Source: Geobacter sp. AOG2
Lineage (GTDB): Bacteria; Desulfobacterota; Desulfuromonadia; Geobacterales; Pseudopelobacteraceae
Assembly: GCF_019972295.1 (NCBI RefSeq)
Contig: NZ_BLJA01000001.1
Location: 2,008,117 to 2,072,116, forward strand
Reading direction: 5' to 3'
DNA: 64,000 bases
Shown: piece after piece, positions 1 through 64,000 of the stretch
Layout of the letters: each line of letters opens with the position of its first letter
Numbering within the stretch: the first letter of the stretch is position 1
Made by a program: the position numbers and the translations under genes
Notes under the pieces: model-generated
Told to the model about the DNA's origin: nothing
What the model saw: the letters and a program-made list of their open reading frames with translations, nothing else
Database searches by the model: none

Positions 1-915
1 CATGAAACGGTCGGGATGCCAGCGCATGACCATGAATGCGAGAAACACCACCGCAACGGCAACGGCGATCATGGCAACAGCATGTTTCAGCGCAAACCGG
101 TTCCGCGGCAGATTGAGGATCTCCCTGATGGCCCGGCTGATGATGCCGGCGCCGATATCGCGGCGCTCGTCGCCGTAGGCGATCAGGAGCGCCCGGTCAC
201 AGAGGATGTTGATCATGCGGGGAACGCCGCGGGTATAGAGGTAGATGTATTTAATGGCGTACCGGTTGAAGGAGACGGCACCGCTTTCGCCGGCCACCTC
301 CATGCGATGGCGGACATAGGCGCGGGTTTCTTCCATGCTGATCGGGCTGAGCCGGTAGCGAACGGCGATCCGCTGATTGATCTGGCGCAGTTCCGGTTTG
401 GACAGGAGGTGCTCCAGTTCCGGTTGTCCGGCAAGGATAATCTGGATCAGTTTGTCATCCTCGGTTTCCAGATTCGAGATGAGGCGAATCTGCTCCAAAG
501 TCGCCGGATCGAGGTTCTGAGCCTCGTCGATAACCAGGACAACGGTCCTGCCGTTGGTGTTCTCCTCCAGCAGAAAGCGGTTCAGGACCGCCAGGAGTTC
601 ATTGGCATAGTGGCTGCTGGCGTCGATACCGAACTCGTTGTTGATGCTGCGCAGCAACTCCACCCCGGTCAAGCTGGGGTTGAAGATCAGAGCGGTACGA
701 TAGTTCTTGTCCTGAAGCTGCCCCAGAAGGGTGCGCAATACCGTGGTCTTGCCGGTGCCTACCTCCCCGATCAGTTCAATAAAGCCGTAATGGCTGTTGA
801 TACCGTACAGGAGATGGGCGAACGCTTCCTTATGGTGCTTGCTGAGGAAAATGAAACGGGGATTGGGCGTAAGGGTAAATGGTTTTTCTTTGAATCCAAA
901 ATATTTCGTGTACAT
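1..915 (-). CDS. ExeA/GspA-type AAA ATPase, 3' end beyond window
   Basis: The minus strand is open for 305 codons and runs off the left edge, so the C-terminus is missing. The N-terminus MYTKYFGFKEKPF is the usual opening of ExeA/GspA-like AAA ATPases. A Walker A motif (GEVGTGKTT, about residues 50-58) and a Walker B motif (VLVIDEAQNL, about residues 120-130) are visible. A hydrophobic stretch near residues 280-300 is probably the membrane anchor typical of GspA. Such proteins work with a peptidoglycan-binding partner in assembling type II secretion or pilus secretins. The partner would lie beyond the edge and is not seen. The gene is divergent from epmB. Confidence 0.85.
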   Translation of the reverse strand, partial: MYTKYFGFKEKPFTLTPNPRFIFLSKHHKEAFAHLLYGINSHYGFIELIGEVGTGKTTVLRTLLGQLQDKNYRTALIFNPSLTGVELLRSINNEFGIDASSHYANELLAVLNRFLLEENTNGRTVVLVIDEAQNLDPATLEQIRLISNLETEDDKLIQIILAGQPELEHLLSKPELRQINQRIAVRYRLSPISMEETRAYVRHRMEVAGESGAVSFNRYAIKYIYLYTRGVPRMINILCDRALLIAYGDERRDIGAGIISRAIREILNLPRNRFALKHAVAMIAVAVAVVFLAFMVMRWHPDRFM

Positions 916-1058
916 GGATACCGCCGTCACTGCGCAACCGATGATTTTAATCTGTTGTATATTTCACATAATATGGTTATTTTCAAGAGAATTCGGTCAT
1001 GCAGACGGATTGCCGTCCCCCACGAATCGACTCGACCTCAATCGGAAAGTATAAATTC

Positions 1059-2096
1059 ATGAAATACATCAACCATTCAAGTATAACTATTGATAAATTA
1101 AATATAAACAAGGAAATAATGCCTGCCATCCAGTCAGTGGCGGCCCGCTACCCATTCCTGGTGTCCTCGTCCTACGCCGGTCTCATCCGGGAGCCGGACG
1201 ATGCGATCTGGCGACAGTGTATTCCCGATGTTCGGGAGCTTGAAGATGACGGCCAGCTTCCCGACCCGCTTGCCGAGGTTTCGCTCAGCCCGGTCCCCGG
1301 ATTGATCCATCGCTATCCCGACCGGGCCGTACTGCTCGTATCGAACCGCTGCCCGGTATATTGCCGTTTCTGCATGCGAAAACGTCTCGTGGGGTGCAGC
1401 GATCCCTCCCTTGGCCGCGAGAGGCTGGACCAAGCCCTGGCCTACATTGGCGCGACCCCGGCCATACGCGATATAACGCTTTCCGGCGGCGACCCGCTCA
1501 TGCTCGACGATGCCTCGCTTCACCACATCCTTACCCGTCTGCGCGCCATCAGCCATGTCACCGTGATCCGCATCGGCACCCGCATTCCGGTCACCCTGCC
1601 GGAGCGTGTGACGCCGGAACTCTGCACCATGCTGAAACACTTCCATCCGCTCTACGTCAACACCCATTTCAATCACCCAGCCGAGATCACCGCGGCTTCC
1701 GCCGGGGCCTGCCGCCTGCTGGCCGACGCCGGCATACCTCTGGGCAACCAGACCGTGCTTCTGAAGGGGGTAAACGACGACATCGCCACCATGCGTGAAC
1801 TGATGTCGGGGCTTCTGGAGATCAGGGTCCGGCCATACTACCTTCACCAGATGGACCTGGTAAGAGGAACCGCTCATTTTCGTACTCCCCTGGCCAGCGG
1901 CCTCGAGATCATCAAGGCGCTACGGGGCCACATCTCGGGTTTGGCGGTTCCTCACTTTGTGATCGATCTGCCGGGGGGAAAGGGAAAGGTACCGGTATTA
2001 CCCGATACGCCGGAACGGAGTGGAGACCTGGTGTTTTTGACCACCTACCAGGGCGAGCGGGTTGCCTACCGGGACATTACAACTCCTCCGGCGTAA
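1059..2096 (+). CDS. epmB: EF-P beta-lysylation protein EpmB (KamA-family radical SAM lysine 2,3-aminomutase)
   Basis: The protein has 345 residues with the radical SAM cysteine motif CxxxCxxC (in CPVYCRFCMRKR) and the lysine 2,3-aminomutase fold signature (PGLIHRYPDRAVLLVSNRC). Enzymes of this family convert L-lysine to beta-lysine; EpmB supplies beta-lysine for EF-P modification. The assignment as EpmB rather than a free catabolic KamA rests on the adjacent epmA and efp. I chose ATG 1059 (GGAAAG nine bases upstream, about 32 residues before the first conserved block). ATG 999 and ATG 1119 (AAGGA just upstream) are in-frame alternatives. The 3' end overlaps convergent epmA by 20 bp. Confidence 0.87.
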   Translation: MKYINHSSITIDKLNINKEIMPAIQSVAARYPFLVSSSYAGLIREPDDAIWRQCIPDVRELEDDGQLPDPLAEVSLSPVPGLIHRYPDRAVLLVSNRCPVYCRFCMRKRLVGCSDPSLGRERLDQALAYIGATPAIRDITLSGGDPLMLDDASLHHILTRLRAISHVTVIRIGTRIPVTLPERVTPELCTMLKHFHPLYVNTHFNHPAEITAASAGACRLLADAGIPLGNQTVLLKGVNDDIATMRELMSGLLEIRVRPYYLHQMDLVRGTAHFRTPLASGLEIIKALRGHISGLAVPHFVIDLPGGKGKVPVLPDTPERSGDLVFLTTYQGERVAYRDITTPPA

Positions 2097-2985
2097 AGGC
2101 GATGACGTCGTCGATCCTTTCCGCGTCGGCACAGAGCATGACCAGCCGGTCGATGCCCAGGGCGATACCGGCCGAAGGCGGCAGGTTTTCCAGGTCGGCC
2201 AGAAACGGCTCCGGAAGGGGGAGGGGAGGGAGTCCTGTACGGAAGCGCCGGTCATTGGCTTCCATGAAGCGTGCCCGTTGTTCATAGGGATCATTCAGCT
2301 CGCTGAAACCGTTGGCAAGCTCCAGGCCGCCGGCATACAATTCGAACCTCTCGCCGACCGTCGGGTCGCCGGGCTTGAGGCGGGCCAGTGCGGCCAGCGC
2401 GGCCGGATAATCCATCAAGATGGCCGGCGTATCCTGCGGCAAGGCCGGTTCTATGGCAGTGACCATGATTTCGTCGAAGGTGCCGTCTTGCAGTGCTGCC
2501 TCCACCGTGGTCCCGCCGAAACGCGCAAACGCTTCGCGGACCGTTATCCGTCGTATGCCGGTACCGAAACCGATCTCACTTCCCTGGTAGGTTAACGTTG
2601 TTCCCCCGCATACCGTCCGTACCACCTGTTCCAGTAACCCCCGGCAGTCTTCCATGAGATCAAAGTAATCACTATCGGCCCGGTACCATTCCAACATGGT
2701 GAATTCCGGCACATGCCGCCTGCCTCGTTCGTTGTCCCGCCAACAGCGGCAAATCTGGAAGACCTTCTCGTACCCCCGGCACAAAAGCCGCTTCATGCAG
2801 AGTTCCGGCGAGGTATGGAGGTAACCGGCACCTGCCTGACAGGGCTCGATATACTCTTCGGGGGCATTGGCCGGGATCCGGTACGGCGTTTCAACCTCCA
2901 GGAACCCGCGAGAAACGAAAAACTCCCTGACTGTCTGTAGTACCTTGGCGCGCAGGTGAAGATTTGCACGACGAAAAGATGACAT
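2077..2985 (-). CDS. epmA: EF-P lysyltransferase EpmA (GenX/PoxA, LysRS paralogue)
   Basis: This 302-residue protein is a class II lysyl-tRNA synthetase catalytic core without the N-terminal anticodon-binding domain, which is the hallmark of EpmA. Motif 2-like (FQICRCWRDNERGRRHVPEF) and motif 3-like (GIALGIDRLVML) segments are clear. The enzyme activates (R)-beta-lysine and attaches it to a conserved lysine of EF-P. ATG 2985 is preceded by AGAGGGA. It lies between epmB (convergent, 20-bp overlap) and efp, giving a complete EF-P modification module. A full LysRS is excluded by length. Confidence 0.93.
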   Translation of the reverse strand: MSSFRRANLHLRAKVLQTVREFFVSRGFLEVETPYRIPANAPEEYIEPCQAGAGYLHTSPELCMKRLLCRGYEKVFQICRCWRDNERGRRHVPEFTMLEWYRADSDYFDLMEDCRGLLEQVVRTVCGGTTLTYQGSEIGFGTGIRRITVREAFARFGGTTVEAALQDGTFDEIMVTAIEPALPQDTPAILMDYPAALAALARLKPGDPTVGERFELYAGGLELANGFSELNDPYEQRARFMEANDRRFRTGLPPLPLPEPFLADLENLPPSAGIALGIDRLVMLCADAERIDDVIAFTPEEL

Positions 2986-3122
2986 GAATTATCCCTCTAT
3001 TGACAAAATCTGGCACAACAGCAGACTATCATAGTCTGCCCAGCAAGCTCAATCGATCATGTCTGACACAGTAAACTACCATCGGATGTACAAATTTGGG
3101 GTTGAACCTGTTAAAGGGCAAC

Positions 3123-3151
3123 AAAAAAGCCCGCTTGCCGCGGGCTTTTTT
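3123..3151 (-). terminator. Intrinsic terminator after efp
   Basis: A perfect GC-rich stem (GCCCGC/GCGGGC) with a five-base loop is flanked by A and T tracts, so it can work in both directions. It sits just downstream of efp on the minus strand. Confidence 0.85.
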
Positions 3152-3181
3152 GTTGCTTAGCTAAAACTTTGGACAGCGATT

Positions 3182-3745
3182 TTACCCTTTGACACGGGTT
3201 GAATACTCGCCGGTACGGGTGTCGATGGTGATCAGCTCACCTTCTTCGATGAACGGCGGCACCCTGAGGACGTAGCCGGTTTCCACCGTGGCCGGTTTGG
3301 AATCGTTGCCGCTGGTGTCGCCCTTGGCCCATGTCTCCGTTTGGATGACCCGCAGGTTGACGAAATTGGGAAGCGCTACGCCGATGGCCTTTTCACCGAA
3401 GAGCATGACGTCAACCTTGAGGTTTTCCAGCATGAAGTTCTTGGCATCGCCCATGGCATCTTCTTCCATGACGACCTGTTCGTAAGTCTGCTGGTCCATG
3501 AAGGTATAGTGGGTGCCCTCTTTATAGAGGTATTCCATCTGGCGCTCTTCCAGGCTGGCCGGCTCGAAGGTCTCGCCGGAACGATAGGTACGGTCGAGGA
3601 TGGTCCCATTGATCATGTTGCGCATCTTGGTGCGATAGAGAGCTTGGCCTTTACCCGGCTTGGTAAAGTCGAAGGCGATGACGAGGTAAGGGTCGCCGTC
3701 AAGAGTGATTTTCAGCCCTTTTTTCAGATCTGCTACTGTGTACAT
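3182..3745 (-). CDS. efp: Translation elongation factor P
   Basis: The 187-residue protein has the three-domain EF-P layout. It relieves ribosome stalling at polyproline stretches by binding between the P and E sites. The modification loop KPGKGQALYR carries Lys32, the expected acceptor of beta-lysine from EpmA. The start MYTVADLKKG at 3745 has AGGAA (GTGAGGAACGA) at good spacing; a longer in-frame reading to 3796 adds 17 residues not seen in the family. Downstream lie a strong terminator and epmA; upstream is infA on the same strand. Confidence 0.96.
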   Translation of the reverse strand: MYTVADLKKGLKITLDGDPYLVIAFDFTKPGKGQALYRTKMRNMINGTILDRTYRSGETFEPASLEERQMEYLYKEGTHYTFMDQQTYEQVVMEEDAMGDAKNFMLENLKVDVMLFGEKAIGVALPNFVNLRVIQTETWAKGDTSGNDSKPATVETGYVLRVPPFIEEGELITIDTRTGEYSTRVKG

Positions 3746-3790
3746 TCGTTCCTCACTGATTGATTGGATTGGATATCGGGATACGACAAA

Positions 3791-3812
3791 GCCCATCTTG
3801 ATGACGGGCTAT
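3791..3812 (-). terminator. Possible weak terminator between infA and efp
   Basis: On the minus strand AGCCC and GGGCT pair around a partly paired interior, followed by only a short T-rich stretch (TTTG). It lies after the infA stop and before the efp start, so it may only attenuate. Confidence 0.35.
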
Positions 3813-3837
3813 CGTACCAGCCGGATCGTACGGGATT

Positions 3838-4056
3838 CTATTTGGCGCGATAGGTAATCCGGCCACGGCTCAGGTCGTAGGGGGACAGCTCTACGGTCAC
3901 CTTGTCGCCGGGAAGAATTTTAATGAAGTATTTTCGCATCTTACCGGAAATATGGGCAAGAACCACATGTTCGTTTTCCAGCTTGACACGGAACATGGCA
4001 TTGGGCAGTGGCTCGATAACTGTTCCTTCTACTTCAATCGCTTCTTCTTTGCTCAT
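3838..4056 (-). CDS. infA: Translation initiation factor IF-1
   Basis: This 72-residue S1/OB-fold protein matches the family length exactly and carries the typical [19 protein letters not shown] opening and the C-terminal [12 protein letters not shown] segment. IF-1 binds the A site of the 30S subunit during initiation. AGGAG lies upstream of the ATG. The gene is co-directional with efp, 92 bp apart, grouping two translation factors. Confidence 0.97.
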
Positions 4057-4233
4057 ACCGAAGGGGGCTCCTCATTGCATTGGTTGTGAAACTTTCTTAC
4101 ATTACTGATAGTAACGCAAAATTGCAAGTTTAATTACGCAGATCGCTCAACTAAAACGGGTTTGTGAAGCCGGCCGCTCACCCTGTCCCGGATCATGGCG
4201 GCCCTATCGCAATATTGCGGGCCCCAGTTCATG

Positions 4234-5550
4234 TTACTCCTCTTGTGCCTGCGGCGGTCCGTCCAGAGTGTCCACGCCGAATCCAACTTCGCGAATAATC
4301 CCCATGCGCACATAAATAGGGCGGATTTTTTCCCGGATTTTGGGGAGGTTCCGGGCAAACATCACTGCACCGGCCAGACAAAAACCGGCCCCGATCAACA
4401 GGGTATACCGGACGCCGATGACGTCGGCCAAGGCCCCGGCGCCGAGGCTTCCAAACGGAGCCATGCCCATGAATGACATGGTGAAAAAACTCATGACCCG
4501 GCCTCTCTTGTCTTCCTCCAGTATGGTTTGCAGGATCGTATTACATGATGCCACCAGGGTTATGGACCCAAACCCTGTAATGGCGAGGGCGGCCAGGGAG
4601 ATGGGCAGGTAACTCGAAATGGCGAATAATGCGATACCGGCGGCAAAGAGGATGACGGACAGAACGATTATCCGGCCGAGGCCCACCACATTCCTGCGGG
4701 AAGCAAGGTACAGGGTGCCTACCAGCGCCCCGCTGCCGGCGGCGGTCATGAGAAAGCCGAAGGTATGGGCGCCGCCGTGGAGGATCTGCTTTGCGAAGAC
4801 CGGTACAAGAACGACGTACGGCATCCCCATAAGGCTTACAAAGGCTATGAGTAACAAGATGCTTCGTATCGGACCGAAACCGAAAGCATAGCCAAAGCCT
4901 TCGCGCAGTTCGTGCAGGATGCGCCGCTGCTGCAGTCGGGGAGGGCGGGGCTCGATACGCATGGCTGCGAGCGCCATGATGACCGCCAGGTAACTGATGC
5001 CGTTGACAATGAAACAGACACCTTCACCCGCCGTTGCGACCAGCACCCCGGCAACGGATGGCCCAATGAGGCGTGCGCCGTTCACCATGGATGAATTGAG
5101 GGCAATGGCGTTGCCAAGGTCCTCGCGATGTTCGACAAGGTCCACGACAAAGGACTGTCGTATGGGGATTTCGAATGCCGTAATGATGCCGAGAAGCAGG
5201 CTGAGCAGGACAATCAGCCAGATCTGGATGAAACCGGTCAGGACGGCAGTAGCCAGAAAGGCGGCCTGGAGCATGGCCAGTGTCTGATTGATAATAAGCA
5301 GGTGACGGCGATCCCATCGGTCGGCCAGAACGCCGGCGAACGGTGCTATGAGGAAGGTGGGGATCTGACTGGTAAAACCGACAACGCCGAGGAGAAGGGC
5401 CGAACCGGTCAAGCGATAGACGAGCCAGCTCATGGCAACCTGCTGCATCCAGGTTCCGACCAGGGATACCCCTTGACCGGCAACGAAAAGTCGGTAATTC
5501 CTGGAGCGCAAAGCCCTTAACAGGCCATGTTCGCGATAACGTGCACCCAC
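4234..5550 (-). CDS. MFS transporter, EntS/MFS_3-like exporter
   Basis: The 438-residue protein has about twelve hydrophobic segments and an RSRNYRLFVAGQGVSLVGTWMQ start typical of the enterobactin exporter-like MFS_3 group. The loop 2-3 signature GVLADRWDRRHLL is present. The substrate cannot be read from the sequence; relatives export siderophores or drugs. The start is GTG 5550 with no convincing ribosome-binding site, and the frame stays open a little further upstream, so the start is uncertain. It stands alone, 177 bp after infA in map terms, with no operon partner in view. Confidence 0.85.
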   Translation of the reverse strand: MGARYREHGLLRALRSRNYRLFVAGQGVSLVGTWMQQVAMSWLVYRLTGSALLLGVVGFTSQIPTFLIAPFAGVLADRWDRRHLLIINQTLAMLQAAFLATAVLTGFIQIWLIVLLSLLLGIITAFEIPIRQSFVVDLVEHREDLGNAIALNSSMVNGARLIGPSVAGVLVATAGEGVCFIVNGISYLAVIMALAAMRIEPRPPRLQQRRILHELREGFGYAFGFGPIRSILLLIAFVSLMGMPYVVLVPVFAKQILHGGAHTFGFLMTAAGSGALVGTLYLASRRNVVGLGRIIVLSVILFAAGIALFAISSYLPISLAALAITGFGSITLVASCNTILQTILEEDKRGRVMSFFTMSFMGMAPFGSLGAGALADVIGVRYTLLIGAGFCLAGAVMFARNLPKIREKIRPIYVRMGIIREVGFGVDTLDGPPQAQEE

Positions 5551-5622
5551 GATCAGCAGAAGACCATACGGTGAAAGACGGTCCAGAAGTCGTCGCAGTC
5601 GTGTCCGTAGGCGGTAAGCGCC

Positions 5623-6363
5623 TTATTTTTTAAAAATCTTCTCAATAGTATAAACTTCATCAACCACAGAGGAAGCCAGTTTGCCATATTCATCAGGTTT
5701 CTTTGCAGACTCGAGGCGCTTCATGATCTCTGCGAATCTTTTTACTTCCTTTATCCCGCCGTAGGCCGTGACCAGGGGGATCAACTGTTGCCACGACAAG
5801 TGCAACTTGGTAACCGTGTCGGAAAGGTCGGTGACGCCCTCGGTCTCTGACTGGACCTCCAACTTACGGCCGTAATAGCCGATTACCGCCACATTTATCG
5901 GTATGGGAGAATTGTGTGCTTCGGCCAGACGGGCACCCAACATCATCACCTTGTTTGCCGATTTCATGGCAATTAGCCTGTCTTGTGAAACTATGGCTCG
6001 CTCAAGATCCGAAACGACTCCGATAAGATTTTTATAGTAGGGCATGTCCTTTTCACTGGTCATACCAGGAAGTATCTGTTCTGTCTTGACGATTGAATTG
6101 ATCTTTTTGTCGAGATGTTTCCAGCGATTTACTTTCGCTTTTTCATAGATATCCTCTGCATTATCGATCAACTGTTCCAGCTCGTTCAAATTTGCATTGG
6201 AAGAGACCACCGAGGCTTGAGGCAATGCTTTGGGTTGGCCGGCAATGCAAATCTGTACGTGGTTGATCAGCACAAACAACAGAAAAATTGCAGCGACTCT
6301 GAAGGCGTTCTTGATATGAGCTAAGTTTCTTTTATCCATAATGTTTTTGATTGAAAATGACAT
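5623..6363 (-). CDS. Exported protein of unknown function
   Basis: I do not recognise this 246-residue protein. A basic N-terminus followed by a hydrophobic segment (RVAAIFLLFVLINHVQICIAG) looks like a signal peptide with a likely cut near AG/QPKA. The mature part is rich in charged helices (LEQLIDNAEDIYEKAKVNRWKHL) and has no cysteines or recognisable motif; a four-helix bundle-like periplasmic protein is possible. ATG 6339 (MDKRNLAH) is an equally plausible start; neither site has a clear Shine-Dalgarno sequence. Flanking genes give no functional hint. Confidence 0.6.
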   Translation of the reverse strand: MSFSIKNIMDKRNLAHIKNAFRVAAIFLLFVLINHVQICIAGQPKALPQASVVSSNANLNELEQLIDNAEDIYEKAKVNRWKHLDKKINSIVKTEQILPGMTSEKDMPYYKNLIGVVSDLERAIVSQDRLIAMKSANKVMMLGARLAEAHNSPIPINVAVIGYYGRKLEVQSETEGVTDLSDTVTKLHLSWQQLIPLVTAYGGIKEVKRFAEIMKRLESAKKPDEYGKLASSVVDEVYTIEKIFKK

Positions 6364-6773
6364 CCGGGCAGGAGCTTTCGGATCAGCGGGTTAGTCCGGT
6401 ATCTGGTTCGTGGCTTTCATTATTACGCCTAATCTCAGTATTTTTCAAGGGGCAGAAATCCTCTGGAGACTAGGTACTGTTGACAACCATAAATGTCCCA
6501 TAAGTTATATTATGTAAAGTACGATAAGAACGATTATCTGCAAAGAATTCCCGTGACCGATTTTTGAAAATCCAGGGGCTAAATAAAAAGCGTTGTTGAA
6601 TTCCAATACCCCTTTTTGAGTGGCTTTCAAATTCGCCCTACAAACCGTTTTTGCGAATTGGCCCTGGTAAAGATATGCCCCAATTTCGGGCCGTGTTAAA
6701 TTGTACCCCTATCACGACAGGATGCACCTCCAAATTTATGATAAAATTCCGACCGCGCGTACTGCTTTGAGTT
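6364..6773. other. Intergenic region with degenerate tandem sequence
   Basis: No coding frame is supported here. At about 6659-6712 there are two loosely similar 22-base units, each ending in CCCC, which recall the multiple terminal repeats of IS21-type elements. No transposase gene is nearby, so this could be an old scar or chance. Confidence 0.3.
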
Positions 6774-7565
6774 TCAAGATCTCCACTCCCCCTTATTAGT
6801 TCCTTGTTCCCGCAAACCTAGCGCAAGAATCTCCACGGCAAGGTTCAGGTTGGTCTCCGGATTCAACCCCGGCCCGAGTAAACGTGCCTGACCGGCCCGG
6901 TTCAGGAGCCGGTCGTCATAAACGGCTCCAGGGCATAACCGGCGCAGTTCGCCTGTCAGATGGGTAAAGTTCAACTCTCGCGACAACTTCATGGCATCGC
7001 CAAAGCCATCGAAGGACATGCCGTTCTGGCTGAAGATGACCGGCGACCGCCGGCCGACAGCATAAAGATGAAGGAACTTGCTGCGTTCCTCGGACGATAC
7101 TTCCTCTTGGTGCTCGACCTTCGAGGTCATCGGCAGGCCCCCGGAAAGAATGGTCTTGCTAATGCTGAGCTTGCGCTCGGTGACGGTTTTTGTCTCGGAG
7201 ACCCCGACGATGCTCGTACACGGCAGGAGCAGGTCAATCTCTTCGTAGGGAATCTCATCTTGTGGTCCGTTGCTCGCCTCAATGCGTAGCGCCCATTTTT
7301 TAAATTCAAAACGGCGGACGACGAAATGGCCGACTCCGTTGCGGACCCCCGTGGCGTCGAAGATCAGCGTGGTGAACCCGCTCTGATTCAGCTTCTTGGC
7401 CAGATCGGCGGCTCGTTGCGGATCGGCGAAACTGGCCACAACTGCAGGTCCGCCGCCAAGCATCCGTGGCCGTGCTTCATAGGCCGTTATTCCGAGAGCC
7501 CCGGCGAGTGCTTGGGCCAATTCGGCAGACTCCTCTTTCCAGCGACAAATGGCAACGACATGCAT
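6774..7565 (-). CDS. Conserved-looking hypothetical protein
   Basis: The 263-residue protein is probably soluble and has no signal peptide or membrane segment. The N-terminal third (residues 1-65) has an alternating beta-alpha pattern ending in SGFTTLIFD, perhaps an ACT- or ferredoxin-like fold. The central segment is rich in acidic and basic residues and contains ILSGGLPMTSKVEHQEE. No catalytic signature is recognised. ATG 7565 is well supported by AGGAG six bases upstream. It is followed by an AT-rich gap and preceded by a small membrane protein gene in the same direction. Confidence 0.65.
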   Translation of the reverse strand: MHVVAICRWKEESAELAQALAGALGITAYEARPRMLGGGPAVVASFADPQRAADLAKKLNQSGFTTLIFDATGVRNGVGHFVVRRFEFKKWALRIEASNGPQDEIPYEEIDLLLPCTSIVGVSETKTVTERKLSISKTILSGGLPMTSKVEHQEEVSSEERSKFLHLYAVGRRSPVIFSQNGMSFDGFGDAMKLSRELNFTHLTGELRRLCPGAVYDDRLLNRAGQARLLGPGLNPETNLNLAVEILALGLREQGTNKGEWRS

Positions 7566-7591
7566 GAATTTCTCCTAAAAAAACAGCTACA

Positions 7592-7843
7592 TCAGCCCCG
7601 AATCACTATTAATGGTTTCATCACGGAAGCGTGCATGCCCGTTTCATTATACAACATGGTTGGAGATGCCACGTGTCGGTGTTCCGATGCCCAGTGCGAC
7701 ATACAGCCGATGACGAAGCCACCCAGGGCGATATGCAGCACGAAAAAAGCGCATGCAGTCGCCCAACGCCGGTTGTAAATGCCGAAAACGACGGCTGTGA
7801 ACACGATAACCACGGTAGCGATAATTAATTTCATGACAGACAT
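7592..7843 (-). CDS. Small two-helix membrane protein
   Basis: The 83-residue product has two hydrophobic stretches (KLIIATVVIVFTAVVFGIY and ACAFFVLHIALGGFVIGC) joined by a short basic turn (NRRWAT), so a small inner-membrane hairpin is likely. Function is unknown. AAGGAGG lies immediately upstream. ATG 7843 is two bases from it, while ATG 7834 has the better spacing of about eleven, so the true start may be MKLIIATV. It ends 26 bp before the next gene downstream and may be cotranscribed with it. Confidence 0.55.
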   Translation of the reverse strand: MSVMKLIIATVVIVFTAVVFGIYNRRWATACAFFVLHIALGGFVIGCMSHWASEHRHVASPTMLYNETGMHASVMKPLIVIRG

Positions 7844-8164
7844 TCCCTCCTTCCAAGCTGCGGCAGCGTGGATGTAGCATCTAGGTTAGCTACGAAATAT
7901 ATCCTTTGTTAGAGGAAAAAAATCATATAGGTATTAAACGCACAAAATCGGAAAAGGTTACACCCCATGAAAACAGATAGATTTATTTTGGCGCCTATTC
8001 TAATTAATTGTTCGCTCTTGATTCATAACATGATATAATATAAAGGAATAAAGTTATTTTAGAAAGAAGACCACGCCGCACGATGAGGGCAACACACAAT
8101 AAGTCGTTGAGAAAGGATCACATACGTCAACCGGATGTTGTGACAGATATGACGTGAAAAGCTT
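7844..8164. other. AT-rich intergenic region upstream of the PilZ gene
   Basis: No gene is supported in this stretch. It lies between divergently oriented genes and should hold promoters for both; a perfect TATAAT hexamer is listed separately. Confidence 0.6.
8011..8039 (+). promoter_or_regulatory. Candidate sigma-70 promoter for the PilZ gene
   Basis: A perfect -10 hexamer TATAAT (8034-8039) has a weak -35 match (TTCGCT) 17 bases upstream, leaving a leader of about 120 bases before the PilZ start. Confidence 0.4.
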
Positions 8165-8425
8165 ATGAGTGAAAAACAGCGAAGTGACAACAGGGTCGCA
8201 CTCTTAACAAAGTGTCAGTTGGATATAAAGGGCAGAACGTATAACTGCCTGGTGGACAATATCTCCACGACGGGCGCAGCCATTGAAATGACCGTTGCCG
8301 ATCATGATGATATTCAAGTGGGTGAAACGGCTACGCTAAATGTCTTATTGTTGTCCCCGGTAACGTATCGGTGCAAGGTCGTGCGAATAAGCTCCGATCA
8401 GATCGGAGTGCAATTCGTCGATTAA
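8165..8425 (+). CDS. Single-domain PilZ protein, probable c-di-GMP receptor
   Basis: The 86-residue protein is essentially one PilZ domain. Both ligand-binding motifs are visible: RxxxR (R6 and R10 in RSDNR) and the D/NxSxxG box (DNISTTG). Stand-alone PilZ proteins bind cyclic di-GMP and pass the signal to motility, secretion or exopolysaccharide machines. GGDEF and EAL proteins are encoded further right, and so is a GT2 synthase that lacks its own PilZ domain, but a link is only inference. The gene converges on the hemerythrin gene with a four-base gap. Confidence 0.88.
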   Translation: MSEKQRSDNRVALLTKCQLDIKGRTYNCLVDNISTTGAAIEMTVADHDDIQVGETATLNVLLLSPVTYRCKVVRISSDQIGVQFVD

Positions 8426-8429
8426 GAGA

Positions 8430-8834
8430 TCAGAGGGCTCCATTGCCGACAAGGTAATCAGCCAACGCCCTGTCCTTGACAAGGATATGATTCACCAGCC
8501 AATCCCTCAGGAACACCACTATCTGAACATTATACAACGATTCACCCGACCGAAGTTTTGATTGCAATTCATCGATTTGATAGAAAAAATAATTGTGATC
8601 TTTCTCATGGCTCAGGAGCGATGGAAAGTCGTTTTCATGCATAAGATGTTCTTCCGTGCCAAAGTGATACTTTGCGTAATCAAAAAGCTCGCCCAGAATC
8701 AATTCGATGATGTGCTTGTCATTCAACTGTATGGCGTTATAAGACTTATTGAGAAGGCCCACCAAATGCCGGTGATGTTCATCGAGAACGTTCACTTTAA
8801 GACTAAGGCTGTTGTCCCATTTAATCAAAGTCAT
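8430..8834 (-). CDS. Bacteriohemerythrin
   Basis: This 134-residue protein has the full set of diiron ligands of the hemerythrin four-helix bundle: DEHH near residue 19, HFGTEEHLM near 57-65, HEKDH near 75-79 and the C-terminal WLVNHI...D. Bacteriohemerythrins bind oxygen reversibly and act in oxygen sensing, storage or detoxification; they are frequent in micro-aerotolerant anaerobes. No membrane or sensor domain is attached. The ribosome-binding site is weak. A tiny membrane-peptide ORF and a hairpin lie upstream. Confidence 0.92.
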   Translation of the reverse strand: MTLIKWDNSLSLKVNVLDEHHRHLVGLLNKSYNAIQLNDKHIIELILGELFDYAKYHFGTEEHLMHENDFPSLLSHEKDHNYFFYQIDELQSKLRSGESLYNVQIVVFLRDWLVNHILVKDRALADYLVGNGAL

Positions 8835-8925
8835 GTTTATCCGACCATCCGAATCTGGTTGCGGGTTATAATCCCACAGTGTTTCAGCCCTCTTTTGGGC
8901 TGGCTTTTGGCTTTGCCAACAGATA

Positions 8926-8957
8926 AAAGGTCACTTTTCCCAGGAGAAGTGGCCTTT
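8926..8957 (-). terminator. Inverted repeat, probable terminator of the 38-codon ORF
   Basis: A stem of about 14 bp with GT pairs (AAAGGTCACTTTTC with GAGAAGTGGCCTTT) is followed on the minus strand by TTTTATC. It directly follows the small ORF at 8991-9107. Confidence 0.55.
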
Positions 8958-8990
8958 CCCTTTTGCAGCATCAGGACGTGGGGAGGAGGA

Positions 8991-9107
8991 TTATCGGCTA
9001 CGTGAGAAAAAAAACAGGATGAGACCGAATATCAATCCAGATAGAATAATGATGTTTGCCATGGTATGCATGGCAAGGAGATTACCATTAAATTTGTAAG
9101 CAATCAA
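8991..9107 (-). CDS. Candidate 38-residue single-span membrane peptide
   Basis: A short frame starts at TTG 9107 with a strong GGAGG six bases upstream and encodes a basic N-terminus followed by a hydrophobic helix (ANIIILSGLIFGLILFFF) and a basic tail SRSR. Internal ATG codons at 9071 and 9062 would give shorter forms. A terminator-like hairpin follows within 40 bp, so the unit looks like a self-contained small gene. The topology suggests an inner-membrane peptide; its role is unknown. Evidence is limited to the ribosome-binding site, composition and hairpin. Confidence 0.35.
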   Translation of the reverse strand: MIAYKFNGNLLAMHTMANIIILSGLIFGLILFFFSRSR

Positions 9108-9224
9108 ACAGAACCTCCAACCATCAACAATTAGTTGGTTATTCCTGTATGGTTATCGTTTTTTTCGTTGGCAAATGCGACGTCAATATGCTGGTATGAT
9201 GTTCATATTCAACAGGAGGCTGAA

Positions 9225-9701
9225 ATGACGAAACAGTCGAAAGACAGGGAGACCGTTCCGCCCAAACGGATTGCACTGGTCGCCCACGACAACAAAAAAC
9301 GGGACCTCATCGAATGGTCCCTTTTTAACCGGAATCTGCTTGCCCAGCACAAACTGTACGCCACGGGGACCACGGGAACATTGCTTGAAGACGCACTCAA
9401 ACTTCCCATTGTCAAACTTCAAAGCGGCCCCCTTGGCGGAGACCAGCAGATCGGCGCCAAGATTGCCGAAGGGGAAATCGATTTTATCATTTTCTTCTGG
9501 GATCCGCTCGAACCCCAGCCCCATGACCCGGATGTGAAGGCGCTCCTGCGAATTGCCGTAGTCTGGAACATTCCGGTGGCATGCAACCGTACCACTGCCG
9601 ACTTCGTGATCTCGTCGCCGCTCATGTCTTCCGGCTATCAGCGGACCGTTCCTGATTTCGCGGAATACCGCAACCGCTTTCGCAAATCACAGGACACGTG
9701 A
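9225..9701 (+). CDS. mgsA: Methylglyoxal synthase
   Basis: The 158-residue protein matches MgsA throughout: [13 protein letters not shown], the phosphate-binding [24 protein letters not shown] with the catalytic aspartate, and FFWDPL...[11 protein letters not shown] with the active-site histidine and aspartate. It converts dihydroxyacetone phosphate to methylglyoxal, a bypass of lower glycolysis under phosphate limitation. ATG 9225 has AGGAGG five bases upstream and fits the family length; the longer reading from 9135 lacks this support. A large inverted repeat follows. Confidence 0.95.
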
Positions 9702-9744
9702 GCAAGGGGGGCTCTCTCCCCCCCTCCCCTCTTGTTTTTGCACA

Positions 9745-9786
9745 TGCCAAACGGGCCGTGTCTTTGCAGACATGGCCCGTTTGGCA
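9745..9786. terminator. Long inverted repeat between convergent mgsA and paaK
   Basis: A 13-bp arm (TGCCAAACGGGCC) pairs with GGCCCGTTTGGCA, with a further TGTCT/AGACA inner stem. There is no clean T tract on either side, but its position between convergent genes suggests bidirectional termination. Confidence 0.6.
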
Positions 9787-9807
9787 AGTATCGCCGGTTT
9801 CAGCCCA

Positions 9808-11115
9808 TCACCACTGTCTCTTGTCGATGACGCGGTTGGCCTTTCCCTCATTTCGCGGAATACTGTTGGGCTCCACCAGCTTGACGGTGACGCCGACTCC
9901 CAGCACGGAGTCTATCTTCTTCTCCACCATCTCCAGGAAGGCCCGCTGTTTTTTCATTTCGTCAAAGAAGATATGTTCGGTGACCTCGATGCAGACCTCC
10001 AGAACATCCATGGCCCCCTTGCGGTCAACCACCAGCCGGTAATGGGGTTCGCACCCCTCGATGGCCACCAGCACCTCTTCGATCTGCGACGGAAAGACGT
10101 TGACCCCCTTGATGATCAGCATATCGTCGGAGCGCCCCATGGTTTTCTTCATCCTCACCATGGTCCGTCCGCATTCGCAAACGTCATAGTCAAGGCTGGT
10201 AATGTCCCGCGTCCGGTAGCGGACCATGGGAAAGGCTTCCTTGCTGATGGTCGTCAGCACCAGTTCGCCGACGCTTCCCGGCGGCAGCACCTGGCAGGTA
10301 TCGGGATCGATGATCTCCGGGATAAAGGCGTCCTCGAAGATGTGCATGCCGCATTTGTAGCCGCATTCTCCTGCTACGCCGGGGCCGATGACCTCGGACA
10401 GGCCGTAATTGTCCGTGGCGCTGAGGCAGAGACGCGACTCGATCTCTCGCCGCATGGCCTCCGACCAGGGCTCCCCGCCGAACAGGCCCACCTTGAGGGA
10501 CAAGGTTTTCGGGTCGATCCCCATCTTTTCCATACGGTCGGCCAGGGTGACGGCATAGCTCGGCGTACAGACCAGCACGGTACTTTTGTAGTCCTGCATG
10601 ATCATGATCTGCTTTTCCGTGTTGCCGCCGCTCATGGGGATCACGGCCGCACCGATGGTTTCCGAACCGTAGTGCAGGCCAAAGGCGCCGGTGAACAGGC
10701 CGTAGCCGAAAGCGATCTGCACCACGTCGTCGTGGGTGACGCCCGCTGCGGTCATGAAGCGGGCCACCAGGTTCGACCAGGTCTTGAGGTCGTTCTTGGT
10801 ATACCCCACCACCGTCGGTTTTCCGGTGGTGCCTGATGACGAATGGATGCGAACCACTTCCCTGAGCGGTACGGCGAACATCCCATACGGATAATTGAGG
10901 CGCAGGTCCTCCTTGGTGGTAAAGGGAAGTTTTGCCAGGTCGGACAGAGAGGTGATGTCCTCGGGAACAATACCCAGTTCGTTGAACTTCGTGCGGTAAC
11001 AGGTTACGTTCTTGTAGGCGCGGTTGAGGGTCGCCTGAAGCCGTTCAAGCTGGAGCTGCCCAATCTCGTCTCGGGGCATGCATTCATGCTGGGGGTCCCA
11101 TATGGAGTTCTGCAT
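9808..11115 (-). CDS. paaK: Phenylacetate-CoA ligase family protein
   Basis: This 435-residue AMP-forming ligase has the P-loop-like [15 protein letters not shown], the YGLSE motif ([13 protein letters not shown]), and the C-terminal hinge and lysine region ([21 protein letters not shown]). PaaK activates aryl acetates such as phenylacetate with CoA. No phenylacetate-degradation genes are next to it; in anaerobes stand-alone copies often go with indolepyruvate oxidoreductase genes, which are not visible here. The start is ATG 11115 with GAGG five bases upstream; GTG 11118 is an alternative. It ends facing mgsA. Confidence 0.9.
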
Positions 11116-11333
11116 CACAACCTCATAACACGGTGATTGTCCTGAATCCGCAACGCCTTCATGTCTCCGTTTGTCCGGAAGGCCTCAGCCTTTGCCTTTG
11201 AGAAGATGCCGGCAACCAGTCGAAGGCCCTACAGAGTGAGTGACGTGCTGCGACACAGGCGGCGTGCGGGCACCGGCTCTTCCGGCCACTGCGGCATTCC
11301 GGCATCACGGATTCAGGATTATATATAATCTTC

Positions 11334-13055
11334 TCAGGCCAGTGCCTCGTCAACGAGTTGACGGATCTTTGCTATGGCCTCTTCCACCGGCAACAGGAGC
11401 ACTTCACCGGTCTTGCGGATCTTGACCTCGACCTTGCCTTCGGCCAGTCCCTTGCTGCCGACCACGATGCGCAGCGGGATACCGATCAGGTCGTTGTCCT
11501 TGAACTTGACTCCCGGCCGTTCGTCGCGATCATCGAACAGCGTCTCCACCCCTTGCTGCTCCAGTTTGAGATAGATCTCTTCGGCCGCAGCCATGACGCC
11601 GCTATCCTTGGCGTTCAAGGCCACCACCGAGCAATGGAACGGGGCCAGCGGCAGCGGGAAGATGATGCCGTTTTCATCATGGTTCTGTTCGATGGCCGCA
11701 GCAACCGTACGGCCGATGCCGATGCCGTAACACCCCATGAAGATCACCTGCTCTTTGCCATCGGCGTCCAGATAGGTGGCATTGAGGGCGGTGGAGTATT
11801 TGGTGCCCAGCTTGAAGACGTGTCCAACCTCGATGCCGCGCCACATTTCCAGTTTTCCCTCCTGGCAGCGGGGACAGCCATCGCCGGCCACGACGGTGCG
11901 GATATCGGCAAAGCGCTCGACCGAGAAATCACGTCCCAGGTTGGCGTTGATGAAGTGCATATCCTTTTCGTTGGCGCCCATGACGACATCGGCCATGCCT
12001 TCGAGTACCAGGTCGGCGATGACCGGGATCTTCTCCTTGAGTCCGATGGGACCGAGGAAGCCGATGGGCGAACCGGTGATACGCAGGATTGCCTCCTCGG
12101 AGGCCATCTCGATCTCGTCCCAGCCCAGGCTGTTCTTGAGTTTGATCTCGTTCAGTTCATGGTCCCCGCGCAGCAGCGCCATGACGAAGTCGCCGCTGCC
12201 CGAGGCGTACACCAGGGTCTTGACCGTCTTGTCGGCCGACAACTTCAGGAACGCCGCAACATCGGCAATGGTTTTCATGTCCGGTGTCGGAACCTTCTCC
12301 AGCGGCAGCAAATCAGTGGCCGGAACCGGGTGCAGCGGCCGCGACTCGGCCTTTTCCACGTTGGCCGCATAGCGGCAGGAGTCGCAGGAGACGATGGCAT
12401 CCTCGCCTGAGTCCGCCAGCACCATGAACTCGTGGGAGAATGATCCGCCAATGGTGCCCGAGTCCGCCTCAACGGCGCGGAAGTTCAGTCCGCACCGTTC
12501 AAAGATACGTACATAGGCCTGGTACATGCGTTCGTAGGAATCGTCCGCAGCGCTGCTGTCCACGTCGAAGGAGTAGGCATCCTTCATGATGAATTCCCGG
12601 CCGCGCATCAGGCCGAAACGGGGACGGATCTCATCACGGAACTTGGTCTGGATCTGATAGAAATTGATCGGCATCTGCCGGTAACTCTTGATCTCGCGGC
12701 GGATCATGTCGGTAATGACCTCTTCATGGGTCGGCCCCATGCAAAACTCACCGTCCTTGCGATCCTTGAAGCGCAGCAGTTCCTTGCCGTAAAAGGTCCA
12801 ACGACCCGATTCCTGCCAGAGCTCCGCAGGTTGGACACTCGGCATGAGCATCTCGATAGCCCCGGCCCGGTTCATTTCCTCGCGGACAATATTCTCGAAT
12901 TTGCGGATGGACCGTAACCCCATGGGCAGATAATTATAGATACCGGCCGCCAGCTTCCGGATCATGCCGGCGCGAAGCATCAACTGGTGGGAAATCACCT
13001 CGGCATCGGAAGGGGTTTCTTTTACGGTGGGAATAAAATAACGGGAATAAAGCAT
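11334..13055 (-). CDS. proS: Prolyl-tRNA synthetase (bacterial type, with editing insert)
   Basis: The 573-residue protein has class II motif 2 ([17 protein letters not shown]), motif 3 ([14 protein letters not shown]) and, between them, the roughly 180-residue INS domain that hydrolyses mischarged Ala-tRNA(Pro), followed by the anticodon-binding domain. It is therefore the long bacterial form. ATG 13055 is preceded by GAGG at five bases; a GTG two codons upstream is possible. The start lies eight bases after the stop of the receiver-protein gene, so the two are probably cotranscribed. Confidence 0.96.
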
Positions 13056-13062
13056 TGTCACC

Positions 13063-13479
13063 TCAGGGGATGTTATAGTCGAGCAGGTTGTTTTTTTCGA
13101 GCAGTGCCTTGAGCATCTCCTGCCGAAACGGCTTTACGATATAATCGTCGCAGTCGCTGTCCAGCAAAGCGTTTTCCATGTCTTTGGAACAATTGCTCGC
13201 AGAAATCACGAAGATCGTCGTGTGCATATAGCCGTGAATAGGGAGCGACTGCTCCCGGTCGCGGATCTTCCTGATCAGTTCATGACCATTGAGCCCCGGC
13301 ATGGTAATATCGGTGCAGATCAGGTCGTAGGGCTCATTTTCCAGAATGGCCTGTTCGAAAAGCCCATAACCTGTCGCGCCGTCTTCCGCGGTATCGCAGC
13401 GGGCAAACTCGGAAAAGAAATTCTCCAGAACCTTGCGGCTCAGAGCGTCGTCCTCAATAACGAGATAGCGTTTCCCCAT
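13063..13479 (-). CDS. Single-domain response regulator receiver
   Basis: The 138-residue protein is one CheY-like receiver with the acidic pair E9/D10/D11, phosphoacceptor Asp57 (ICTDITMPG), a switch threonine/serine region (FVISAS) and Lys in YIVKPF. There is no output domain, so it must signal by protein contact or act as a phosphate sink. It is sandwiched between ispG and proS in the same direction, and no histidine kinase is adjacent, so its partner is unknown. Codon use looks like its neighbours. Confidence 0.9.
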
Positions 13480-13512
13480 GGCAGTGGTTTCTCCGGCTGG
13501 GTTGTACGAAGT

Positions 13513-14559
13513 TTAGAGTTTTTCGATCTCTTCGAGCAGGGCGTCGGCCAATTTGTCTTCCGGCACCTTGCGGACGATCTCGCCGTTGCGGAACAAAAGA
13601 CCCTCCCCTTTGCCGCCGGCAATACCCACATCCGCCTCGCGGGCCTCTCCGGGGCCGTTGACGGCACAGCCCATGACCGCAACCGTAATCCGCTTGTCCA
13701 CTCCCTGAAGACGGCGTTCAACCTCTTCGGCGACCTTGATCAGGTTGATCTGGCATCGGCCGCAGGTGGGACAGGAGACAAAGTTGACGCCGCGTTGGCG
13801 CAACCCGAGACTCTTCAGGATCTCGTACCCTACCCTGACCTCGTCCAGCGGATCTCCGGTCAGGGAAACCCGCATGGTATCGCCTATGCCGTCGGCCAGG
13901 AGGATACCGAGGCCGACCGATGACTTGACCGTCCCGGAAAAGATGGTTCCGGCCTCGGTGATGCCGATGTGCAGAGGATAGTCGACCCGTTCCGAGAGCA
14001 GCCGATAGGCGGAAACCGTCTTCATCACATCCGAAGCCTTGAGGGATATCTTGATCTCCTGATACCCCAATTCCTCCAGGATGCGTACATGGCCCAGGGC
14101 GGATTCAACCATGGCCTCGGCCGTGGGGTGCCCGAAACGCTCCAGCAACTCCTTTTCGAGCGACCCGGCATTGACGCCGATCCGGATAGGCACTTGGCGT
14201 TCCGCCGCCGCCTTGACCACCTCGCCCACCTTCCACTTGTCGCCGATATTGCCCGGATTGAGCCGCAGCCCGTCTATGCCCCCCTCCAGCACCTGCAAGG
14301 CCAGCTTGTAGTCGAAATGGATGTCGGCGATCACCGGAATGGGACTTTCGCGTTTGATCGCTCCCAGGGCCACGGCCGCATCCATGTCCGGCACGGCGCA
14401 GCGAATGATCTCGCAACCGCCGGCGGCCAATCCGGCAATCTGGGCAAGGGTGGCGGAAACGTCCCGCGTATCGGTGGAACACATGGATTGGACCGCGCAA
14501 GGGGCGTCGCCCCCAACGAGAACCGATCCGACCCGTATCTGTCTGGTTAGCTTTTTCAT
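13513..14559 (-). CDS. ispG: 4-hydroxy-3-methylbut-2-enyl diphosphate synthase (flavodoxin)
   Basis: This 348-residue protein is IspG/GcpE of the MEP isoprenoid pathway, converting MEcPP to HMBPP. The TIM-barrel N-terminus (TRQIRVGSVLVGGDAPCAVQSM) and the C-terminal 4Fe-4S ligands (CPTCGRCQ, later CAVNGPGEA) are clear. The start is ATG 14559, matching the family N-terminus; the longer reading to 14700 is translation of the upstream intron remnant. A good promoter lies only nine bases upstream of this ATG and no Shine-Dalgarno sequence is seen, so the transcript may be nearly leaderless. Confidence 0.95.
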   Translation of the reverse strand: MKKLTRQIRVGSVLVGGDAPCAVQSMCSTDTRDVSATLAQIAGLAAGGCEIIRCAVPDMDAAVALGAIKRESPIPVIADIHFDYKLALQVLEGGIDGLRLNPGNIGDKWKVGEVVKAAAERQVPIRIGVNAGSLEKELLERFGHPTAEAMVESALGHVRILEELGYQEIKISLKASDVMKTVSAYRLLSERVDYPLHIGITEAGTIFSGTVKSSVGLGILLADGIGDTMRVSLTGDPLDEVRVGYEILKSLGLRQRGVNFVSCPTCGRCQINLIKVAEEVERRLQGVDKRITVAVMGCAVNGPGEAREADVGIAGGKGEGLLFRNGEIVRKVPEDKLADALLEEIEKL

Positions 14560-14567
14560 AACTTGGC

Positions 14568-14597
14568 ATACTAGCCAAAGAGCGGGAACAAAGTCAA
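14568..14597 (-). promoter_or_regulatory. Candidate sigma-70 promoter for ispG
   Basis: On the minus strand TTGACT (14592-14597) and TAGTAT (14568-14573) are spaced by 18 bases. The predicted transcript start falls within a few bases of the ispG ATG. Confidence 0.45.
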
Positions 14598-14640
14598 GGA
14601 AGACGAGAGGATCAGACGTCACTGCCACCATATTCATCGG

Positions 14641-14707
14641 GTAGGAGGCGGGATTACTCCCGCCGTCCTCCCACACCACCGTGCGTACGGTTCCGTACAC
14701 GGCGGTT
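14641..14707 (-). ncRNA. Group II intron domains V and VI
   Basis: Domain V is a 33-base hairpin whose 13-base arm ACCGCCGTGTACG pairs with CGTACGCACGGTGGT across a GAAC loop. Domain VI follows at once: GGAGG and CTCC close a stem containing GGCGGGA/TCCCGCC, with an unpaired A in CTAC that would be the branch point. Confidence 0.75.
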
Positions 14708-14711
14708 CACG

Positions 14712-14801
14712 TTAGTGCTGAAAGCTGTGAAACCGGGTGAGGAGTGAGAGTAGTCCCAGTTTCGTCAAGTAGGATGTATCAAAGGCTTGGTTCATATATG
14801 C
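14712..14801 (-). pseudogene. Probable C-terminal tail of the intron-encoded protein
   Basis: The frame ending in TAA at 14712, a few bases before domain V, reads TSYLTKLGLLSLLTRFHSFQH. The L-GL-SL--R pattern and position match the extreme C-terminus of many group II intron reverse transcriptases. The frame stays open to 15059, but the upstream part is unrecognised and starts inside a terminator hairpin, so only the tail is called. Confidence 0.45.
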
Positions 14802-15026
14802 GAGGCTCCTGAATTCCACCAGGGGCCTCATTTTGCACCCGTCGTCGATTTGGTAGACCAGCGTCAAGAACTTGGAGCCTTTATTCCTCCGGCAGATTTC
14901 GGCGATGCCTATCCGGAACAGATCATAGAAGCTACATCGACATTCTTGATCGCTTCCAGCTATTTCAGGCAAGGATTTGAATGTCAGGTATTGGTTGCAC
15001 ATAACAGCGGTGGGCGTACAGGCGAC

Positions 15027-15074
15027 AATAAAAAAGCGTGCTTGACCATAATCGGCCAAGCACGCTTTTTTATT
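15027..15074 (-). terminator. Perfect 18-bp stem terminator after the repeat lipoprotein gene
   Basis: Arms of 18 bases (AATAAAAAAGCGTGCTTG and its complement) surround a 12-base loop. A and T tracts on both sides make it bidirectional. It lies 45 bp past the lipoprotein stop codon. Confidence 0.88.
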
Positions 15075-15118
15075 GCAACGATAGTTCCGGAGTTCTCTCT
15101 CTTCACGACCCTACCGGG

Positions 15119-16153
15119 CTACTTCAGGGTGAAAATTGACACGATCGCACCCTCATACGTCCCGATGCCAAGATCGGTCCTGGTGGCGCCGGTCCAGGAA
15201 CACGGACGAGTTACCGTGCCGTTGTCATAGAATCCATAGGCGGTCGCCGTGCCGCCGGATACGGTAATCACCTCGGCGGCGGCCTCATGCGTACCATCAT
15301 TGGCCAGATCCGTCTTGGTGGTTCCCGTCCAGAAACAGGGAATGCTTGTGGTGCCGTTATAATAGCTTCCCGAGGTATAGACCGTACCGCCCGATACGGC
15401 AATCGAGGCTGCAGAGGCCTCATTGGTGCCGTCGCCGGGCAGGTCGGTTTTTGTTGTGCCGGCCCAATAGCAGGGAACCCTTTTCGTGCCGTCGTAATAG
15501 CTTCCGGCGGTGTAAACCGTGCCGCCTGAAACGGTTATTGCAGTTACAAGAGCACTCGTACCCGTGCCGACCGGCAGGTCGGTCTTTGTCGTGCCAGCCC
15601 AGTAGCACGAGATGTTTGTTGTCCCATTATAATAAAAGCCGGCAGTGTAAACCGTGCCGTTGGCAACATAAATTGCAGAGGCATCGGCGCGATGTGTGCC
15701 GTCGCCCGCCAAGTCGGTCCGGGTTGTGCCGGTCCAGTAGCAGGGGATGTCTTTGGTCCCATCGTTATAATAGCCGCTCGTGTAAACCGTGCCGTTGGCG
15801 ACAAAAATCCCTGTGGCGACGGCTGTGTGTGTACCGTCCCCCGCCAGGTCTATCTTTGTCGTCCCGACCCAGTAGCAGGGGATGGTTACCCCTGCGTCGT
15901 TTTTATACACCCCAGCCGTGTAAACCGTGCCGTTGACCTTTTGTGCGGCAAGCGCCATGCTGGAGTGGGTCCCATCGCCCAGATCGGTTCTGGTCGTCCC
16001 GACCCAGTAGCAGGCGACGTCCGTGGTGCCGTTACTATTGTAACCAGCCGCAACAGTCTCGCTTACCGAAGCGGTACTGCCGCCACCATCATTGCCGCAC
16101 CCGGCAATAATAAAAACAACGAGAGCAAGCAGAAAACTTTTCAAATTCAGCAT
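15119..16153 (-). CDS. Lipoprotein with seven beta-propeller-like repeats
   Basis: The 344-residue protein begins with a lipoprotein signal peptide (LALVVFIIAGC, lipobox IAG/C), so it should be anchored in the outer membrane or periplasm. The remainder is about seven repeats of 45 residues with the pattern AGxYxxGTxxxxCYWxGTTKTDLxGDGTH...IxVxxGTVYT. Seven four-stranded units suggest a seven-bladed beta-propeller. Each unit keeps one cysteine before an aromatic-Trp pair. Function is unknown. The gene lies inside a collapsed group II intron and has its own terminator, and the repeats are similar enough at DNA level to recombine. Confidence 0.75.
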   Translation of the reverse strand: MLNLKSFLLALVVFIIAGCGNDGGGSTASVSETVAAGYNSNGTTDVACYWVGTTRTDLGDGTHSSMALAAQKVNGTVYTAGVYKNDAGVTIPCYWVGTTKIDLAGDGTHTAVATGIFVANGTVYTSGYYNDGTKDIPCYWTGTTRTDLAGDGTHRADASAIYVANGTVYTAGFYYNGTTNISCYWAGTTKTDLPVGTGTSALVTAITVSGGTVYTAGSYYDGTKRVPCYWAGTTKTDLPGDGTNEASAASIAVSGGTVYTSGSYYNGTTSIPCFWTGTTKTDLANDGTHEAAAEVITVSGGTATAYGFYDNGTVTRPCSWTGATRTDLGIGTYEGAIVSIFTLK

Positions 16154-16252
16154 ACAGACTCCTTCCTCATTTTTAGCTGCTCTTCTCGGGAAGAGGAGAT
16201 GAGGTATCTGTAACCTGTCAAAACAAACATTTCAACAATAATTTCATTATAT

Positions 16253-16423
16253 TTAAAATATTTCGACATCATTGAACCATAAGCCGAGAAAGATTCGCTT
16301 CCAGGGACGGTCAACAGCACTTTTATCCTGGTTGACCGTGAGTTTCAGGCGCGTTTCAAAGAAGTTTGTGATGGACTCCATAACTCGTTCCGCTGAACGC
16401 CGGGTTCTGACATAGATGTTGCA
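16253..16423 (-). pseudogene. Group II intron reverse transcriptase fragment
   Basis: Fifty-six codons starting CNIYVRTRRSAERVMESI and continuing through DKSAVDRPWKRIFLG match the region just after the catalytic YADD of group II intron reverse transcriptases (thumb side of the palm). The YADD itself is absent: the upstream sequence in frame reads DGGNR and belongs to the domain I-like RNA part. The frame ends at a stop in AT-rich sequence. It is a decayed fragment without activity. Confidence 0.8.
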
Positions 16424-16531
16424 ACGGTTCCCACCATCAGGGGCCGTAGAGGACTTGCACCTCCAAGTCTTGATCCAGTCACCACAACTGAATCAATGGG
16501 GCTTACGCCCCACGCGCCCTACCGGGCGCAC
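16424..16531 (-). ncRNA. Group II intron 5' end / domain I fragment
   Basis: The minus strand starts with GTGCGCCCGGTAGGGCG, continues through GGGGCGTAAGCCCC (hairpin) and GACTTGGAGGTGCAAGTCC (hairpin), and reaches GGTGGGAACCGT, then fuses directly to the reverse transcriptase fragment. These are typical 5' intron elements. Confidence 0.65.
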
Positions 16532-16534
16532 AAC

Positions 16535-16563
16535 AAAAAGACCCGCCGGTTGCCCGACGGGTC
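16535..16563 (-). terminator. Intrinsic terminator of glyA
   Basis: GACCCGTCGG and CCGGCGGGTC form the stem with a GCAA loop, followed by TTTTT on the minus strand. The group II intron 5' end begins three bases after the T tract. Confidence 0.85.
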
Positions 16564-16590
16564 CTGACCCCAAAAGTGGCGGAATCTTTC

Positions 16591-17838
<1,248 letters not shown>

Positions 17839-17883
17839 GGGGCGTCTACTCCTTTAGGGTATGGATTCAGACAACAGGGGGTG

Positions 17884-17922
17884 AAAAACAGGGAGCGGGA
17901 CTTGATGAAAACAAGTCCCGCT
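17884..17922 (-). terminator. Probable terminator after rpiB
   Basis: AGCGGGACTTG and CAAGTCCCGCT form an 11-bp perfect stem; on the minus strand CCCTG then TTTTT follow. It would end the fab-rpiB transcript before glyA. Confidence 0.6.
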
Positions 17923-17956
17923 ACCGTTATATAGCTATAATGCACCCGGCAGGTGC

Positions 17957-18409
17957 TTAACTGCAACGATATTTTTGTTCCAGTTGGGCGATCTTGTCCA
18001 GCCGTTTCTGATGCCGTCCCCCTTCAAAGGAGGCCTCCAGCCAGGCGGTCACCAATTCCTGAGCCGTGGTTTCGTCGATCACCCTGCCACCCAGCACCAG
18101 AACATTGGCGTTGTTGTGCTCCTTGGACATACGGGCCATAAAGACATCGGTCACCAGAGCGGCGCGAATACCGGGCACCTTGTTGGCGGCAATGGAAATG
18201 CCGATGCCGGTTCCGCAGACCAGAATGCCTGCATCCGCCTCGCCGTGGGCAACCAGGAGCGCCACCCGCTCGGCAAAATCGGGGTAATCCACCGAATCTT
18301 CCGAGTTGGTGCCTGCATCGGCCACCTCAATGTCCCGGCCCTGCAGAAAAGGAATCAAAGACTGTTTCAGGCCGAAGCCGCCATGGTCACTTCCTAACGC
18401 GATTTTCAT
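17957..18409 (-). CDS. rpiB: Ribose-5-phosphate isomerase B
   Basis: The 150-residue protein has the RpiB/LacAB fold: MKIALGSDHGGFGLK, the active-site cysteine in LVCGTGIGISIAANK, and HNNANVLVLGGRVI. It interconverts ribose-5-phosphate and ribulose-5-phosphate. The start is ATG 18409, one base after the fabF stop codon; the longer frame to 18451 lies inside fabF and is not used. It is probably the last gene of the fab transcript, with glyA next. Confidence 0.95.
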   Translation of the reverse strand: MKIALGSDHGGFGLKQSLIPFLQGRDIEVADAGTNSEDSVDYPDFAERVALLVAHGEADAGILVCGTGIGISIAANKVPGIRAALVTDVFMARMSKEHNNANVLVLGGRVIDETTAQELVTAWLEASFEGGRHQKRLDKIAQLEQKYRCS

Positions 18410-18410
18410 G

Positions 18411-19643
18411 TCAGACCTTCTTGAAGAGCAGCGAGGCATTGGTGCCGCCAAAGCCGAAGTTGTTGCTCATGGCGTATTCGATCTTGGCCTCGCATGCGGT
18501 ATTCGGGGTGTAATCGAGATCGCACTCAGGGTCCGGTTCCTCGTAGTTGATGGTCGGCGGGACCACACCCTTTTCCATGGCCATGCAGCTGAAAACCGCC
18601 TCGATTCCTCCGGCAGCGCCCAGGAGGTGGCCCGTCATGGACTTGGTCGAGGAAATCTTCACCGTGTGGGCATAGTTGCCGAAAACGGTCTTGATGGCCA
18701 TGGTTTCATACAGGTCGTTCATGGGCGTCGAGGTTCCGTGGGCATTGATATAGCCCACCTGTTCGGGATTGACCCCGGCATTGGTGAGGGCCATCTTCAT
18801 GCAGCGCGCCGCCCCTTCGCCACCCGGCGCCGGTGCGGTCAGATGGTAGGCGTCACCGGTCAAGCCATAGCCGACGACTTCCGCGTAGATCTTGGCGCCG
18901 CGTTTTTTGGCAGCCTCGTACTCCTCCAGGATCACGATTCCGGCGCCTTCTCCCATGATAAAACCGTCGCGATTCTTCTCAAAGGGGCGCGAAGCGGCCT
19001 GGGGATCGTCGTTACGGTCGGAGAGCGCCTTCATGACGGCGAAGCCGCCGATACCGAGCGGTGTTACCGTTGACTCGGTTCCCCCGGCGATCATGGCGTC
19101 GGCGTCGCCCCGCTTGATGATGTGGTAGGCATCTCCGATGGAATGGGTGGCGGTGGCGCATGCCGAAACGGACGAGATATTGGGTCCTTTGGCACCGTAC
19201 TTTATGGAGATGTGGCCGGGCGCCAGATTAATGATCAGCATCGGGATAAAGAAGGGTGAAATCTTCTTGTAGCCGCCCTCGAGAAGTGCCGTATGGTACT
19301 TTTCGATGGTCGGCAGTCCGCCGAGGCCGGCCCCAACGAGCACACCGACCCGCTCGGCGTTCTCCTCCGTGATGGCCAGGCCCGAATCCTCCATGGCAAA
19401 CTGAGAAGCGGCCAGTGCGTACTGAATAAAGAGATCCATCTTTTTGATCTCTTTTTTATCAATGAAGTCCTCGGGATTAAAGTCCTTAACCTCGCCGGCA
19501 ATGCGTACCGGCATGGCCGAGGCGTCAAAACGGGTAATGTGACCGATGCCGGACCTGCCATTTACAAGGGCATCCCAGTTTTTGGCATTCCCGCATCCCA
19601 AAGGAGAAACGACCCCAACGCCGGTAATTACAACTCTTCTCAT
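18411..19643 (-). CDS. fabF: Beta-ketoacyl-ACP synthase II
   Basis: This 410-residue elongating condensing enzyme has the Cys-His-His triad: [26 protein letters not shown] and [14 protein letters not shown]. It extends acyl-ACP with malonyl-ACP. The start ATG 19643 ([16 protein letters not shown]) has AGGAG nine bases upstream; a reading to 19931 overlaps acpP in another frame and is rejected. It follows acpP, with a terminator-like hairpin in the gap, and is followed one base later by rpiB. Confidence 0.96.
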
Positions 19644-19680
19644 GATTGTGTACTCCTGGTAGATTAGTGACCCGGATAAA

Positions 19681-19705
19681 CAAAAAGAGGGGAGCGTATC
19701 CCCTC
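19681..19705 (-). terminator. Intraoperon terminator between acpP and fabF
   Basis: On the minus strand GAGGGGA and TCCCCTC pair around TACGC and are followed by TTTTTG. Its place directly after acpP suggests partial termination that would raise acpP transcript over fabF. Confidence 0.65.
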
Positions 19706-19731
19706 CCCTGTTCCGTAATCTGCCTCGCGAA

Positions 19732-19965
19732 TTAGCTGTGCTCGGTGATGTACTCGATGGCATCCTGAACAGACTGGATCTTTTCGGCATCCTCGTCGGG
19801 AATCTCGATATCGAATTCCTCTTCAAGGGCCATGACCAGTTCAACGGTGTCCAGCGAATCGGCACCAAGATCATCCATGAAGGATGCCTCGGGAACCACT
19901 TGAGCCTCTTCCACACCCAATTGTTCCGCAACTATTTCCTTTACTCGCTTTGCAATGTCAGACAT
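19732..19965 (-). CDS. acpP: Acyl carrier protein
   Basis: The 77-residue acidic protein has the phosphopantetheine attachment serine in the [14 protein letters not shown] motif. It carries the growing acyl chain for all Fab enzymes encoded around it. ATG 19965 is preceded by GGAGG (CACGGAGGTGAAAG). It lies between fabG (259 bp upstream, with a palindromic element in the gap) and fabF. Confidence 0.98.
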
Positions 19966-20093
19966 CTTTCACCTCCGTGTTGTAGTAACCCGTAACAGGT
20001 CGTCGTCGATTTGAGCTACAGCTTCTTAACAATGAACGAATCAAAAGTCAAAGATTTATTTGATTCCGGATTAGCAGGTTGTTGAAAAGCCCC

Positions 20094-20214
20094 AGGTTGT
20101 TCAAAAATAGTCAGATCGTCGCACCCGCAGAATGACCTGAGGAGGCGTAGCAGCGCTACGCCGCACGAAAGGGCTTTCGAGGATGAAGGCCTGATGGCTG
20201 TTTTTCAACAACCT
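20094..20214 (-). repeat. 121-bp palindromic element, type 1, copy A
   Basis: Both ends carry inverted AGGTTGTT(C/G)AAAAA. The centre holds GGCGTAGCAGCGCTACGCC at 20144-20162. It is inverted relative to copies B and C. It lies in the fabG-acpP gap. Confidence 0.85.
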
Positions 20215-20224
20215 CCTGGAATCG

Positions 20225-20962
20225 TTACATATACATCCCGCCGTTGACGGAAAGAACGTGCCCGGTGATGTAACCCGAAGCCTCGCCGGCAAGGAACACT
20301 ACCGCATTGGCAATATCGTCGGCGCTGCCCAAGCGTTCCAGGGGAATCTGGGCGGTCAACTCGGCACGCACCTTGTCCGAGAGGGCATCGGTCATGGCGG
20401 TGGCGATAAAGCCGGGGGCAACGGCATTGACCGTGATGCTGCGTTTGGCAAGTTCACGTGCATTGGACTTGGTCAGCCCGATCAGGCCGGCCTTACTTGC
20501 ACAGTAGTTCGCCTGGCCCGCATTTCCCATCTGGCCGACGACGGAAGCGATGTTGATGATCCGGCCGTAACGCTGCTTGGTCATCACCTTGGAAGCGGCA
20601 CGGGTGCACAGGAATGCGCCTTTCAGGTTGACCGTGAGCACGGCGTCCCAGTCCTCGTCCTTCATCCGCACGAGAAGACCGTCACGGGTAATGCCGGCGT
20701 TGTTCACCAGAATGTCGACCCGCCCGAAGGCCTCCATGGCGGCCTCGATCATCCGCTCCGCGTCCTGGGGGACCGTTACGTTTCCCACAACCCCCAGAGC
20801 TTTCCCGCCGGCGGCCTTCAGTTCGGCGACGACGGCATCGGTTGCAGCCTGATCCATATCAACGGCAACGATTGTGGCCCCCTGGGCTGCCAGGGCCAGG
20901 GCGATACTCCGGCCTATGCCACGGGATGCACCCGTGATAACGGCTACTCTATCTTTTGGCAT
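20225..20962 (-). CDS. fabG: 3-oxoacyl-ACP reductase
   Basis: The 245-residue short-chain dehydrogenase has the NADPH-binding TGASRGIGRSIA, NNAGITRD, and the catalytic Ser...YCASK (Tyr and Lys) with the FabG C-terminus SGYITGHVLSVNGGMYM. It reduces beta-ketoacyl-ACP in elongation. It lies between fabZ and acpP in the operon order expected for fatty-acid synthesis. The gap to acpP contains a palindromic repeat element, and no intervening gene. Confidence 0.96.
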   Translation of the reverse strand: MPKDRVAVITGASRGIGRSIALALAAQGATIVAVDMDQAATDAVVAELKAAGGKALGVVGNVTVPQDAERMIEAAMEAFGRVDILVNNAGITRDGLLVRMKDEDWDAVLTVNLKGAFLCTRAASKVMTKQRYGRIINIASVVGQMGNAGQANYCASKAGLIGLTKSNARELAKRSITVNAVAPGFIATAMTDALSDKVRAELTAQIPLERLGSADDIANAVVFLAGEASGYITGHVLSVNGGMYM

Positions 20963-21021
20963 TATCTACTCCTTTCTTCTTTCAGCAACTCATGCCGCTG
21001 AAGTGAGAATAGTACTCAACG

Positions 21022-21456
21022 TTATTTGTCGGCAAAAGTCGCTTTCAGATCCGCTTCGGCGACCAGTTTGCCGGCTACCAGCACCTTGCCGGAAAAAGTC
21101 CAGATGCCGCGTTTGCAGCCGACCGCCTCAAGTTCAAGGCGAAGCTGGTCTCCGGGAACGACCGGCTTACGGAAGCGGGCATTGTCTATACCTACAAAAT
21201 AGGTGACCTTCGAGCGAACACTTTCGTCGGACGAGACATAGGCCAGGATTGCAGCCACCTGGGCCATGGCCTCGATGATCAGAACCCCCGGCATGACCGG
21301 GTGTCCGGGAAAGTGCCCGGGAAAGAACGGTTCGTTGACCGTAACGTTCTTTATGCCGACGATGCGTTTGCCTGTTTCCAGTTCAACTATGCGATCCACC
21401 AACAAAAACGGATACCGATGCGGCAGGATCTTCATGATTTCGTTGATATCGAGCAT
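21022..21456 (-). CDS. fabZ: 3-hydroxyacyl-ACP dehydratase FabZ
   Basis: The 144-residue hot-dog protein carries the active-site histidine in [23 protein letters not shown] and the N-terminal [11 protein letters not shown]. It dehydrates beta-hydroxyacyl-ACP. Its place between fabD and fabG in a fatty-acid operon is less common than beside lpxA/lpxD, but the sequence is plain FabZ. A GGGGGAGA ribosome-binding region precedes the ATG, and it starts 25 bp after the fabD stop. Confidence 0.96.
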
Positions 21457-21480
21457 AGTCTCCCCCTGGTTTGATTGCGG

Positions 21481-22407
21481 TTACGCGGTGAACGCCTTCA
21501 GGCCGGCAATATCCTCGATATTTGCGATTTCCACTTCCTTTGTGATTCGTTTGACCAGGCCCGACAGGACCTTCCCGGGACCGATCTCGACGAATTTCTC
21601 CACACCCTGCCCCACCATGGCGTTCACCGACTGTTCCCACAGGACCGGGGCGCATACCTGGGCCACCAACAGTTCTTTGACACGGCCATTGTCGCTATTC
21701 GGCACAGCATCGGCGTTGGCGACCACCGGGAGCTTCATCGGGTTGGTCGCCACCTTATCCAGCACCCCGGCGAGCCGTTCGGCGGCCGGTTTCATGAGGG
21801 CGCAATGGAACGGGGCACTGACCGGCAGCAACATGGCCTTCCTGAAGCCGCGGCCTTTGGCGATTTCTATGGCGCGGGTCACAGCGGCGCTATGTCCGGC
21901 GATAACGATCTGGCCGGGCGAATTGAAATTGGCCGGGGCGACAATCTCTCCCTGGGCCGCCTCGCGGCAGATATCCTCAAGCATCTCTTTCTCAATACCC
22001 AACATGGCAGCCATGGTGCCGGTGCCGACCGGCACCGCTTCCTGCATGAAGGTGCCGCGCGCCCGGACGGTCCTGACGGCATCGGCAAAGCCAAGGGCGC
22101 CCGAACAGACCAGGGCCGAATACTCGCCGAGGGAATGCCCGGCCAGGTAGTCGGCCTTGAGGCCGGTTTCCTGCTCGACCACCCGCAGAACGGCGATGCT
22201 TGCGGTCAGGATGGCCGGCTGGGTCGTGGCGGTGAGCTTCAATTCGTCTTCACTGCCTGCAAAACAGGTGGCGGACAGCTTCACGCCAAGCGCATCATCG
22301 GCCTCTTCAAACACCTGCCGGGCAACCGGAAAGGCATCGGCCAGTTCCTTGCCCATACCCGGATACTGGGAACCCTGGCCAGGGAATATGAAAGCGGTTT
22401 TACCCAT
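21481..22407 (-). CDS. fabD: Malonyl-CoA:ACP transacylase
   Basis: This 308-residue acyltransferase has the nucleophile serine in AGHSLGEYSALVCSG, the GQGSQYPGMGKEL oxyanion motif and the catalytic histidine in VSAPFHCALM. It loads malonyl groups onto AcpP. ATG 22407 (MGKTAFIFPGQGSQ) has AAAGG upstream; a longer frame to 22422 adds five residues. It is positioned between fabH and fabZ. Confidence 0.96.
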   Translation of the reverse strand: MGKTAFIFPGQGSQYPGMGKELADAFPVARQVFEEADDALGVKLSATCFAGSEDELKLTATTQPAILTASIAVLRVVEQETGLKADYLAGHSLGEYSALVCSGALGFADAVRTVRARGTFMQEAVPVGTGTMAAMLGIEKEMLEDICREAAQGEIVAPANFNSPGQIVIAGHSAAVTRAIEIAKGRGFRKAMLLPVSAPFHCALMKPAAERLAGVLDKVATNPMKLPVVANADAVPNSDNGRVKELLVAQVCAPVLWEQSVNAMVGQGVEKFVEIGPGKVLSGLVKRITKEVEIANIEDIAGLKAFTA

Positions 22408-22475
22408 GAGAACACCTTTCAATAAATTGATAGTCGTTTGGATTCCCTCTACGAACAGAAACCGGAAGGTGCAAC

Positions 22476-23459
22476 CTACCAGCGGACCAGGGCGGAACCG
22501 TACGTAAACCCGCCGCCGAAGGCATCCATCAGTATGATGTCGCCTGCCTTGATGACGCCGGAACGGTTCGCCTCGTCCAGGGCGATCGGGATTGAAGCGG
22601 CCGACGTATTGCCGTAGTTGTGCAGGTTCACGAACACCTTGTCTTCGGAAAGCCCCAAACGTTTGGCGGTGGCGTCGATGATGCGGCGATTTGCCTGATG
22701 CGGGATGAAGAGCGATATATCGGAAGGCGACATGCCGTTAGCGCCAAGGGCTGCGGTTGCGGCTTCTTCCATGGCCCGAACGGCGTGCTTGAACACGTCG
22801 TTGCCTTCCATCCTGATGTAATAGAGACGTTCGTCGATGGTGCGCGGACTGGAAGCGGGATTCCTGCTCCCGGCGCCGGGCAGGTAGAGCTGGTCCCAGT
22901 GAGAGCCGTCGCTGAACAGGTGTGTGGAAAGGATGCCGTTTTCTCCCTCGACGGCCTCTATGACCGCCGCACCGGCACCGTCCCCGAAGAGGATGCAGGT
23001 ATTGCGGTCCGTCCAGTCAACCACGCGCGACAAGACCTCGGCACCTATGACCAGGGCCTTTTTTGCCACGCCGGCACGGATATAGGTTGTGGCGATGGAG
23101 AGGCCGTACAGAAAACCGGAACAGGCGGCCGAGAGATCGAACGCCGCCGCTTTATGTGCTCCGAGTTCTTTTTGTATGATGCATGCGGTGGCCGGAAAAG
23201 GAAAATCAGGGGTCACGGTGCCGAGGATGATCAAATCCAGCTCGTCGGCGCCGGTTCCGGACATGGCAAGGGCGCGGCGAGCGGCTTCAACGGCGAAGGT
23301 CGAGGTATATTCCCCTTCCGAGGCGATCCGGCGCGCTTTAATGCCGGTTCGGGTGGTAATCCACTCATCGTTGGTTTCAACCATCTGTTCCAGATCGCGG
23401 TTGGTTATGATCTTGTCCGGCAGGGCCGAACCGGTTCCGATTATCCTGGCTCTCGACAT
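22476..23459 (-). CDS. fabH: Beta-ketoacyl-ACP synthase III
   Basis: The 327-residue enzyme starts fatty-acid synthesis by condensing acyl-CoA with malonyl-ACP. The Cys-His-Asn triad is visible in DLSAACSGFLYGL, LFIPHQANRRI and NLHNYGNTSAAS. ATG 23459 (MSRARIIGTGSALP) has AAGGAG six bases upstream; the longer reading to 23750 lies over plsX in another frame and is rejected. It follows plsX by 11 bp. Confidence 0.96.
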   Translation of the reverse strand: MSRARIIGTGSALPDKIITNRDLEQMVETNDEWITTRTGIKARRIASEGEYTSTFAVEAARRALAMSGTGADELDLIILGTVTPDFPFPATACIIQKELGAHKAAAFDLSAACSGFLYGLSIATTYIRAGVAKKALVIGAEVLSRVVDWTDRNTCILFGDGAGAAVIEAVEGENGILSTHLFSDGSHWDQLYLPGAGSRNPASSPRTIDERLYYIRMEGNDVFKHAVRAMEEAATAALGANGMSPSDISLFIPHQANRRIIDATAKRLGLSEDKVFVNLHNYGNTSAASIPIALDEANRSGVIKAGDIILMDAFGGGFTYGSALVRW

Positions 23460-23470
23460 GGCACACTCCT

Positions 23471-24511
23471 TCATGCGATTGCCTGCGTTTTCTGGTTGTC
23501 GCGGGCCGCATTGACCATGCTGTTTTCCGACAGCTTCTCGGCCACCCGTTCGGTGACGCCGCTTTTGGCATAATCGTGAGCAAAACGGATGGCGTTTTTG
23601 ATGGCTTTCACGTTGGAGCCGCCATGACAGATCATGCCCACACCGTTGATGCCCAAAAGAGGTGCGCCGCCATATTCGGCGTAGTCGACTATCTTTTTGA
23701 ATCGATGGAAAGCGCCGCGCACAAAGAGATAGCCGAGTTTCGACACCCAACTCTTAACGATCTCTTCCTTCAACATCATACCCGCCGCCTCAGCCAGCCC
23801 TTCGGACAGCTTGAGCACCACATTCCCCACGAAACCGTCGCAGACGATCACCTCCACGGTTCCCTTGAAAAGATCGCGCCCTTCCACATAGCCGGCGTAG
23901 TTGAGTGACGTCTCCCGCAGGATGGCATTGGTTTCACGGGTAAGCTCGTTGCCTTTGGAGTCCTCCTCGCCGTTTGACAAAAGACCGACGGCGGGGTTGG
24001 TGATCCCCATGGCATAATGAGCATAGACCTCGCCCATGATGGCAAACTGGGCAAGATGTTGCGGCTTGCAGTCGACGTTGCCCCCCACATCCAGCACCAG
24101 GGTCTGTCCCTTGAGGGTCGGGAATATCTGGGCAATGGCGGGACGTTCTATGCCGTTGATACGCTTGAGCACGAACATGCCGGCGGCCATGGTGGCGCCG
24201 GAGTTTCCGGCACTGACTGCGGCGCAGGCCTTCCCCTCCTTGACCAGCTCAAACGCCAGCCGTACGGAAGAATTTTTCTTCTTGCGCACCGCATCCGAGG
24301 CCGAGTCGTGCATCCCGACGACCTCGCTGGCATGGAAGATGTCTATGTCGAGACCGTTATTGGCCTGATGCCGGGACAATTCGGCCTCAAGTCTGGCACG
24401 GTCCCCCACCAGCGTGATCGCTATGCCAAATTCACGACAGGCGGCAACGGCTCCCGCAACTTCCACGGCCGGGGCATTATCCCCCCCCATTGCGTCAACG
24501 GCAACTCTCAT
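23471..24511 (-). CDS. plsX: Phosphate acyltransferase PlsX
   Basis: The 346-residue protein makes acyl-phosphate from acyl-ACP for phosphatidic acid synthesis. [14 protein letters not shown] and the [20 protein letters not shown] segment are family hallmarks. The neighbouring ATG 24514 would add one methionine; both have GGGA upstream, and a still longer frame to 24529 is unlikely. It lies between rpmF and fabH, the classical bacterial order. Confidence 0.95.
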
Positions 24512-24542
24512 CATTCCCGGTAGTAACACGGACGACAGACGG

Positions 24543-24728
24543 TTACTGCGCCGAGGAGAGATCGATGACTTCTTTACCCTTGTACGTGCCGCAGGTCGGG
24601 CAGGCGCGATGGGGAAGCTTGGGAGACTTGCACTGGGGGCAGGACGAAACCGACTGGGTTGTCAGGAAATCGTGAGCCCTTCTCATATTTTTCCGGGATT
24701 TGGAGGTTTTCTTCTTGGGTACTGCCAT
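24543..24728 (-). CDS. rpmF: Ribosomal protein L32
   Basis: The 61-residue basic protein opens with [20 protein letters not shown] and has the zinc-ribbon cysteines CPQC...CPTC of the zinc-binding L32 form. A GGAGAA ribosome-binding site precedes the ATG. The yceD-rpmF-plsX-fabH order is widely conserved and ties ribosome production to membrane lipid supply. Confidence 0.97.
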
Positions 24729-24776
24729 GTCGATTCTCCTTTTTTCGGTGGCACGGCAAAGCCGGCACCTTGATAA

Positions 24777-25319
24777 TTATCGGGAAACCTTGAAATCCTT
24801 CAAGGCGCTGAACTTGAAATTCACTTCGTCGCGCCCGCAGGAACAGTCGCCCTGGTTCAGGTCCTTCCCGCACGTCGGGCACAACCCCTTACATGCCTCA
24901 CTGCACAACGGCTTAAACGGAACCTCCATGGCGACCTGTTCTTCGATCTCATGGGTAAGGTCGATCTCGTCACCGCTGTAGGTGGCCGAGACAAGATCCT
25001 GCTCATTCAGCTCGACCTCATCCTCGTCCCTTTCCAGGCCCGGCGCGCCTTTGCGGAAAAAGATCGTGAAGTTCGCACCGATCTGTTTTTCATACAATGC
25101 AAGACAACGGGAACAGGTCAGCGTCACCGGTACGGCGACGGCGCCCGCAACCCGCACATGATCATATTCCCGCACCGCACTGATCTGACCTTTGACCGGA
25201 CCGCTGAAGACGCAGGAACCGTCGGCCTGCATCCCCGAAAGCACCGGAAAGGCGTCAGCCGACTCATCTATTTGTATGGTAAGCGCTTTTTCCTGAAGAT
25301 GGTCAACACTTATCTTCAT
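24777..25319 (-). CDS. yceD: YceD family (DUF177) protein
   Basis: The 180-residue protein belongs to the DUF177/YceD family, which nearly always precedes rpmF and has been linked to 23S rRNA accumulation. Two cysteine clusters are visible: CSRC in the middle and a C-terminal CSEACKGLCPTCGKDLNQGDCSCG, likely a metal-binding knuckle. The acidic stretch ERDEDEVELNEQD between them is typical. The start is ATG 25319, about 50 bases downstream of the predicted transcript start. Confidence 0.9.
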   Translation of the reverse strand: MKISVDHLQEKALTIQIDESADAFPVLSGMQADGSCVFSGPVKGQISAVREYDHVRVAGAVAVPVTLTCSRCLALYEKQIGANFTIFFRKGAPGLERDEDEVELNEQDLVSATYSGDEIDLTHEIEEQVAMEVPFKPLCSEACKGLCPTCGKDLNQGDCSCGRDEVNFKFSALKDFKVSR

Positions 25320-25372
25320 GTATCAATCCGTATCCGTCGTCAAACGACAGCGCTTAAAAGTGAAAGCTAGTT

Positions 25373-25400
25373 AGTATATGTAATGCGGTCGGTTTGTCAA
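25373..25400 (-). promoter_or_regulatory. Sigma-70 promoter of the yceD-rpmF-plsX-fab operon
   Basis: A perfect TTGACA (25395-25400) and TATACT (25373-25378) are spaced by 16 bases on the minus strand. The surrounding sequence is AT-rich and no other gene intervenes before yceD. Confidence 0.8.
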
Positions 25401-25422
25401 GATAATTACAAAAAAATCCAAG

Positions 25423-26286
25423 TCATGATGCGCATATTCCGGCCAGAACGCGTTTCATAAGGCCAGGAGGCGGCATCATCCCGGTCCAGATACGAAAGGC
25501 CAACTCCCCCTGGGCCGCCAGCATCCCGAGTCCATTTGCGTGGCGCAGCCCCACGTGATGGGCCTCCCGGAGCAACGGCGTAACCGGCGGCGCGTAGACC
25601 ATATCGTAGACGGCCGCGCTACGGTCAAGCGCCCCGAGGTCGAGGCCGGCAATGGCCTCGTTGTTCATGCCGAGTGATGTGGTATTCACCACCAGATCGG
25701 CATCAGGAAGGAAAGAGGTCAACGGCGCGCCGTATTCGACCACCGTCAGAATGGTATCGGGGTAGCGACCCGCCACGGCTGCAACCAGGTCTTCGGCCCT
25801 TTTCCTGCTGCGATTGGCGATAATGATCCGCCGGGCGCCGGCCCGGCATATGGCGGCAACGGCCCCGCGGGCGGCGCCGCCGGCCCCGATGACCACGACC
25901 GTGCTGTTTTCGGGTGCAAAGGCAAATTCATCGGCCAGGGATCTTACCAGGCCGTCGCCGTCGGTATTGTAGCCGATCAGGCGGCCGTGCTCATTGCTGA
26001 TGACATTGACGGCGCCTGCCGCCGCAGCGCTTTCGTCAAGTTCGTCCAGATACGGTATGACGGCGGTCTTGTGGGGGATGGTCACATTCACCCCCCTGAG
26101 CCCCAGCGCGCGCAGGCCGGCAACAGCTTCACCCAGGTGCTCCGGATGAACGTCGAACGGAACAAAGACGCCGTTACAGCCGCTTGCCTTAAGGGCGGCA
26201 TTTTGCATGGCAGGGGAAAGGGAGTGGCGCACGGGATGGCCGATGATCCCGAAAACCATACTTGATCCGCTCAGAGAGGAAAGCAT
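25423..26286 (-). CDS. aroE: Shikimate dehydrogenase
   Basis: The protein reduces 3-dehydroshikimate with NADPH. Substrate-binding FGIIGHPVRHSLSPAMQ, the catalytic lysine in NVTIPHKTAV, NADP-binding GAGGAARGAV and the NRSRKRAEDL phosphate clamp are present. I chose ATG 26286 (287 residues), four bases after the stop of the upstream gene. ATG 26307 would overlap that gene and ATG 26259 is also possible; none has a strong ribosome-binding site. It belongs to the run of genes from recG. Confidence 0.93.
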   Translation of the reverse strand: MLSSLSGSSMVFGIIGHPVRHSLSPAMQNAALKASGCNGVFVPFDVHPEHLGEAVAGLRALGLRGVNVTIPHKTAVIPYLDELDESAAAAGAVNVISNEHGRLIGYNTDGDGLVRSLADEFAFAPENSTVVVIGAGGAARGAVAAICRAGARRIIIANRSRKRAEDLVAAVAGRYPDTILTVVEYGAPLTSFLPDADLVVNTTSLGMNNEAIAGLDLGALDRSAAVYDMVYAPPVTPLLREAHHVGLRHANGLGMLAAQGELAFRIWTGMMPPPGLMKRVLAGICAS

Positions 26287-26290
26287 GCCG

Positions 26291-28180
26291 TTATCTCGCG
26301 AGGCCATAGCGCACGAGTACCTGTTGAACGTTGGGCTTCATTTCGGGTGAGATCTGCTCCGCCATGACCAGCATCCGCATCCCCTCGTTGGAACGGCCGA
26401 TACTGAGCAGGAATTCGCCGGTTTCAAGATAGCTGTTGGCGTAGATCAGGATCGCCTTGCCGGTATCCAGGTCAAGGAAGGATATCTTCTCCAGGATTCC
26501 CCGGTTATTATAGTTCTCCCATACCGAGATATCGGGTAGCCCCACCGGTTCGGAACTGCGGCGGATGCGATAGACGAGTCCCTTTTGAACCGGAATATAC
26601 TCATTGAACGTGACCGAATAGCGGGTCGAAAAGTCTATGAACACCGGCCGCTGATCGATCTTTTCGGCAATGGCTATGCGCAGGCAGTTCTCAGGGTCCA
26701 GCGATTGGGTATCCACCCTTCTCAGGTTGGAATTACGGAATACCCGCGGCATGGAATCAAGGTACCAGTCGAATACCAAATGTGGTGTATGGGGCAGGTC
26801 CACATCCTCGCGCATCCGCTCGACACCTTGCAGGTACCAGAGCGGGAAGGCGCCGCTGTCGCCCCAGGTGAACATTATCGCATTCTGGGGCAGGGATCGC
26901 AGGGAATTGGTGGCATAATCGTAGGCAATATAGTTGTTGTGCTGATCATTCTCGTAATAGTTCACGGCGCACAGGGAAACCGGGAGTACGAAGAACATGA
27001 CCCCTGCCAGGAGATACACCCGCAGGTCATAGTGCCCGGGAAGCTGCGCCTTGCGCAACGCAAACCCGAGCAGATGGAACAGGCCGACGCCGATCAGCAC
27101 GGCGGTCAGGAGATAGAGTGGAGTAAAAAACTCCTCGGTCAGAAAAATGGTTTCATAAGGGGTGTTCAGATAACCTGCGATGACGGCGAGAAATGTAACA
27201 ACGCCCACCCCATAGACTATGACCACCTCCCTCTGCCGTCGCCAGAGACATACCAGGGCAAATACGGCCAGCACCCCGCCCAGCCAGGTAAATTCGTGAG
27301 GGATGTTGAAAGCCTTGATCTGTGCCCACCACAAGGCCGCGTCCCGCGGGTGGGGCTCGGACGGGTAGCCCTTGCGCAGAAAATGCCACATGAACTGCCC
27401 GTAGGTCTTGGGATCGCCCCAGTTGAGCAACGGATTTTGGGTTGCCCGCAACGGCAGATACAGGTGTACGGAAAAACCGAACAGGGCAAAGGCGGTTGCC
27501 AGGATCAACTCCTTGATCCGCAGGATCATACGCCAGTCGGTCAGCATGATCAGCAAGAACCAGGACGGCAGGAGCAGAACGACCGACTGGTGGGCCGCCA
27601 TACTCATGCCGGCCAGAAAGGTACAGGCGTAGATATAGGCCGGCTGCTCATTGCCGTTTTTGAAATGCTCTCGCCATTTCAAAAGCAGGAGAAAGATAAT
27701 CGCCGTGATAAAGGCCAGTATCGGATAGGGTTTATCGTGATTTGACTGGAGCCAGAGCCGCGGGGTGACACCAAAGGCGAGCGCCGCGGCCAACCCCGCC
27801 GCCTTGACGGCAAAGCCGGCTAAACGTTCATCTTCCGCAATCCGCACCTCCTTGAGGAGGTGGATCGTCAGAAGATACACGCTCATGCAGGCCAGGGATG
27901 AAGAAAAGGCCGTGGCCATATTGATGCGAAAGGCGATATTGCCGAACGGCAGCCAGGTAAACGGTTTCGCGTACATGAGAAACAGGGGATAGCCCGGCGA
28001 GTGGGCCGATCCCAGGGAATATGTGGCGGTCAGGAATTCGCCGCTGTCGAAAAAGGTCACCGAGGGGGCCAGGGTCGCCATATAGACGGCAAAGGGGATG
28101 GTGAATGCAAGGATCAGGTATGGGTCCACGCCCTCTGGGAGAATGTGTTTCCAAAAACCGAATGAGATTTTCTTCTTCAT
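26291..28180 (-). CDS. DUF2723 multi-spanning membrane protein
   Basis: This 629-residue protein has about ten membrane helices in its first 400 residues and a soluble C-terminal part. The early loop with acidic residues (VTFFDSGEFLTATYSLGSAHSPGYP) is the signature of DUF2723, a family with the fold of GT-C glycosyltransferases that use lipid-linked sugars. A substrate cannot be inferred. Its start overlaps the stop of the flippase-like gene upstream by four bases (ATGA), so the two are translationally coupled and may act together in envelope glycan or lipid handling. Confidence 0.82.
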   Translation of the reverse strand: MKKKISFGFWKHILPEGVDPYLILAFTIPFAVYMATLAPSVTFFDSGEFLTATYSLGSAHSPGYPLFLMYAKPFTWLPFGNIAFRINMATAFSSSLACMSVYLLTIHLLKEVRIAEDERLAGFAVKAAGLAAALAFGVTPRLWLQSNHDKPYPILAFITAIIFLLLLKWREHFKNGNEQPAYIYACTFLAGMSMAAHQSVVLLLPSWFLLIMLTDWRMILRIKELILATAFALFGFSVHLYLPLRATQNPLLNWGDPKTYGQFMWHFLRKGYPSEPHPRDAALWWAQIKAFNIPHEFTWLGGVLAVFALVCLWRRQREVVIVYGVGVVTFLAVIAGYLNTPYETIFLTEEFFTPLYLLTAVLIGVGLFHLLGFALRKAQLPGHYDLRVYLLAGVMFFVLPVSLCAVNYYENDQHNNYIAYDYATNSLRSLPQNAIMFTWGDSGAFPLWYLQGVERMREDVDLPHTPHLVFDWYLDSMPRVFRNSNLRRVDTQSLDPENCLRIAIAEKIDQRPVFIDFSTRYSVTFNEYIPVQKGLVYRIRRSSEPVGLPDISVWENYNNRGILEKISFLDLDTGKAILIYANSYLETGEFLLSIGRSNEGMRMLVMAEQISPEMKPNVQQVLVRYGLAR

Positions 28181-29190
28181 GCAGCCTCACCAGCCTTTCG
28201 AACCGAGTTAAGCGAAATACCACCGCTCCAGAGATGGTAGAAACCGGCGATGATAACCGGGAAGAAAGCCGTACCGTGAATGATCAGGGCGATGCTGACC
28301 GAGGTGTTGTCGGCAATGCCGAAGGCGGAAAGTCCTTTGAAACAGGCGTAGTGGTAGGTGCCGATAAAGCCGGGCGAGGCCGGAACCATGACGGCAAATA
28401 CCAAAAGAACCAGAATGAACATGGACGCGGTAATGGGAAGGTGAATACCGAACCCTCGGAGCGCCATATCCACCGGAAGCACCGCAAACGTCCAGATCAA
28501 AAGAGACGACACCAGCATGGCCAGGATATGCCCACTCCGACTGGACAGCCTGATTCCGGTGATAAACGAGCCCAACAGCGGAATAACACGTTCGCTCACC
28601 CTTTGGGGAAACGGTTTCAGTACCCAGGACACCAAACCAAGGGTCCTCATGGTCTGCCGTTTCAGCAGGTACAGGAATACAAGCACACCGCAGTAGAGCA
28701 GGAACATTACCAGGCCGCCGGCTCTCAGCGCCGTTTCGGCGTCGGCCATGTCACCGGGCAGGCGCAGGGTGAACAGGGTTGCCAGCAGGATCAGAAGTAC
28801 CGTAAATCCGTCGAACAACCGGTCGATCACCAGGGACGCGAAGACCGCCGGAGTTTCCAATCCCTCGCGCCGGGCCAGCACATACGCCCGCACGAACTCG
28901 CCCAGCCGGGCCGGCAGAAGGTTGTTGGCCATATATCCGATGATGGTTGCCGGATAGAGCGAAGCCAGCGAGATGACCTTTTCGGAGATCAGCAGATAAT
29001 GCCAGCGTACCGCCCGCAAGAAATAGCTGATAAAGGTGAACACGACTGCCAGGGCGATATAGCGGTAATCCACCATTTCCAGAGCGGCGGCCAGTTGGTG
29101 AAAATCAATTTTCCTGAAAAGAAGCGTCATGAAAAAGACGCTGATGCCGATCCCAAGCCAGAATTTCAGGTCAAAAGTATGCTTCTTCAC
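28177..29190 (-). CDS. LPG-synthase/UPF0104 transmembrane protein
   Basis: The 337-residue protein has about eight membrane segments and the family motif NNLLPARLGEFVRAYVLARREG. This is the flippase-like region of lysylphosphatidylglycerol synthases without the C-terminal aminoacyltransferase domain. Stand-alone members lie near glycosyltransferases and are thought to move lipids or lipid-linked sugars. The four-base overlap with the DUF2723 gene supports a shared role. It starts one base after the ribF stop. Confidence 0.85.
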   Translation of the reverse strand: MKKHTFDLKFWLGIGISVFFMTLLFRKIDFHQLAAALEMVDYRYIALAVVFTFISYFLRAVRWHYLLISEKVISLASLYPATIIGYMANNLLPARLGEFVRAYVLARREGLETPAVFASLVIDRLFDGFTVLLILLATLFTLRLPGDMADAETALRAGGLVMFLLYCGVLVFLYLLKRQTMRTLGLVSWVLKPFPQRVSERVIPLLGSFITGIRLSSRSGHILAMLVSSLLIWTFAVLPVDMALRGFGIHLPITASMFILVLLVFAVMVPASPGFIGTYHYACFKGLSAFGIADNTSVSIALIIHGTAFFPVIIAGFYHLWSGGISLNSVRKAGEAA

Positions 29191-29191
29191 A

Positions 29192-30166
29192 TCATTCTCC
29201 GATCCGTACCGGGGAGAGTAAAGGCTTGATCAGGCTGCTATCGGCCGAGTCCAGGACCGTTCTGGTCGTGGCCACATCTTGTTGAATAGCTTTGATGAGC
29301 GCAGCGGCGTCCGGGAATTTCGCTTCCCCCCGCAGGCGTTGCACGAAACAGATGGCAATCTCGCGGTCGTAGAGTTTGCCGGAAAAATCCAGCAGAAAGA
29401 CCTCGATGGTGCGCCCGCCACCTTCAAAGGTCGGGTTGTTGCCGATGTTGCAGGCACCCTTGAGAATGCGGCCATCCACGGAAACCATGACCGCGTAAAC
29501 GCCATCGGGAGGCACCAGTTCGTTACGGGTCGAGATGTTCGCAGTGGGGAATCCCAGGGTAAGGCCGATCTCCCGCCCGTGCACGACCGTGCCGGAGATG
29601 ACGTGATACCTCCCCAGGATGCCGCTGGCGGCCGGCATGTCTCCGCTGTTGATGAGGCGACGCGCCAGGCTGCTGCTGAAAACGACCTCCCCCTCCCCGA
29701 TCGGGCTTATATCCTCCAGGGTAAAGCCGCATGCACTCCCCAGGCGCTCCAAAGTAGCCTGGTTCCCTTGGCGATCCTTCCCAAAGGCATAATCGTGGCC
29801 GATAATGATATGGTTCATCCCCAGAAATCCTACGAGGATATCGCGTACAAACGCCTCAGCCGGCATTCGGGAGAATTCGGGCGTGAATTCGATCACCGCC
29901 AGGCAGTCAACTCCTGTTTCGGCAATGAGGAGTTTTTTCTGGGCGAATGTGGTGATCAGTGGTGGAGCGGCATCGGGCGCCAGCACCGCCAGCGGGTGCG
30001 GATCAAAGGTTACCACAACCGAGGGGAGTCCGCGCTGGGCGCTCGCAACCTTCACCTGTCGAAACAGTTCGGCATGTCCTCGATGGACTCCGTCGAAATT
30101 ACCGATAGTTATGACGGAATTATCAAAGTTATGCTTGAAAACATCAGAACCAGTCAGTAGACGCAT
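29192..30166 (-). CDS. ribF: Bifunctional riboflavin kinase / FAD synthetase
   Basis: The 324-residue enzyme makes FMN and FAD. The N-terminal adenylyltransferase has GNFDGVHRGH (HxGH-type nucleotidyl transfer motif) and VVTFDPHP; the C-terminal kinase has GRYHVISGTVVHGREIG and GFPTANI with VYAVMV. An additional C-terminal stretch of about 20 residues ends the protein. It lies in a co-directional run from recG to aroE, 36 bp after recG. Confidence 0.95.
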   Translation of the reverse strand: MRLLTGSDVFKHNFDNSVITIGNFDGVHRGHAELFRQVKVASAQRGLPSVVVTFDPHPLAVLAPDAAPPLITTFAQKKLLIAETGVDCLAVIEFTPEFSRMPAEAFVRDILVGFLGMNHIIIGHDYAFGKDRQGNQATLERLGSACGFTLEDISPIGEGEVVFSSSLARRLINSGDMPAASGILGRYHVISGTVVHGREIGLTLGFPTANISTRNELVPPDGVYAVMVSVDGRILKGACNIGNNPTFEGGGRTIEVFLLDFSGKLYDREIAICFVQRLRGEAKFPDAAALIKAIQQDVATTRTVLDSADSSLIKPLLSPVRIGE

Positions 30167-30202
30167 GCAGCAAACATCCCATTTCCTGTTAAGAAATAAA
30201 AA

Positions 30203-32560
30203 CTACCCGATCAACGCCAGTTCCAGCCGCTGTCCCCAACGCCGCAACAGCTCATCCTTGAGGGATGCGTGGCCCGCAGCCGACAACTCGGGGTCACGCT
30301 CCAGCAGGCCGAACGCCGCTTGCCGTGCCTGCTCCAGAAGGCTGCCGTCCCGCAGGATATTGGCCACCCGGAAATCGGGCATGCCCGACTGGCGAATACC
30401 GAGAAAATCGCCGGGACCGCGAATTTCCAGGTCGGCTTCGGCAATGCGAAAACCGTCGGTCGTAGACTCCATGACCTTGAGCCGCCTCTCGCCATCCTCG
30501 GAGAGCTTGCCGGCGGTCAACAGGATACAGCGCGACCTGGCACTGCCCCGTCCCACCCGACCCCGCAATTGATGGAGCTGGGAGAGGCCGAAACGCTCGG
30601 CATGTTCGATGACCATTACCGTGGCATTGGGGACATCTATTCCCACCTCGATAACCGTGGTGGACACCAGAATATCCAGGTCGCGGGCCTTGAAGGACCC
30701 CATCACGGTTTCCTTCTCGTCCGGCGCCATACGGCCGTGCAGCAGTCCGATGCGCAAATCGGGGAATACGTCCCGGCTCAGAAGCTCGGCCATCTGGCTG
30801 GCGGCCTTGAGGTCCGACTTCTCGGTTTCCTCCACCAGCGGATAGATGACGTAGGCCTGCCGCCCCTGACGTACTTCATCGCGGATCGCGGCGTATACCT
30901 GCGACCGCCGGGATTCGAAGGCTATTCGGGTTTCCACGGGCGTACGTCCCGGCGGAAGCTCGTCGATAACCGACAAGGAAAGGTCGCCGAACAGGGTCAT
31001 GGCAAGGGTCCGGGGGATCGGGGTGGCGGTCATCACCAGGATATCGGGGTTGCACCCTTTTTTTCTGAGGACACCCCGCTGTAGAACGCCGAAGCGATGC
31101 TGTTCGTCTATGATGCCCAGTCCCAAGCGGGCAAACTCGACCTTTTCCTGAATCACGGCATGGGTGCCGATAACAATCTGGGCGCTGCCGTTGGCTACGC
31201 GCGCCAGAACTTCGGACTTGGCCTTGCCTTTCATGCCCGCGGTGATCAACACGGTTTCAATGCCCAGTTCGGTGCAAAAACGGTGGATAGTGTGCCAGTG
31301 TTGTTCGGCCAGGATTTCGGTGGGGGCCATGATGGCCACCTGATAGCCGTTTTCCACCGCAACCAGTGCCGCCATCAGCGCCACCAGCGTCTTGCCGCTC
31401 CCCACGTCTCCCTGCACCAGCCTGTGCATGGGATGAGGCGCCATCATATCCGTCTTGATCTCGGACAAAACCCGGCGCTGGGCGCCGGTCAACTCGAAGG
31501 GGAGCAACCGGGCCAATTGTTTCGTGTAGCGATGGGTCACCTGGAAGGCAATACCCTCTTCCAACGCAACCCCTCTTTTTTTGAGTGCCAGCCCCAACTC
31601 CCAGAAAAAAAACTCGTCAAAGGCGATGGCCCGGTGGGCCGGGGTACGCCCCTGATTGAGGTCGTCCAGACCGGCTTCCGGCGGCGGCAGGTGCAGATCC
31701 CGCACGGATTGCCGCAGGCCGGGCAGCGACAGTGGCTCCAAAATGGCCGCGGGCACCAATTCCTGAAGCGAGCCCAGGAAGCCGTCCACCACCTCTTTCA
31801 TCACCTTGCGCATGACCTTCTGGCCCAGCCCCTCGGTCAGCGGGTAGACCGGCACGATCCGCCCGAAGTTGACCGGGTCTGCCGCAAGCACATCCTGAAC
31901 GCGTTTCCCCTCCTCCAGCCACTCCACGTCCGGGTGGTGCACCTCGCGCTGGTAGCCGAACTGAGATACCTCGCCGGTGAAGATGCCGCTCCGGCCCGGT
32001 TTCCAGACCCGCTTCATGAAGGTCGGGTTGGCGTTGAACCACTTGAAAGCGATGGTACCGCTGTCGTCCGCAACCAGAGCCTCGAAGAACCGCCTCCCCC
32101 CCTTGGTGGCCGTGATATCCGCCGAAAGCACCTTGCCGGAAAAGACCGCGCTGGTGCCCGGTTTCAAACGGACGATGGGGGTCAACTCGCGGCGATCCTC
32201 ATAACGGTGCGGCAGCAGGTACAGGGCGTCCTCGACGCACATCACCCCCCGCTTTTCCAAAAGCTCCGAGAGCTTCGGCCCGACCCCCTTGATGAATTGC
32301 ATGCGGGTCTGGAGGTTTTTGCGGGCAATGGCCTCCTTGAGCGCCGCGCCGTCTTCCTGCGGGTGAACCGGTCCTGCCGCAGCCCCGCTTTCCTTTTCCC
32401 GGGGAGGGAGGGGAACGGATTCCCGTGACGCACGAAGCACCAGCATGCCTTTCTCCCCCATCTCCACGGAAACAGCGTCACCCGGCCCGACACCAAGATG
32501 ATTACGGAGTTCGGGGGGAATGATCAGGGCGTTTTCGGCTGAAAGGGTCAGCTTTGGCAC
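30203..32560 (-). CDS. recG: RecG branch-migration helicase with N-terminal AbrB-like domain
   Basis: The protein has 785 residues. Residues 1-45 (PKLTLSAENALIIPPELRNH, then GVGPGDAVSVEM) read as a SpoVT/AbrB-type swapped-hairpin domain, followed by a Pro/Gly/Glu-rich linker (45-75). From about 85 on it is standard RecG: helix-hairpin KGVGPKLSELLEKRGV, the wedge OB domain, Walker A GDVGSGKT, DEQH box, HGRMAPDEKE and GRVGRG. RecG regresses stalled forks and migrates Holliday junctions. The N-terminal addition is not part of the E. coli enzyme. The helicase call is secure; the AbrB assignment is inferred from pattern. Confidence 0.93.
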   Translation of the reverse strand: MPKLTLSAENALIIPPELRNHLGVGPGDAVSVEMGEKGMLVLRASRESVPLPPREKESGAAAGPVHPQEDGAALKEAIARKNLQTRMQFIKGVGPKLSELLEKRGVMCVEDALYLLPHRYEDRRELTPIVRLKPGTSAVFSGKVLSADITATKGGRRFFEALVADDSGTIAFKWFNANPTFMKRVWKPGRSGIFTGEVSQFGYQREVHHPDVEWLEEGKRVQDVLAADPVNFGRIVPVYPLTEGLGQKVMRKVMKEVVDGFLGSLQELVPAAILEPLSLPGLRQSVRDLHLPPPEAGLDDLNQGRTPAHRAIAFDEFFFWELGLALKKRGVALEEGIAFQVTHRYTKQLARLLPFELTGAQRRVLSEIKTDMMAPHPMHRLVQGDVGSGKTLVALMAALVAVENGYQVAIMAPTEILAEQHWHTIHRFCTELGIETVLITAGMKGKAKSEVLARVANGSAQIVIGTHAVIQEKVEFARLGLGIIDEQHRFGVLQRGVLRKKGCNPDILVMTATPIPRTLAMTLFGDLSLSVIDELPPGRTPVETRIAFESRRSQVYAAIRDEVRQGRQAYVIYPLVEETEKSDLKAASQMAELLSRDVFPDLRIGLLHGRMAPDEKETVMGSFKARDLDILVSTTVIEVGIDVPNATVMVIEHAERFGLSQLHQLRGRVGRGSARSRCILLTAGKLSEDGERRLKVMESTTDGFRIAEADLEIRGPGDFLGIRQSGMPDFRVANILRDGSLLEQARQAAFGLLERDPELSAAGHASLKDELLRRWGQRLELALIG

Positions 32561-32819
32561 GGAAAGGCTCTCGATACCGATACGGTTTGCGCTCCGCCGG
32601 AACGGCGGGCGGTTTTATCAAAGGCACGGGATGATGAATGGCCTGGGCCATGAGACGGCAATTTTTCCGATATTCGCAGTCAGAGATAATGTGCTCTTTA
32701 TACACCATAGCAGCGCCAAAATCCACCTCAAACGGGTAATGGCGGAGACTTATGGGCAGGGACTTTCCCGACCTTCGCGGGGAGGTTCTCCGATTGACCG
32801 GATGGCTATTCCCACCCTC

Positions 32820-33359
32820 CTACGTCGGCGAAAGCGTAAAGGCCTTCAAAGGCGTATGGACGGCTCCCTGCGACGTCAGGAGACTCTTGAAGAGGATGAA
32901 CCTCCGCACGTCAACCGACGGAAGACACATCTTCCCGTGGTCGCCCAGAAAGGCCTCCACCTCGCGGGGAACGGGAAGCTTGAGGCGTGCCAGGGTTATG
33001 TGAGGGGAGAAGGGGCGCTCCTCCAGAGGGATGCCGCAGGCCAGCACCGTTTCGCGAACCAGGGAGGCCAGTCTGTTCAAGCGCGGTTCCGGTTCCAGCC
33101 CGACCCACAGCACCCGGGGCCGGCTACGATCGGGGAAGCAACCGGCGCCGCTGAACCGGAGGCTGAATCCGGGTGACTGGATCGCGGCCAACGACCCGGT
33201 CAGCCGTTCAATCGTGACTTCGTCGACCTCGCCGAGGAACGCAAGGGTCAGATGGATCTGTTCCATCGGCACCCAACGGCTTCCGGGGATGTGGGCACGT
33301 ATCTTTTCAAGGTGCCGTTTTATGGTGTCGGGAAGCTCGATGGCGATAAAGAGGCGCAT
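32820..33359 (-). CDS. thpR: RNA 2',3'-cyclic phosphodiesterase (LigT/ThpR family)
   Basis: The 179-residue protein carries both HxTx motifs of the 2H phosphoesterase superfamily: HLTLAFLG and HITLARLK. MRLFIAIELPDTIK is the usual opening. Members hydrolyse RNA 2',3'-cyclic phosphates and can ligate 2'-5' bonds in vitro. The gene precedes recG by 259 bp; that gap shows no gene or clear signal. Confidence 0.93.
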   Translation of the reverse strand: MRLFIAIELPDTIKRHLEKIRAHIPGSRWVPMEQIHLTLAFLGEVDEVTIERLTGSLAAIQSPGFSLRFSGAGCFPDRSRPRVLWVGLEPEPRLNRLASLVRETVLACGIPLEERPFSPHITLARLKLPVPREVEAFLGDHGKMCLPSVDVRRFILFKSLLTSQGAVHTPLKAFTLSPT

Positions 33360-33419
33360 GGCGACCCCTTCCGTAAAGCTACTCTTTTTTTATTATATAC
33401 CACTTCCTGCGCAAAACGT

Positions 33420-33452
33420 AAAAAGCCCCCAAGGAAGGGATTCCCTGGGGGC
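33420..33452 (-). terminator. Terminator after the DUF1858 gene
   Basis: On the minus strand GCCCCCAGGG...CCTTGGGGGC forms a GC-rich stem followed by TTTTT. Confidence 0.8.
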
Positions 33453-33480
33453 TTGAGGTAACGGATGGCCCGCTACGGGA

Positions 33481-33684
33481 TCAGGCGGCAATGGCTGCGT
33501 TGAGATCCTTCACCAGCGCATCGGCGTCGATACCGTGGGCATTGGCCCCCTGTTCAAGGCTTTCATTCTGGGCGCCCATGCAGCCGATGCATCCCAGGTT
33601 GTACTTCTGCAGCACCGAAACCACCTCGGGGTGCATGCGCATAACTTCAAAAAATGTCATATTCTTGGTGATCGTATCCGCCAT
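33481..33684 (-). CDS. DUF1858 domain protein
   Basis: The 67-residue protein is a single DUF1858 domain. The opening ITKNMTFFEVMRMHPEVVSVLQKYNLGCIGCMG with two cysteines (CIGC) is the family signature. DUF1858 domains often accompany hybrid cluster proteins and other Fe-S redox proteins in anaerobes; no such partner is adjacent. It starts 27 bp after the greA stop with GGAGAG upstream and is closed by a strong terminator, so it ends the greA transcript. Confidence 0.85.
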   Translation of the reverse strand: MADTITKNMTFFEVMRMHPEVVSVLQKYNLGCIGCMGAQNESLEQGANAHGIDADALVKDLNAAIAA

Positions 33685-33711
33685 GATTGTCTCTCCTTGC
33701 AGAAAGGGTAT

Positions 33712-34188
33712 TTATTCGTATTTGATGTCGATGATCTCGTATTCCTTGGTCCCCGACGGGACCGTCACCTTGACGGTATCGTCCAGCTTGTGGCCGATCA
33801 ACGCCTTACCGACGGGGGACGTACACGAGATCTTGCTCAGCTTGATATCCGCCTCATCCTCGCCGACGATCTTGTAGCTCACCTCCTCCTCGGAGGCTGT
33901 GTCGTACAGGGTTACGGTAGAACCGAAGACCACCTTGTCCGGCTTCATGCCGGAAAGATCCACAACGTAGGCGCGGGCCAGCTTGCCGTTCAATTCCTGA
34001 ATGCGTCCTTCAATAAAGGCCTGGCGATTTTTGGCGGCATCGTACTCGGCATTTTCCGAAAGATCGCCATGACTGCGCGCCTCGGCGATATCCTGAATAA
34101 CCTTGGGGCGCTCCTCGCGGATCAGGCGTTTCAACTCCTCTTGCAGAGCCTCAAAACTTTCTTTTGTCAATGGGATGGAATGGGACAT
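33712..34188 (-). CDS. greA: Transcription elongation factor GreA
   Basis: The 158-residue protein has the N-terminal coiled coil (SFEALQEELKRLIREERPKVIQDIAEARSHGDLSENAEYDAAK, shortened here: HGDLSENAEYDAAK carries the acidic tip) and the C-terminal FKBP-like domain with SPVGKALIGHKLDDTVKV. It restarts backtracked RNA polymerase by stimulating transcript cleavage. Its position after carB is common in this group. Confidence 0.96.
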   Translation of the reverse strand: MSHSIPLTKESFEALQEELKRLIREERPKVIQDIAEARSHGDLSENAEYDAAKNRQAFIEGRIQELNGKLARAYVVDLSGMKPDKVVFGSTVTLYDTASEEEVSYKIVGEDEADIKLSKISCTSPVGKALIGHKLDDTVKVTVPSGTKEYEIIDIKYE

Positions 34189-34265
34189 CTACTCATAAGC
34201 TCCTGAACACAAAATTGATACAAAACCGGCAATGTATGATAACAGCGGCACTCTACCCGGTGGCG

Positions 34266-37517
<3,252 letters not shown>

Positions 37518-37540
37518 ATATGCATGACTCCTTCTTGTGA

Positions 37541-37867
37541 TTAGCGGAATATAAAAAAAACTGCTCCGGCAAGGCAAAAACCGGCCCAGAGATAGTTCCA
37601 GGTCAGGGTGGTGCCCATGTACAGTACGGCAAAGGGTACAAAGACCGACAGGGTGATGACCTCCTGCATGATCTTCAACTGCGCCAGGGAAAAACGGCCG
37701 TAACCCATGCGGTTGGCCGGCACCTGAATCAGATATTCAAAGAACGCGATCCCCCACGAAACCGCCACGGCGATCAGCCAGTGCCGGGTCCGCAGGTTCT
37801 TGAGGTGGGCATACCAGGCAAAGGTCATGAAGATGTTGGATAGTACCAGCAGCCCTACCGTTCTCAT
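37541..37867 (-). CDS. DUF486 small membrane protein
   Basis: The 108-residue protein has four hydrophobic helices and the DUF486 hallmarks [28 protein letters not shown] and [10 protein letters not shown]. The family resembles half of a drug/metabolite transporter; its substrate is unknown. The ATG overlaps the stop codon of the ferritin-like gene (ATGA), so translation is coupled. The longer frame upstream lies within that gene and is not used. Confidence 0.88.
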
Positions 37868-38361
37868 CCGGTCATATCCGTCCGCGCAAGGGTTATGATG
37901 GCCAGGAATCTCTTCAGCGACTGGACATGTTCCTGATCGAAAGACATCATCGCCCTGAAAATCTTTTGAATGGAACCATCGGTAAACCTGACGACACTCT
38001 CCACATGCAGGTCGGCCAGCGATTCCTCCATCTCGATGGCCCGAACCAGGGCGGTTTCCAGATCGGGGGGCTGCTGCCGGACATGGGACAGGAGCGCACC
38101 CAGCTTGTGGCATACCCGTTCAGCTCTATCGGTATCGACCGCTAGGGCAAAATCGGCTTTCCGGTAGAGCCTGTCGGCGAGTTCAAACTGCCGGAGGTGA
38201 TTTTCCTCTTCAATCGCCGTCTTGTGCCACAACTGGGCCGCGTCGGGATTCTCGTGAAAAAGCTCGCTGTAGTAATGATAGAGTTCCGCAGTTTGGGCTT
38301 CGATCTTTGCGCAGATCTCAAAGATATGACAATCGCCCGAATGCTTGCCTGTGCTCTCCAT
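37864..38361 (-). CDS. Ferritin-like / rubrerythrin-type diiron protein
   Basis: The 165-residue protein has the spaced carboxylate pattern of a ferritin-like four-helix bundle: EICAKIEAQTAELYHYYSELF, KTAIEEENHLRQFE (ExxH), RAIEMEESLADLH and a last helix with DQEHVQSL. It lacks the rubredoxin domain of rubrerythrin. A role in iron binding or peroxide handling is likely. ATG 38361 is chosen because the longer reading to 38559 sits inside the radical SAM gene. It is linked to that gene upstream and overlaps the DUF486 gene downstream. Confidence 0.8.
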   Translation of the reverse strand: MESTGKHSGDCHIFEICAKIEAQTAELYHYYSELFHENPDAAQLWHKTAIEEENHLRQFELADRLYRKADFALAVDTDRAERVCHKLGALLSHVRQQPPDLETALVRAIEMEESLADLHVESVVRFTDGSIQKIFRAMMSFDQEHVQSLKRFLAIITLARTDMTG

Positions 38362-38381
38362 AGCCTCATAGACTCCTTCGC

Positions 38382-39284
38382 TCAATCCTGCACCCAGCCG
38401 TTCTCCAGGTCGAAATCCTCCAGCGCCTGCACCGCCTCGGCGTACTCGTCGTCGGTGATCTTCCTGCCCAGCGACGGCATATCCACGGCCAAATGGGCCG
38501 GGAAATACTGGCGCATCAGCGAAATGTGGGTTTCCGTCCCAAGGTTTTCGGCAATCCACGACAGGGTTTCCCGCGTTCCCGCCAACCCGTCCGGCAGGAC
38601 AAGATGGCGGATAATCAGGCCTTTTACCGCAAGACCTTCATCATCCAGTTCAAGATGTCCCACCTGTCTGAGCATCTCCCTGACAGCGGGCCGGTTATGA
38701 TCCCGGTAGCCCGGAGCCGAGGAGAAACGCTCTGCTGTCTCGTTGACGACATACTTCATATCCGGCAGAAAGACATCCACCACTCCGTCCAGGAGCGCCA
38801 GGGCATCCACCTTCTCGTAGCCGCTGGAATTCCATACCAGGGGAAGGCGGAACCCCTGGGGGATGGCCAGGTACAGCGCGGCCAGGATCTGGGGCAGATA
38901 GTGGGTCGGGGTGACGAAATTGATGTTGTGCACCCCCTGCCGCTGGAGCCTGAGCATCCTGTCGGCCAGGACCTTTGTTGTTATCGTCTCGCCGTTACCC
39001 ATCTGGCTGATGGGGAAATTCTGACAAAAACGGCACTTCAAGCTGCATCCGGTCAGGAAGATCGTACCGGAACCCCGCTCGCCGGAGATGGGCGGTTCCT
39101 CGCCGTGGTGGACATTGGCCGAGGCGATCGCCGGGTGCGCCCCGGCGCCGCAGACCCCGCGTTCCCCCCGGAGGCGGTTCACGCCGCAGTCGTGGGGACA
39201 GAGGTCGCAGGCAGCCAGCCGGGCGTAGGCCGTGCGCACACGCTTCAACAACTCGCCGGATTGATATAACGTCAGATAATTCAA
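38382..39284 (-). CDS. Radical SAM protein, PflA-like activating enzyme family
   Basis: The 300-residue protein has the radical SAM cluster motif CSLKCRFCQNFPIS (CxxxCxxC) and an N-terminal set of cysteines (CDLCPHDCGVNRL...GVCG) typical of the group often annotated as putative pyruvate-formate-lyase activating enzymes. No glycyl-radical enzyme is nearby, so its target is unknown. It lies between carA and carB with a ferritin-like gene, in the direction of the pyrimidine operon. Confidence 0.87.
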   Translation of the reverse strand: MNYLTLYQSGELLKRVRTAYARLAACDLCPHDCGVNRLRGERGVCGAGAHPAIASANVHHGEEPPISGERGSGTIFLTGCSLKCRFCQNFPISQMGNGETITTKVLADRMLRLQRQGVHNINFVTPTHYLPQILAALYLAIPQGFRLPLVWNSSGYEKVDALALLDGVVDVFLPDMKYVVNETAERFSSAPGYRDHNRPAVREMLRQVGHLELDDEGLAVKGLIIRHLVLPDGLAGTRETLSWIAENLGTETHISLMRQYFPAHLAVDMPSLGRKITDDEYAEAVQALEDFDLENGWVQD

Positions 39285-39305
39285 AGTGCTTTCTTCGTTA
39301 CGATT

Positions 39306-39414
39306 GCCGCTTTTACGCCAGCTCTGCGTAAGTCTTCAGGAGGCTCTTGTGCGGCGTAGCGCTGCTACGCCTCCGCGGCCTCCCTCGACAGCCTTGATCT
39401 GACGCAAAATCGAC
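39306..39414 (+). repeat. 109-bp palindromic element, type 2, copy D
   Basis: Ends are imperfect inverted repeats (GCCGCTTTTACGCCAG and the complement of CTGACGCAAAATCGAC). The core GGCGTAGCGCTGCTACGCC is at 39353-39371. It lies between carA and the radical SAM gene. Confidence 0.82.
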
Positions 39415-39486
39415 AACCGACTGGTAAAGGCAAACTAAATGCAGAGCGGCCGGCCGGCGCAAAAGCGGCAACCGTGCCGTACGTGC

Positions 39487-40608
39487 TTAGCGATACTTCT
39501 CCATCATTTCTACGAACCTTCCGAATAAATAGTGAGAATCATGGGGGCCGGGCGATGCCTCGGGGTGATGCTGCACCGAGAAGATCGGCAGGTCACAGTG
39601 ACGAATGCCTTCCACGGTCTGGTCGTTCAGATTTTCGTGTCCCAGACAGGCAACCGTGCCCAGTGAGTCCAGATCAACGGCAAAACCGTGGTTCTGGGCC
39701 GTGATCTCGACCTTGCGGGTCGCCATGTCCATGACCGGCAGATTGGAACCGTGGTTGCCGAAGGGGAGTTTCATGGTCTTGCCGCCCAGGGCCAAGCCCA
39801 ACAACTGGTGTCCGAGGCAGATGCCGAAGATCGGCTTTTTGCCGACGAGTTTACGGAGGTTCCCGATCACCCCGGTCAGTGGTTCCGGGTCGCCCGGGCC
39901 GTTGCTGAGGAAGATGCCGTCCGGGTTCATGGCCAGCACCTCTTCCGCCGGGAACGCGGCAGGCACGACGGTCACGTCGCAACCGGCATCCACGAGGCAG
40001 CGCAGGATGTTGTACTTAATGCCAAAATCGTAGGCCACCACCTTGTATTTCAGGCTGGCGGGGTCAACCGCGGCATATCCCTTCTGCAGGTCCCAGAGCC
40101 CCTCGGTCCAGTGGTACGGCTTGTCGCAACTGACGCCGCTGGCCAGGTCCAGACCGGCCATGCTGGGGACGGCCCGCGCCTTCGCCACAAGGCTCTCCCG
40201 GTCGAAATCGACCGTGGAGATGATCCCGTTCTGTGACCCCTTGTCCCGCAAATGCCTGGTCAAGGCACGGGTATCGAGCCCCTGAATGCCCACCACGCTG
40301 TTTTCCTTGAGATAGGCGTCCAGGCTCATGGTGGCGCGCCAGTTGGAATAGCAGTCCATATATTCCTTGACGATGAAGCCGGAGAGGAAAAGGCCGCGAC
40401 TCTCGATATCCTCCGGGTTGATGCCGGTATTGCCGATCTGCGGGTAGGTCATGGTGACCATCTGGCCCTTATAGGAGGGGTCGGTCAGGACCTCCTGATA
40501 GCCGCACATGGAGGTGTTGAAGACCACCTCACCCGTGGCTTCTCCGCCGGCTCCGAATGACGTACCCTCGAAAATGCGCCCGTCGGCGAGCGCAAGGACT
40601 GCTTTCAT
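39487..40608 (-). CDS. carA: Carbamoyl phosphate synthase small subunit
   Basis: The 373-residue glutamine amidotransferase subunit delivers ammonia to CarB. The nucleophile cysteine is in [15 protein letters not shown] and the His/Glu of the triad are in [14 protein letters not shown]. The N-terminal [15 protein letters not shown] is typical. It begins 46 bp after pyrC. A palindromic element follows its stop codon and the next gene is the radical SAM protein rather than carB. Confidence 0.97.
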
Positions 40609-40654
40609 ACGTTATGACTCCTTTTGATGAGACTCAATGACTTCTATTCTGGCG

Positions 40655-41929
40655 TTACCGGGGAAAGGCTACCACGCCACCCAGAATGGTGCAGGTCGCC
40701 GCCCCTTTCATCCGCCAGCCGGCGAAGGGGGTGTTCCGCGACTTGCTGGCCAGTTTTTCCGGCTCCACCGTCCACTCGGCGGTTGGGTCGATGACGGTCA
40801 GGTCGGCCACACTGCCGATCTTAAGGCTTCCACGTGAAATGCCAATTATTTTTGAAGGGTTAATAGACATTTTTTCAACCAGTTGATTAAGGGTGAGCGT
40901 CCCTTCCTCTACCAGTTTCAGTGAGAGCGGCAACGATGTCTCCAGGCCGATGATGCCGTTTGCGGCCACATTGAACTCCACATCCTTCTCATCCAGATGG
41001 TGCGGGGCATGGTCGGTGGCAATACAGTCGATGGTGCCGTCCCTGAGTCCCTCCTTGATGGCCGCCACGTCATCCGCCTCGCGCAGCGGCGGGTTCATCT
41101 TGGCGTTGGTGTCGTAACCGCGGACCGCATCATCGGTCAGGGTGAAGTAATGGGGCGCTGTCTCGCAGGTGACCTTGACACCGCGGGCCTTGGCTTCGCG
41201 AATGAGGCGCACCGACCCCCTGGTGGAGACATGGGCGATATGGAGCGGCGAATTGGTGTACTCGGCCAGCATCACGTCCCGGGCCGTGGCGATATCCTCG
41301 GCAACCCTGGGAATCCCCTTCAGGCCCAGTTCCGTGGAGGTAAAGCCTTCGTTCATGACCCCCTCCCCCACCAGTGCCAGGTCCTCGGCATGAGAGATGA
41401 CCAGGATGCCGATGCCGCGGGCATATTCAAGGGCGCGGCGCATGAGTTCGGCGTTGGCCACCGGCCTGCCGTCGTCGGAAACCGCCACGCATCCGGCCTC
41501 TTTCAGCTCGCCCATCTCGGCCATGCGCTCGCCGCCCATGCCGTAGGTGATGCAACCGACCGGAAAGACGTTGCAAAATCCTTCTGATTTCGCCTTATTG
41601 ATGATGTAGCCGGCCACGGCCTTGTTGTCGATGACCGGCTTGGTATTGGGCATACAGGCGATGGAGGTGAAGCCGCCCGCAGCAGCAGCCCTGGTGCCGC
41701 TGACGATATCTTCCTTGTATTCCAGCCCAGGGTCGCGCAGGTGCACATGCATGTCCACCAGCCCCGGCACCACGTATTTCCCGGCGGCATCTACGGTCGC
41801 CACACCGGCCGGCGCCTTCAGGCTCTTGCCGATCTCTTTCACCAGCCCGGCTTCAACCAGCACATCCGCCACATCGTCGAACCCCTGGGAAGGATCGATC
41901 ACCCGGCCGTTCTTGATCAAAAGATTCAT
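40655..41929 (-). CDS. pyrC: Dihydroorotase
   Basis: The 424-residue amidohydrolase closes carbamoyl aspartate to dihydroorotate. Metal-binding [11 protein letters not shown], the ISHAED segment and the catalytic ATDHAPHH are present, matching the class I (long) form used with a PyrB partner. It lies between pyrB and carA. The 165-bp gap to pyrB carries a palindromic element. Confidence 0.96.
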
Positions 41930-41976
41930 ATGGTCACCCCTAACCGTTAGGTATTTTTATATGTTTCCTTGAAGCA

Positions 41977-42085
41977 GTCGATTTTTCGTCAGGTCAAGGC
42001 TGTCGAGGGAGGCCGCGGAGGCGTAGCAGCGCTACGCCGCACAAGGACCTCCTGAAGACTTACGCCGACCTGGCGGAAAAGCGGC
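41977..42085 (-). repeat. 109-bp palindromic element, type 2, copy E
   Basis: It is nearly identical to copy D in inverted orientation, with the core at 42020-42038. It lies between pyrB and pyrC. Confidence 0.82.
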
Positions 42086-42094
42086 TGCTTCATC

Positions 42095-43027
42095 TTACTC
42101 CAACTCGCCGCCGCACACGTGATAGAGCATGGCCATCCTCACCGCCACGCCGTTCTCCACCTGCTTAAGGACGTGGGACTGACCGCCGTCCACCACGTAG
42201 GAGGACATCTCCACGCCGCGGTTGATGGGGCCGGGGTGCATTACCACGGCGCCCGGCTTGGCCAGCTTGAGGTTTTCCGGGTTGAGCCCGAAGTAGCGGG
42301 AGTATTCGCGGGTATTGGGCATCAGGGTCTTGCCCTGGCGCTCCTGCTGGATGCGCAGCATCATGACCACATCGGCATCCTGGATGGCTTCCTTCATGGT
42401 GGCGCACACCGTGACGTTGCCCAGTCTTTCGACCGCCGGCGGCATCATGGTCGGCGGCCCGGCCAGGTAGACGTGGGACCCCATCTTGGTCAACCCCTGG
42501 ATATCGGAGCGGGCCACCCGGCTATGGGTGATGTCCCCCACGATGGCCACCTTGAGGCCGTCCAGCCGTCCATACCGGTCCTTGATGGTCAACAGGTCCA
42601 AAAGCCCCTGCGACGGATGCTCGTGGGCTCCGTCGCCGGCGTTGACGACCGAACAGCTCACCTTTTGGGCCAGATGGTAGTGGGCTCCGGAAACCGCATG
42701 GCGCATGACGATGATGTCAGGCTTCATGGCCAAAAGATTCAGAGCGGTGTCTGCCAGGGTCTCCCCCTTGGTGGCCGAGCTGGTGGAGGGGGAGATGTTG
42801 ACGGTGTCGGCGGATAGCCGCTTGGCGGCAATCTCGAAGGACGTCCGTGTGCGGGTGGATGCCTCGTAGAACAGGTTGATGATGGTCTTGCCGCGCAACG
42901 TGGGAACCTTCTTGATGTCGCGGCTGTTGATCTCCCGCATGTTTTCAGCCGTCGCCAGGAGCAGCTCGATATCTTCCCCGGTCAGATCCCTGAGCGCAAT
43001 GATATTCCTGTGTTTGAACTCTGCCAT
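42095..43027 (-). CDS. pyrB: Aspartate carbamoyltransferase catalytic subunit
   Basis: The 310-residue enzyme condenses carbamoyl phosphate and aspartate. The carbamoyl phosphate loop [13 protein letters not shown], the HPSQGLLD motif and the aspartate-binding [10 protein letters not shown] are all present. No pyrI regulatory subunit is encoded nearby, as expected in PyrR-controlled operons. It follows pyrR by 159 bp; the gap contains a palindromic element. Confidence 0.97.
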
Positions 43028-43046
43028 GCCCCCTCCTCCCCTAAGA

Positions 43047-43167
43047 GGGTTGTTGAAAAACAGCCATCTCGCCGCCGTCCTCGAATGCCCTTTCGTGCGG
43101 CGTAGCGCTGCTACGCCTCCTCAGGGCACTCTGCGGGTGCGACGATCCGACTATTTTTGAACAACCT
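43047..43167 (+). repeat. 121-bp palindromic element, type 1, copy B
   Basis: It has the same arrangement as copy C: TTGTTGAAAAACAGCCATC at one end, the core at 43099-43117, and CTATTTTTGAACAACCT at the other. It lies between pyrR and pyrB. Confidence 0.85.
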
Positions 43168-43186
43168 GAGTTTTTCGACAACCCCA

Positions 43187-43735
<549 letters not shown>

Positions 43736-43754
43736 TTACCTTTCCGTGAGACAC

Positions 43755-43788
43755 AAAAAAAGAGCCTCACCGCGCATGCAGCAAGGCC
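43755..43788 (-). terminator. Attenuator terminator in the pyrR leader
   Basis: On the minus strand GCCTTGC and GTGAGGC close a stem with GT pairs around a TGCATGCGCG interior, followed by seven T residues. It lies between the PyrR-binding element and pyrR. Confidence 0.75.
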
Positions 43789-43823
43789 CTTCCATATATG
43801 ATTCGCGTCAGTCATCTGTGTAA

Positions 43824-43850
43824 CCCTTGCCAACCTCTCGGGCTGGATTA
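43824..43850 (-). promoter_or_regulatory. PyrR-binding element (anti-antiterminator loop)
   Basis: The minus-strand sequence TAATCCAGCCCGAGAGGTTG, continuing GCAAGGG, matches the conserved PyrR recognition loop (AUCC...GAGAGG-UU-GCAAGG) of pyr attenuators. Confidence 0.8.
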
Positions 43851-43876
43851 AAAGGTAGTCGATATGTCGTTGGATG

Positions 43877-43905
43877 AGACTAGCACTCTCCACTGCCAAG
43901 GTCAA
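43877..43905 (-). promoter_or_regulatory. Candidate sigma-70 promoter of the pyr operon
   Basis: TTGACC (43900-43905) and TAGTCT (43877-43882) are 17 bases apart on the minus strand, upstream of the PyrR element. Confidence 0.55.
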
Positions 43906-43948
43906 GCTAATTGATCGCCAAAGCGGCAATCCCTTTCACTGGAGGGGA

Positions 43949-44380
43949 TCAGGCGCCGGGCTTCTTTTTTACCTCAAGCGGCTCGTCCAGCACCACAAGG
44001 TAACCGTCAGGGTCGAAGCACCACATCTCCTTGATGCCATACGGCTTGATCTCAAGGGGATACAGGATCTCCAGCCCCTCCTCCGCGATGGCCTCGCTGA
44101 TCTCCTCGATATCCGTGACCCGGAAATGCAGCGTCATGCCGATACCGCGCGGAAACATGCTGAAACGGGGTTCAAGCATCGGGTGGGACCTGATGACGTC
44201 ATCCTCCTCCACGAAGATCAGGGCCATGCCGTCCATATCCAGCACCAGGTAATCCGGAGCCCCTTGGGAGGTAAGGGAGCGCTGCATCGGCAACTCCAGG
44301 ATGCCGGCGTAAAAGGCCTCGGTCACCGCCAGTTGCGACACCGCCAGTTGCATGGAGTGCCGCGCCCGGTGGATCTTCAT
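43949..44380 (-). CDS. VOC-superfamily (glyoxalase-like) protein
   Basis: The 143-residue protein shows two beta-alpha-beta-beta-beta halves of the vicinal oxygen chelate fold: HSMQLAVSQLAVTEAFYAGILEL and TLHFRVTDIEEISEAIAEEG, ending in MWCFDPDGYLVVLDEP. Metal ligands His and Glu are plausible but the substrate is unknown; glyoxalase I or a dioxygenase are both possible. It overlaps the ccdA stop by four bases (ATGA), hinting at co-expression with the thiol-redox pair. A link to MgsA-made methylglyoxal is only speculation. Confidence 0.75.
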   Translation of the reverse strand: MKIHRARHSMQLAVSQLAVTEAFYAGILELPMQRSLTSQGAPDYLVLDMDGMALIFVEEDDVIRSHPMLEPRFSMFPRGIGMTLHFRVTDIEEISEAIAEEGLEILYPLEIKPYGIKEMWCFDPDGYLVVLDEPLEVKKKPGA

Positions 44381-45108
44381 TCAATGCCCTTGAAGAGCAT
44401 TCCGGCATAGCCGGAAAGACGCGCGAGGCCGTTCGTGTAGATCAGGACGCCGACCAGCACCAGGAAAAGGCCGGTGCAGATCTCGAACACCCGGATAAAC
44501 TTTTTGAAACGGTTGAAAACCGTCAGGAATTGATGCATGGCCAGGGCGGAAAGAAAGAACGGGATTCCCAATCCCAAGGAATACAGCAGCAGCAGGATAA
44601 TACCCTGCATGATGCTCCCCTCGGTAGCGGCCACCATCAGGATCGATGCCAGGATCGGGCCGATGCAGGGGGTCCATCCGGCAGCAAAGGCGATGCCCAC
44701 CAGAAAACTTCCCACATAGCCCGCCGGCTTTTGGTGAAGCTGGACCCTTTTCTCGCCCATCAGAAAATGCAGGGGGACCAGGCCGCTTACATGGATGCCG
44801 AACAGGACGATCAACACGCCGCCGACCTTGCGCACCACCCCGATATGTTCCTGGAGAAACGAGCCGAGATAGGTAGCCGAGGCCCCCAGCAGCACGAAGA
44901 CCACGGTAAAGGCCGCAATGAAGGCCAGCGAATGCAGCATGGCCTTCCGGCGCACGATGTGGGACGGATGTTCAGCCTGAAGATCGGCAAAGGAGATACC
45001 GGTGATATAGGTGATATAGGAAGGGATCAGCGGCAGGACGCAGGGGGAGAGAAAGGAAAGCAATCCTGCGATAAATGCGCCTACATACGTAACATGCTGG
45101 GAATGCAC
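44377..45108 (-). CDS. ccdA: CcdA-type cytochrome c biogenesis / thiol-disulfide transporter
   Basis: The 243-residue protein has six hydrophobic segments and the paired prolines and cysteines of the DsbD/CcdA fold: SFLSPCVLPLIPSYITYITG early and AAGWTPCIGPILASIL in the fourth helix. It passes electrons from cytoplasmic thioredoxin to periplasmic thiol proteins. It begins ten bases after the TlpA-like gene, its likely electron acceptor. Confidence 0.92.
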   Translation of the reverse strand: MHSQHVTYVGAFIAGLLSFLSPCVLPLIPSYITYITGISFADLQAEHPSHIVRRKAMLHSLAFIAAFTVVFVLLGASATYLGSFLQEHIGVVRKVGGVLIVLFGIHVSGLVPLHFLMGEKRVQLHQKPAGYVGSFLVGIAFAAGWTPCIGPILASILMVAATEGSIMQGIILLLLYSLGLGIPFFLSALAMHQFLTVFNRFKKFIRVFEICTGLFLVLVGVLIYTNGLARLSGYAGMLFKGIE

Positions 45109-45118
45109 GGCAAAACTC

Positions 45119-45637
45119 CTATTTCATCAGCCCTTCCAGGTACGATAGAACATCGGGAGAATCCCACGCCATCGGGCCGATGACCCTTTTGAGCAGGATA
45201 CCGTTCTTGTCGATGACAAAGGTTTCAGGCACGCCGGTTATGCCATAGGCCTTGGCGGCGCGGTTATCCGGGTCGGTGTAGGCCGGAAGGCTGAATCCGC
45301 TGGTCTTGAAGAACGCCTCGATGGCCGGCTGACCACCCTCGTCGATGGAAACCGCCACCATTTGAAACGGCTTGCCGGCCATGGCGCTGTTGAGCTTCAT
45401 CATGGAAGGGATCTCCTCACGGCAAGGGGGGCACCAGGTGGCCCAGAAGTTGAGGATCACCACCTTCCCCTTCAGGTCGGAAAGGTTCAGAGGCTTGCCG
45501 GCCAGGGAGTTTACCGTTATGGCCGGGGCCGGATTATTTTCCTGAAGCGGCCCCTGATTCTTCGCTTCTTCCTTTTTGGTGCATGCCGTCAATGCCACTA
45601 CGGCACCCAAAATAACAAGACACAGAAACCGTTTCAT
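45119..45637 (-). CDS. TlpA/ResA-like thioredoxin lipoprotein
   Basis: The 172-residue protein has a lipoprotein signal (LGAVVALTAC, lipobox LTA/C) and a thioredoxin fold with the redox motif WCPPCREE in FWATWCPPC. ResA/TlpA proteins reduce periplasmic disulfides such as apocytochrome c haem-binding cysteines. CcdA encoded next to it should keep it reduced. A further CcsA-like gene lies 3 kb upstream, so haem-protein maturation is the best guess. Confidence 0.92.
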   Translation of the reverse strand: MKRFLCLVILGAVVALTACTKKEEAKNQGPLQENNPAPAITVNSLAGKPLNLSDLKGKVVILNFWATWCPPCREEIPSMMKLNSAMAGKPFQMVAVSIDEGGQPAIEAFFKTSGFSLPAYTDPDNRAAKAYGITGVPETFVIDKNGILLKRVIGPMAWDSPDVLSYLEGLMK

Positions 45638-45684
45638 TTTTCCTCCAGAAGATTTCCCGTTAGTTGAGTAGATTCGGGAATGGA

Positions 45685-46653
45685 TCAGCGGTTGCGGGTA
45701 ACCACGTAGTCGGCAAGCTCCAAAAGGGCGTCCTTGACCGGCGAGGCATCGAACCGGTCGAGACGCCCCCGGCTTGCGGCGATGTAGCGCCGGGCAGCTT
45801 CCACGGTATACTCGATGCCGCCATACTGCTTGACCAGGCCCGAGACCTCGCGAAACTCATCCAGCGACATCTCGTCTTTTTCCACAACCGCTTCAATAAC
45901 GGAGCGCTCCCGGGCGGTACAATGGCGCAGGGTGTGGATCAGCGGCAGGGTAATCTTGCCTTCCTCCAGATCATGGCCGATGCTTTTGCCGAACTCCTCC
46001 TCCGTGGCGGTGTAGTCCAGGAGGTCATCCATTAACTGGAAGGCGATTCCCAACTCCATGCCGAAATCGGCCAGCGCCTTCTGCCGGTCGGCCGGAACAG
46101 CTCCCAGGATGGCCCCAGCCTCGCAGGCCGCCGACATGAGGATGGCGGTCTTGGCCCGCACAACGCCGATGTAACGCTCTTCCGTCAGGTCGAGCTCACC
46201 GGTGCAGAGCAGTTGCATTACCTCCCCCTCTGCGATGACCGTCGTGGCGCCGGAAAGCACCCCAAGAATATCGAGGCTGCCGACGCCGACCATCAGGGAG
46301 AATGATTTTGAGAAGAGAAAGTCGCCGACCAGCACCGAGGCCTCGTTGCCCCACAAGGTGTTGGCCGAGGCGATGCCCCGGCGCAGGGTGGCGCTGTCAA
46401 CCACATCGTCGTGCAACAATGTGGCGGTATGGATGAATTCGATGACGCTCGCCAGCGGAACCGCCTTGTCCCCCCGGTAGCCGCACAGTTTGGCGGCGAG
46501 CAGCAACAGGGCGGGGCGGACGCGTTTGCCGCCGCTGGAAAGCACGTATTCCCCCACCTTGCGGATCAGGGGTACGTCGGATTCCAGGTCTTTGCGGAAT
46601 TGCTGTTCGACGAGCTTGAGTTCGTCGCCAATGATGTTCAGGGCGGCCTGCAT
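45685..46653 (-). CDS. ispB: Polyprenyl diphosphate synthase (octaprenyl type)
   Basis: The 322-residue trans-prenyltransferase has the first aspartate-rich motif LLHDDVVDSATLRRG and the second LMDDLLDYTA. Long-chain members make quinone side chains. Chain length cannot be read with certainty, so the symbol is tentative. ATG 46653 (MQAALNIIGDEL) has AAGGAA upstream; the longer reading to 46713 is not supported. It is divergent from the DEAD-box helicase gene, with 183 bp between. Confidence 0.88.
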   Translation of the reverse strand: MQAALNIIGDELKLVEQQFRKDLESDVPLIRKVGEYVLSSGGKRVRPALLLLAAKLCGYRGDKAVPLASVIEFIHTATLLHDDVVDSATLRRGIASANTLWGNEASVLVGDFLFSKSFSLMVGVGSLDILGVLSGATTVIAEGEVMQLLCTGELDLTEERYIGVVRAKTAILMSAACEAGAILGAVPADRQKALADFGMELGIAFQLMDDLLDYTATEEEFGKSIGHDLEEGKITLPLIHTLRHCTARERSVIEAVVEKDEMSLDEFREVSGLVKQYGGIEYTVEAARRYIAASRGRLDRFDASPVKDALLELADYVVTRNR

Positions 46654-46836
46654 CAGGTGATTTCCTTGAAATGAAGTTTCGCCATAGTAAAGGAATGAAA
46701 AACGGTTTGTCAAAGCATTTCTGGCCGTTGCGCCGTGCAGAAAAATTCATGTTTCCATTGCCAGACGCCACGTCACGGTATAAGGTATGAAATTGGCAGT
46801 AATCAGATATTTTCGAGCAACACGAGGATCTACGTA

Positions 46837-48237
46837 ATGCGATTTGACGAGTTATCAATCCCTGAAGAGGTACGGCAAGGCATCCGGGAAGCCGGTTTTA
46901 CCGAGTGTACCCCGATTCAGGAGCAAACCCTCCCCCTCTCCCTGAGCGGCAAGGATGTGGCCGGCCAGGCCCAGACCGGTACCGGCAAGACCGCCGCTTT
47001 TCTGATCACCCTGTTTACCCGTCTCCTGGAGAACAAAGGGAGCAAGCAGCAGCCCCGCGCCCTGATCCTGGCTCCCACGCGGGAATTGGTGGTCCAGATC
47101 GAGGCCGACGCGCAACTGCTGGGCCGGAATTGCGGCTTGGTCACCCAGGCGATCTACGGCGGGGTGGACTACATGAAACAGCGAAGCGCCCTGCGGGAGG
47201 GCGCCGATATTGTGGTCGGCACCCCGGGCCGGCTGATCGACTATCTCAAGCAGAAGGTCTACTCCCTCAAGGGAATCGAGATGCTGGTGATCGACGAGGC
47301 AGACCGGATGTTCGACATGGGTTTTATAGCCGACCTGCGTTTCATCCTGCGGCGGCTCCCCCCCTACGACCAGCGCCAGAACCTGATGTTCTCGGCCACC
47401 CTCAGCCAGCGGGTCATGGAACTGGCCTATGAATTCATGAACATGCCGGAAAAGCTCTCGGTCACCCCGGAAAAGATGACCGCGGAGCGGGTCGAGCAGG
47501 TGCTGTTCCACGTCTCCCGCAAGGAGAAGTTTCCTCTGTTGCTGGGCCTGTTGCGCCGCGACGGGATGGAGCGCACCATGATCTTCATCAATACCAAGCG
47601 TGAGGCCGAATATCTGTTCGACCGGTTAAACGCCAACGGCTTTCCCTGCCGCGTCATCTCGGGCGATGTGGAACAACGCAAACGCATGCGCATCCTGGAT
47701 GATTTCAAGCAGGGCAAACTCCCGATCCTGATCGCCACCGACGTGGCCTCGCGCGGCCTGCACATCGAGGGGGTTTCCCACGTCATCAACTATGACCTGC
47801 CCCAGGACAGCGAGGATTACGTCCATCGCATCGGCCGCACCGCACGGGCCGGTTCCGAGGGCAAGGCCATCTCGCTGGCCGATGAGGACGGCGCTTTTTT
47901 CCTGGAGGCCATCGAGGAGTACATCAAGGACAAGATCCCCACCGAGTGGGCCGAGGACGACCTGTTCGTCCATGACTACGTGCGGACTCCGCGGCCCAAA
48001 CGCAAGCCCGAGGCAAAACCTGCGGGCGGCCGGGGGCGGAGCGGCGACCGGCCGGCCCGCTCCGGCAGCGGCGGACGCGTGAAACCGAAACCTGCGGCAG
48101 CGGCGGCCCCTTCGGCTCCTGCACCCGCGGCGGAGGGCGCAACCGGCGAAACACCGGCTGCAAAAAAACGCCGCCGCAGACGCCGCAAGCCGGGTGAAAA
48201 AACGGAACCGGGAAGCAGTCTCCCCCAGGGGGAATAG
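46837..48237 (+). CDS. DEAD-box RNA helicase
   Basis: The 466-residue protein has all DEAD-box motifs: AQTGTGKT, PTRELVVQ, the DEAD box in MLVIDEADRMFDMGF, SATL, and HRIGRTARAG. The C-terminal 90 residues are a low-complexity tail rich in Arg, Pro, Ala and Lys, ending in AAKKRRRRRRKPGEK, typical of RhlB/RhlE-like RNA-binding extensions. It is likely to act in ribosome assembly or mRNA decay. ATG 46837 has GAGGA eight bases upstream. It is one of few plus-strand genes and is closed by a strong terminator. Confidence 0.93.
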   Translation: MRFDELSIPEEVRQGIREAGFTECTPIQEQTLPLSLSGKDVAGQAQTGTGKTAAFLITLFTRLLENKGSKQQPRALILAPTRELVVQIEADAQLLGRNCGLVTQAIYGGVDYMKQRSALREGADIVVGTPGRLIDYLKQKVYSLKGIEMLVIDEADRMFDMGFIADLRFILRRLPPYDQRQNLMFSATLSQRVMELAYEFMNMPEKLSVTPEKMTAERVEQVLFHVSRKEKFPLLLGLLRRDGMERTMIFINTKREAEYLFDRLNANGFPCRVISGDVEQRKRMRILDDFKQGKLPILIATDVASRGLHIEGVSHVINYDLPQDSEDYVHRIGRTARAGSEGKAISLADEDGAFFLEAIEEYIKDKIPTEWAEDDLFVHDYVRTPRPKRKPEAKPAGGRGRSGDRPARSGSGGRVKPKPAAAAAPSAPAPAAEGATGETPAAKKRRRRRRKPGEKTEPGSSLPQGE

Positions 48238-48260
48238 CCCCCTCTCCTCCCACGAACCGC

Positions 48261-48295
48261 AAAGCCCGCCGGAATCACCATCCGGCGGGCTTTTT
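48261..48295 (+). terminator. Terminator after the DEAD-box gene
   Basis: AAAGCCCGCCGGA and TCCGGCGGGCTTT form a 13-bp stem flanked by A and T runs, able to serve the convergent ccsA-like gene as well. Confidence 0.9.
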
Positions 48296-48316
48296 CGATC
48301 CATCCGCATCAACCAG

Positions 48317-49036
48317 CTAAAAGCTGTGGGAACTCTTCATGAGCATGCTGACCCCCAGATAGGTGAACAGCATCACAAACACGCCCGCAATCCCCAGCCA
48401 TGCGGTTGCCCGGTCCCATGCAGGCCCTTTCAGCCTGACGTGCAGCACCAGCGCATAATACAACCACAGGATGGATGTCCAGAGCTCCTTGGGGGTCCAG
48501 AGCCAGTAGGTCCCCCAGGCGTAATACCCCCAGATCCCCCCCGCTATCATGGAAGCCGAAAAAAACGACCATCCGGTCAGGACGGCCTTGAACTGGACCT
48601 CCAGCCAGGACCGTTGGCGGCAAACCAGAAATCCGGCGCAGAGCAGGCCTCCGACCATGAACAGCCCGTAAGCGAAGAACGCCAGGACCACGTGCAGTTC
48701 GAACCAGCGCGTGTCGAGAACCTGGGGCAGCGGCATGTTCAAAGGGGGAAATATCAAGGCAAACAGGGTAAACAGGCCGCTCAACAGGCCGGCTATAACC
48801 GGAAACCATCGTGCGGAGCGCATCATCCCCGAAAGGGAGGTGACCAGCGACATGAGCGCCAACGAGGCCGAGAAGAACACTATGGTGTCATGGGGCCCGA
48901 TCAGCGGCAGATGCCCGACTGCCATGCCGCGCAACGCCAGATAGGCAACCTCCGTAGCAATGCCAAGGGCGAATATCGCCCGCTGCCATGAACCAAAAAG
49001 GAAACAAACGACCGATATGACAAGCAGCCATTTCAT
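48317..49036 (-). CDS. CcsA/ResC-like cytochrome c biogenesis protein
   Basis: The 239-residue protein has about eight membrane helices and the tryptophan-rich haem-handling signature YYAWGTYWLWTPKELWT, with conserved histidines flanking it (WFELHVVLAF, LVLHVRLKG). In system II, CcsA with CcsB exports haem and attaches it to apocytochromes c. The usual aspartate of WxWDPKE is a threonine here. No ccsB gene is next to it. It starts nine bases after the zinc-ribbon gene, so the two form one unit. Confidence 0.87.
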   Translation of the reverse strand: MKWLLVISVVCFLFGSWQRAIFALGIATEVAYLALRGMAVGHLPLIGPHDTIVFFSASLALMSLVTSLSGMMRSARWFPVIAGLLSGLFTLFALIFPPLNMPLPQVLDTRWFELHVVLAFFAYGLFMVGGLLCAGFLVCRQRSWLEVQFKAVLTGWSFFSASMIAGGIWGYYAWGTYWLWTPKELWTSILWLYYALVLHVRLKGPAWDRATAWLGIAGVFVMLFTYLGVSMLMKSSHSF

Positions 49037-49045
49037 TGCCGGACG

Positions 49046-49882
49046 CTAGAGCTTTACCACGGAGGTGATCCGGCGGTCGGCCAGAAAGCGCACCAGCAGA
49101 AACAGGGGGATGCACCACAGTGCCGACATAAGGACGATATTCACCACTTCGATGACGTAGCCGCTGAGGGAATGGGGTATGGGTTCCAACACCCAGGCGA
49201 CGAATCCCCCGATGAAATAGACCGGCACGAACAGGATCGCGGCCCAGAGCAGTTGCGACAGCAACTTGATCGACTGCGCGCTCCGTTTCATAAACAGAGC
49301 CCCCGCAGCGAGAAGCGCAAAGCCGTACAGCGTCTTGACCCAGGCCAGGGCGCCGTAGTGCAGGAAAACATACCAGGCCGACACCGGTTCGTCCCGCTGG
49401 GCCGACAATTGCGCCTGGAGGTCGCCGCCATGATACTCCATCAGCCCCCAGAGTCCCAGGCCCACGATGATTACGGCCGCCAGTAAAACGCCCCACCCGA
49501 CGAGATTGACCGGGTGCAGCATCTCCACAAAATCGGCGACCGCGGTCGTTTCCTGCTCCGGCGGTGGGGGTGCTGCATCGTGGGAATACTTTCGGGCAAG
49601 CAGTTCCTGGTCCCGGAGGTGCTGGGCCTCTTCCCGCTGCCGCTCCACGAACGCCTTGACCATGACCCCGCATTTGGGGCAGGTGGAGAAGGATTCATCC
49701 CCAAAGGTGCTGTAGTTGCAGGACGGGCAGGTATCCACCAGGTATGCGTTGCTGCCGGCACGGGGCTTCTGGACGGTGAAGCCGTGATTGCAACGGGGAC
49801 AACTCAGGAAACGCCCCTGTTCGGAGATCTCATGGTCGGGAATGGTGCCGCTGGCATTGCAGTTGGGGCAGACAATCTTCAT
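49046..49882 (-). CDS. Zinc-ribbon membrane protein
   Basis: The 278-residue protein opens with an MJ0042-type zinc ribbon (CPNCNASGTI...CPRC), followed by a second pair CPSC...CPKC near residues 52-72, and then about four membrane helices from residue 128 on. Related proteins are common in Geobacter-like bacteria; function is unknown. The soluble N-terminus probably faces the cytoplasm. It is directly upstream of the ccsA-like gene, and a palindromic element lies before its start. Confidence 0.75.
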   Translation of the reverse strand: MKIVCPNCNASGTIPDHEISEQGRFLSCPRCNHGFTVQKPRAGSNAYLVDTCPSCNYSTFGDESFSTCPKCGVMVKAFVERQREEAQHLRDQELLARKYSHDAAPPPPEQETTAVADFVEMLHPVNLVGWGVLLAAVIIVGLGLWGLMEYHGGDLQAQLSAQRDEPVSAWYVFLHYGALAWVKTLYGFALLAAGALFMKRSAQSIKLLSQLLWAAILFVPVYFIGGFVAWVLEPIPHSLSGYVIEVVNIVLMSALWCIPLFLLVRFLADRRITSVVKL

Positions 49883-49898
49883 AGATCGCTCGTCTAAG

Positions 49899-50019
49899 AG
49901 GTTGTTGAAAAACAGCCATCTCGCCGCCGTCCTCGAAAGCCCTTTTGTGCGGCGTAGCGCTGCTACGCCTCCGCAAGGCTTTCTGCGGGTGCGACGATTT
50001 GACTATTTTTGAACAACCT
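49899..50019 (+). repeat. 121-bp palindromic element, type 1, copy C
   Basis: It starts AGGTTGTTGAAAAACAG and ends CTATTTTTGAACAACCT, with the core at 49951-49969. It lies between recQ and the zinc-ribbon gene. Confidence 0.87.
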
Positions 50020-50073
50020 GAGTTTTAACAGCCTGCTAAAAAATATTTATTGATCGCTGCATAGTACCACAAA

Positions 50074-51936
50074 TCAATTTTCATGGAAGCCTTCAGACAC
50101 ATCGGCTTCTCCGCGGATCACTCCCAGGAATGCAGCGCCATAACGGGCCAGCTTATGTTTCCCAACCCCGCTGATACGCGCCAGACCGTCATCATCCAAG
50201 GGCCGGTAGGCAGCCATCTCCATCAGGGTGGCATCCCCGAACACAACGAAGGGCGGCACCTGCTGTTCATCGGCCAGACGCTTTCGCAGGGCACGCAACT
50301 GCTCGAAAAGCTCCCGGTCGTAATCCAGCTCTCCCCTGCCCCGTTTCGGTTCCTTCTTTTCCGCCATCACCCTGACCCGCGGCCGGGCCAGCACCACCCG
50401 CTCCTCGCCCCGCAGGACCGGCTTTGAGCGGGGTGTCAACCGCAGCACCGAGTAATTGCCCACATCCTGCTCCAGATACCCCAGATGAAGCAATTGGCGT
50501 ATGAGCGCCCCCCAAACATCCTGGGACAGTTCCTTGCCGATACCGTAGGTGGACAGCCGGTCATGTCCCAGGTTCAGGATGCGCTGGCTGTGGGAACCGC
50601 GCAGCACCTCGATGACATGCCCCATACCGAAGCGTTGTCCGACCCGGTAGACGCAGGAGAGGGCCTTCTGCGCATCCTCGGTGGCGTCAAAACGCTCCGG
50701 CGGGCTGTGGCAGATATCGCAGTTACCGCAATCATCCTCCAGATGTTCGCCGAAATACCCCAGGAGCACCCGCCTGCGGCAGGTAAGCGCCTCGGCGAAA
50801 CCGACCATGGCATTCAGCTTGTGTAGTTCGATCCGGTTCTGTTCCTGGTTGCCGCCATTTTCGATCAAGGCCCGGGAGATGGCAATGTCGCCGTAACCGA
50901 ACAGGAGCAGCGCCTCGGCCGGCAGCCCATCCCTGCCGGCCCGGCCGGTTTCCTGGTAGTAGCTTTCGATATTCCTGGGCAGATCATAGTGCACCACAAA
51001 GCGCACGTTGGGTTTGTCGATCCCCATGCCGAAGGCCACCGTTGCCACGACCACCCGCAGGTCGTCCTTGAGAAAGGCCTCCTGGGTCTGTTGGCGGTCC
51101 CTGTCGGAAAGACCGGCGTGATAGGGCGCGGCCTTGACGCCTGCCTCGGCCAGGCGCCGGGCCAACTCCTCCACCCGCTTGCGGGAAAGGGCATACACGA
51201 TCCCGGCTTCAGCGGGGCGCCCTTTGAGAAAAGCGCTCAACTGCTGGAACGGTTTCTGCTTTTCCAGGACCGTGTACCGAATGTTCGGACGGTCGAAGCC
51301 GGCCACGTGGCAGACCGCCTCCGTCAGCCCCAGACGTTCGATGATGTCGTTGCGCGTCTGGGGATCGGCGGTGGCGGTCAGGGCGATCAGCGGTATGCCG
51401 GGAAAGAGGCTCCGCAATCGGCCGAGCTGCACGTATTCCGGCCGGAAATCATGCCCCCACTGGGAGACGCAATGGGCCTCGTCAATGGCGAAGAGTGCGA
51501 TCTCCAGATCCTTCAGACGCTCCAGAAAGGCGGTGCTCATCAACCGTTCCGGCGAGACGTACAAAAGGTCCAACTGAGCGCCGTGAAGTTGTGCCAGCAC
51601 CCGCCGCGCTTCCGCTTCCTTCAGGGAAGAGTTGTAGAGGGCGGCGGAGACTCCGTTGGCCGTCAGGGCGTCCACCTGGTCCTTCATCAGCGAGATGAGC
51701 GGCGAGACCACGATACCCACGCCGGCCCGGTGCAGGGCCGGCACCTGGTAGCAAAGCGACTTGCCGCCGCCGGTCGGCATAAGGACAAAGGCATCCTCGC
51801 CGCCAATGACGGCGGAGATGATTTCCTGCTGGTGGGGACGGAACGAGGTATAGCCGAAAACATTCTTGAGGGTTTCGTGCAGGGAGGCGGTCACTGCGGC
51901 GCCGGGAACAACGGATCGGAACGAGGGGCCAATCAC
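50074..51936 (-). CDS. recQ: ATP-dependent DNA helicase RecQ
   Basis: The 620-residue protein has Walker A MPTGGGKSLCYQ, DEAH box (AIDEAHCVSQWGHDFRPEY), the RecQ zinc-binding cysteines (CRRRVLLGYFGE, CGNCDIC), a winged helix and a C-terminal HRDC domain (residues about 530-605). It unwinds recombination and replication intermediates. The start is GTG 51936, overlapping the DUF502 stop (GTGA); an internal GTG fourteen codons on is an alternative. Its length is usual. Confidence 0.95.
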   Translation of the reverse strand: MIGPSFRSVVPGAAVTASLHETLKNVFGYTSFRPHQQEIISAVIGGEDAFVLMPTGGGKSLCYQVPALHRAGVGIVVSPLISLMKDQVDALTANGVSAALYNSSLKEAEARRVLAQLHGAQLDLLYVSPERLMSTAFLERLKDLEIALFAIDEAHCVSQWGHDFRPEYVQLGRLRSLFPGIPLIALTATADPQTRNDIIERLGLTEAVCHVAGFDRPNIRYTVLEKQKPFQQLSAFLKGRPAEAGIVYALSRKRVEELARRLAEAGVKAAPYHAGLSDRDRQQTQEAFLKDDLRVVVATVAFGMGIDKPNVRFVVHYDLPRNIESYYQETGRAGRDGLPAEALLLFGYGDIAISRALIENGGNQEQNRIELHKLNAMVGFAEALTCRRRVLLGYFGEHLEDDCGNCDICHSPPERFDATEDAQKALSCVYRVGQRFGMGHVIEVLRGSHSQRILNLGHDRLSTYGIGKELSQDVWGALIRQLLHLGYLEQDVGNYSVLRLTPRSKPVLRGEERVVLARPRVRVMAEKKEPKRGRGELDYDRELFEQLRALRKRLADEQQVPPFVVFGDATLMEMAAYRPLDDDGLARISGVGKHKLARYGAAFLGVIRGEADVSEGFHEN

Positions 51937-52523
51937 GTTACCACCATGCCGCCGGAAACCACGAACTTCACGGCCTCCTCAACGGTCATGCCGCTGTCGA
52001 ACACCTCGTCCTCCCGGAAAAAAAGGGCGAATCCGGAGGTAGGGTTGGGCATGGTCGGCACATAGACCACCACCAACGGTACCCCGTCGCGCTCCACCTC
52101 GGCCGTGACGAACCCGATCGCGCGCACGCCGGGGCGAGGCCACTCCACAAAGACGGCACGGCGATAGGAGGTCTTACCCTCCTTAAACACCTTGATAAGC
52201 TGTTTGCTGGACGAGTAGATCGATTTGACGAGGGGGATGCGCGACAGCAAACTGTCCCCCAGCTTGAGAAATTGGTTCCCCAGGACGTTGGTGGCCAGGA
52301 TGCCGGTGAGATAGATAACAACCGCGCCGGTGATCATGCCAAGGCCCGGAATATGGAGTTCCTGATGGGTGATGAAGCCGAAGAGGGAGTCCAGATAACT
52401 GCCCAGGATGCCGTCGGCGAAATTGAACAAAAAGGTCAGGATGAAGATCGTGATCCCGACCGGGATCACTACGAACAGGCCGGTGAAAAATTTTTCCTTC
52501 AGATGGTCGATAACCAGTTTCAT
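51933..52523 (-). CDS. DUF502 family membrane protein
   Basis: The 196-residue protein has two N-terminal membrane helices (FFTGLFVVIPVGITIFILTF and GMITGAVVIYLTGILATNV) followed by a cytosolic or periplasmic beta-rich domain with PTMPNPTSGFALFF, the family hallmark. Function is unknown. ATG 52523 has GAGGA upstream; a longer reading to 52577 is less likely. It is translationally coupled to recQ by a four-base overlap. Confidence 0.88.
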   Translation of the reverse strand: MKLVIDHLKEKFFTGLFVVIPVGITIFILTFLFNFADGILGSYLDSLFGFITHQELHIPGLGMITGAVVIYLTGILATNVLGNQFLKLGDSLLSRIPLVKSIYSSSKQLIKVFKEGKTSYRRAVFVEWPRPGVRAIGFVTAEVERDGVPLVVVYVPTMPNPTSGFALFFREDEVFDSGMTVEEAVKFVVSGGMVVT

Positions 52524-52616
52524 AGCGTCCTCACAATGATGATGCGCCGAGAATACCCTTTGCATCCATAAAGTCAATAGCCGAGGCGCATGCGGGCCTA
52601 TAAGGGAGAGATCCCC

Positions 52617-52647
52617 AAAAAACGGCCTGTCGGTAAAGGCAGGCCGT
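52617..52647 (-). terminator. Terminator after the receiver-GGDEF gene
   Basis: ACGGCCTG and CAGGCCGT form the stem, and the minus strand continues with TTTTTT. Confidence 0.8.
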
Positions 52648-52677
52648 CAGGTTATTTCATCCAGTTCGCAGCCGGTT

Positions 52678-53634
52678 CTAACCGATCTGAACCCCTTTGA
52701 TCGTTTCGCCATCCTCCTCCTGGGCTTTCGTGAGGCAGCGGTCCGCATTCTCGATAAGCACGTCAGCCGTCATCCCCAGCTTCTGCTGGCTGGCGGTAAA
52801 GCCCGCTACCCCGAAACTGGCGCTTATGCGGACCTCTTTGTCGTGTATCCTGATGCCCAAAGAAGCGATTCTGAGCCGTAGACGCTTGGCCACGATCATG
52901 CCTCCGGCCATATCCGTTTCCGCCAATACCACCATGAACGAATCCTCGCCGTAACGTGCCAGCCAGTCCACGTCCTTGCGGATCGATTCTCCCAGGCAAT
53001 CGGCGCACTGCTTGAGCACCACATCACCGGAGTAGTGTCCGTGGGCCACGATAATATCCCTGAATTGGGTGATGCTTACAAGGATCACGGAGAGCGAACG
53101 TTCGTAGCGATACGCCCTCTTTATCTCCTGGAGGATATGTTCGTCCATGTACCGGCGGTTGAACACACCGGTAACCGGGTCGATGAGAGAGAGGTTTTTG
53201 ATCTCTTCGATGTAACGTTGTTGAGATATCTCCAGCTCAAGTATCCGCTTGGCCGTCTTCAGGCGGGAAACCAGCTCGGCCTGGTGGGCGGGCTTGATCA
53301 GATATTCATCCGCGCCCGCCTCAAGACCGGCAATGATATCGTTTTTGGAATCCTGGGAGGTGAGCAGGATGATGTAGGTATAACGGCCGGAATCGTCGCT
53401 CCGTATGGCACGGCACAGTTCAAGGCCGTTCATCTCGGGCATCACCCAATCGGTCATGACGATCGGATAATACCCTTTCCTGAAGACGTCGAGCCCTTCC
53501 TTGCCGTTTTCTGCGGCTACCACCTCATATCCCGCCGCCTTAAGGCCCGCTTCGAGAATGGTCCGTTGCAGGCGGTTGTCATCCACCACAAGTATGGGAT
53601 AGTTTTTTGTCGGATTCCGTTGGATCTCTTCCAT
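52678..53634 (-). CDS. Response regulator with degenerate GGDEF domain
   Basis: Residues 10-130 are a receiver with phosphoacceptor Asp62 (VMTDWVMPEMNG) and Lys in YLIKPA. Residues 150-310 form a GGDEF-type domain (SLIDPVTGVFNRRYM). The signature reads RYGEDSF instead of RYGGDEF, and the usual metal-binding LDxFK is replaced by ITQFR. Diguanylate cyclase activity is therefore doubtful; a c-di-GMP- or GTP-binding effector role is possible. The adjacent 2-hydroxyacid dehydrogenase gene gives no hint. A terminator follows. Confidence 0.88.
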   Translation of the reverse strand: MEEIQRNPTKNYPILVVDDNRLQRTILEAGLKAAGYEVVAAENGKEGLDVFRKGYYPIVMTDWVMPEMNGLELCRAIRSDDSGRYTYIILLTSQDSKNDIIAGLEAGADEYLIKPAHQAELVSRLKTAKRILELEISQQRYIEEIKNLSLIDPVTGVFNRRYMDEHILQEIKRAYRYERSLSVILVSITQFRDIIVAHGHYSGDVVLKQCADCLGESIRKDVDWLARYGEDSFMVVLAETDMAGGMIVAKRLRLRIASLGIRIHDKEVRISASFGVAGFTASQQKLGMTADVLIENADRCLTKAQEEDGETIKGVQIG

Positions 53635-53659
53635 TGGTGAATCTCCCGCTGAATTGCTG

Positions 53660-54652
53660 CTATGGCTTCGGCACGAGATACTGGCCGTTGATCACATTGA
53701 TCGGCGCCCCGCCAAGATATGATGCGATATTGGCGGTAACGATATTCATGAGACGCCGCCGGGCGGCCAGCGAGGCCCAGGCGATATGGGGCGTAAAGAT
53801 GCAATTGGGGGCGGTAAGAAGGGGGTTGTCGGGAGACATCGGCTCATGGGCGACCACATCCAGCCCCGCCCCGGCAATCCGGCCGTTCCGTAACGCCTGG
53901 GCCAGATCGGCCTCGTTAACCAACCCGCCTCGCGCCACGTTGATCAGAAAGGCGTTGGGCTTCATCATCTCCAGCAGCCGGGCGTTGACGAAACCGGTAT
54001 TTTCGCTGGTCTGGGGACAGTTGAGGCTTACCACGTCGGCCGTCGAAAACAGCTCTTCCAGGCCGACAAAACGAACCGGGGTCGGTCCCGGTTCCTGGGG
54101 GATGCGTGGGGCATAGGCGATAACCCGCATACCAAATGCCGTGCCGATACGGGCTACGGCACGGCCGATGGTGCCATAGCCCACAATACCCAGTGTCAGG
54201 CCGTCCAGTTCGGTGATCGGCGCCTTCCAGAAGGAATGATCGGGGCAACGGCTCCATTCGCCGGCCTTGACGGCTGCATCGTGCACCCCCACCTGCACGG
54301 CCAGTTCCAACAGCAGGGCAAAGGTGGTCTGGGCCACCGATTCGGTGGAATAGGCCGGGACATTCGAGACCGGAATGCCGAGTTGGCCGGCTGCGGCCAC
54401 GTCGATATTGTTATACCCCGTCGCTAACAGCGAAATATATCTGAGCTTTGGCAAGGCGTTCAAGATGGCGGCGGTCAGCTTGACCTTGCTGGTCAGGATG
54501 ATCTCCGCCTCGGCGGCACGTTCCACGGTAAGTTCGGGCGGGGTTCGGTCATAGATCGCGCATGCCCCCAGGTTTTCGACCGGGACCCAGGGGTTGTCGC
54601 CAGGATTGATGGTATAGCCGTCAAGGATAACGATACGGGCGGGTGCGGACAT
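53660..54652 (-). CDS. D-2-hydroxyacid dehydrogenase (glycerate dehydrogenase-like)
   Basis: The 330-residue NAD(P)-dependent enzyme has the Rossmann motif GIVGYGTIGRAVA, catalytic Arg in INVARGGLVN, Glu in HEPM and His in TPHIAWAS. The pattern resembles glycerate/hydroxypyruvate reductase of the HprA type rather than SerA: there is no ACT domain. The actual substrate is uncertain. It lies between two c-di-GMP-type signalling genes in the same direction, 25 bp before the receiver-GGDEF gene. Confidence 0.88.
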   Translation of the reverse strand: MSAPARIVILDGYTINPGDNPWVPVENLGACAIYDRTPPELTVERAAEAEIILTSKVKLTAAILNALPKLRYISLLATGYNNIDVAAAGQLGIPVSNVPAYSTESVAQTTFALLLELAVQVGVHDAAVKAGEWSRCPDHSFWKAPITELDGLTLGIVGYGTIGRAVARIGTAFGMRVIAYAPRIPQEPGPTPVRFVGLEELFSTADVVSLNCPQTSENTGFVNARLLEMMKPNAFLINVARGGLVNEADLAQALRNGRIAGAGLDVVAHEPMSPDNPLLTAPNCIFTPHIAWASLAARRRLMNIVTANIASYLGGAPINVINGQYLVPKP

Positions 54653-54723
54653 GGAGGGGCGCTCCTTCTCAAGAAACTGCTATTTTAGCAACAAGCCGAT
54701 ACGGGAGGGTATCAAGCCATTCA

Positions 54724-57336
54724 TTACGTGTCAACGTCGATCATGACGGTCATGTCGCCTTCATCGGCCGCCACGCGGCCCCACGAACGAACCATTGCCG
54801 CAAAACCGTCAGCGGCCAAGGGCCGGCTGAAGTAGAATCCCTGGACCATCTCGCAGTTGTGCGCCGCAAGAAAATCCAATTGATCCTCGGTCTCCACCCC
54901 TTCGGCCACCACCGTCATGTTGAGATTGTGCGCCATAAGAATAATCGTTCTTACGATGGTGGCGTCGTCGGGATTGACAAGAATGTCGTCCACAAAGGAT
55001 TTGTCTATCTTCACGACATCGATGGGAAACTGTTTCAGATACCCCAGCGATGAATAGCCTGTTCCGAAATCGTCCAGGGAAAGACCGAGACCCATGCCCT
55101 TGAGCGCATGAAGCTTGGCAATCGCCTCGCTGACATTGTCCATAAGATAGCTTTCGGTGAGTTCGAGCTCAAGAACGCTGGCTTCAAGCCCGGTCTCGGC
55201 AAGAATGGCGCCGATCCGCTCCACCAGATCCTGTTGCTTGAATTGACGCGCCGAGATGTTGACCGCCATCGTCATCGGCGGCAGTCCCTCAGCCTGCCAT
55301 TTCTTGTGCTGCTCACAGACCGTGCGCAATACCCACTCGCCGATCATGATGATCAGGCCGCTCTCTTCCGCCAAAGGGATAAACGTGTTCGGAGGGATCA
55401 ACCCCCGATCGGGATGGTTCCATCGTAACAGCGCCTCCATGCCTTGTATCCGCCGGGTGGACAAATCAACCTTGGGTTGATAGTGGATGACGAACTCCCC
55501 TCGCTCAAGGGCACGCCGGAGTCCCACCTCGAGTTCCATGCGGTCCACAACCCTGGTGTTCATCTCAGTCGTAAAAAACTGAAACCCGGCCCGGCCTTTG
55601 TCCTTGACATGGTACATTGCGGTATCGGCTTTGGTAAGCAGGGCCGCCGCGCTGTCGTCATCGTTGGGATAAAGTGCAAGCCCAATGCTTGGCGACACGA
55701 AAAATTCCTTATCATCAACGATAAAGGGATTTGTAAAGTGATTCAGGATATGTTCTGCCACCAGGACCACGTTTTCAATCCTGTCGATGCGCGTGAGGAC
55801 AACCACGAATTCATCGCCGCCAAGACGGGCAATGGTATCACCGCTTCTGACAACGGATTTCAACCGCTGGGCAACGCTTTTCAGAAGATGGTCACCGATC
55901 GCATGGCCATAGGTGTCGTTGATGATCTTGAAATTATCCAGGTCCAGGAGGAGAACCGCTACGATATGCCCTTCGCGCCGAGCCGCCGCCAGGGCTTGTT
56001 CCAGGCGGTCGAGGAGCAGATAGCGGTTGGGGATACCGGTCAGAAGGTCGTGATTCGCCTGAAAAAACAGCGTTTCCTCGAACTGTTTCCGCTCCGTGAT
56101 ATCCTTGACCATGACGCATACGGCTTCTTTCCCGTCATACGGAATCAGGCCTGCGCTCAGTTCGGCATCAAGAGCGGAACCGTCCTTACGGCGGAGGCGG
56201 TACTCCCGTTTTTGCTGCAAGAGCCTTTCTATCAGGGTATCGGTTATGGCTGCATCCCCAAAAGCAAGTTGCCCCAGATACAAACCGGTCAACTCTTCGG
56301 CGGCATATCCCAGATAATTCTGAATCGCTCCGTTGGATTCCAGGACTGTCCCGTCCGCCCTGTTAGTGACGATGATCCCTTCACTGGCCCCTTCAATAAC
56401 CCGGCTGTAGCGCTGCTCCAGCTCTTCGCCTTGCCGTTGCGATACGGCGAGTTTTTTCAGCAAAAAATATACAACAAGGGCAAACCCCAGAAGAAGCCCC
56501 AAAAAACAGAGCAAAAAATATCCTACGGCCCGCATCCCTTTCCCGTAGATAGTTCGCGGGTTGGACACCTTCACAATGAAGGCGTCTGCGCCGTAAATAT
56601 CCCTTACCATGGCATACCCGTCAATGATACGGAATCCGTTCGCCACGACCACGCGGGGGGGGTCCCCGCCAAGCATGACTCCGTCCTTGGTCACGGCACT
56701 CATCATGCCGCTGGGCAGTATACTGAGCGAGAGACGGGCCATATGCGCCAGGCGGGAAACTTCGGTAGTACTCAGATAGCGCCCCAGGATCAAGGTGCCT
56801 CGGACCGGCCCCACGTATTCACTGGTGAGCACCGGTCGCGATGCAATTATCATCGGGCCTTCCGGCAGGTTTACGATTCCTTTTACCGAGCTGTCGGGTG
56901 TCGTATGGCTGAGCAGGCGGTCTGCCGAGGAGATGTGCCGGGAGAATCCGGCGGAAATTGGCACAAAACGGCTGTTTTCAAGATCAATAGCCTTGCCGAA
57001 GACCACATCGCCTGCGCCGTTGAGATACATTACCAGGTTAAGACGGAGTTTTAGAAACGTGGGGAGGGTCAGATTCGATTTTTCAAAAGCCTGGTTGCCG
57101 TCGCGCACGTAACGGTAGGCATCGTCCCACGCCGAATAGTCACCACAGATTATGTCGATGTTCCTGGCCTCATCGTTGATCAGGTTGACCGCACGCCCTA
57201 CGTTTTCCGTAACGTCCAACTCCTCGATCCTTACAAAGCTGTCGAGCAGGAATATCTTCGTAACATAGAAAAGCAACAGAAACATACCCGCCAAAGAGAC
57301 GGACATGATAGGTAATAACCTTGAGCGTTGCTTCAT
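54724..57336 (-). CDS. CHASE4-PAS-GGDEF-EAL c-di-GMP signalling protein
   Basis: The 870-residue membrane protein has a first helix (PIMSVSLAGMFLLLFYV), a periplasmic region of about 220 residues resembling CHASE4 (CGDYSAWDDAYRYV), a second helix near 280-300, then PAS, GGDEF and EAL domains. The cyclase site is intact (RLGGDEF) and so is the phosphodiesterase site (MEALLRWNHP, the EAL equivalent, here EAL in GMEALLRW; ELELTESYLM; DDFGTGYSS). It could make or degrade c-di-GMP in response to a periplasmic signal. ATG 57336 (MKQRSR) is preferred over ATG 57381; neither has a strong ribosome-binding site. Confidence 0.9.
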   Translation of the reverse strand: MKQRSRLLPIMSVSLAGMFLLLFYVTKIFLLDSFVRIEELDVTENVGRAVNLINDEARNIDIICGDYSAWDDAYRYVRDGNQAFEKSNLTLPTFLKLRLNLVMYLNGAGDVVFGKAIDLENSRFVPISAGFSRHISSADRLLSHTTPDSSVKGIVNLPEGPMIIASRPVLTSEYVGPVRGTLILGRYLSTTEVSRLAHMARLSLSILPSGMMSAVTKDGVMLGGDPPRVVVANGFRIIDGYAMVRDIYGADAFIVKVSNPRTIYGKGMRAVGYFLLCFLGLLLGFALVVYFLLKKLAVSQRQGEELEQRYSRVIEGASEGIIVTNRADGTVLESNGAIQNYLGYAAEELTGLYLGQLAFGDAAITDTLIERLLQQKREYRLRRKDGSALDAELSAGLIPYDGKEAVCVMVKDITERKQFEETLFFQANHDLLTGIPNRYLLLDRLEQALAAARREGHIVAVLLLDLDNFKIINDTYGHAIGDHLLKSVAQRLKSVVRSGDTIARLGGDEFVVVLTRIDRIENVVLVAEHILNHFTNPFIVDDKEFFVSPSIGLALYPNDDDSAAALLTKADTAMYHVKDKGRAGFQFFTTEMNTRVVDRMELEVGLRRALERGEFVIHYQPKVDLSTRRIQGMEALLRWNHPDRGLIPPNTFIPLAEESGLIIMIGEWVLRTVCEQHKKWQAEGLPPMTMAVNISARQFKQQDLVERIGAILAETGLEASVLELELTESYLMDNVSEAIAKLHALKGMGLGLSLDDFGTGYSSLGYLKQFPIDVVKIDKSFVDDILVNPDDATIVRTIILMAHNLNMTVVAEGVETEDQLDFLAAHNCEMVQGFYFSRPLAADGFAAMVRSWGRVAADEGDMTVMIDVDT

Positions 57337-57521
57337 AGAAGAACCCGGTGAGACCAATGAATGGAGTATGAAACCAATCACAAAAACGGGGCGCAGTTGT
57401 TACGCTTTACTGCGCCACGGTGTGTTTTACTTGTATATAATTAAAAATCAATGGGTTGCAAGAAAAAACGGAGCTGATCCACGGGGAAATAGTGTAAACT
57501 GGTGAATTGGGGCTCCATCGG

Positions 57522-58115
57522 TCATGCCGGAGGCGCGGTCGTACCCAAAAAATCCGAAACAAATTCGCGGGCAGCTGGCATAAAACAACGGAAGTCTTCA
57601 CGCAGTTCCGCAAAGCTCCGTATCAACTCCTGTTCTCCGCCAGCCAGCGGGTTGTCCCGCTTCACCCGTCGCGACATTCTCTCAAGAGCCACACCAATAC
57701 CGGCTATCTCGCAATAGGAAGGAATCAAATCCTCAAAAATAACCGGCAACAGGCTTTGCAGACGCTCCGGTAACCATTCGCGACGTTCCTCGATCATCTT
57801 CCTGGCTTGAGAAAGATAGGCCTCCAAAGAAGCATCCCCCCACTCATCCCAGGCCGCAGACAAAAAATGATCGTAGAACAAATCCACCAGAACGCCACGC
57901 CACAGGCCATATTGCGGTGAAATCCGACCACAGCTCCGACGGAAAAGCGGATGCTGTTGGGCAAAGCTGTCGATCCGGCGGTGCAACATGATTCCAGTCG
58001 CCACACCGTGAGGATACACGTCCCCAAGCCTTCCCTTAACAAAATCCCCCATGAAGTTGCCGGTCAGCAGGTCAGGGTCATTACCGGAGAGATGTAAATG
58101 GAAAAGGAAGTTCAT
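57522..58115 (-). CDS. acpH: ACP phosphodiesterase (AcpH / DUF479)
   Basis: The 197-residue protein opens MNFLFHLHLSGNDPDLLTGN and continues FMGDFVKG, the DUF479 signature with the HD-like metal ligands, and has DLFYDHFLSAAWDEW. AcpH removes phosphopantetheine from holo-ACP. In this organism acpP lies 38 kb away. Base composition here is still like the bulk of the window; immediately upstream the sequence turns AT-rich, marking the edge of the polysaccharide locus. Confidence 0.88.
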   Translation of the reverse strand: MNFLFHLHLSGNDPDLLTGNFMGDFVKGRLGDVYPHGVATGIMLHRRIDSFAQQHPLFRRSCGRISPQYGLWRGVLVDLFYDHFLSAAWDEWGDASLEAYLSQARKMIEERREWLPERLQSLLPVIFEDLIPSYCEIAGIGVALERMSRRVKRDNPLAGGEQELIRSFAELREDFRCFMPAAREFVSDFLGTTAPPA

Positions 58116-58299
58116 AGTGATCAGTTTGGCTAAAATTTGGAATACAATTTATATATTTAAATTTTAATGATTATACTTAGTATTATTATATCAGCTCAAT
58201 TTTAGGGCTACAAAATATTAAATACAAAATTTAATAACATACTCAATATAAATTTTAATTTTTTAACAACTAATTTATTGATAATATATAAATTAATAA

Positions 58300-59178
58300 T
58301 TACTTAAAATAAATCTTAGCATTTTTCTTAAAAGTATCTAAAGCAGAATCAGATGAAGCGATGCGCCAATCACACTCTTTGTCAATATCAAACCAAATCA
58401 AAATTTGTATTCGACTAAATTTTGAAGACAAAATTAAAAACATATTGTTGATCCATTTTGACTTTTCCCCCCCAAACTCTGTGCATCCAACCTCACCAAT
58501 TATAACTGGTTTTGTTGAAAGGGATGTTACTATATCATAACCCTTTCCAAATAATTCTAAAAAACTCTGCCATGCCCCCGACTCATTTAATGTCCCCCAA
58601 TTATAGCCATCAAGAGCTATCATATCGATTTGATTGTCACCCGGAAAATAGCTGCAGATTCCATTTTCAGAATTATCAGGATATGATGACGTATAGGGTG
58701 ACCAGACCCACTTGATGTTTGACGCATCTGCTTCCACAAAGAGTTTTTTAATATGCCGCCACGCATTTATAAAGTCATCAGGGGTGTTTTGGTTTACAGT
58801 GCCACACCAAGGGTACCAACATCCGTTCATTTCATGCATAGGACGAAGAAAAATAGTTCTCTGAAAAGCCGCAAGAATAGACGCAAAGGCCCTGATGTAG
58901 GTATCATACATCCCTGAGGTTATGTTTTTGAGTGAAAAATCTGGTTGTATTTCAGGGGCATGGTGTGCTGGTGGGATAAGCCAAGGTTCCCATGTTAAAA
59001 GGACATCGCTTGGTGAAGATAAAACCCAGTTCAGCCAGGAAAGATCATTTTCAATATTACAATGATTCCAAGCTCTATAAAAAGAAAGAAAAGAAACTTC
59101 AGCTCCATATTCTTCTTTAAGGTCAATTAGAGCTATACTATTTAACAAATAATTCAGACGGTAAATACCAAATTTCAT
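58300..59178 (-). CDS. GH26-like glycoside hydrolase without signal peptide
   Basis: The 292-residue protein resembles a GH26 (beta-mannanase clan A) barrel: the acid/base glutamate fits IFLRPMHEMNGCWYPW and the nucleophile fits PVIIGEVGCTEFG, with WVWSPY between. GH26 enzymes act on beta-1,4-mannan and related glucans. No signal peptide or membrane segment is seen from either possible start, so export is unexplained. ATG 59178 overlaps the GT2 stop (ATGA); a longer frame to 59274 lies inside the GT2 gene. It is probably the last gene of the operon. Confidence 0.78.
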   Translation of the reverse strand: MKFGIYRLNYLLNSIALIDLKEEYGAEVSFLSFYRAWNHCNIENDLSWLNWVLSSPSDVLLTWEPWLIPPAHHAPEIQPDFSLKNITSGMYDTYIRAFASILAAFQRTIFLRPMHEMNGCWYPWCGTVNQNTPDDFINAWRHIKKLFVEADASNIKWVWSPYTSSYPDNSENGICSYFPGDNQIDMIALDGYNWGTLNESGAWQSFLELFGKGYDIVTSLSTKPVIIGEVGCTEFGGEKSKWINNMFLILSSKFSRIQILIWFDIDKECDWRIASSDSALDTFKKNAKIYFK

Positions 59179-60716
59179 TGCATGTACAAGCGAGGCCATA
59201 AACTTAGGCCAATAAAACGGCTGAGCGTAACAATAGTCCAGGTAGCCCAAAAAATATTCACCACTAGAAACCAAGGATCATGTTGTATGGTCACAATGCC
59301 ATAGGTTATGGCCATAATAGAAAGCAGTGAAATAAGTATATGAGGCCAACATGATAAAAACTTTGTAGTTATTTGCGAGTGTTCTTTTACCTTGCTAGTT
59401 ACAGTGTAGGCGGGAAGTTTTGTGCGACAGCGAAGAGCAGTCACGACTGCGCTGAAATATACATGAAACAGTCCGGCTTGACACTGAAACACCTTGTAAT
59501 TATTGAGACCATCGGTGAGAAGTTTATTTGCAATCATATATACAAGAAAATATGGTAATCGAGCGAGTGCATAGTCTTGTAGACTTGCCTTAAGCATAAA
59601 ATTATGTGTAAAAAGAGACCAAATAGGAAGAAGAAAAAAAACAGGTAGAAAAATTCCAAAAGAAATATAATTATAACCGAAATGAAAATACTGAGCTTTT
59701 TGCCTCCAAGATAGGGCACTGTGACGTAGCGGTGAATCCCAGAAAAAAAGCCTCAGGGAATCCACAGCCCATTGACATCGCTGTTTCAAGTGACTACGGA
59801 CATCTTCTGGGGCATGACCTGTAGTGAATGCGGTATCATGGTAGACAGTTTTCCACCCCTTAGCATGGATACGCATAGATGTATGAAGGTCTTCCACTAA
59901 GTTCCACTCTGAGAAACCCCCAATTTCTCTCAGAGCTTCACGACGATAGATAACACCATTACCGCAAGAAATTGCAGCATTATCGTTATCCTTACCAGAC
60001 TGCATAGCTTTGTAAAATACCGCGTCAGAATTTCCCCAAGGGTCGTTTTGGGGAAGCTTGAAGCGTTGTGCGGTTTGTACAAACGCTATACGAGAAATTG
60101 AAAAATATCCGACAATACTTTTCAAAATATTGCTTTCAGCAACTTGATCGGCATCAAGCGCAAGCACTAAGTCCCCGCAAGTGCGACTAAATGCATAATT
60201 AAGATTGCCAGCTTTACGGTGTTCATGGGTGGGGCGGCAAATATAACCGATATTAAGCTCCTTAGTCATTGAGAACAGTTTATCGTCCTCACCATCGTCA
60301 AGAACGTAAACGGTTTTGTCTTCATAGTCAATAGCACAGGCCGCTAGAACCGTCCTCCTTACGATATCAATCGGTTCTCTGCAAACTGGAATAAAAATAT
60401 CTACTGAAAAATTTTTTTGAGAGGCTATTCCTTCAGGATGGTGATGACGTTTGTACCAGAGCAGATTAATCCATAACAAGTAGTGAATGAGAAATACACT
60501 TTCAGTTAAGATAAAAGGAATAAAAATATACCAAAATTGCCAGTTAGCTTTATCAACGCACCAAAAAAAATAAAACAGAGCACAGGGAATATTCAGTATT
60601 GCAAATGTTTGCCCCAGAACCCTTCGGGTTCGTGTTTCTTTTTCTTTGTAACGTTGATACTTTTTTTTACCAAGAATATCATCCAGCCAGTTTCTTGTGG
60701 CTGCATGTATGGACAT
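59175..60716 (-). CDS. Cellulose-synthase-like GT2 membrane glycosyltransferase
   Basis: The 513-residue protein has two N-terminal membrane helices (about 34-54 and 61-87), a GT2 domain and about five C-terminal helices. Catalytic motifs are D140/D141 (VLDDGED), DAD at 188-190, ED at 275-276 (VEDLHTS) and QRCQW at 312-316, where QxxRW is expected. It should polymerise a beta-linked glycan from nucleotide sugar and extrude it. There is no PilZ domain. ATG 60716 has AGGAGG five bases upstream, nine bases after the TPR gene. Codon use is AT-rich like its neighbours. Confidence 0.9.
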   Translation of the reverse strand: MSIHAATRNWLDDILGKKKYQRYKEKETRTRRVLGQTFAILNIPCALFYFFWCVDKANWQFWYIFIPFILTESVFLIHYLLWINLLWYKRHHHPEGIASQKNFSVDIFIPVCREPIDIVRRTVLAACAIDYEDKTVYVLDDGEDDKLFSMTKELNIGYICRPTHEHRKAGNLNYAFSRTCGDLVLALDADQVAESNILKSIVGYFSISRIAFVQTAQRFKLPQNDPWGNSDAVFYKAMQSGKDNDNAAISCGNGVIYRREALREIGGFSEWNLVEDLHTSMRIHAKGWKTVYHDTAFTTGHAPEDVRSHLKQRCQWAVDSLRLFFWDSPLRHSALSWRQKAQYFHFGYNYISFGIFLPVFFLLPIWSLFTHNFMLKASLQDYALARLPYFLVYMIANKLLTDGLNNYKVFQCQAGLFHVYFSAVVTALRCRTKLPAYTVTSKVKEHSQITTKFLSCWPHILISLLSIMAITYGIVTIQHDPWFLVVNIFWATWTIVTLSRFIGLSLWPRLYMQ

Positions 60717-60725
60717 ATAGTCCTC

Positions 60726-62771
60726 CTAGAATAAAATAGAATAAGACAGTAAAAACTGTTGAGCAGAATAATAACCACTAAACGAATCCCTGTTTTCTCC
60801 TCTATTCTGATAGAAAAACTTGGCATCACAACGAACCCTTTGGAGGTCAGTTATATGCATATCTGTAAAGGCTGAAATAGTATTACTAAGGCCCCCGCTA
60901 CGCTGAAGATAGTTTAGGCTCCACTTCGCTCCATAGCTGAAGTAATCGGATTTAATGTCGTAAGACACTCCTATTGTGTGGGCAGATAAATTTGAAGGAT
61001 CAAAATAGGCATGCTCTGGGGCTTCATGAGAATAATCCAAAAAAAAGTAGCTATAGAATGCCTTAATATTTGGAAATATGACTGGTGAATAATCTATTCC
61101 AATAACGGAACTAAGTTTATGGTTATTATCTGAATAATCACCATATGTCAGTTTTCCCCACAATGCTAACTCCTTGGCAATCCCTTGCCGGAGATAAGCT
61201 GAATAGCCATTTGTGGTCAATTTCAGACGTACTGCGCCTATGGAAACAATTGGATTATAGAATTGATTACCAAAGGCCGGTTCCGTATCAATTAAATCAA
61301 TATGGTCATAACTCAGTTTAACTACACCTGACGAAGTAAGTAAAAAAGTAGTAGAAAGGCTTAAGTTTAGATGATTTTGTTGATTATCATAGAAATTACC
61401 GTCTAATCGACCGGCTATAGATAAAAACCGTAGAATTTTCTTTTCAGCCTGTGCAAAGACCGATTGACGGTTAATCGTGTTGAAATCGCTCTGGCTAAAG
61501 CTCGAGAAGGTATAGCCAGTACTCGCTAATAGGCCCGACCACGGCGACCCTTCAAAATCAAAGCCGATGTTGAATCGGGAATACTTATTAGAGTTACTGT
61601 ACCAATCAGTCTGAACAGTTATTCTTGGAGCGTTTGAAGTTTTAAGAAATTCACGTAATGCATGAATGCGCGGATCATCACGATCAATGTTTTTAAGTAC
61701 TGTAATAGCACTTGCAGCATCATATGCAGAGCCTGTTTTAGCGGAGACTTCAGTAAGGCCCCAGAGAGCTTCATTGTTGGTAGGATATATGGCGAGAATT
61801 TGTTTATATTGTTGCTGTGCTTCAGCAAAACTTCCAAGAAAATGTTTGCAACGCGCTTCTGTCAAGGTAGCAGCTAGTGGTCGTTCCTTATTTTGAAGAA
61901 GTTGTTGAGCCAAATTTAATGACTTTTTACTGTAACCTAGACGGGCATAAAGTTCGGCTAAGTCTCTGATGATTTCAGGAGTAGTAGGTGCGAGTCGCAA
62001 TGCCGTTTCAAGATTGTTCCCAGCTTCCTTAAGCTTATTCCTCGCCAATTGAACTTTTGCCCATTCCCAAAGAATGAAAGCATTGTCCGGATGACTTACA
62101 ACCATTAACGCAAACTCAGAGTCAGCTTGTTCAAGCTGATTACTCCAAAAAAGTGCACGGGCAAATTCCCAGTGAAAGTGAAAATCATTAGGAACTTCAT
62201 TTCGAATTTGTTGACCGATACGAAAGGCATCGTTCCACAACCCCTGATAGGCATATGTTCGGAATAATTCTTGCTGGGCAGAAATATCCGAAGGTGAATG
62301 GGATAGATGAATAAGCAGATTAGTTATTTTAGTAGTATTATCATCGCTCAATCGGTGACGAATCTCGGCCAAAGCCTGCGACTCCAACATTGTAGTTGAA
62401 ATATCCGGAAAAACTCGCCGATATGTTGCGATAGAATCTGTCAGGTGCCCAACAGCCAATTGGTTCCAGCCAAGTCCTTGATAGATAATATCAGTCGATT
62501 TTATTCTTGTCAGATTTAAAAAAGCTTTCTCGGCTTCTTCAGAGAAACCATACTCATTAAGAAACCACGCATTATGCTCTCTGTAGCCCGAATTATCGGG
62601 TTCCTCATGAATGGCTTCAGCAAAATAATTTCGTGCCTCGAACGTCTGGAGAGATGCTTCAAGTGACAGACCCTTCATAAATAATTTGTTGGCGTTTTCT
62701 GTTGCTGCAGATAACTGTGGAGGTAAAACCATAAAAATAATCAGGATGCCTAGCAGACACGGAGGAAACAT
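60726..62771 (-). CDS. TPR / beta-barrel outer-membrane polysaccharide export protein
   Basis: The 681-residue protein has a signal peptide (PPCLLGILIIFMVLPPQLSA), a helical TPR-rich region to about residue 375 (for example FAEAQQQYKQILAIYPTNNEALWGLTEV) and a C-terminal region of alternating beta strands ending in LSYSILF, the pattern of an outer-membrane barrel. The layout is that of BcsC/PgaA-type secretins for synthase-dependent polysaccharides, though the barrel also recalls YaiO. AAGGAG lies four bases from the ATG. It starts the operon with the GT2 and GH26-like genes. Confidence 0.82.
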   Translation of the reverse strand: MFPPCLLGILIIFMVLPPQLSAATENANKLFMKGLSLEASLQTFEARNYFAEAIHEEPDNSGYREHNAWFLNEYGFSEEAEKAFLNLTRIKSTDIIYQGLGWNQLAVGHLTDSIATYRRVFPDISTTMLESQALAEIRHRLSDDNTTKITNLLIHLSHSPSDISAQQELFRTYAYQGLWNDAFRIGQQIRNEVPNDFHFHWEFARALFWSNQLEQADSEFALMVVSHPDNAFILWEWAKVQLARNKLKEAGNNLETALRLAPTTPEIIRDLAELYARLGYSKKSLNLAQQLLQNKERPLAATLTEARCKHFLGSFAEAQQQYKQILAIYPTNNEALWGLTEVSAKTGSAYDAASAITVLKNIDRDDPRIHALREFLKTSNAPRITVQTDWYSNSNKYSRFNIGFDFEGSPWSGLLASTGYTFSSFSQSDFNTINRQSVFAQAEKKILRFLSIAGRLDGNFYDNQQNHLNLSLSTTFLLTSSGVVKLSYDHIDLIDTEPAFGNQFYNPIVSIGAVRLKLTTNGYSAYLRQGIAKELALWGKLTYGDYSDNNHKLSSVIGIDYSPVIFPNIKAFYSYFFLDYSHEAPEHAYFDPSNLSAHTIGVSYDIKSDYFSYGAKWSLNYLQRSGGLSNTISAFTDMHITDLQRVRCDAKFFYQNRGENRDSFSGYYSAQQFLLSYSILF

Positions 62772-62916
62772 TATTCTCCTTTTAGTCCGAACAAGAGTAT
62801 TTTTTAAGTAACAACTTGCCAGCTGATCAATGAACTATTCTATTAAATTGAAGTCAAATGTAACTTGATGCTTACAAAATTAAACAAGTAAACAAAATAA
62901 GCCTATCAGTAAGATC

Positions 62917-63651
62917 TTAATATTTAGAAAAGAGATATGTTTTTCGACTTTTCCAATGCAATGTCAACAATATTAACATCCCGGCAAAGAGCATCCAAAC
63001 ACAGGAAGGCTCAGGTACGGGGACAACATCCACCATAACATTATCGAGCCCCCATGATTCATCAAAATATGAAGAGCCATCTAATCCAGTTATATAGTTA
63101 TCTTGTAAACCTTGGCCCCAGAACGTAATGCTGAGGAGGTCAGAAACATTAGGGAGTGTAAGGACAAAGTGGTAAACTGAATCCATGTTAGTATATGTGA
63201 CGTTATATTCTGGAAGGCCATTGTAATATGAGTATCCAAGAGTATAGCGTTCTGAGGCTTGTGATGCATTTGGCTGCACACTGAGGTCTCCATTACTGAA
63301 GGTTTCACTGAGACAGAGGGAGTTGTTAATTGCGACATTAAAATAATCCGGACCAAAAACTTGACTGTTACCGTCCCAAGACCGGATAAAATATACATCG
63401 AACGAAACAGTTGCCAAACCTGCTGAAACACTGTTCAGAGTAAGTGTTGCAGAATCGTTGGAAAATTCACCCAAAAAATGACGGTCGCCTATAGGGGTTA
63501 CAGATATTGTGTTGACCGACCATTCGCTTCCAACTGAATTCTCAAAACTGTTTGTATAAATTGCGGTCGCATTTGCGTCAACCGCTAATGTAAAAAAAAT
63601 TACTAGGACCGTAAAGACAAGATTGGCAAAATTTAAAAATATTAGTTTCAT
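62917..63651 (-). CDS. PEP-CTERM sorting-domain secreted protein
   Basis: The 244-residue protein has a signal peptide (LVFTVLVIFFTLAVDANA) and a beta-rich, probably lectin-like mature domain. Its C-terminus is a textbook PEP-CTERM signal: VPEPS, a hydrophobic helix (VWMLFAGMLILLTLHW) and a basic tail KSRK. Such proteins are processed by an exosortase and occur with exopolysaccharide loci. No exosortase gene lies in the window; it may be further right. It is 145 bp upstream of the TPR gene in the same direction. Confidence 0.88.
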   Translation of the reverse strand: MKLIFLNFANLVFTVLVIFFTLAVDANATAIYTNSFENSVGSEWSVNTISVTPIGDRHFLGEFSNDSATLTLNSVSAGLATVSFDVYFIRSWDGNSQVFGPDYFNVAINNSLCLSETFSNGDLSVQPNASQASERYTLGYSYYNGLPEYNVTYTNMDSVYHFVLTLPNVSDLLSITFWGQGLQDNYITGLDGSSYFDESWGLDNVMVDVVPVPEPSCVWMLFAGMLILLTLHWKSRKTYLFSKY

Positions 63652-63953
63652 CTTATGCCCCGTATTTAACTACGCATTCGTCATCAATAAAAATAATTAT
63701 TGCAATTTATACACCAAATGTTACTTAGTACCAAACCTGCTTTTCGGGTCGAATCAAACAGAATATTTCATTAATTTATCGACAAAAAATATACAAATTT
63801 TAGATAACGATTAAATACATAAAAACCTCAAAAATTAAATTGTCAATTTTTTTTACAATTTCAGGACATTCTGACGAGGACATTGTCGAATAAATTAACA
63901 AAATTTCTCAGAAATCATTTCACATGTTCAGGACCTACTCTCCAACCCAGCAT
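63652..63953. other. AT-rich intergenic region upstream of the PEP-CTERM gene
   Basis: No gene is supported. A TTGACA hexamer occurs on the minus strand at 63841-63846 region, but no convincing -10 box at proper spacing goes with it. Low-complexity A and T runs fill the rest. Confidence 0.5.
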
Positions 63954-64000
63954 TCAATACACATACCTCTCCCGCAGCGCAACTTTATTAATTTTCCCCA
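63954..64000 (-). CDS. C-terminal end of an acyl-CoA/AMP ligase, 5' part beyond window
   Basis: The last 14 codons before a TGA read GKINKVALRERYVY. The GKI-(N/D)-ALRERY pattern is the extreme C-terminus of AMP-forming acyl-CoA ligases, including the catalytic lysine of the GKI motif. Exosortase-associated loci commonly contain such a ligase, which agrees with the PEP-CTERM gene downstream. Only 45 coding bases are visible, so the call is tentative. Confidence 0.55.
   Translation of the reverse strand, partial: GKINKVALRERYVY

Follow-up and report, generated by a model that had tools for sequence, protein, structure and literature searches.

Within the 64,000-nucleotide stretch of the Geobacter sp. 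AOG2 genome analyzed in this work (the window), a complete lipoprotein gene lies among pieces of a group II intron, which raises the questions of how the two came together, whether the pieces derive from one intron or from two, and whether the arrangement can still move. The pieces form a minus-strand block of 1,896 bp at 16531-14636, sited between glyA (17838-16591) and ispG (ORF listed at 14700-13513, with a probable true start at about 14556); both gene names were assigned by eye from the ORF translations. With a probability of roughly 93%, the block is a decayed group IIC intron that was inserted 3' of the glyA terminator and that holds a foreign lipoprotein gene. Its features and immediate surroundings are as follows:

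14568-14597, minus strand: promoter-like site upstream of ispG and downstream of the intron (promoter scan; conserved block)
14636-14707, minus strand: domains V and VI with the 3' end ...CCGAT (RF00029; fold z -5.5)
about 14712-14833, minus strand: C-terminal tail of the reverse transcriptase (RT), intron nt 1748 onwards (nucleotide identity; tblastn E 8e-7)
14832-14912, minus strand: ISL3-family transposase fragment (70% at the amino acid level over 27 columns versus the transposase L042, E 1.4e-5)
14834-16276, minus strand: foreign insert of 1,443 bp replacing intron nt 1426-1747 (alignment to full-length relatives)
about 15026-15076, no strand assigned: terminator-like inverted repeat, perfect over 23 bp, following the lipoprotein gene (fold -36.2 kcal/mol, z -8.9)
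15119-16153, minus strand: intact lipoprotein gene, 344 aa (ORF; repeats; predicted beta-propeller)
16277-16423 (16277 approximate), minus strand: RT fragment, intron nt 1280-1425 (84-87% nucleotide identity; TIGR04416)
16423-16424, minus strand: junction J1, a near-blunt deletion joining intron nt 108 to 1280 (alignment to the full-length introns L005, L004, and L003)
16423-16531, minus strand: intron 5' end, the first 108-109 nt of domain I (identity to family genomes; empty site in congeners)
16538-16565, minus strand: glyA intrinsic terminator hairpin, the 5' exon and insertion target (terminator scan, fold, and hairpin context)

The ends of the block emerge from a comparison with congeners. 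In L035, L036, and L037, glyA and ispG adjoin and precisely 16531-14636 is missing; since their sequence is continuous across the site, the intron ends can be set at 16531 and 14636. The flanks of the block, rejoined as CTTTTTGTT followed by GAATATGG, compare with CTTTTTATTGAATGTGG in L035, and a target duplication is absent; the spliced exon junction would be TTTTTGTT + GAATATGG. L038 and L039 are uninformative for this comparison because their sequence upstream of ispG differs. In these two congeners glyA is not beside ispG, and similarity breaks off immediately upstream of the conserved ispG promoter block, within the intergenic gap that also received the intron.

The block begins with GTGCG at 16531 and ends with GAT, in agreement with the GUGYG and AY ends of group II introns. 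Its 5' part (16531-16424) shares 85% identity with nt 1-108 of full-length introns of the same family, and up to 91% with 5' ends found in family genomes. At the 3' end, RF00029 (Intron_gpII, domains V/VI) matches 14707-14636 on the minus strand with 46.9 bits (gathering score 40; E 4.5e-6 for the window). This match is the single one in the 3.92-Mb genome, and 74 nt of the region are 100% identical to copies in other genomes. Between the two ends, the first RT fragment begins at the codon directly after YADD and matches model positions 218-268 of TIGR04416 (NCBIfam; E 2e-7), and the frame of the C-terminal tail that precedes domain V is disturbed by small frameshifting insertions. A Pfam search of both RT fragments gave no match, probably owing to their short length. 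A preliminary description made from the letters of the window had already placed both intron ends and both RT pieces correctly; of the Rfam group II models that it named, RF00029 matched above the gathering score, but the D1-D4 segments are absent from the window.

The insert that separates the two RT fragments contains the intact same-strand lipoprotein gene with its own terminator, as had also been described. The ORF has the lipobox LVVFIIAGCG and the Shine-Dalgarno-like sequence GGAAGGAG, and its product carries seven CYWxGTT-type repeats at a spacing of exactly 45 residues. Structure prediction gave an all-beta protein (mean pLDDT of 80), the PDB matches of which are mostly beta-propellers (lectins, TolB, and S9 peptidases) with modest TM-scores, and the lipoprotein is accordingly predicted to form a beta-propeller. 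Rfam matches to Thr_leader and OrzO-P at 14988-15074 were discarded; they score below gathering and overlie the 23-bp terminator hairpin. No same-strand promoter was recognized upstream of the gene in a promoter scan. The lipoprotein gene is read as a free-standing gene inside the relic, presumably an expressed one.

A search for the origin of the lipoprotein gene covered 141 genomes of the order, the genome contigs, and viral contigs and yielded only weak or distant relatives, and a close copy of the lipoprotein was found in none of the 76 family genomes. The nearest relatives, L046 (58% identity) and L047 (44%), come from distant MAGs. That the source was not found counts against the main account. 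Lipoprotein relatives occur here and there in distant MAGs and hardly at all in the host order, and the contig G129:C14 has several adjacent lipoprotein matches, one of them with stops. The likeness of L046 and L047 to the window protein resides in CYW-containing repeats of about 45 aa over an equal alignable length; unlike the window gene, they have no group II intron around them, as judged from an Rfam search of their examined flanks.

A trace of a possible route is given by the ISL3 fragment, which the preliminary description had missed. The ORF of the related transposase L042 belongs to PF01610 (E 2.5e-81). The fragment lies in the same insert as the lipoprotein gene, directly beside the 3' intron junction, where it ends mid-gene, and this hints at an IS-linked entry. 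A variant of the main account goes further and regards the lipoprotein gene as the passenger of an ISL3 element, the remains of which are seen at 14912-14832 and the rest of which was deleted later. This variant is possible, although doubtful: in place of the complete DDE transposase and terminal repeats of an ISL3 insertion sequence, about 27 transposase residues are left, neither IS ends nor flanking repeats such as a target duplication were seen at the insert, and a profile search of this genome found no member of the ISL3 family.

Much less probable is that two separate intron remnants came to flank a resident lipoprotein gene through recombination, an alternative raised in the preliminary description. 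The ends are indeed parted by an unrelated gene, and they differ in their identity to relatives, with 85% for the 5' part against 92% for the 3' part (91-92% at the nucleotide level for 14833-14636 versus full-length introns). However, domains V and VI are the most conserved part of such introns, so a higher identity at the 3' end is to be expected. Moreover, the 5' part, the RT fragment, the RT tail, and domains V/VI correspond to non-overlapping, collinear parts of one intron. Nucleotides 1-108, 109-255, and 1699-1896 of the block equal nt 1-108, 1280-1425, and 1748-1944 of L005 (1,944 nt), and the same order is seen against L004 (1,943 nt); L003 is a further full-length relative of the same family. 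Also speaking against two remnants is the direct adjacency of glyA and ispG in congeners, where the lipoprotein gene is missing. Because full-length relatives hold the pieces in order and the congener site is empty, 16531-14636 derives from one intron, in which the lipoprotein gene came to lie, and not from two joined remnants.

Matches to the 5' query were obtained in 34 of the 76 family genomes, and to the 3' query in 37; among the plasmid records listed, only the intron ends were matched. Four genomes (G003, G047, G053, and G001) possess about seven to nine or more IIC intron copies, many of them at contig ends. In this family the intron seems to have been active recently as a multi-copy element and to be a source of assembly breaks.

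The class of the original element follows from its relatives and from its target. The 467-aa RT of the full-length relatives, tested on L005, possesses RVT_1 and GIIM domains and lacks an endonuclease domain; it scores 421 bits against TIGR04416, and its best solved relative is the GsI-IIC RT (6ar1; 487 bits over residues 49-465). The RT type was judged on L005, the window copy having retained RT fragments only. Class C introns are marked by insertion after terminators (PMC4424553; PMC3522654). In all 29 distinct insertion sites tested, that of the window included, the intron is directly preceded by a terminator-like hairpin, in most cases one with a T run; such a hairpin is contained in 43 of 200 random 50-mers from the window, and the mean folding energy of the sites was -22.6 kcal/mol versus -8.5 for shuffled sequences. 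At glyA, this hairpin is conserved in L035-L037, and the intron starts 6-7 nt past the stem. Given the RT type of the relatives and the insertion after terminators, the original element is assigned to the group IIC introns, with the glyA terminator as its target. It shares with group IIC introns such as GsI-IIC and B.h.I1 and with L003/L004/L005 both end sequences, the endonuclease-less RT, a site 3' of an intrinsic terminator, and the absence of a target duplication. What sets it apart from them is the loss of nt 109-1279 and 1426-1747 and the presence of a foreign gene inside.

Two lesions account for this difference. The first deleted 1,171 nt (nt 109-1279), its two sides sharing no more than 1 nt at the junction, and removed most of domain I, domains II/III, and the N-terminal half of the RT including YADD. 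The D1D4-3 (nt 128-302) and D1D4-1 (nt 349-433) segments that are recognized by Rfam in the relatives fall into this lesion, and RF02001 and RF01998 segments are absent from the window copy by both Rfam search and alignment. In the second lesion, 322 nt of the RT (nt 1426-1747) were exchanged for the 1,443-bp insert. Since both intron ends are intact, the loss appears to have been internal and later, rather than a 5' truncation during reverse transcription. Compared with three full-length copies, the RT fragment shows 12-14 synonymous and 4-5 non-synonymous codon differences, so that most of its divergence probably arose in the active lineage; because the differences are mostly synonymous, the collapse looks comparatively recent. 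On the main account, a full-length, terminator-targeting IIC intron would have entered the gap that separates the glyA terminator from the ispG promoter region, immediately 3' of the terminator. The 1,171-nt deletion would then have stripped it of the parts named above, and a second rearrangement would have replaced the 322 nt with the 1.44-kb segment bearing the lipoprotein gene, terminator, and ISL3 scrap. We infer this order of events, and also that the insert is of illegitimate or IS-linked origin.

Splicing requires domain I and a maturase. Domains V/VI of the window copy still fold, but the Rfam-recognized core is gone, and the complete domains I-III of an active group II intron are not there. 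No other RT was found in the genome with the RVT_1 profile, tblastn with the RT of a full-length relative returned only the two window fragments, and a second domain V, a second 5' end, or any other intron copy was not found in this genome; full-length copies, which the preliminary description had suggested looking for elsewhere in it, exist in other genomes of the family. Very probably, the intron can no longer splice or move. The least tenable reading, also proposed at the outset, is a non-autonomous cargo intron whose folded domains I, V, and VI would let a helper maturase mobilize the lipoprotein gene in trans: although both ends and domains V/VI are intact and maturases are established to act in trans on some introns, domain I is reduced to 108 nt, the D1-D4 elements of the relatives are deleted, no other RT and only a single copy were found in the genome, and a close lipoprotein copy is lacking in the 76 family genomes. 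Neither several copies with the same cargo nor a helper RT, the marks of a cargo-bearing mobile element, were detected. With domain I nearly gone, no RT found, and a single copy, a mobile helper-dependent intron is very unlikely, and splicing or mobilization of the relic, together with the lipoprotein gene, by a IIC maturase entering from elsewhere is hardly to be expected.

Elsewhere in the window, the PyrR binding-site RNA model RF00515 gave a sub-threshold match at 43755-43858 on the minus strand (45.4 bits, gathering score 54, E 0.005). It is followed directly by ORFs resembling PyrR (43723-43187) and aspartate carbamoyltransferase (43027-42095), both named by eye, and is plausibly a pyrimidine attenuator.

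For the host genes, the insertion is expected to be neutral, since the promoter-like block of ispG and the terminator stem of glyA, T run included, are both intact despite the insertion; the ispG block is conserved in all five congeners, and the intron left the site untouched. Bacterial group II copies are mostly truncated or inactivated (PMC4424553), and fragmented ones have been surveyed (PMC3522654). The window copy resembles them in being inactivated and in missing a full-length counterpart in the same genome; unlike them, it keeps both ends with a complete unrelated gene in between. It is a well-resolved further case of a known phenomenon, with a whole gene inside, and it is of use as a detailed illustration of how an intron decays and a gene is gained, rather than as a new mechanism. 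The locus records, close to base level, how an intron that targets terminators can make room between two housekeeping genes, in a slot now occupied by a foreign gene.

Follow-up and report, generated by a model that had tools for sequence, protein, structure and literature searches.

PyrR is the textbook RNA antiterminator switch and is mainly known from Bacillus. What, then, averts termination when a PyrR leader stands in front of the pyrimidine genes of a Gram-negative anaerobe? We addressed this question in Geobacter sp. AOG2, in a stretch of 64,000 nucleotides (NZ_BLJA01000001.1, positions 2,008,117 to 2,072,116) that is hereafter called the window and whose own numbering is used. An initial annotation had described a promoter, a PyrR recognition loop, a terminator with a seven-T tract and then pyrR. 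All of these were found on the minus strand, and positions 43755-43905 comprise exactly the segment from the promoter to the T-tract. The features of the leader and of the operon behind it are as follows.

43877-43905, minus strand: promoter as read from the sequence, with -35 TTGACC (43905-43900), a 17 nt spacer and -10 TAGTCT (43882-43877)
43858-43755, minus strand: match to RF00515 (PyrR binding site), full model length, 45.4 bits
43825-43855, minus strand: PyrR-binding hairpin, termed anti-antiterminator in Bacillus; CCUUU/AAGG forms the lower stem, and the upper stem is capped by the pentaloop CGAGA
43824-43828, minus strand: AAGGG, resembling a Shine-Dalgarno sequence and shared in part with the hairpin 3′ strand, as AAGG belongs to the stem; start codon 8 nt downstream
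43720-43815, minus strand: leader ORF, ATG to TGA, 31 codons, passing through the terminator; the stop codon TGA and the start codon of pyrR overlap (ATGA)
43755-43793, minus strand: intrinsic terminator, 16-pair stem (43793-43758) and seven-T tract, -22.5 kcal/mol
43187-43723, minus strand: pyrR, NCBIfam NF003549 (PyrR), 238.4 bits, cut-off 138
42095-43027, minus strand: pyrB, aspartate carbamoyltransferase, NF002032, 408.6 bits, cut-off 263
40655-41929, minus strand: pyrC, dihydroorotase, TIGR00857, 450.4 bits, cut-off 279
39487-40608, minus strand: carA, carbamoyl-phosphate synthase small subunit, TIGR01368, 497.5 bits, cut-off 307
34266-37577, minus strand: carB-like ORF downstream of carA, seen in translation only

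The gene order after the leader is thus pyrR-pyrB-pyrC-carA. The window PyrR exceeds the curated cut-off of the PyrR equivalog model, and its PDB relatives include 1a3c, 1non and 1ufr. Since a simple sigma-70 consensus scan did not pick up the window promoter, its assignment draws on conservation only: among the 121 Geobacterales leaders for which 45 nt or more of upstream sequence were available, 114 show the pattern TTGACN-16..18-TANNNT ahead of the hairpin. The terminator scan of the window leader returned one terminator, compared to 0.4 in shuffled sequences. The intergenic regions also carry repeats. An interspersed repeat of 127-141 nt lies between pyrR and pyrB (43048-43175) and again at 49893-50026 and 20086-20220; it has at least 41 matches in the genome including its own site (40 at ≥90% identity and one fragment), with 40 of 158 candidates scored. 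A second pair, inverted, 109 nt long and 94% identical, occupies the pyrB-pyrC gap (41977-42085) and the region behind carA (39306-39414).

The recognition hairpin was examined by an Rfam search, which the initial annotation had proposed as a check. RF00515 matched the window element with an E-value of 4.1e-5 in 501 nt and 7.6e-5 genome-wide, although its 45.4 bits remain below the gathering threshold of 54. The recognition stem with its conserved terminal loop and the lower stem CCUUU/AAAGG of this family are present. This is the sole credible match in the genome, as the next best has an E-value of 1.1; the nine other matches, all at E 1.1 or worse, were discarded as noise, and E. coli also yields matches at that threshold. 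Among 141 genomes of the order, 129 carry RF00515 at E≤0.1, 15 pass the cut-off and 138 have a PyrR gene. Twelve genomes gave no Rfam match; nine of these were examined and have pyrR, and a pentaloop hairpin was recognizable ahead of it in all nine, the stem having diverged in eight (for example GGUA-CGAGA-UACC). The pentaloop upper stem covaries. In an alignment of 42 of the 43 distinct pentaloop hairpins (the longer one of L187 was left out), 98.0% of cells were paired and 6/6 pairs had changed on both sides. Shuffles gave on average 4.1 double-changed pairs, 3 out of 500 reached the observed number, and sliding the partners abolished pairing. Together with the terminator and pyrR, the Rfam match and the covariation lend good sequence support to the annotated PyrR-controlled attenuator in a Gram-negative anaerobe. 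Relatives named Geobacter, Geomonas, Pelotalea and others assign the window to the Geobacterales, which are Gram-negative anaerobes.

The loop itself is unusual for the family. Instead of the consensus hexaloop CNGNGA, the window has the pentaloop CGAGA, which is one base shorter. Neither this shorter loop nor the leader ORF featured in the initial annotation. To place it within the order, 142 Geobacterales loci (L001, L009-L038, L119-L229) were collected; L142, L195, L215 and L216 were dropped as they lack pyrR, leaving 138, and L227, L027, L228 and L229 as their sequences do not match the hairpin pattern, so that 134 remained. These divide into 64 pentaloop leaders (CGAGA, rarely CGUGA; 60 strictly parsed and four with a relaxed closing pair) and 70 hexaloop leaders. 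One hexaloop leader (L139) was dropped from later tests for a misplaced terminator, hence n=69 there. On the PyrR tree the loop state changes at least three times (3–5 in bootstraps), which means that the switch occurred more than once. A PyrR residue that tracks the loop type was sought and rejected, as 13 positions distinguish hexaloop f1g7 from the pentaloop family to which it belongs, and none of them splits the pentaloop f2 group from its hexaloop neighbours. By eye, Desulfuromusa (L072) has a pentaloop too.

The annotation had also hinted that such an element is unusual outside Gram-positives, which turned out to be less so than implied. RF00515 was found at E≤0.005 in 140/198 of Nitrospirota, 112/145 of Omnitrophota and 61/61 of the Bacillales-type order. 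At E≤0.001 it was found in 31/79 of NC10, 60/61 of the class Bacilli and 27/198 of the window's phylum, five of these being Geobacterales. PyrR elements are therefore common in some Gram-negative phyla and patchy in the window's own. Nor is the element tied to pyrR: in L228 (160-300; genome G017, L142/L228) a PyrR hairpin and terminator precede a carB-like ORF, with pyrR behind. After the L228 hairpin comes GTT where GTG would be expected, and a TTG stands shortly after it. A second PyrR-like gene, 54% identical (L229, genome G046), lacks a recognizable PyrR hairpin within 230 nt upstream, and the PyrR genes of Syntrophales and similar (L062-L071, L097), 59–65% identical to that of the window, have no pattern-matching hairpin close upstream. 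Among the literature matches listed, no title or opening of an abstract dealt with a PyrR leader peptide or with PyrR in Geobacter; in its section on RNA regulons, PMC3766115 states that the delta-proteobacterial lineage was left out.

The initial annotation described the elements as following the order known from Bacillus. This is correct for the layout, including the intrinsic terminator between the hairpin and the pyr genes; the Bacillus mechanism probably does not apply, as the RNA antiterminator is weak in the window and in its order. In a Bacillus-type attenuator the hairpin 3′ strand would, without PyrR, pair with the terminator 5′ arm (GGCAAGG with CCUUGCU in the window), and any leader ORF would be incidental. 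The segment that begins at the PyrR loop and ends with the terminator 5′ arm was folded, with a shuffled arm as control. The comparison of antiterminator and terminator folds that the annotation had suggested spoke largely against the Bacillus scheme. The 7-pair helix exists; at -12.6 kcal/mol it is slightly more stable than the PyrR hairpin (-11.2) and it appears in the nascent fold of the window, but it falls short of the terminator (-22.5) by 10 kcal/mol and does not out-compete it. Four of the six members of the genus, the window among them, have the complementarity GCAAGG/CCUUGC, and the other two have UCUUGC with a G-U pair.

The groups differ in the same respect. The median antiterminator and terminator energies were -24.2 and -17.6 kcal/mol in Bacillales. 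The corresponding medians, with the shuffled-arm antiterminator in brackets, were -8.0 (-8.8) and -21.7 in pentaloop Geobacterales, -10.9 (-10.0) and -21.8 in hexaloop Geobacterales, -7.1 (-7.7) and -16.0 in Omnitrophota, and -9.6 (-8.2) and -18.7 in Nitrospirota. The antiterminator was the more stable fold in 25/30 Bacillales and 23/28 Bacilli versus 3/133 Geobacterales (pentaloop 0/64, hexaloop 3/69), 0/28 Omnitrophota, 6/28 Nitrospirota, 0/19 in the rest of the window's phylum and 3/30 in NC10, a difference that is due in part to the longer linkers of Bacillales and Bacilli (medians 47 and 55.5 vs 31–40). For the named loci, the counts were 3/13 in Clostridia, 4/8 in Bacilli and 3/16 in other phyla. 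Thus, the shared protein family and element order, together with the short helix of the genus, speak for a Bacillus-type device, yet an antiterminator that in pentaloop leaders never beats the terminator and gains nothing over the shuffled-arm control makes this reading unlikely. It would also leave unexplained a conserved start codon and an open reading frame, which are described in the following.

In the window, the predicted ribosome-binding site of a short leader ORF lies within the PyrR hairpin, and the frame runs past the terminator to its stop. We found the start codon in a fixed place throughout the order. In hexaloop leaders the hairpin ends AAAG-GTG in 70/70, and the GAGG of the PyrR loop is positioned exactly 9 nt before this GTG, a normal Shine-Dalgarno distance, in 69/69; the TG of the GTG may be partly kept by an extended hairpin stem, as pairing with bases upstream would be possible in 59 and 51 of the 70. 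In the strictly parsed pentaloop leaders an ATG follows 3–12 nt behind AAGG in 59/60, and the remaining one has GTG. An early stop, with more than 8 nt still to go to the terminator arm, occurs in the leader frame of just 3/70 hexaloop and 3/64 pentaloop leaders, compared to 47/70 and 56/64 in the +1 frame and 26/70 and 22/64 in the +2 frame. The +1 frame is inflated as a control because a start codon followed by A creates TGA, and +2 is therefore the fair one. All other leader ORFs stop just before the terminator arm, inside the terminator or beyond it, and in 6/134 the stop overlaps the pyrR start as it does in the window. Choosing the start differently, such that an open one is preferred where available, gave a count biased accordingly, with early stops in 2/69 hexaloop, 2/64 pentaloop and 0/28 Omnitrophota leaders. 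In a separate test devised for the hexaloop leaders, the GTG frame was open in 68/69, compared to 45.0±3.7 in shuffles with a maximum of 55. Leaders with an early stop do exist (L187, L022, L162, L169 and L148). As a further observation, L344, L349, L351 and L357 of the window's phylum as well as L081 and L092 have an ATG directly after AAAGG, with the GAGG of the PyrR loop ahead; in L351, L357 and L092 the frame of this ATG has an early stop.

The encoded peptide is barely conserved. In 62 sister pairs, substitutions at codon positions 1, 2 and 3 numbered 53, 49 and 65 up to the terminator arm (p-value of 0.029) and 88, 94 and 105 up to the terminator end (p-value of 0.074), and indels comprised 8 multiples of three and 43 others, a number of them at alignment ends. 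With so weak a signal, peptide conservation was rejected as proof of coding. The leader ORF looks as if it were maintained for its frame and length and not for its product; low amino-acid conservation fits a ribosome that merely has to pass.

A further reading takes up the position of the stops. In Gram-negatives, Rho can act on leaders that are not translated, and an ORF ending at or beyond the terminator arm would suit a role in shielding the transcript from Rho or RNase instead of acting on the intrinsic terminator, with PyrR still hiding the Shine-Dalgarno. We regard this as highly improbable, as a strong seven-T intrinsic terminator lies exactly where the ORF stops or passes, and a Rho scheme needs none.

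To compare phyla, we used one uniform rule, evaluated against 300 dinucleotide shuffles of the linker: a leader had to have an ATG or GTG 2–16 nt behind AAGG, with its frame free of stops until at most 8 nt remain before the terminator arm. This rule was chosen after inspecting the Geobacterales, the named loci and part of the Nitrospirota and Omnitrophota loci, and it was applied unchanged to the later sets, i.e. the rest of the phylum, NC10 and Bacilli, although the NC10 locus L236 shares its genome with the earlier-inspected L101. Each phylum set consists of the best-scoring loci of its search, at most 30, and thus leans towards strong Rfam matches. Leaders could be parsed for 28/30 Nitrospirota, 28/30 Omnitrophota, 30/30 Bacillales (the order of the Anoxybacillus genome), 19/22 of the window's own phylum, 30/30 NC10 and 28/28 Bacilli. 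The named loci numbered 80, of which 41 were assigned manually to groups according to title (parsed: Bacilli 8/8, Clostridia 13/15, other 16/18); left out were 21 Geobacterales-like loci, as the genome set covers the order, and 18 without a visible hairpin before pyrR, most of them judged by pattern only.

The ORF was present in 61/64 pentaloop Geobacterales (27.1 expected), 25/28 Nitrospirota (8.1) and 28/28 Omnitrophota (8.9), and in the later sets in 16/19 of the rest of the phylum (8.2) and 28/30 of NC10 (14.7). None of the 300 shuffles reached the observed count in any of these five groups. No excess was seen in Bacillales (11/30 vs 9.7), and the ORF was at chance in the later Bacilli set (9/28 vs 9.1) and in the named Clostridia (5/13 vs 5.0). 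The named Bacilli gave 6/8 vs 4.0, reached by 46/300 shuffles, and the named loci of other phyla 12/16 vs 6.5. Hexaloop Geobacterales fail the uniform rule (19/69 vs 23.2) because their GTG start sits inside the hairpin. Restricting the test to ATG left 20/28 vs 6.2 in Nitrospirota, 25/28 vs 6.5 in Omnitrophota and 13/19 vs 6.6 in the rest of the phylum; in NC10, where many leaders have only GTG in place, the ATG-only test showed no excess (12/30 vs 8.6, reached by 37/300 shuffles). The Geobacterales leaders collapse to four pentaloop and six hexaloop similarity clusters, so that the order alone is weak evidence and the weight comes from the other phyla. With one leader per cluster, the fraction with an ORF was 0.94 vs 0.37 for Nitrospirota, Omnitrophota, the rest of the phylum and NC10 taken together (71 clusters) and 0.34 vs 0.32 for Bacilli (54 clusters).

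Across groups, the ORF and a strong antiterminator trade off, with the exception of Clostridia. The simplest mechanism is a ribosome-mediated scheme. From these sequence patterns we infer that the leader is an attenuator of pyrRBC-carA in which, as is likely, a translating ribosome and not an RNA antiterminator averts termination. Transcription would start a short distance ahead of the PyrR hairpin. At low UMP, the hairpin would not be held by PyrR, and a ribosome could bind the Shine-Dalgarno in its 3′ strand (AAGGG, 43828-43824). This ribosome would initiate the leader ORF at the ATG at 43815 and trail RNA polymerase over the terminator 5′ arm, which would allow read-through into pyrR. When UMP is high, PyrR-UMP would clamp the hairpin, with the ribosome site of the leader paired and covered; the terminator, with no trailing ribosome, would fold and transcription would stop.

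A mixture of both devices is conceivable, in which antitermination is mainly the work of the leader ribosome, assisted by a short RNA antiterminator in lineages that possess one, for example in the window's genus. The helix GGCAAGG/CCUUGCU (-12.6 kcal/mol) leaves room for such a device in the window, which carries both helix and ORF, and in Nitrospirota the 6/28 leaders with the more stable antiterminator stand alongside 25/28 leader ORFs. Pentaloop Geobacterales and Omnitrophota, however, show as groups no antiterminator above the shuffled level, and we consider the mixed device quite improbable.

The ribosome-mediated scheme has partial counterparts in known systems. In the pyr operon of Thermus strain ZO5, Van de Casteele et al. 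(J Bacteriol, 1997) reportedly proposed that a ribosome on a leader ORF prevents the terminator, that PyrR blocks its translation and that no RNA antiterminator exists, for one operon of one thermophile. This proposal shares with ours the PyrR leader, the ribosome on a leader ORF, the block of its translation by PyrR and the lack of a strong RNA antiterminator. Compared with that single operon, the ORF is found here in 226/238 leaders tested (window's phylum, Nitrospirota, Omnitrophota, NC10); features noted here beside it are the embedding of the Shine-Dalgarno, and in hexaloop Geobacterales also of the start codon, in the PyrR hairpin, and the pentaloop of one clade. In Mycobacterium smegmatis, PyrR is said to act by translational repression, hiding the ribosome site of pyrR itself (attributed to Fields and Switzer, 2007). 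The likeness lies in a PyrR hairpin that hides a Shine-Dalgarno, there pyrR's own and here that of a short leader ORF before the terminator; in the window the hairpin ends at 43825, pyrR starts at 43723 and the terminator lies between, so that it is not the pyrR site that is sequestered. The enteric pyrBI leader (pyrL) also uses a leader-ORF ribosome to prevent an intrinsic terminator before pyr genes, with polymerase pausing at low UTP as sensor and without PyrR, whereas the sensor here would be PyrR-UMP acting on ribosome access. The pyr attenuators of Bacillus subtilis have the PyrR family, recognition hairpin, terminator and downstream pyr operon in common with the window. In contrast to the strong antiterminators and missing ORF excess of Bacillales leaders, the situation here is the reverse, and Bacillales usually have two or more PyrR elements per genome compared to one here.

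Taken further, the comparison leads us to favour, with some reservation, the existence of two or more classes of PyrR attenuator: one with an RNA antiterminator in Bacilli, and one with a ribosome on a short leader ORF in Geobacterales, Nitrospirota, Omnitrophota, NC10 and others, with the Shine-Dalgarno within the recognition hairpin and, in hexaloop Geobacterales, the start codon too. One recognition module would thus drive two kinds of antitermination, of which the ribosome-coupled kind may have the wider distribution outside Bacilli. Clostridia fit neither class, with the ORF at chance and the antiterminator more stable in just 3/13. If the leader ORF is the working element in these other phyla, the textbook RNA antiterminator scheme is one of two designs, and a scheme reportedly put forward for just one Thermus operon would turn out to be general. 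How a regulator passes between RNA-fold and ribosome-coupled devices could then be followed in one RNA-binding protein as a natural experiment, and a single mutation of the leader start codon is predicted to abolish pyr expression.

Elsewhere in the window, two further elements were observed. A match to the group II intron family RF00029 lies on the minus strand at 14636-14707 (46.9 bits, cut-off 40). At 15298-15837, four direct repeats of 135 nt are arranged in tandem, and the other three are 62–75% identical to the reference copy.
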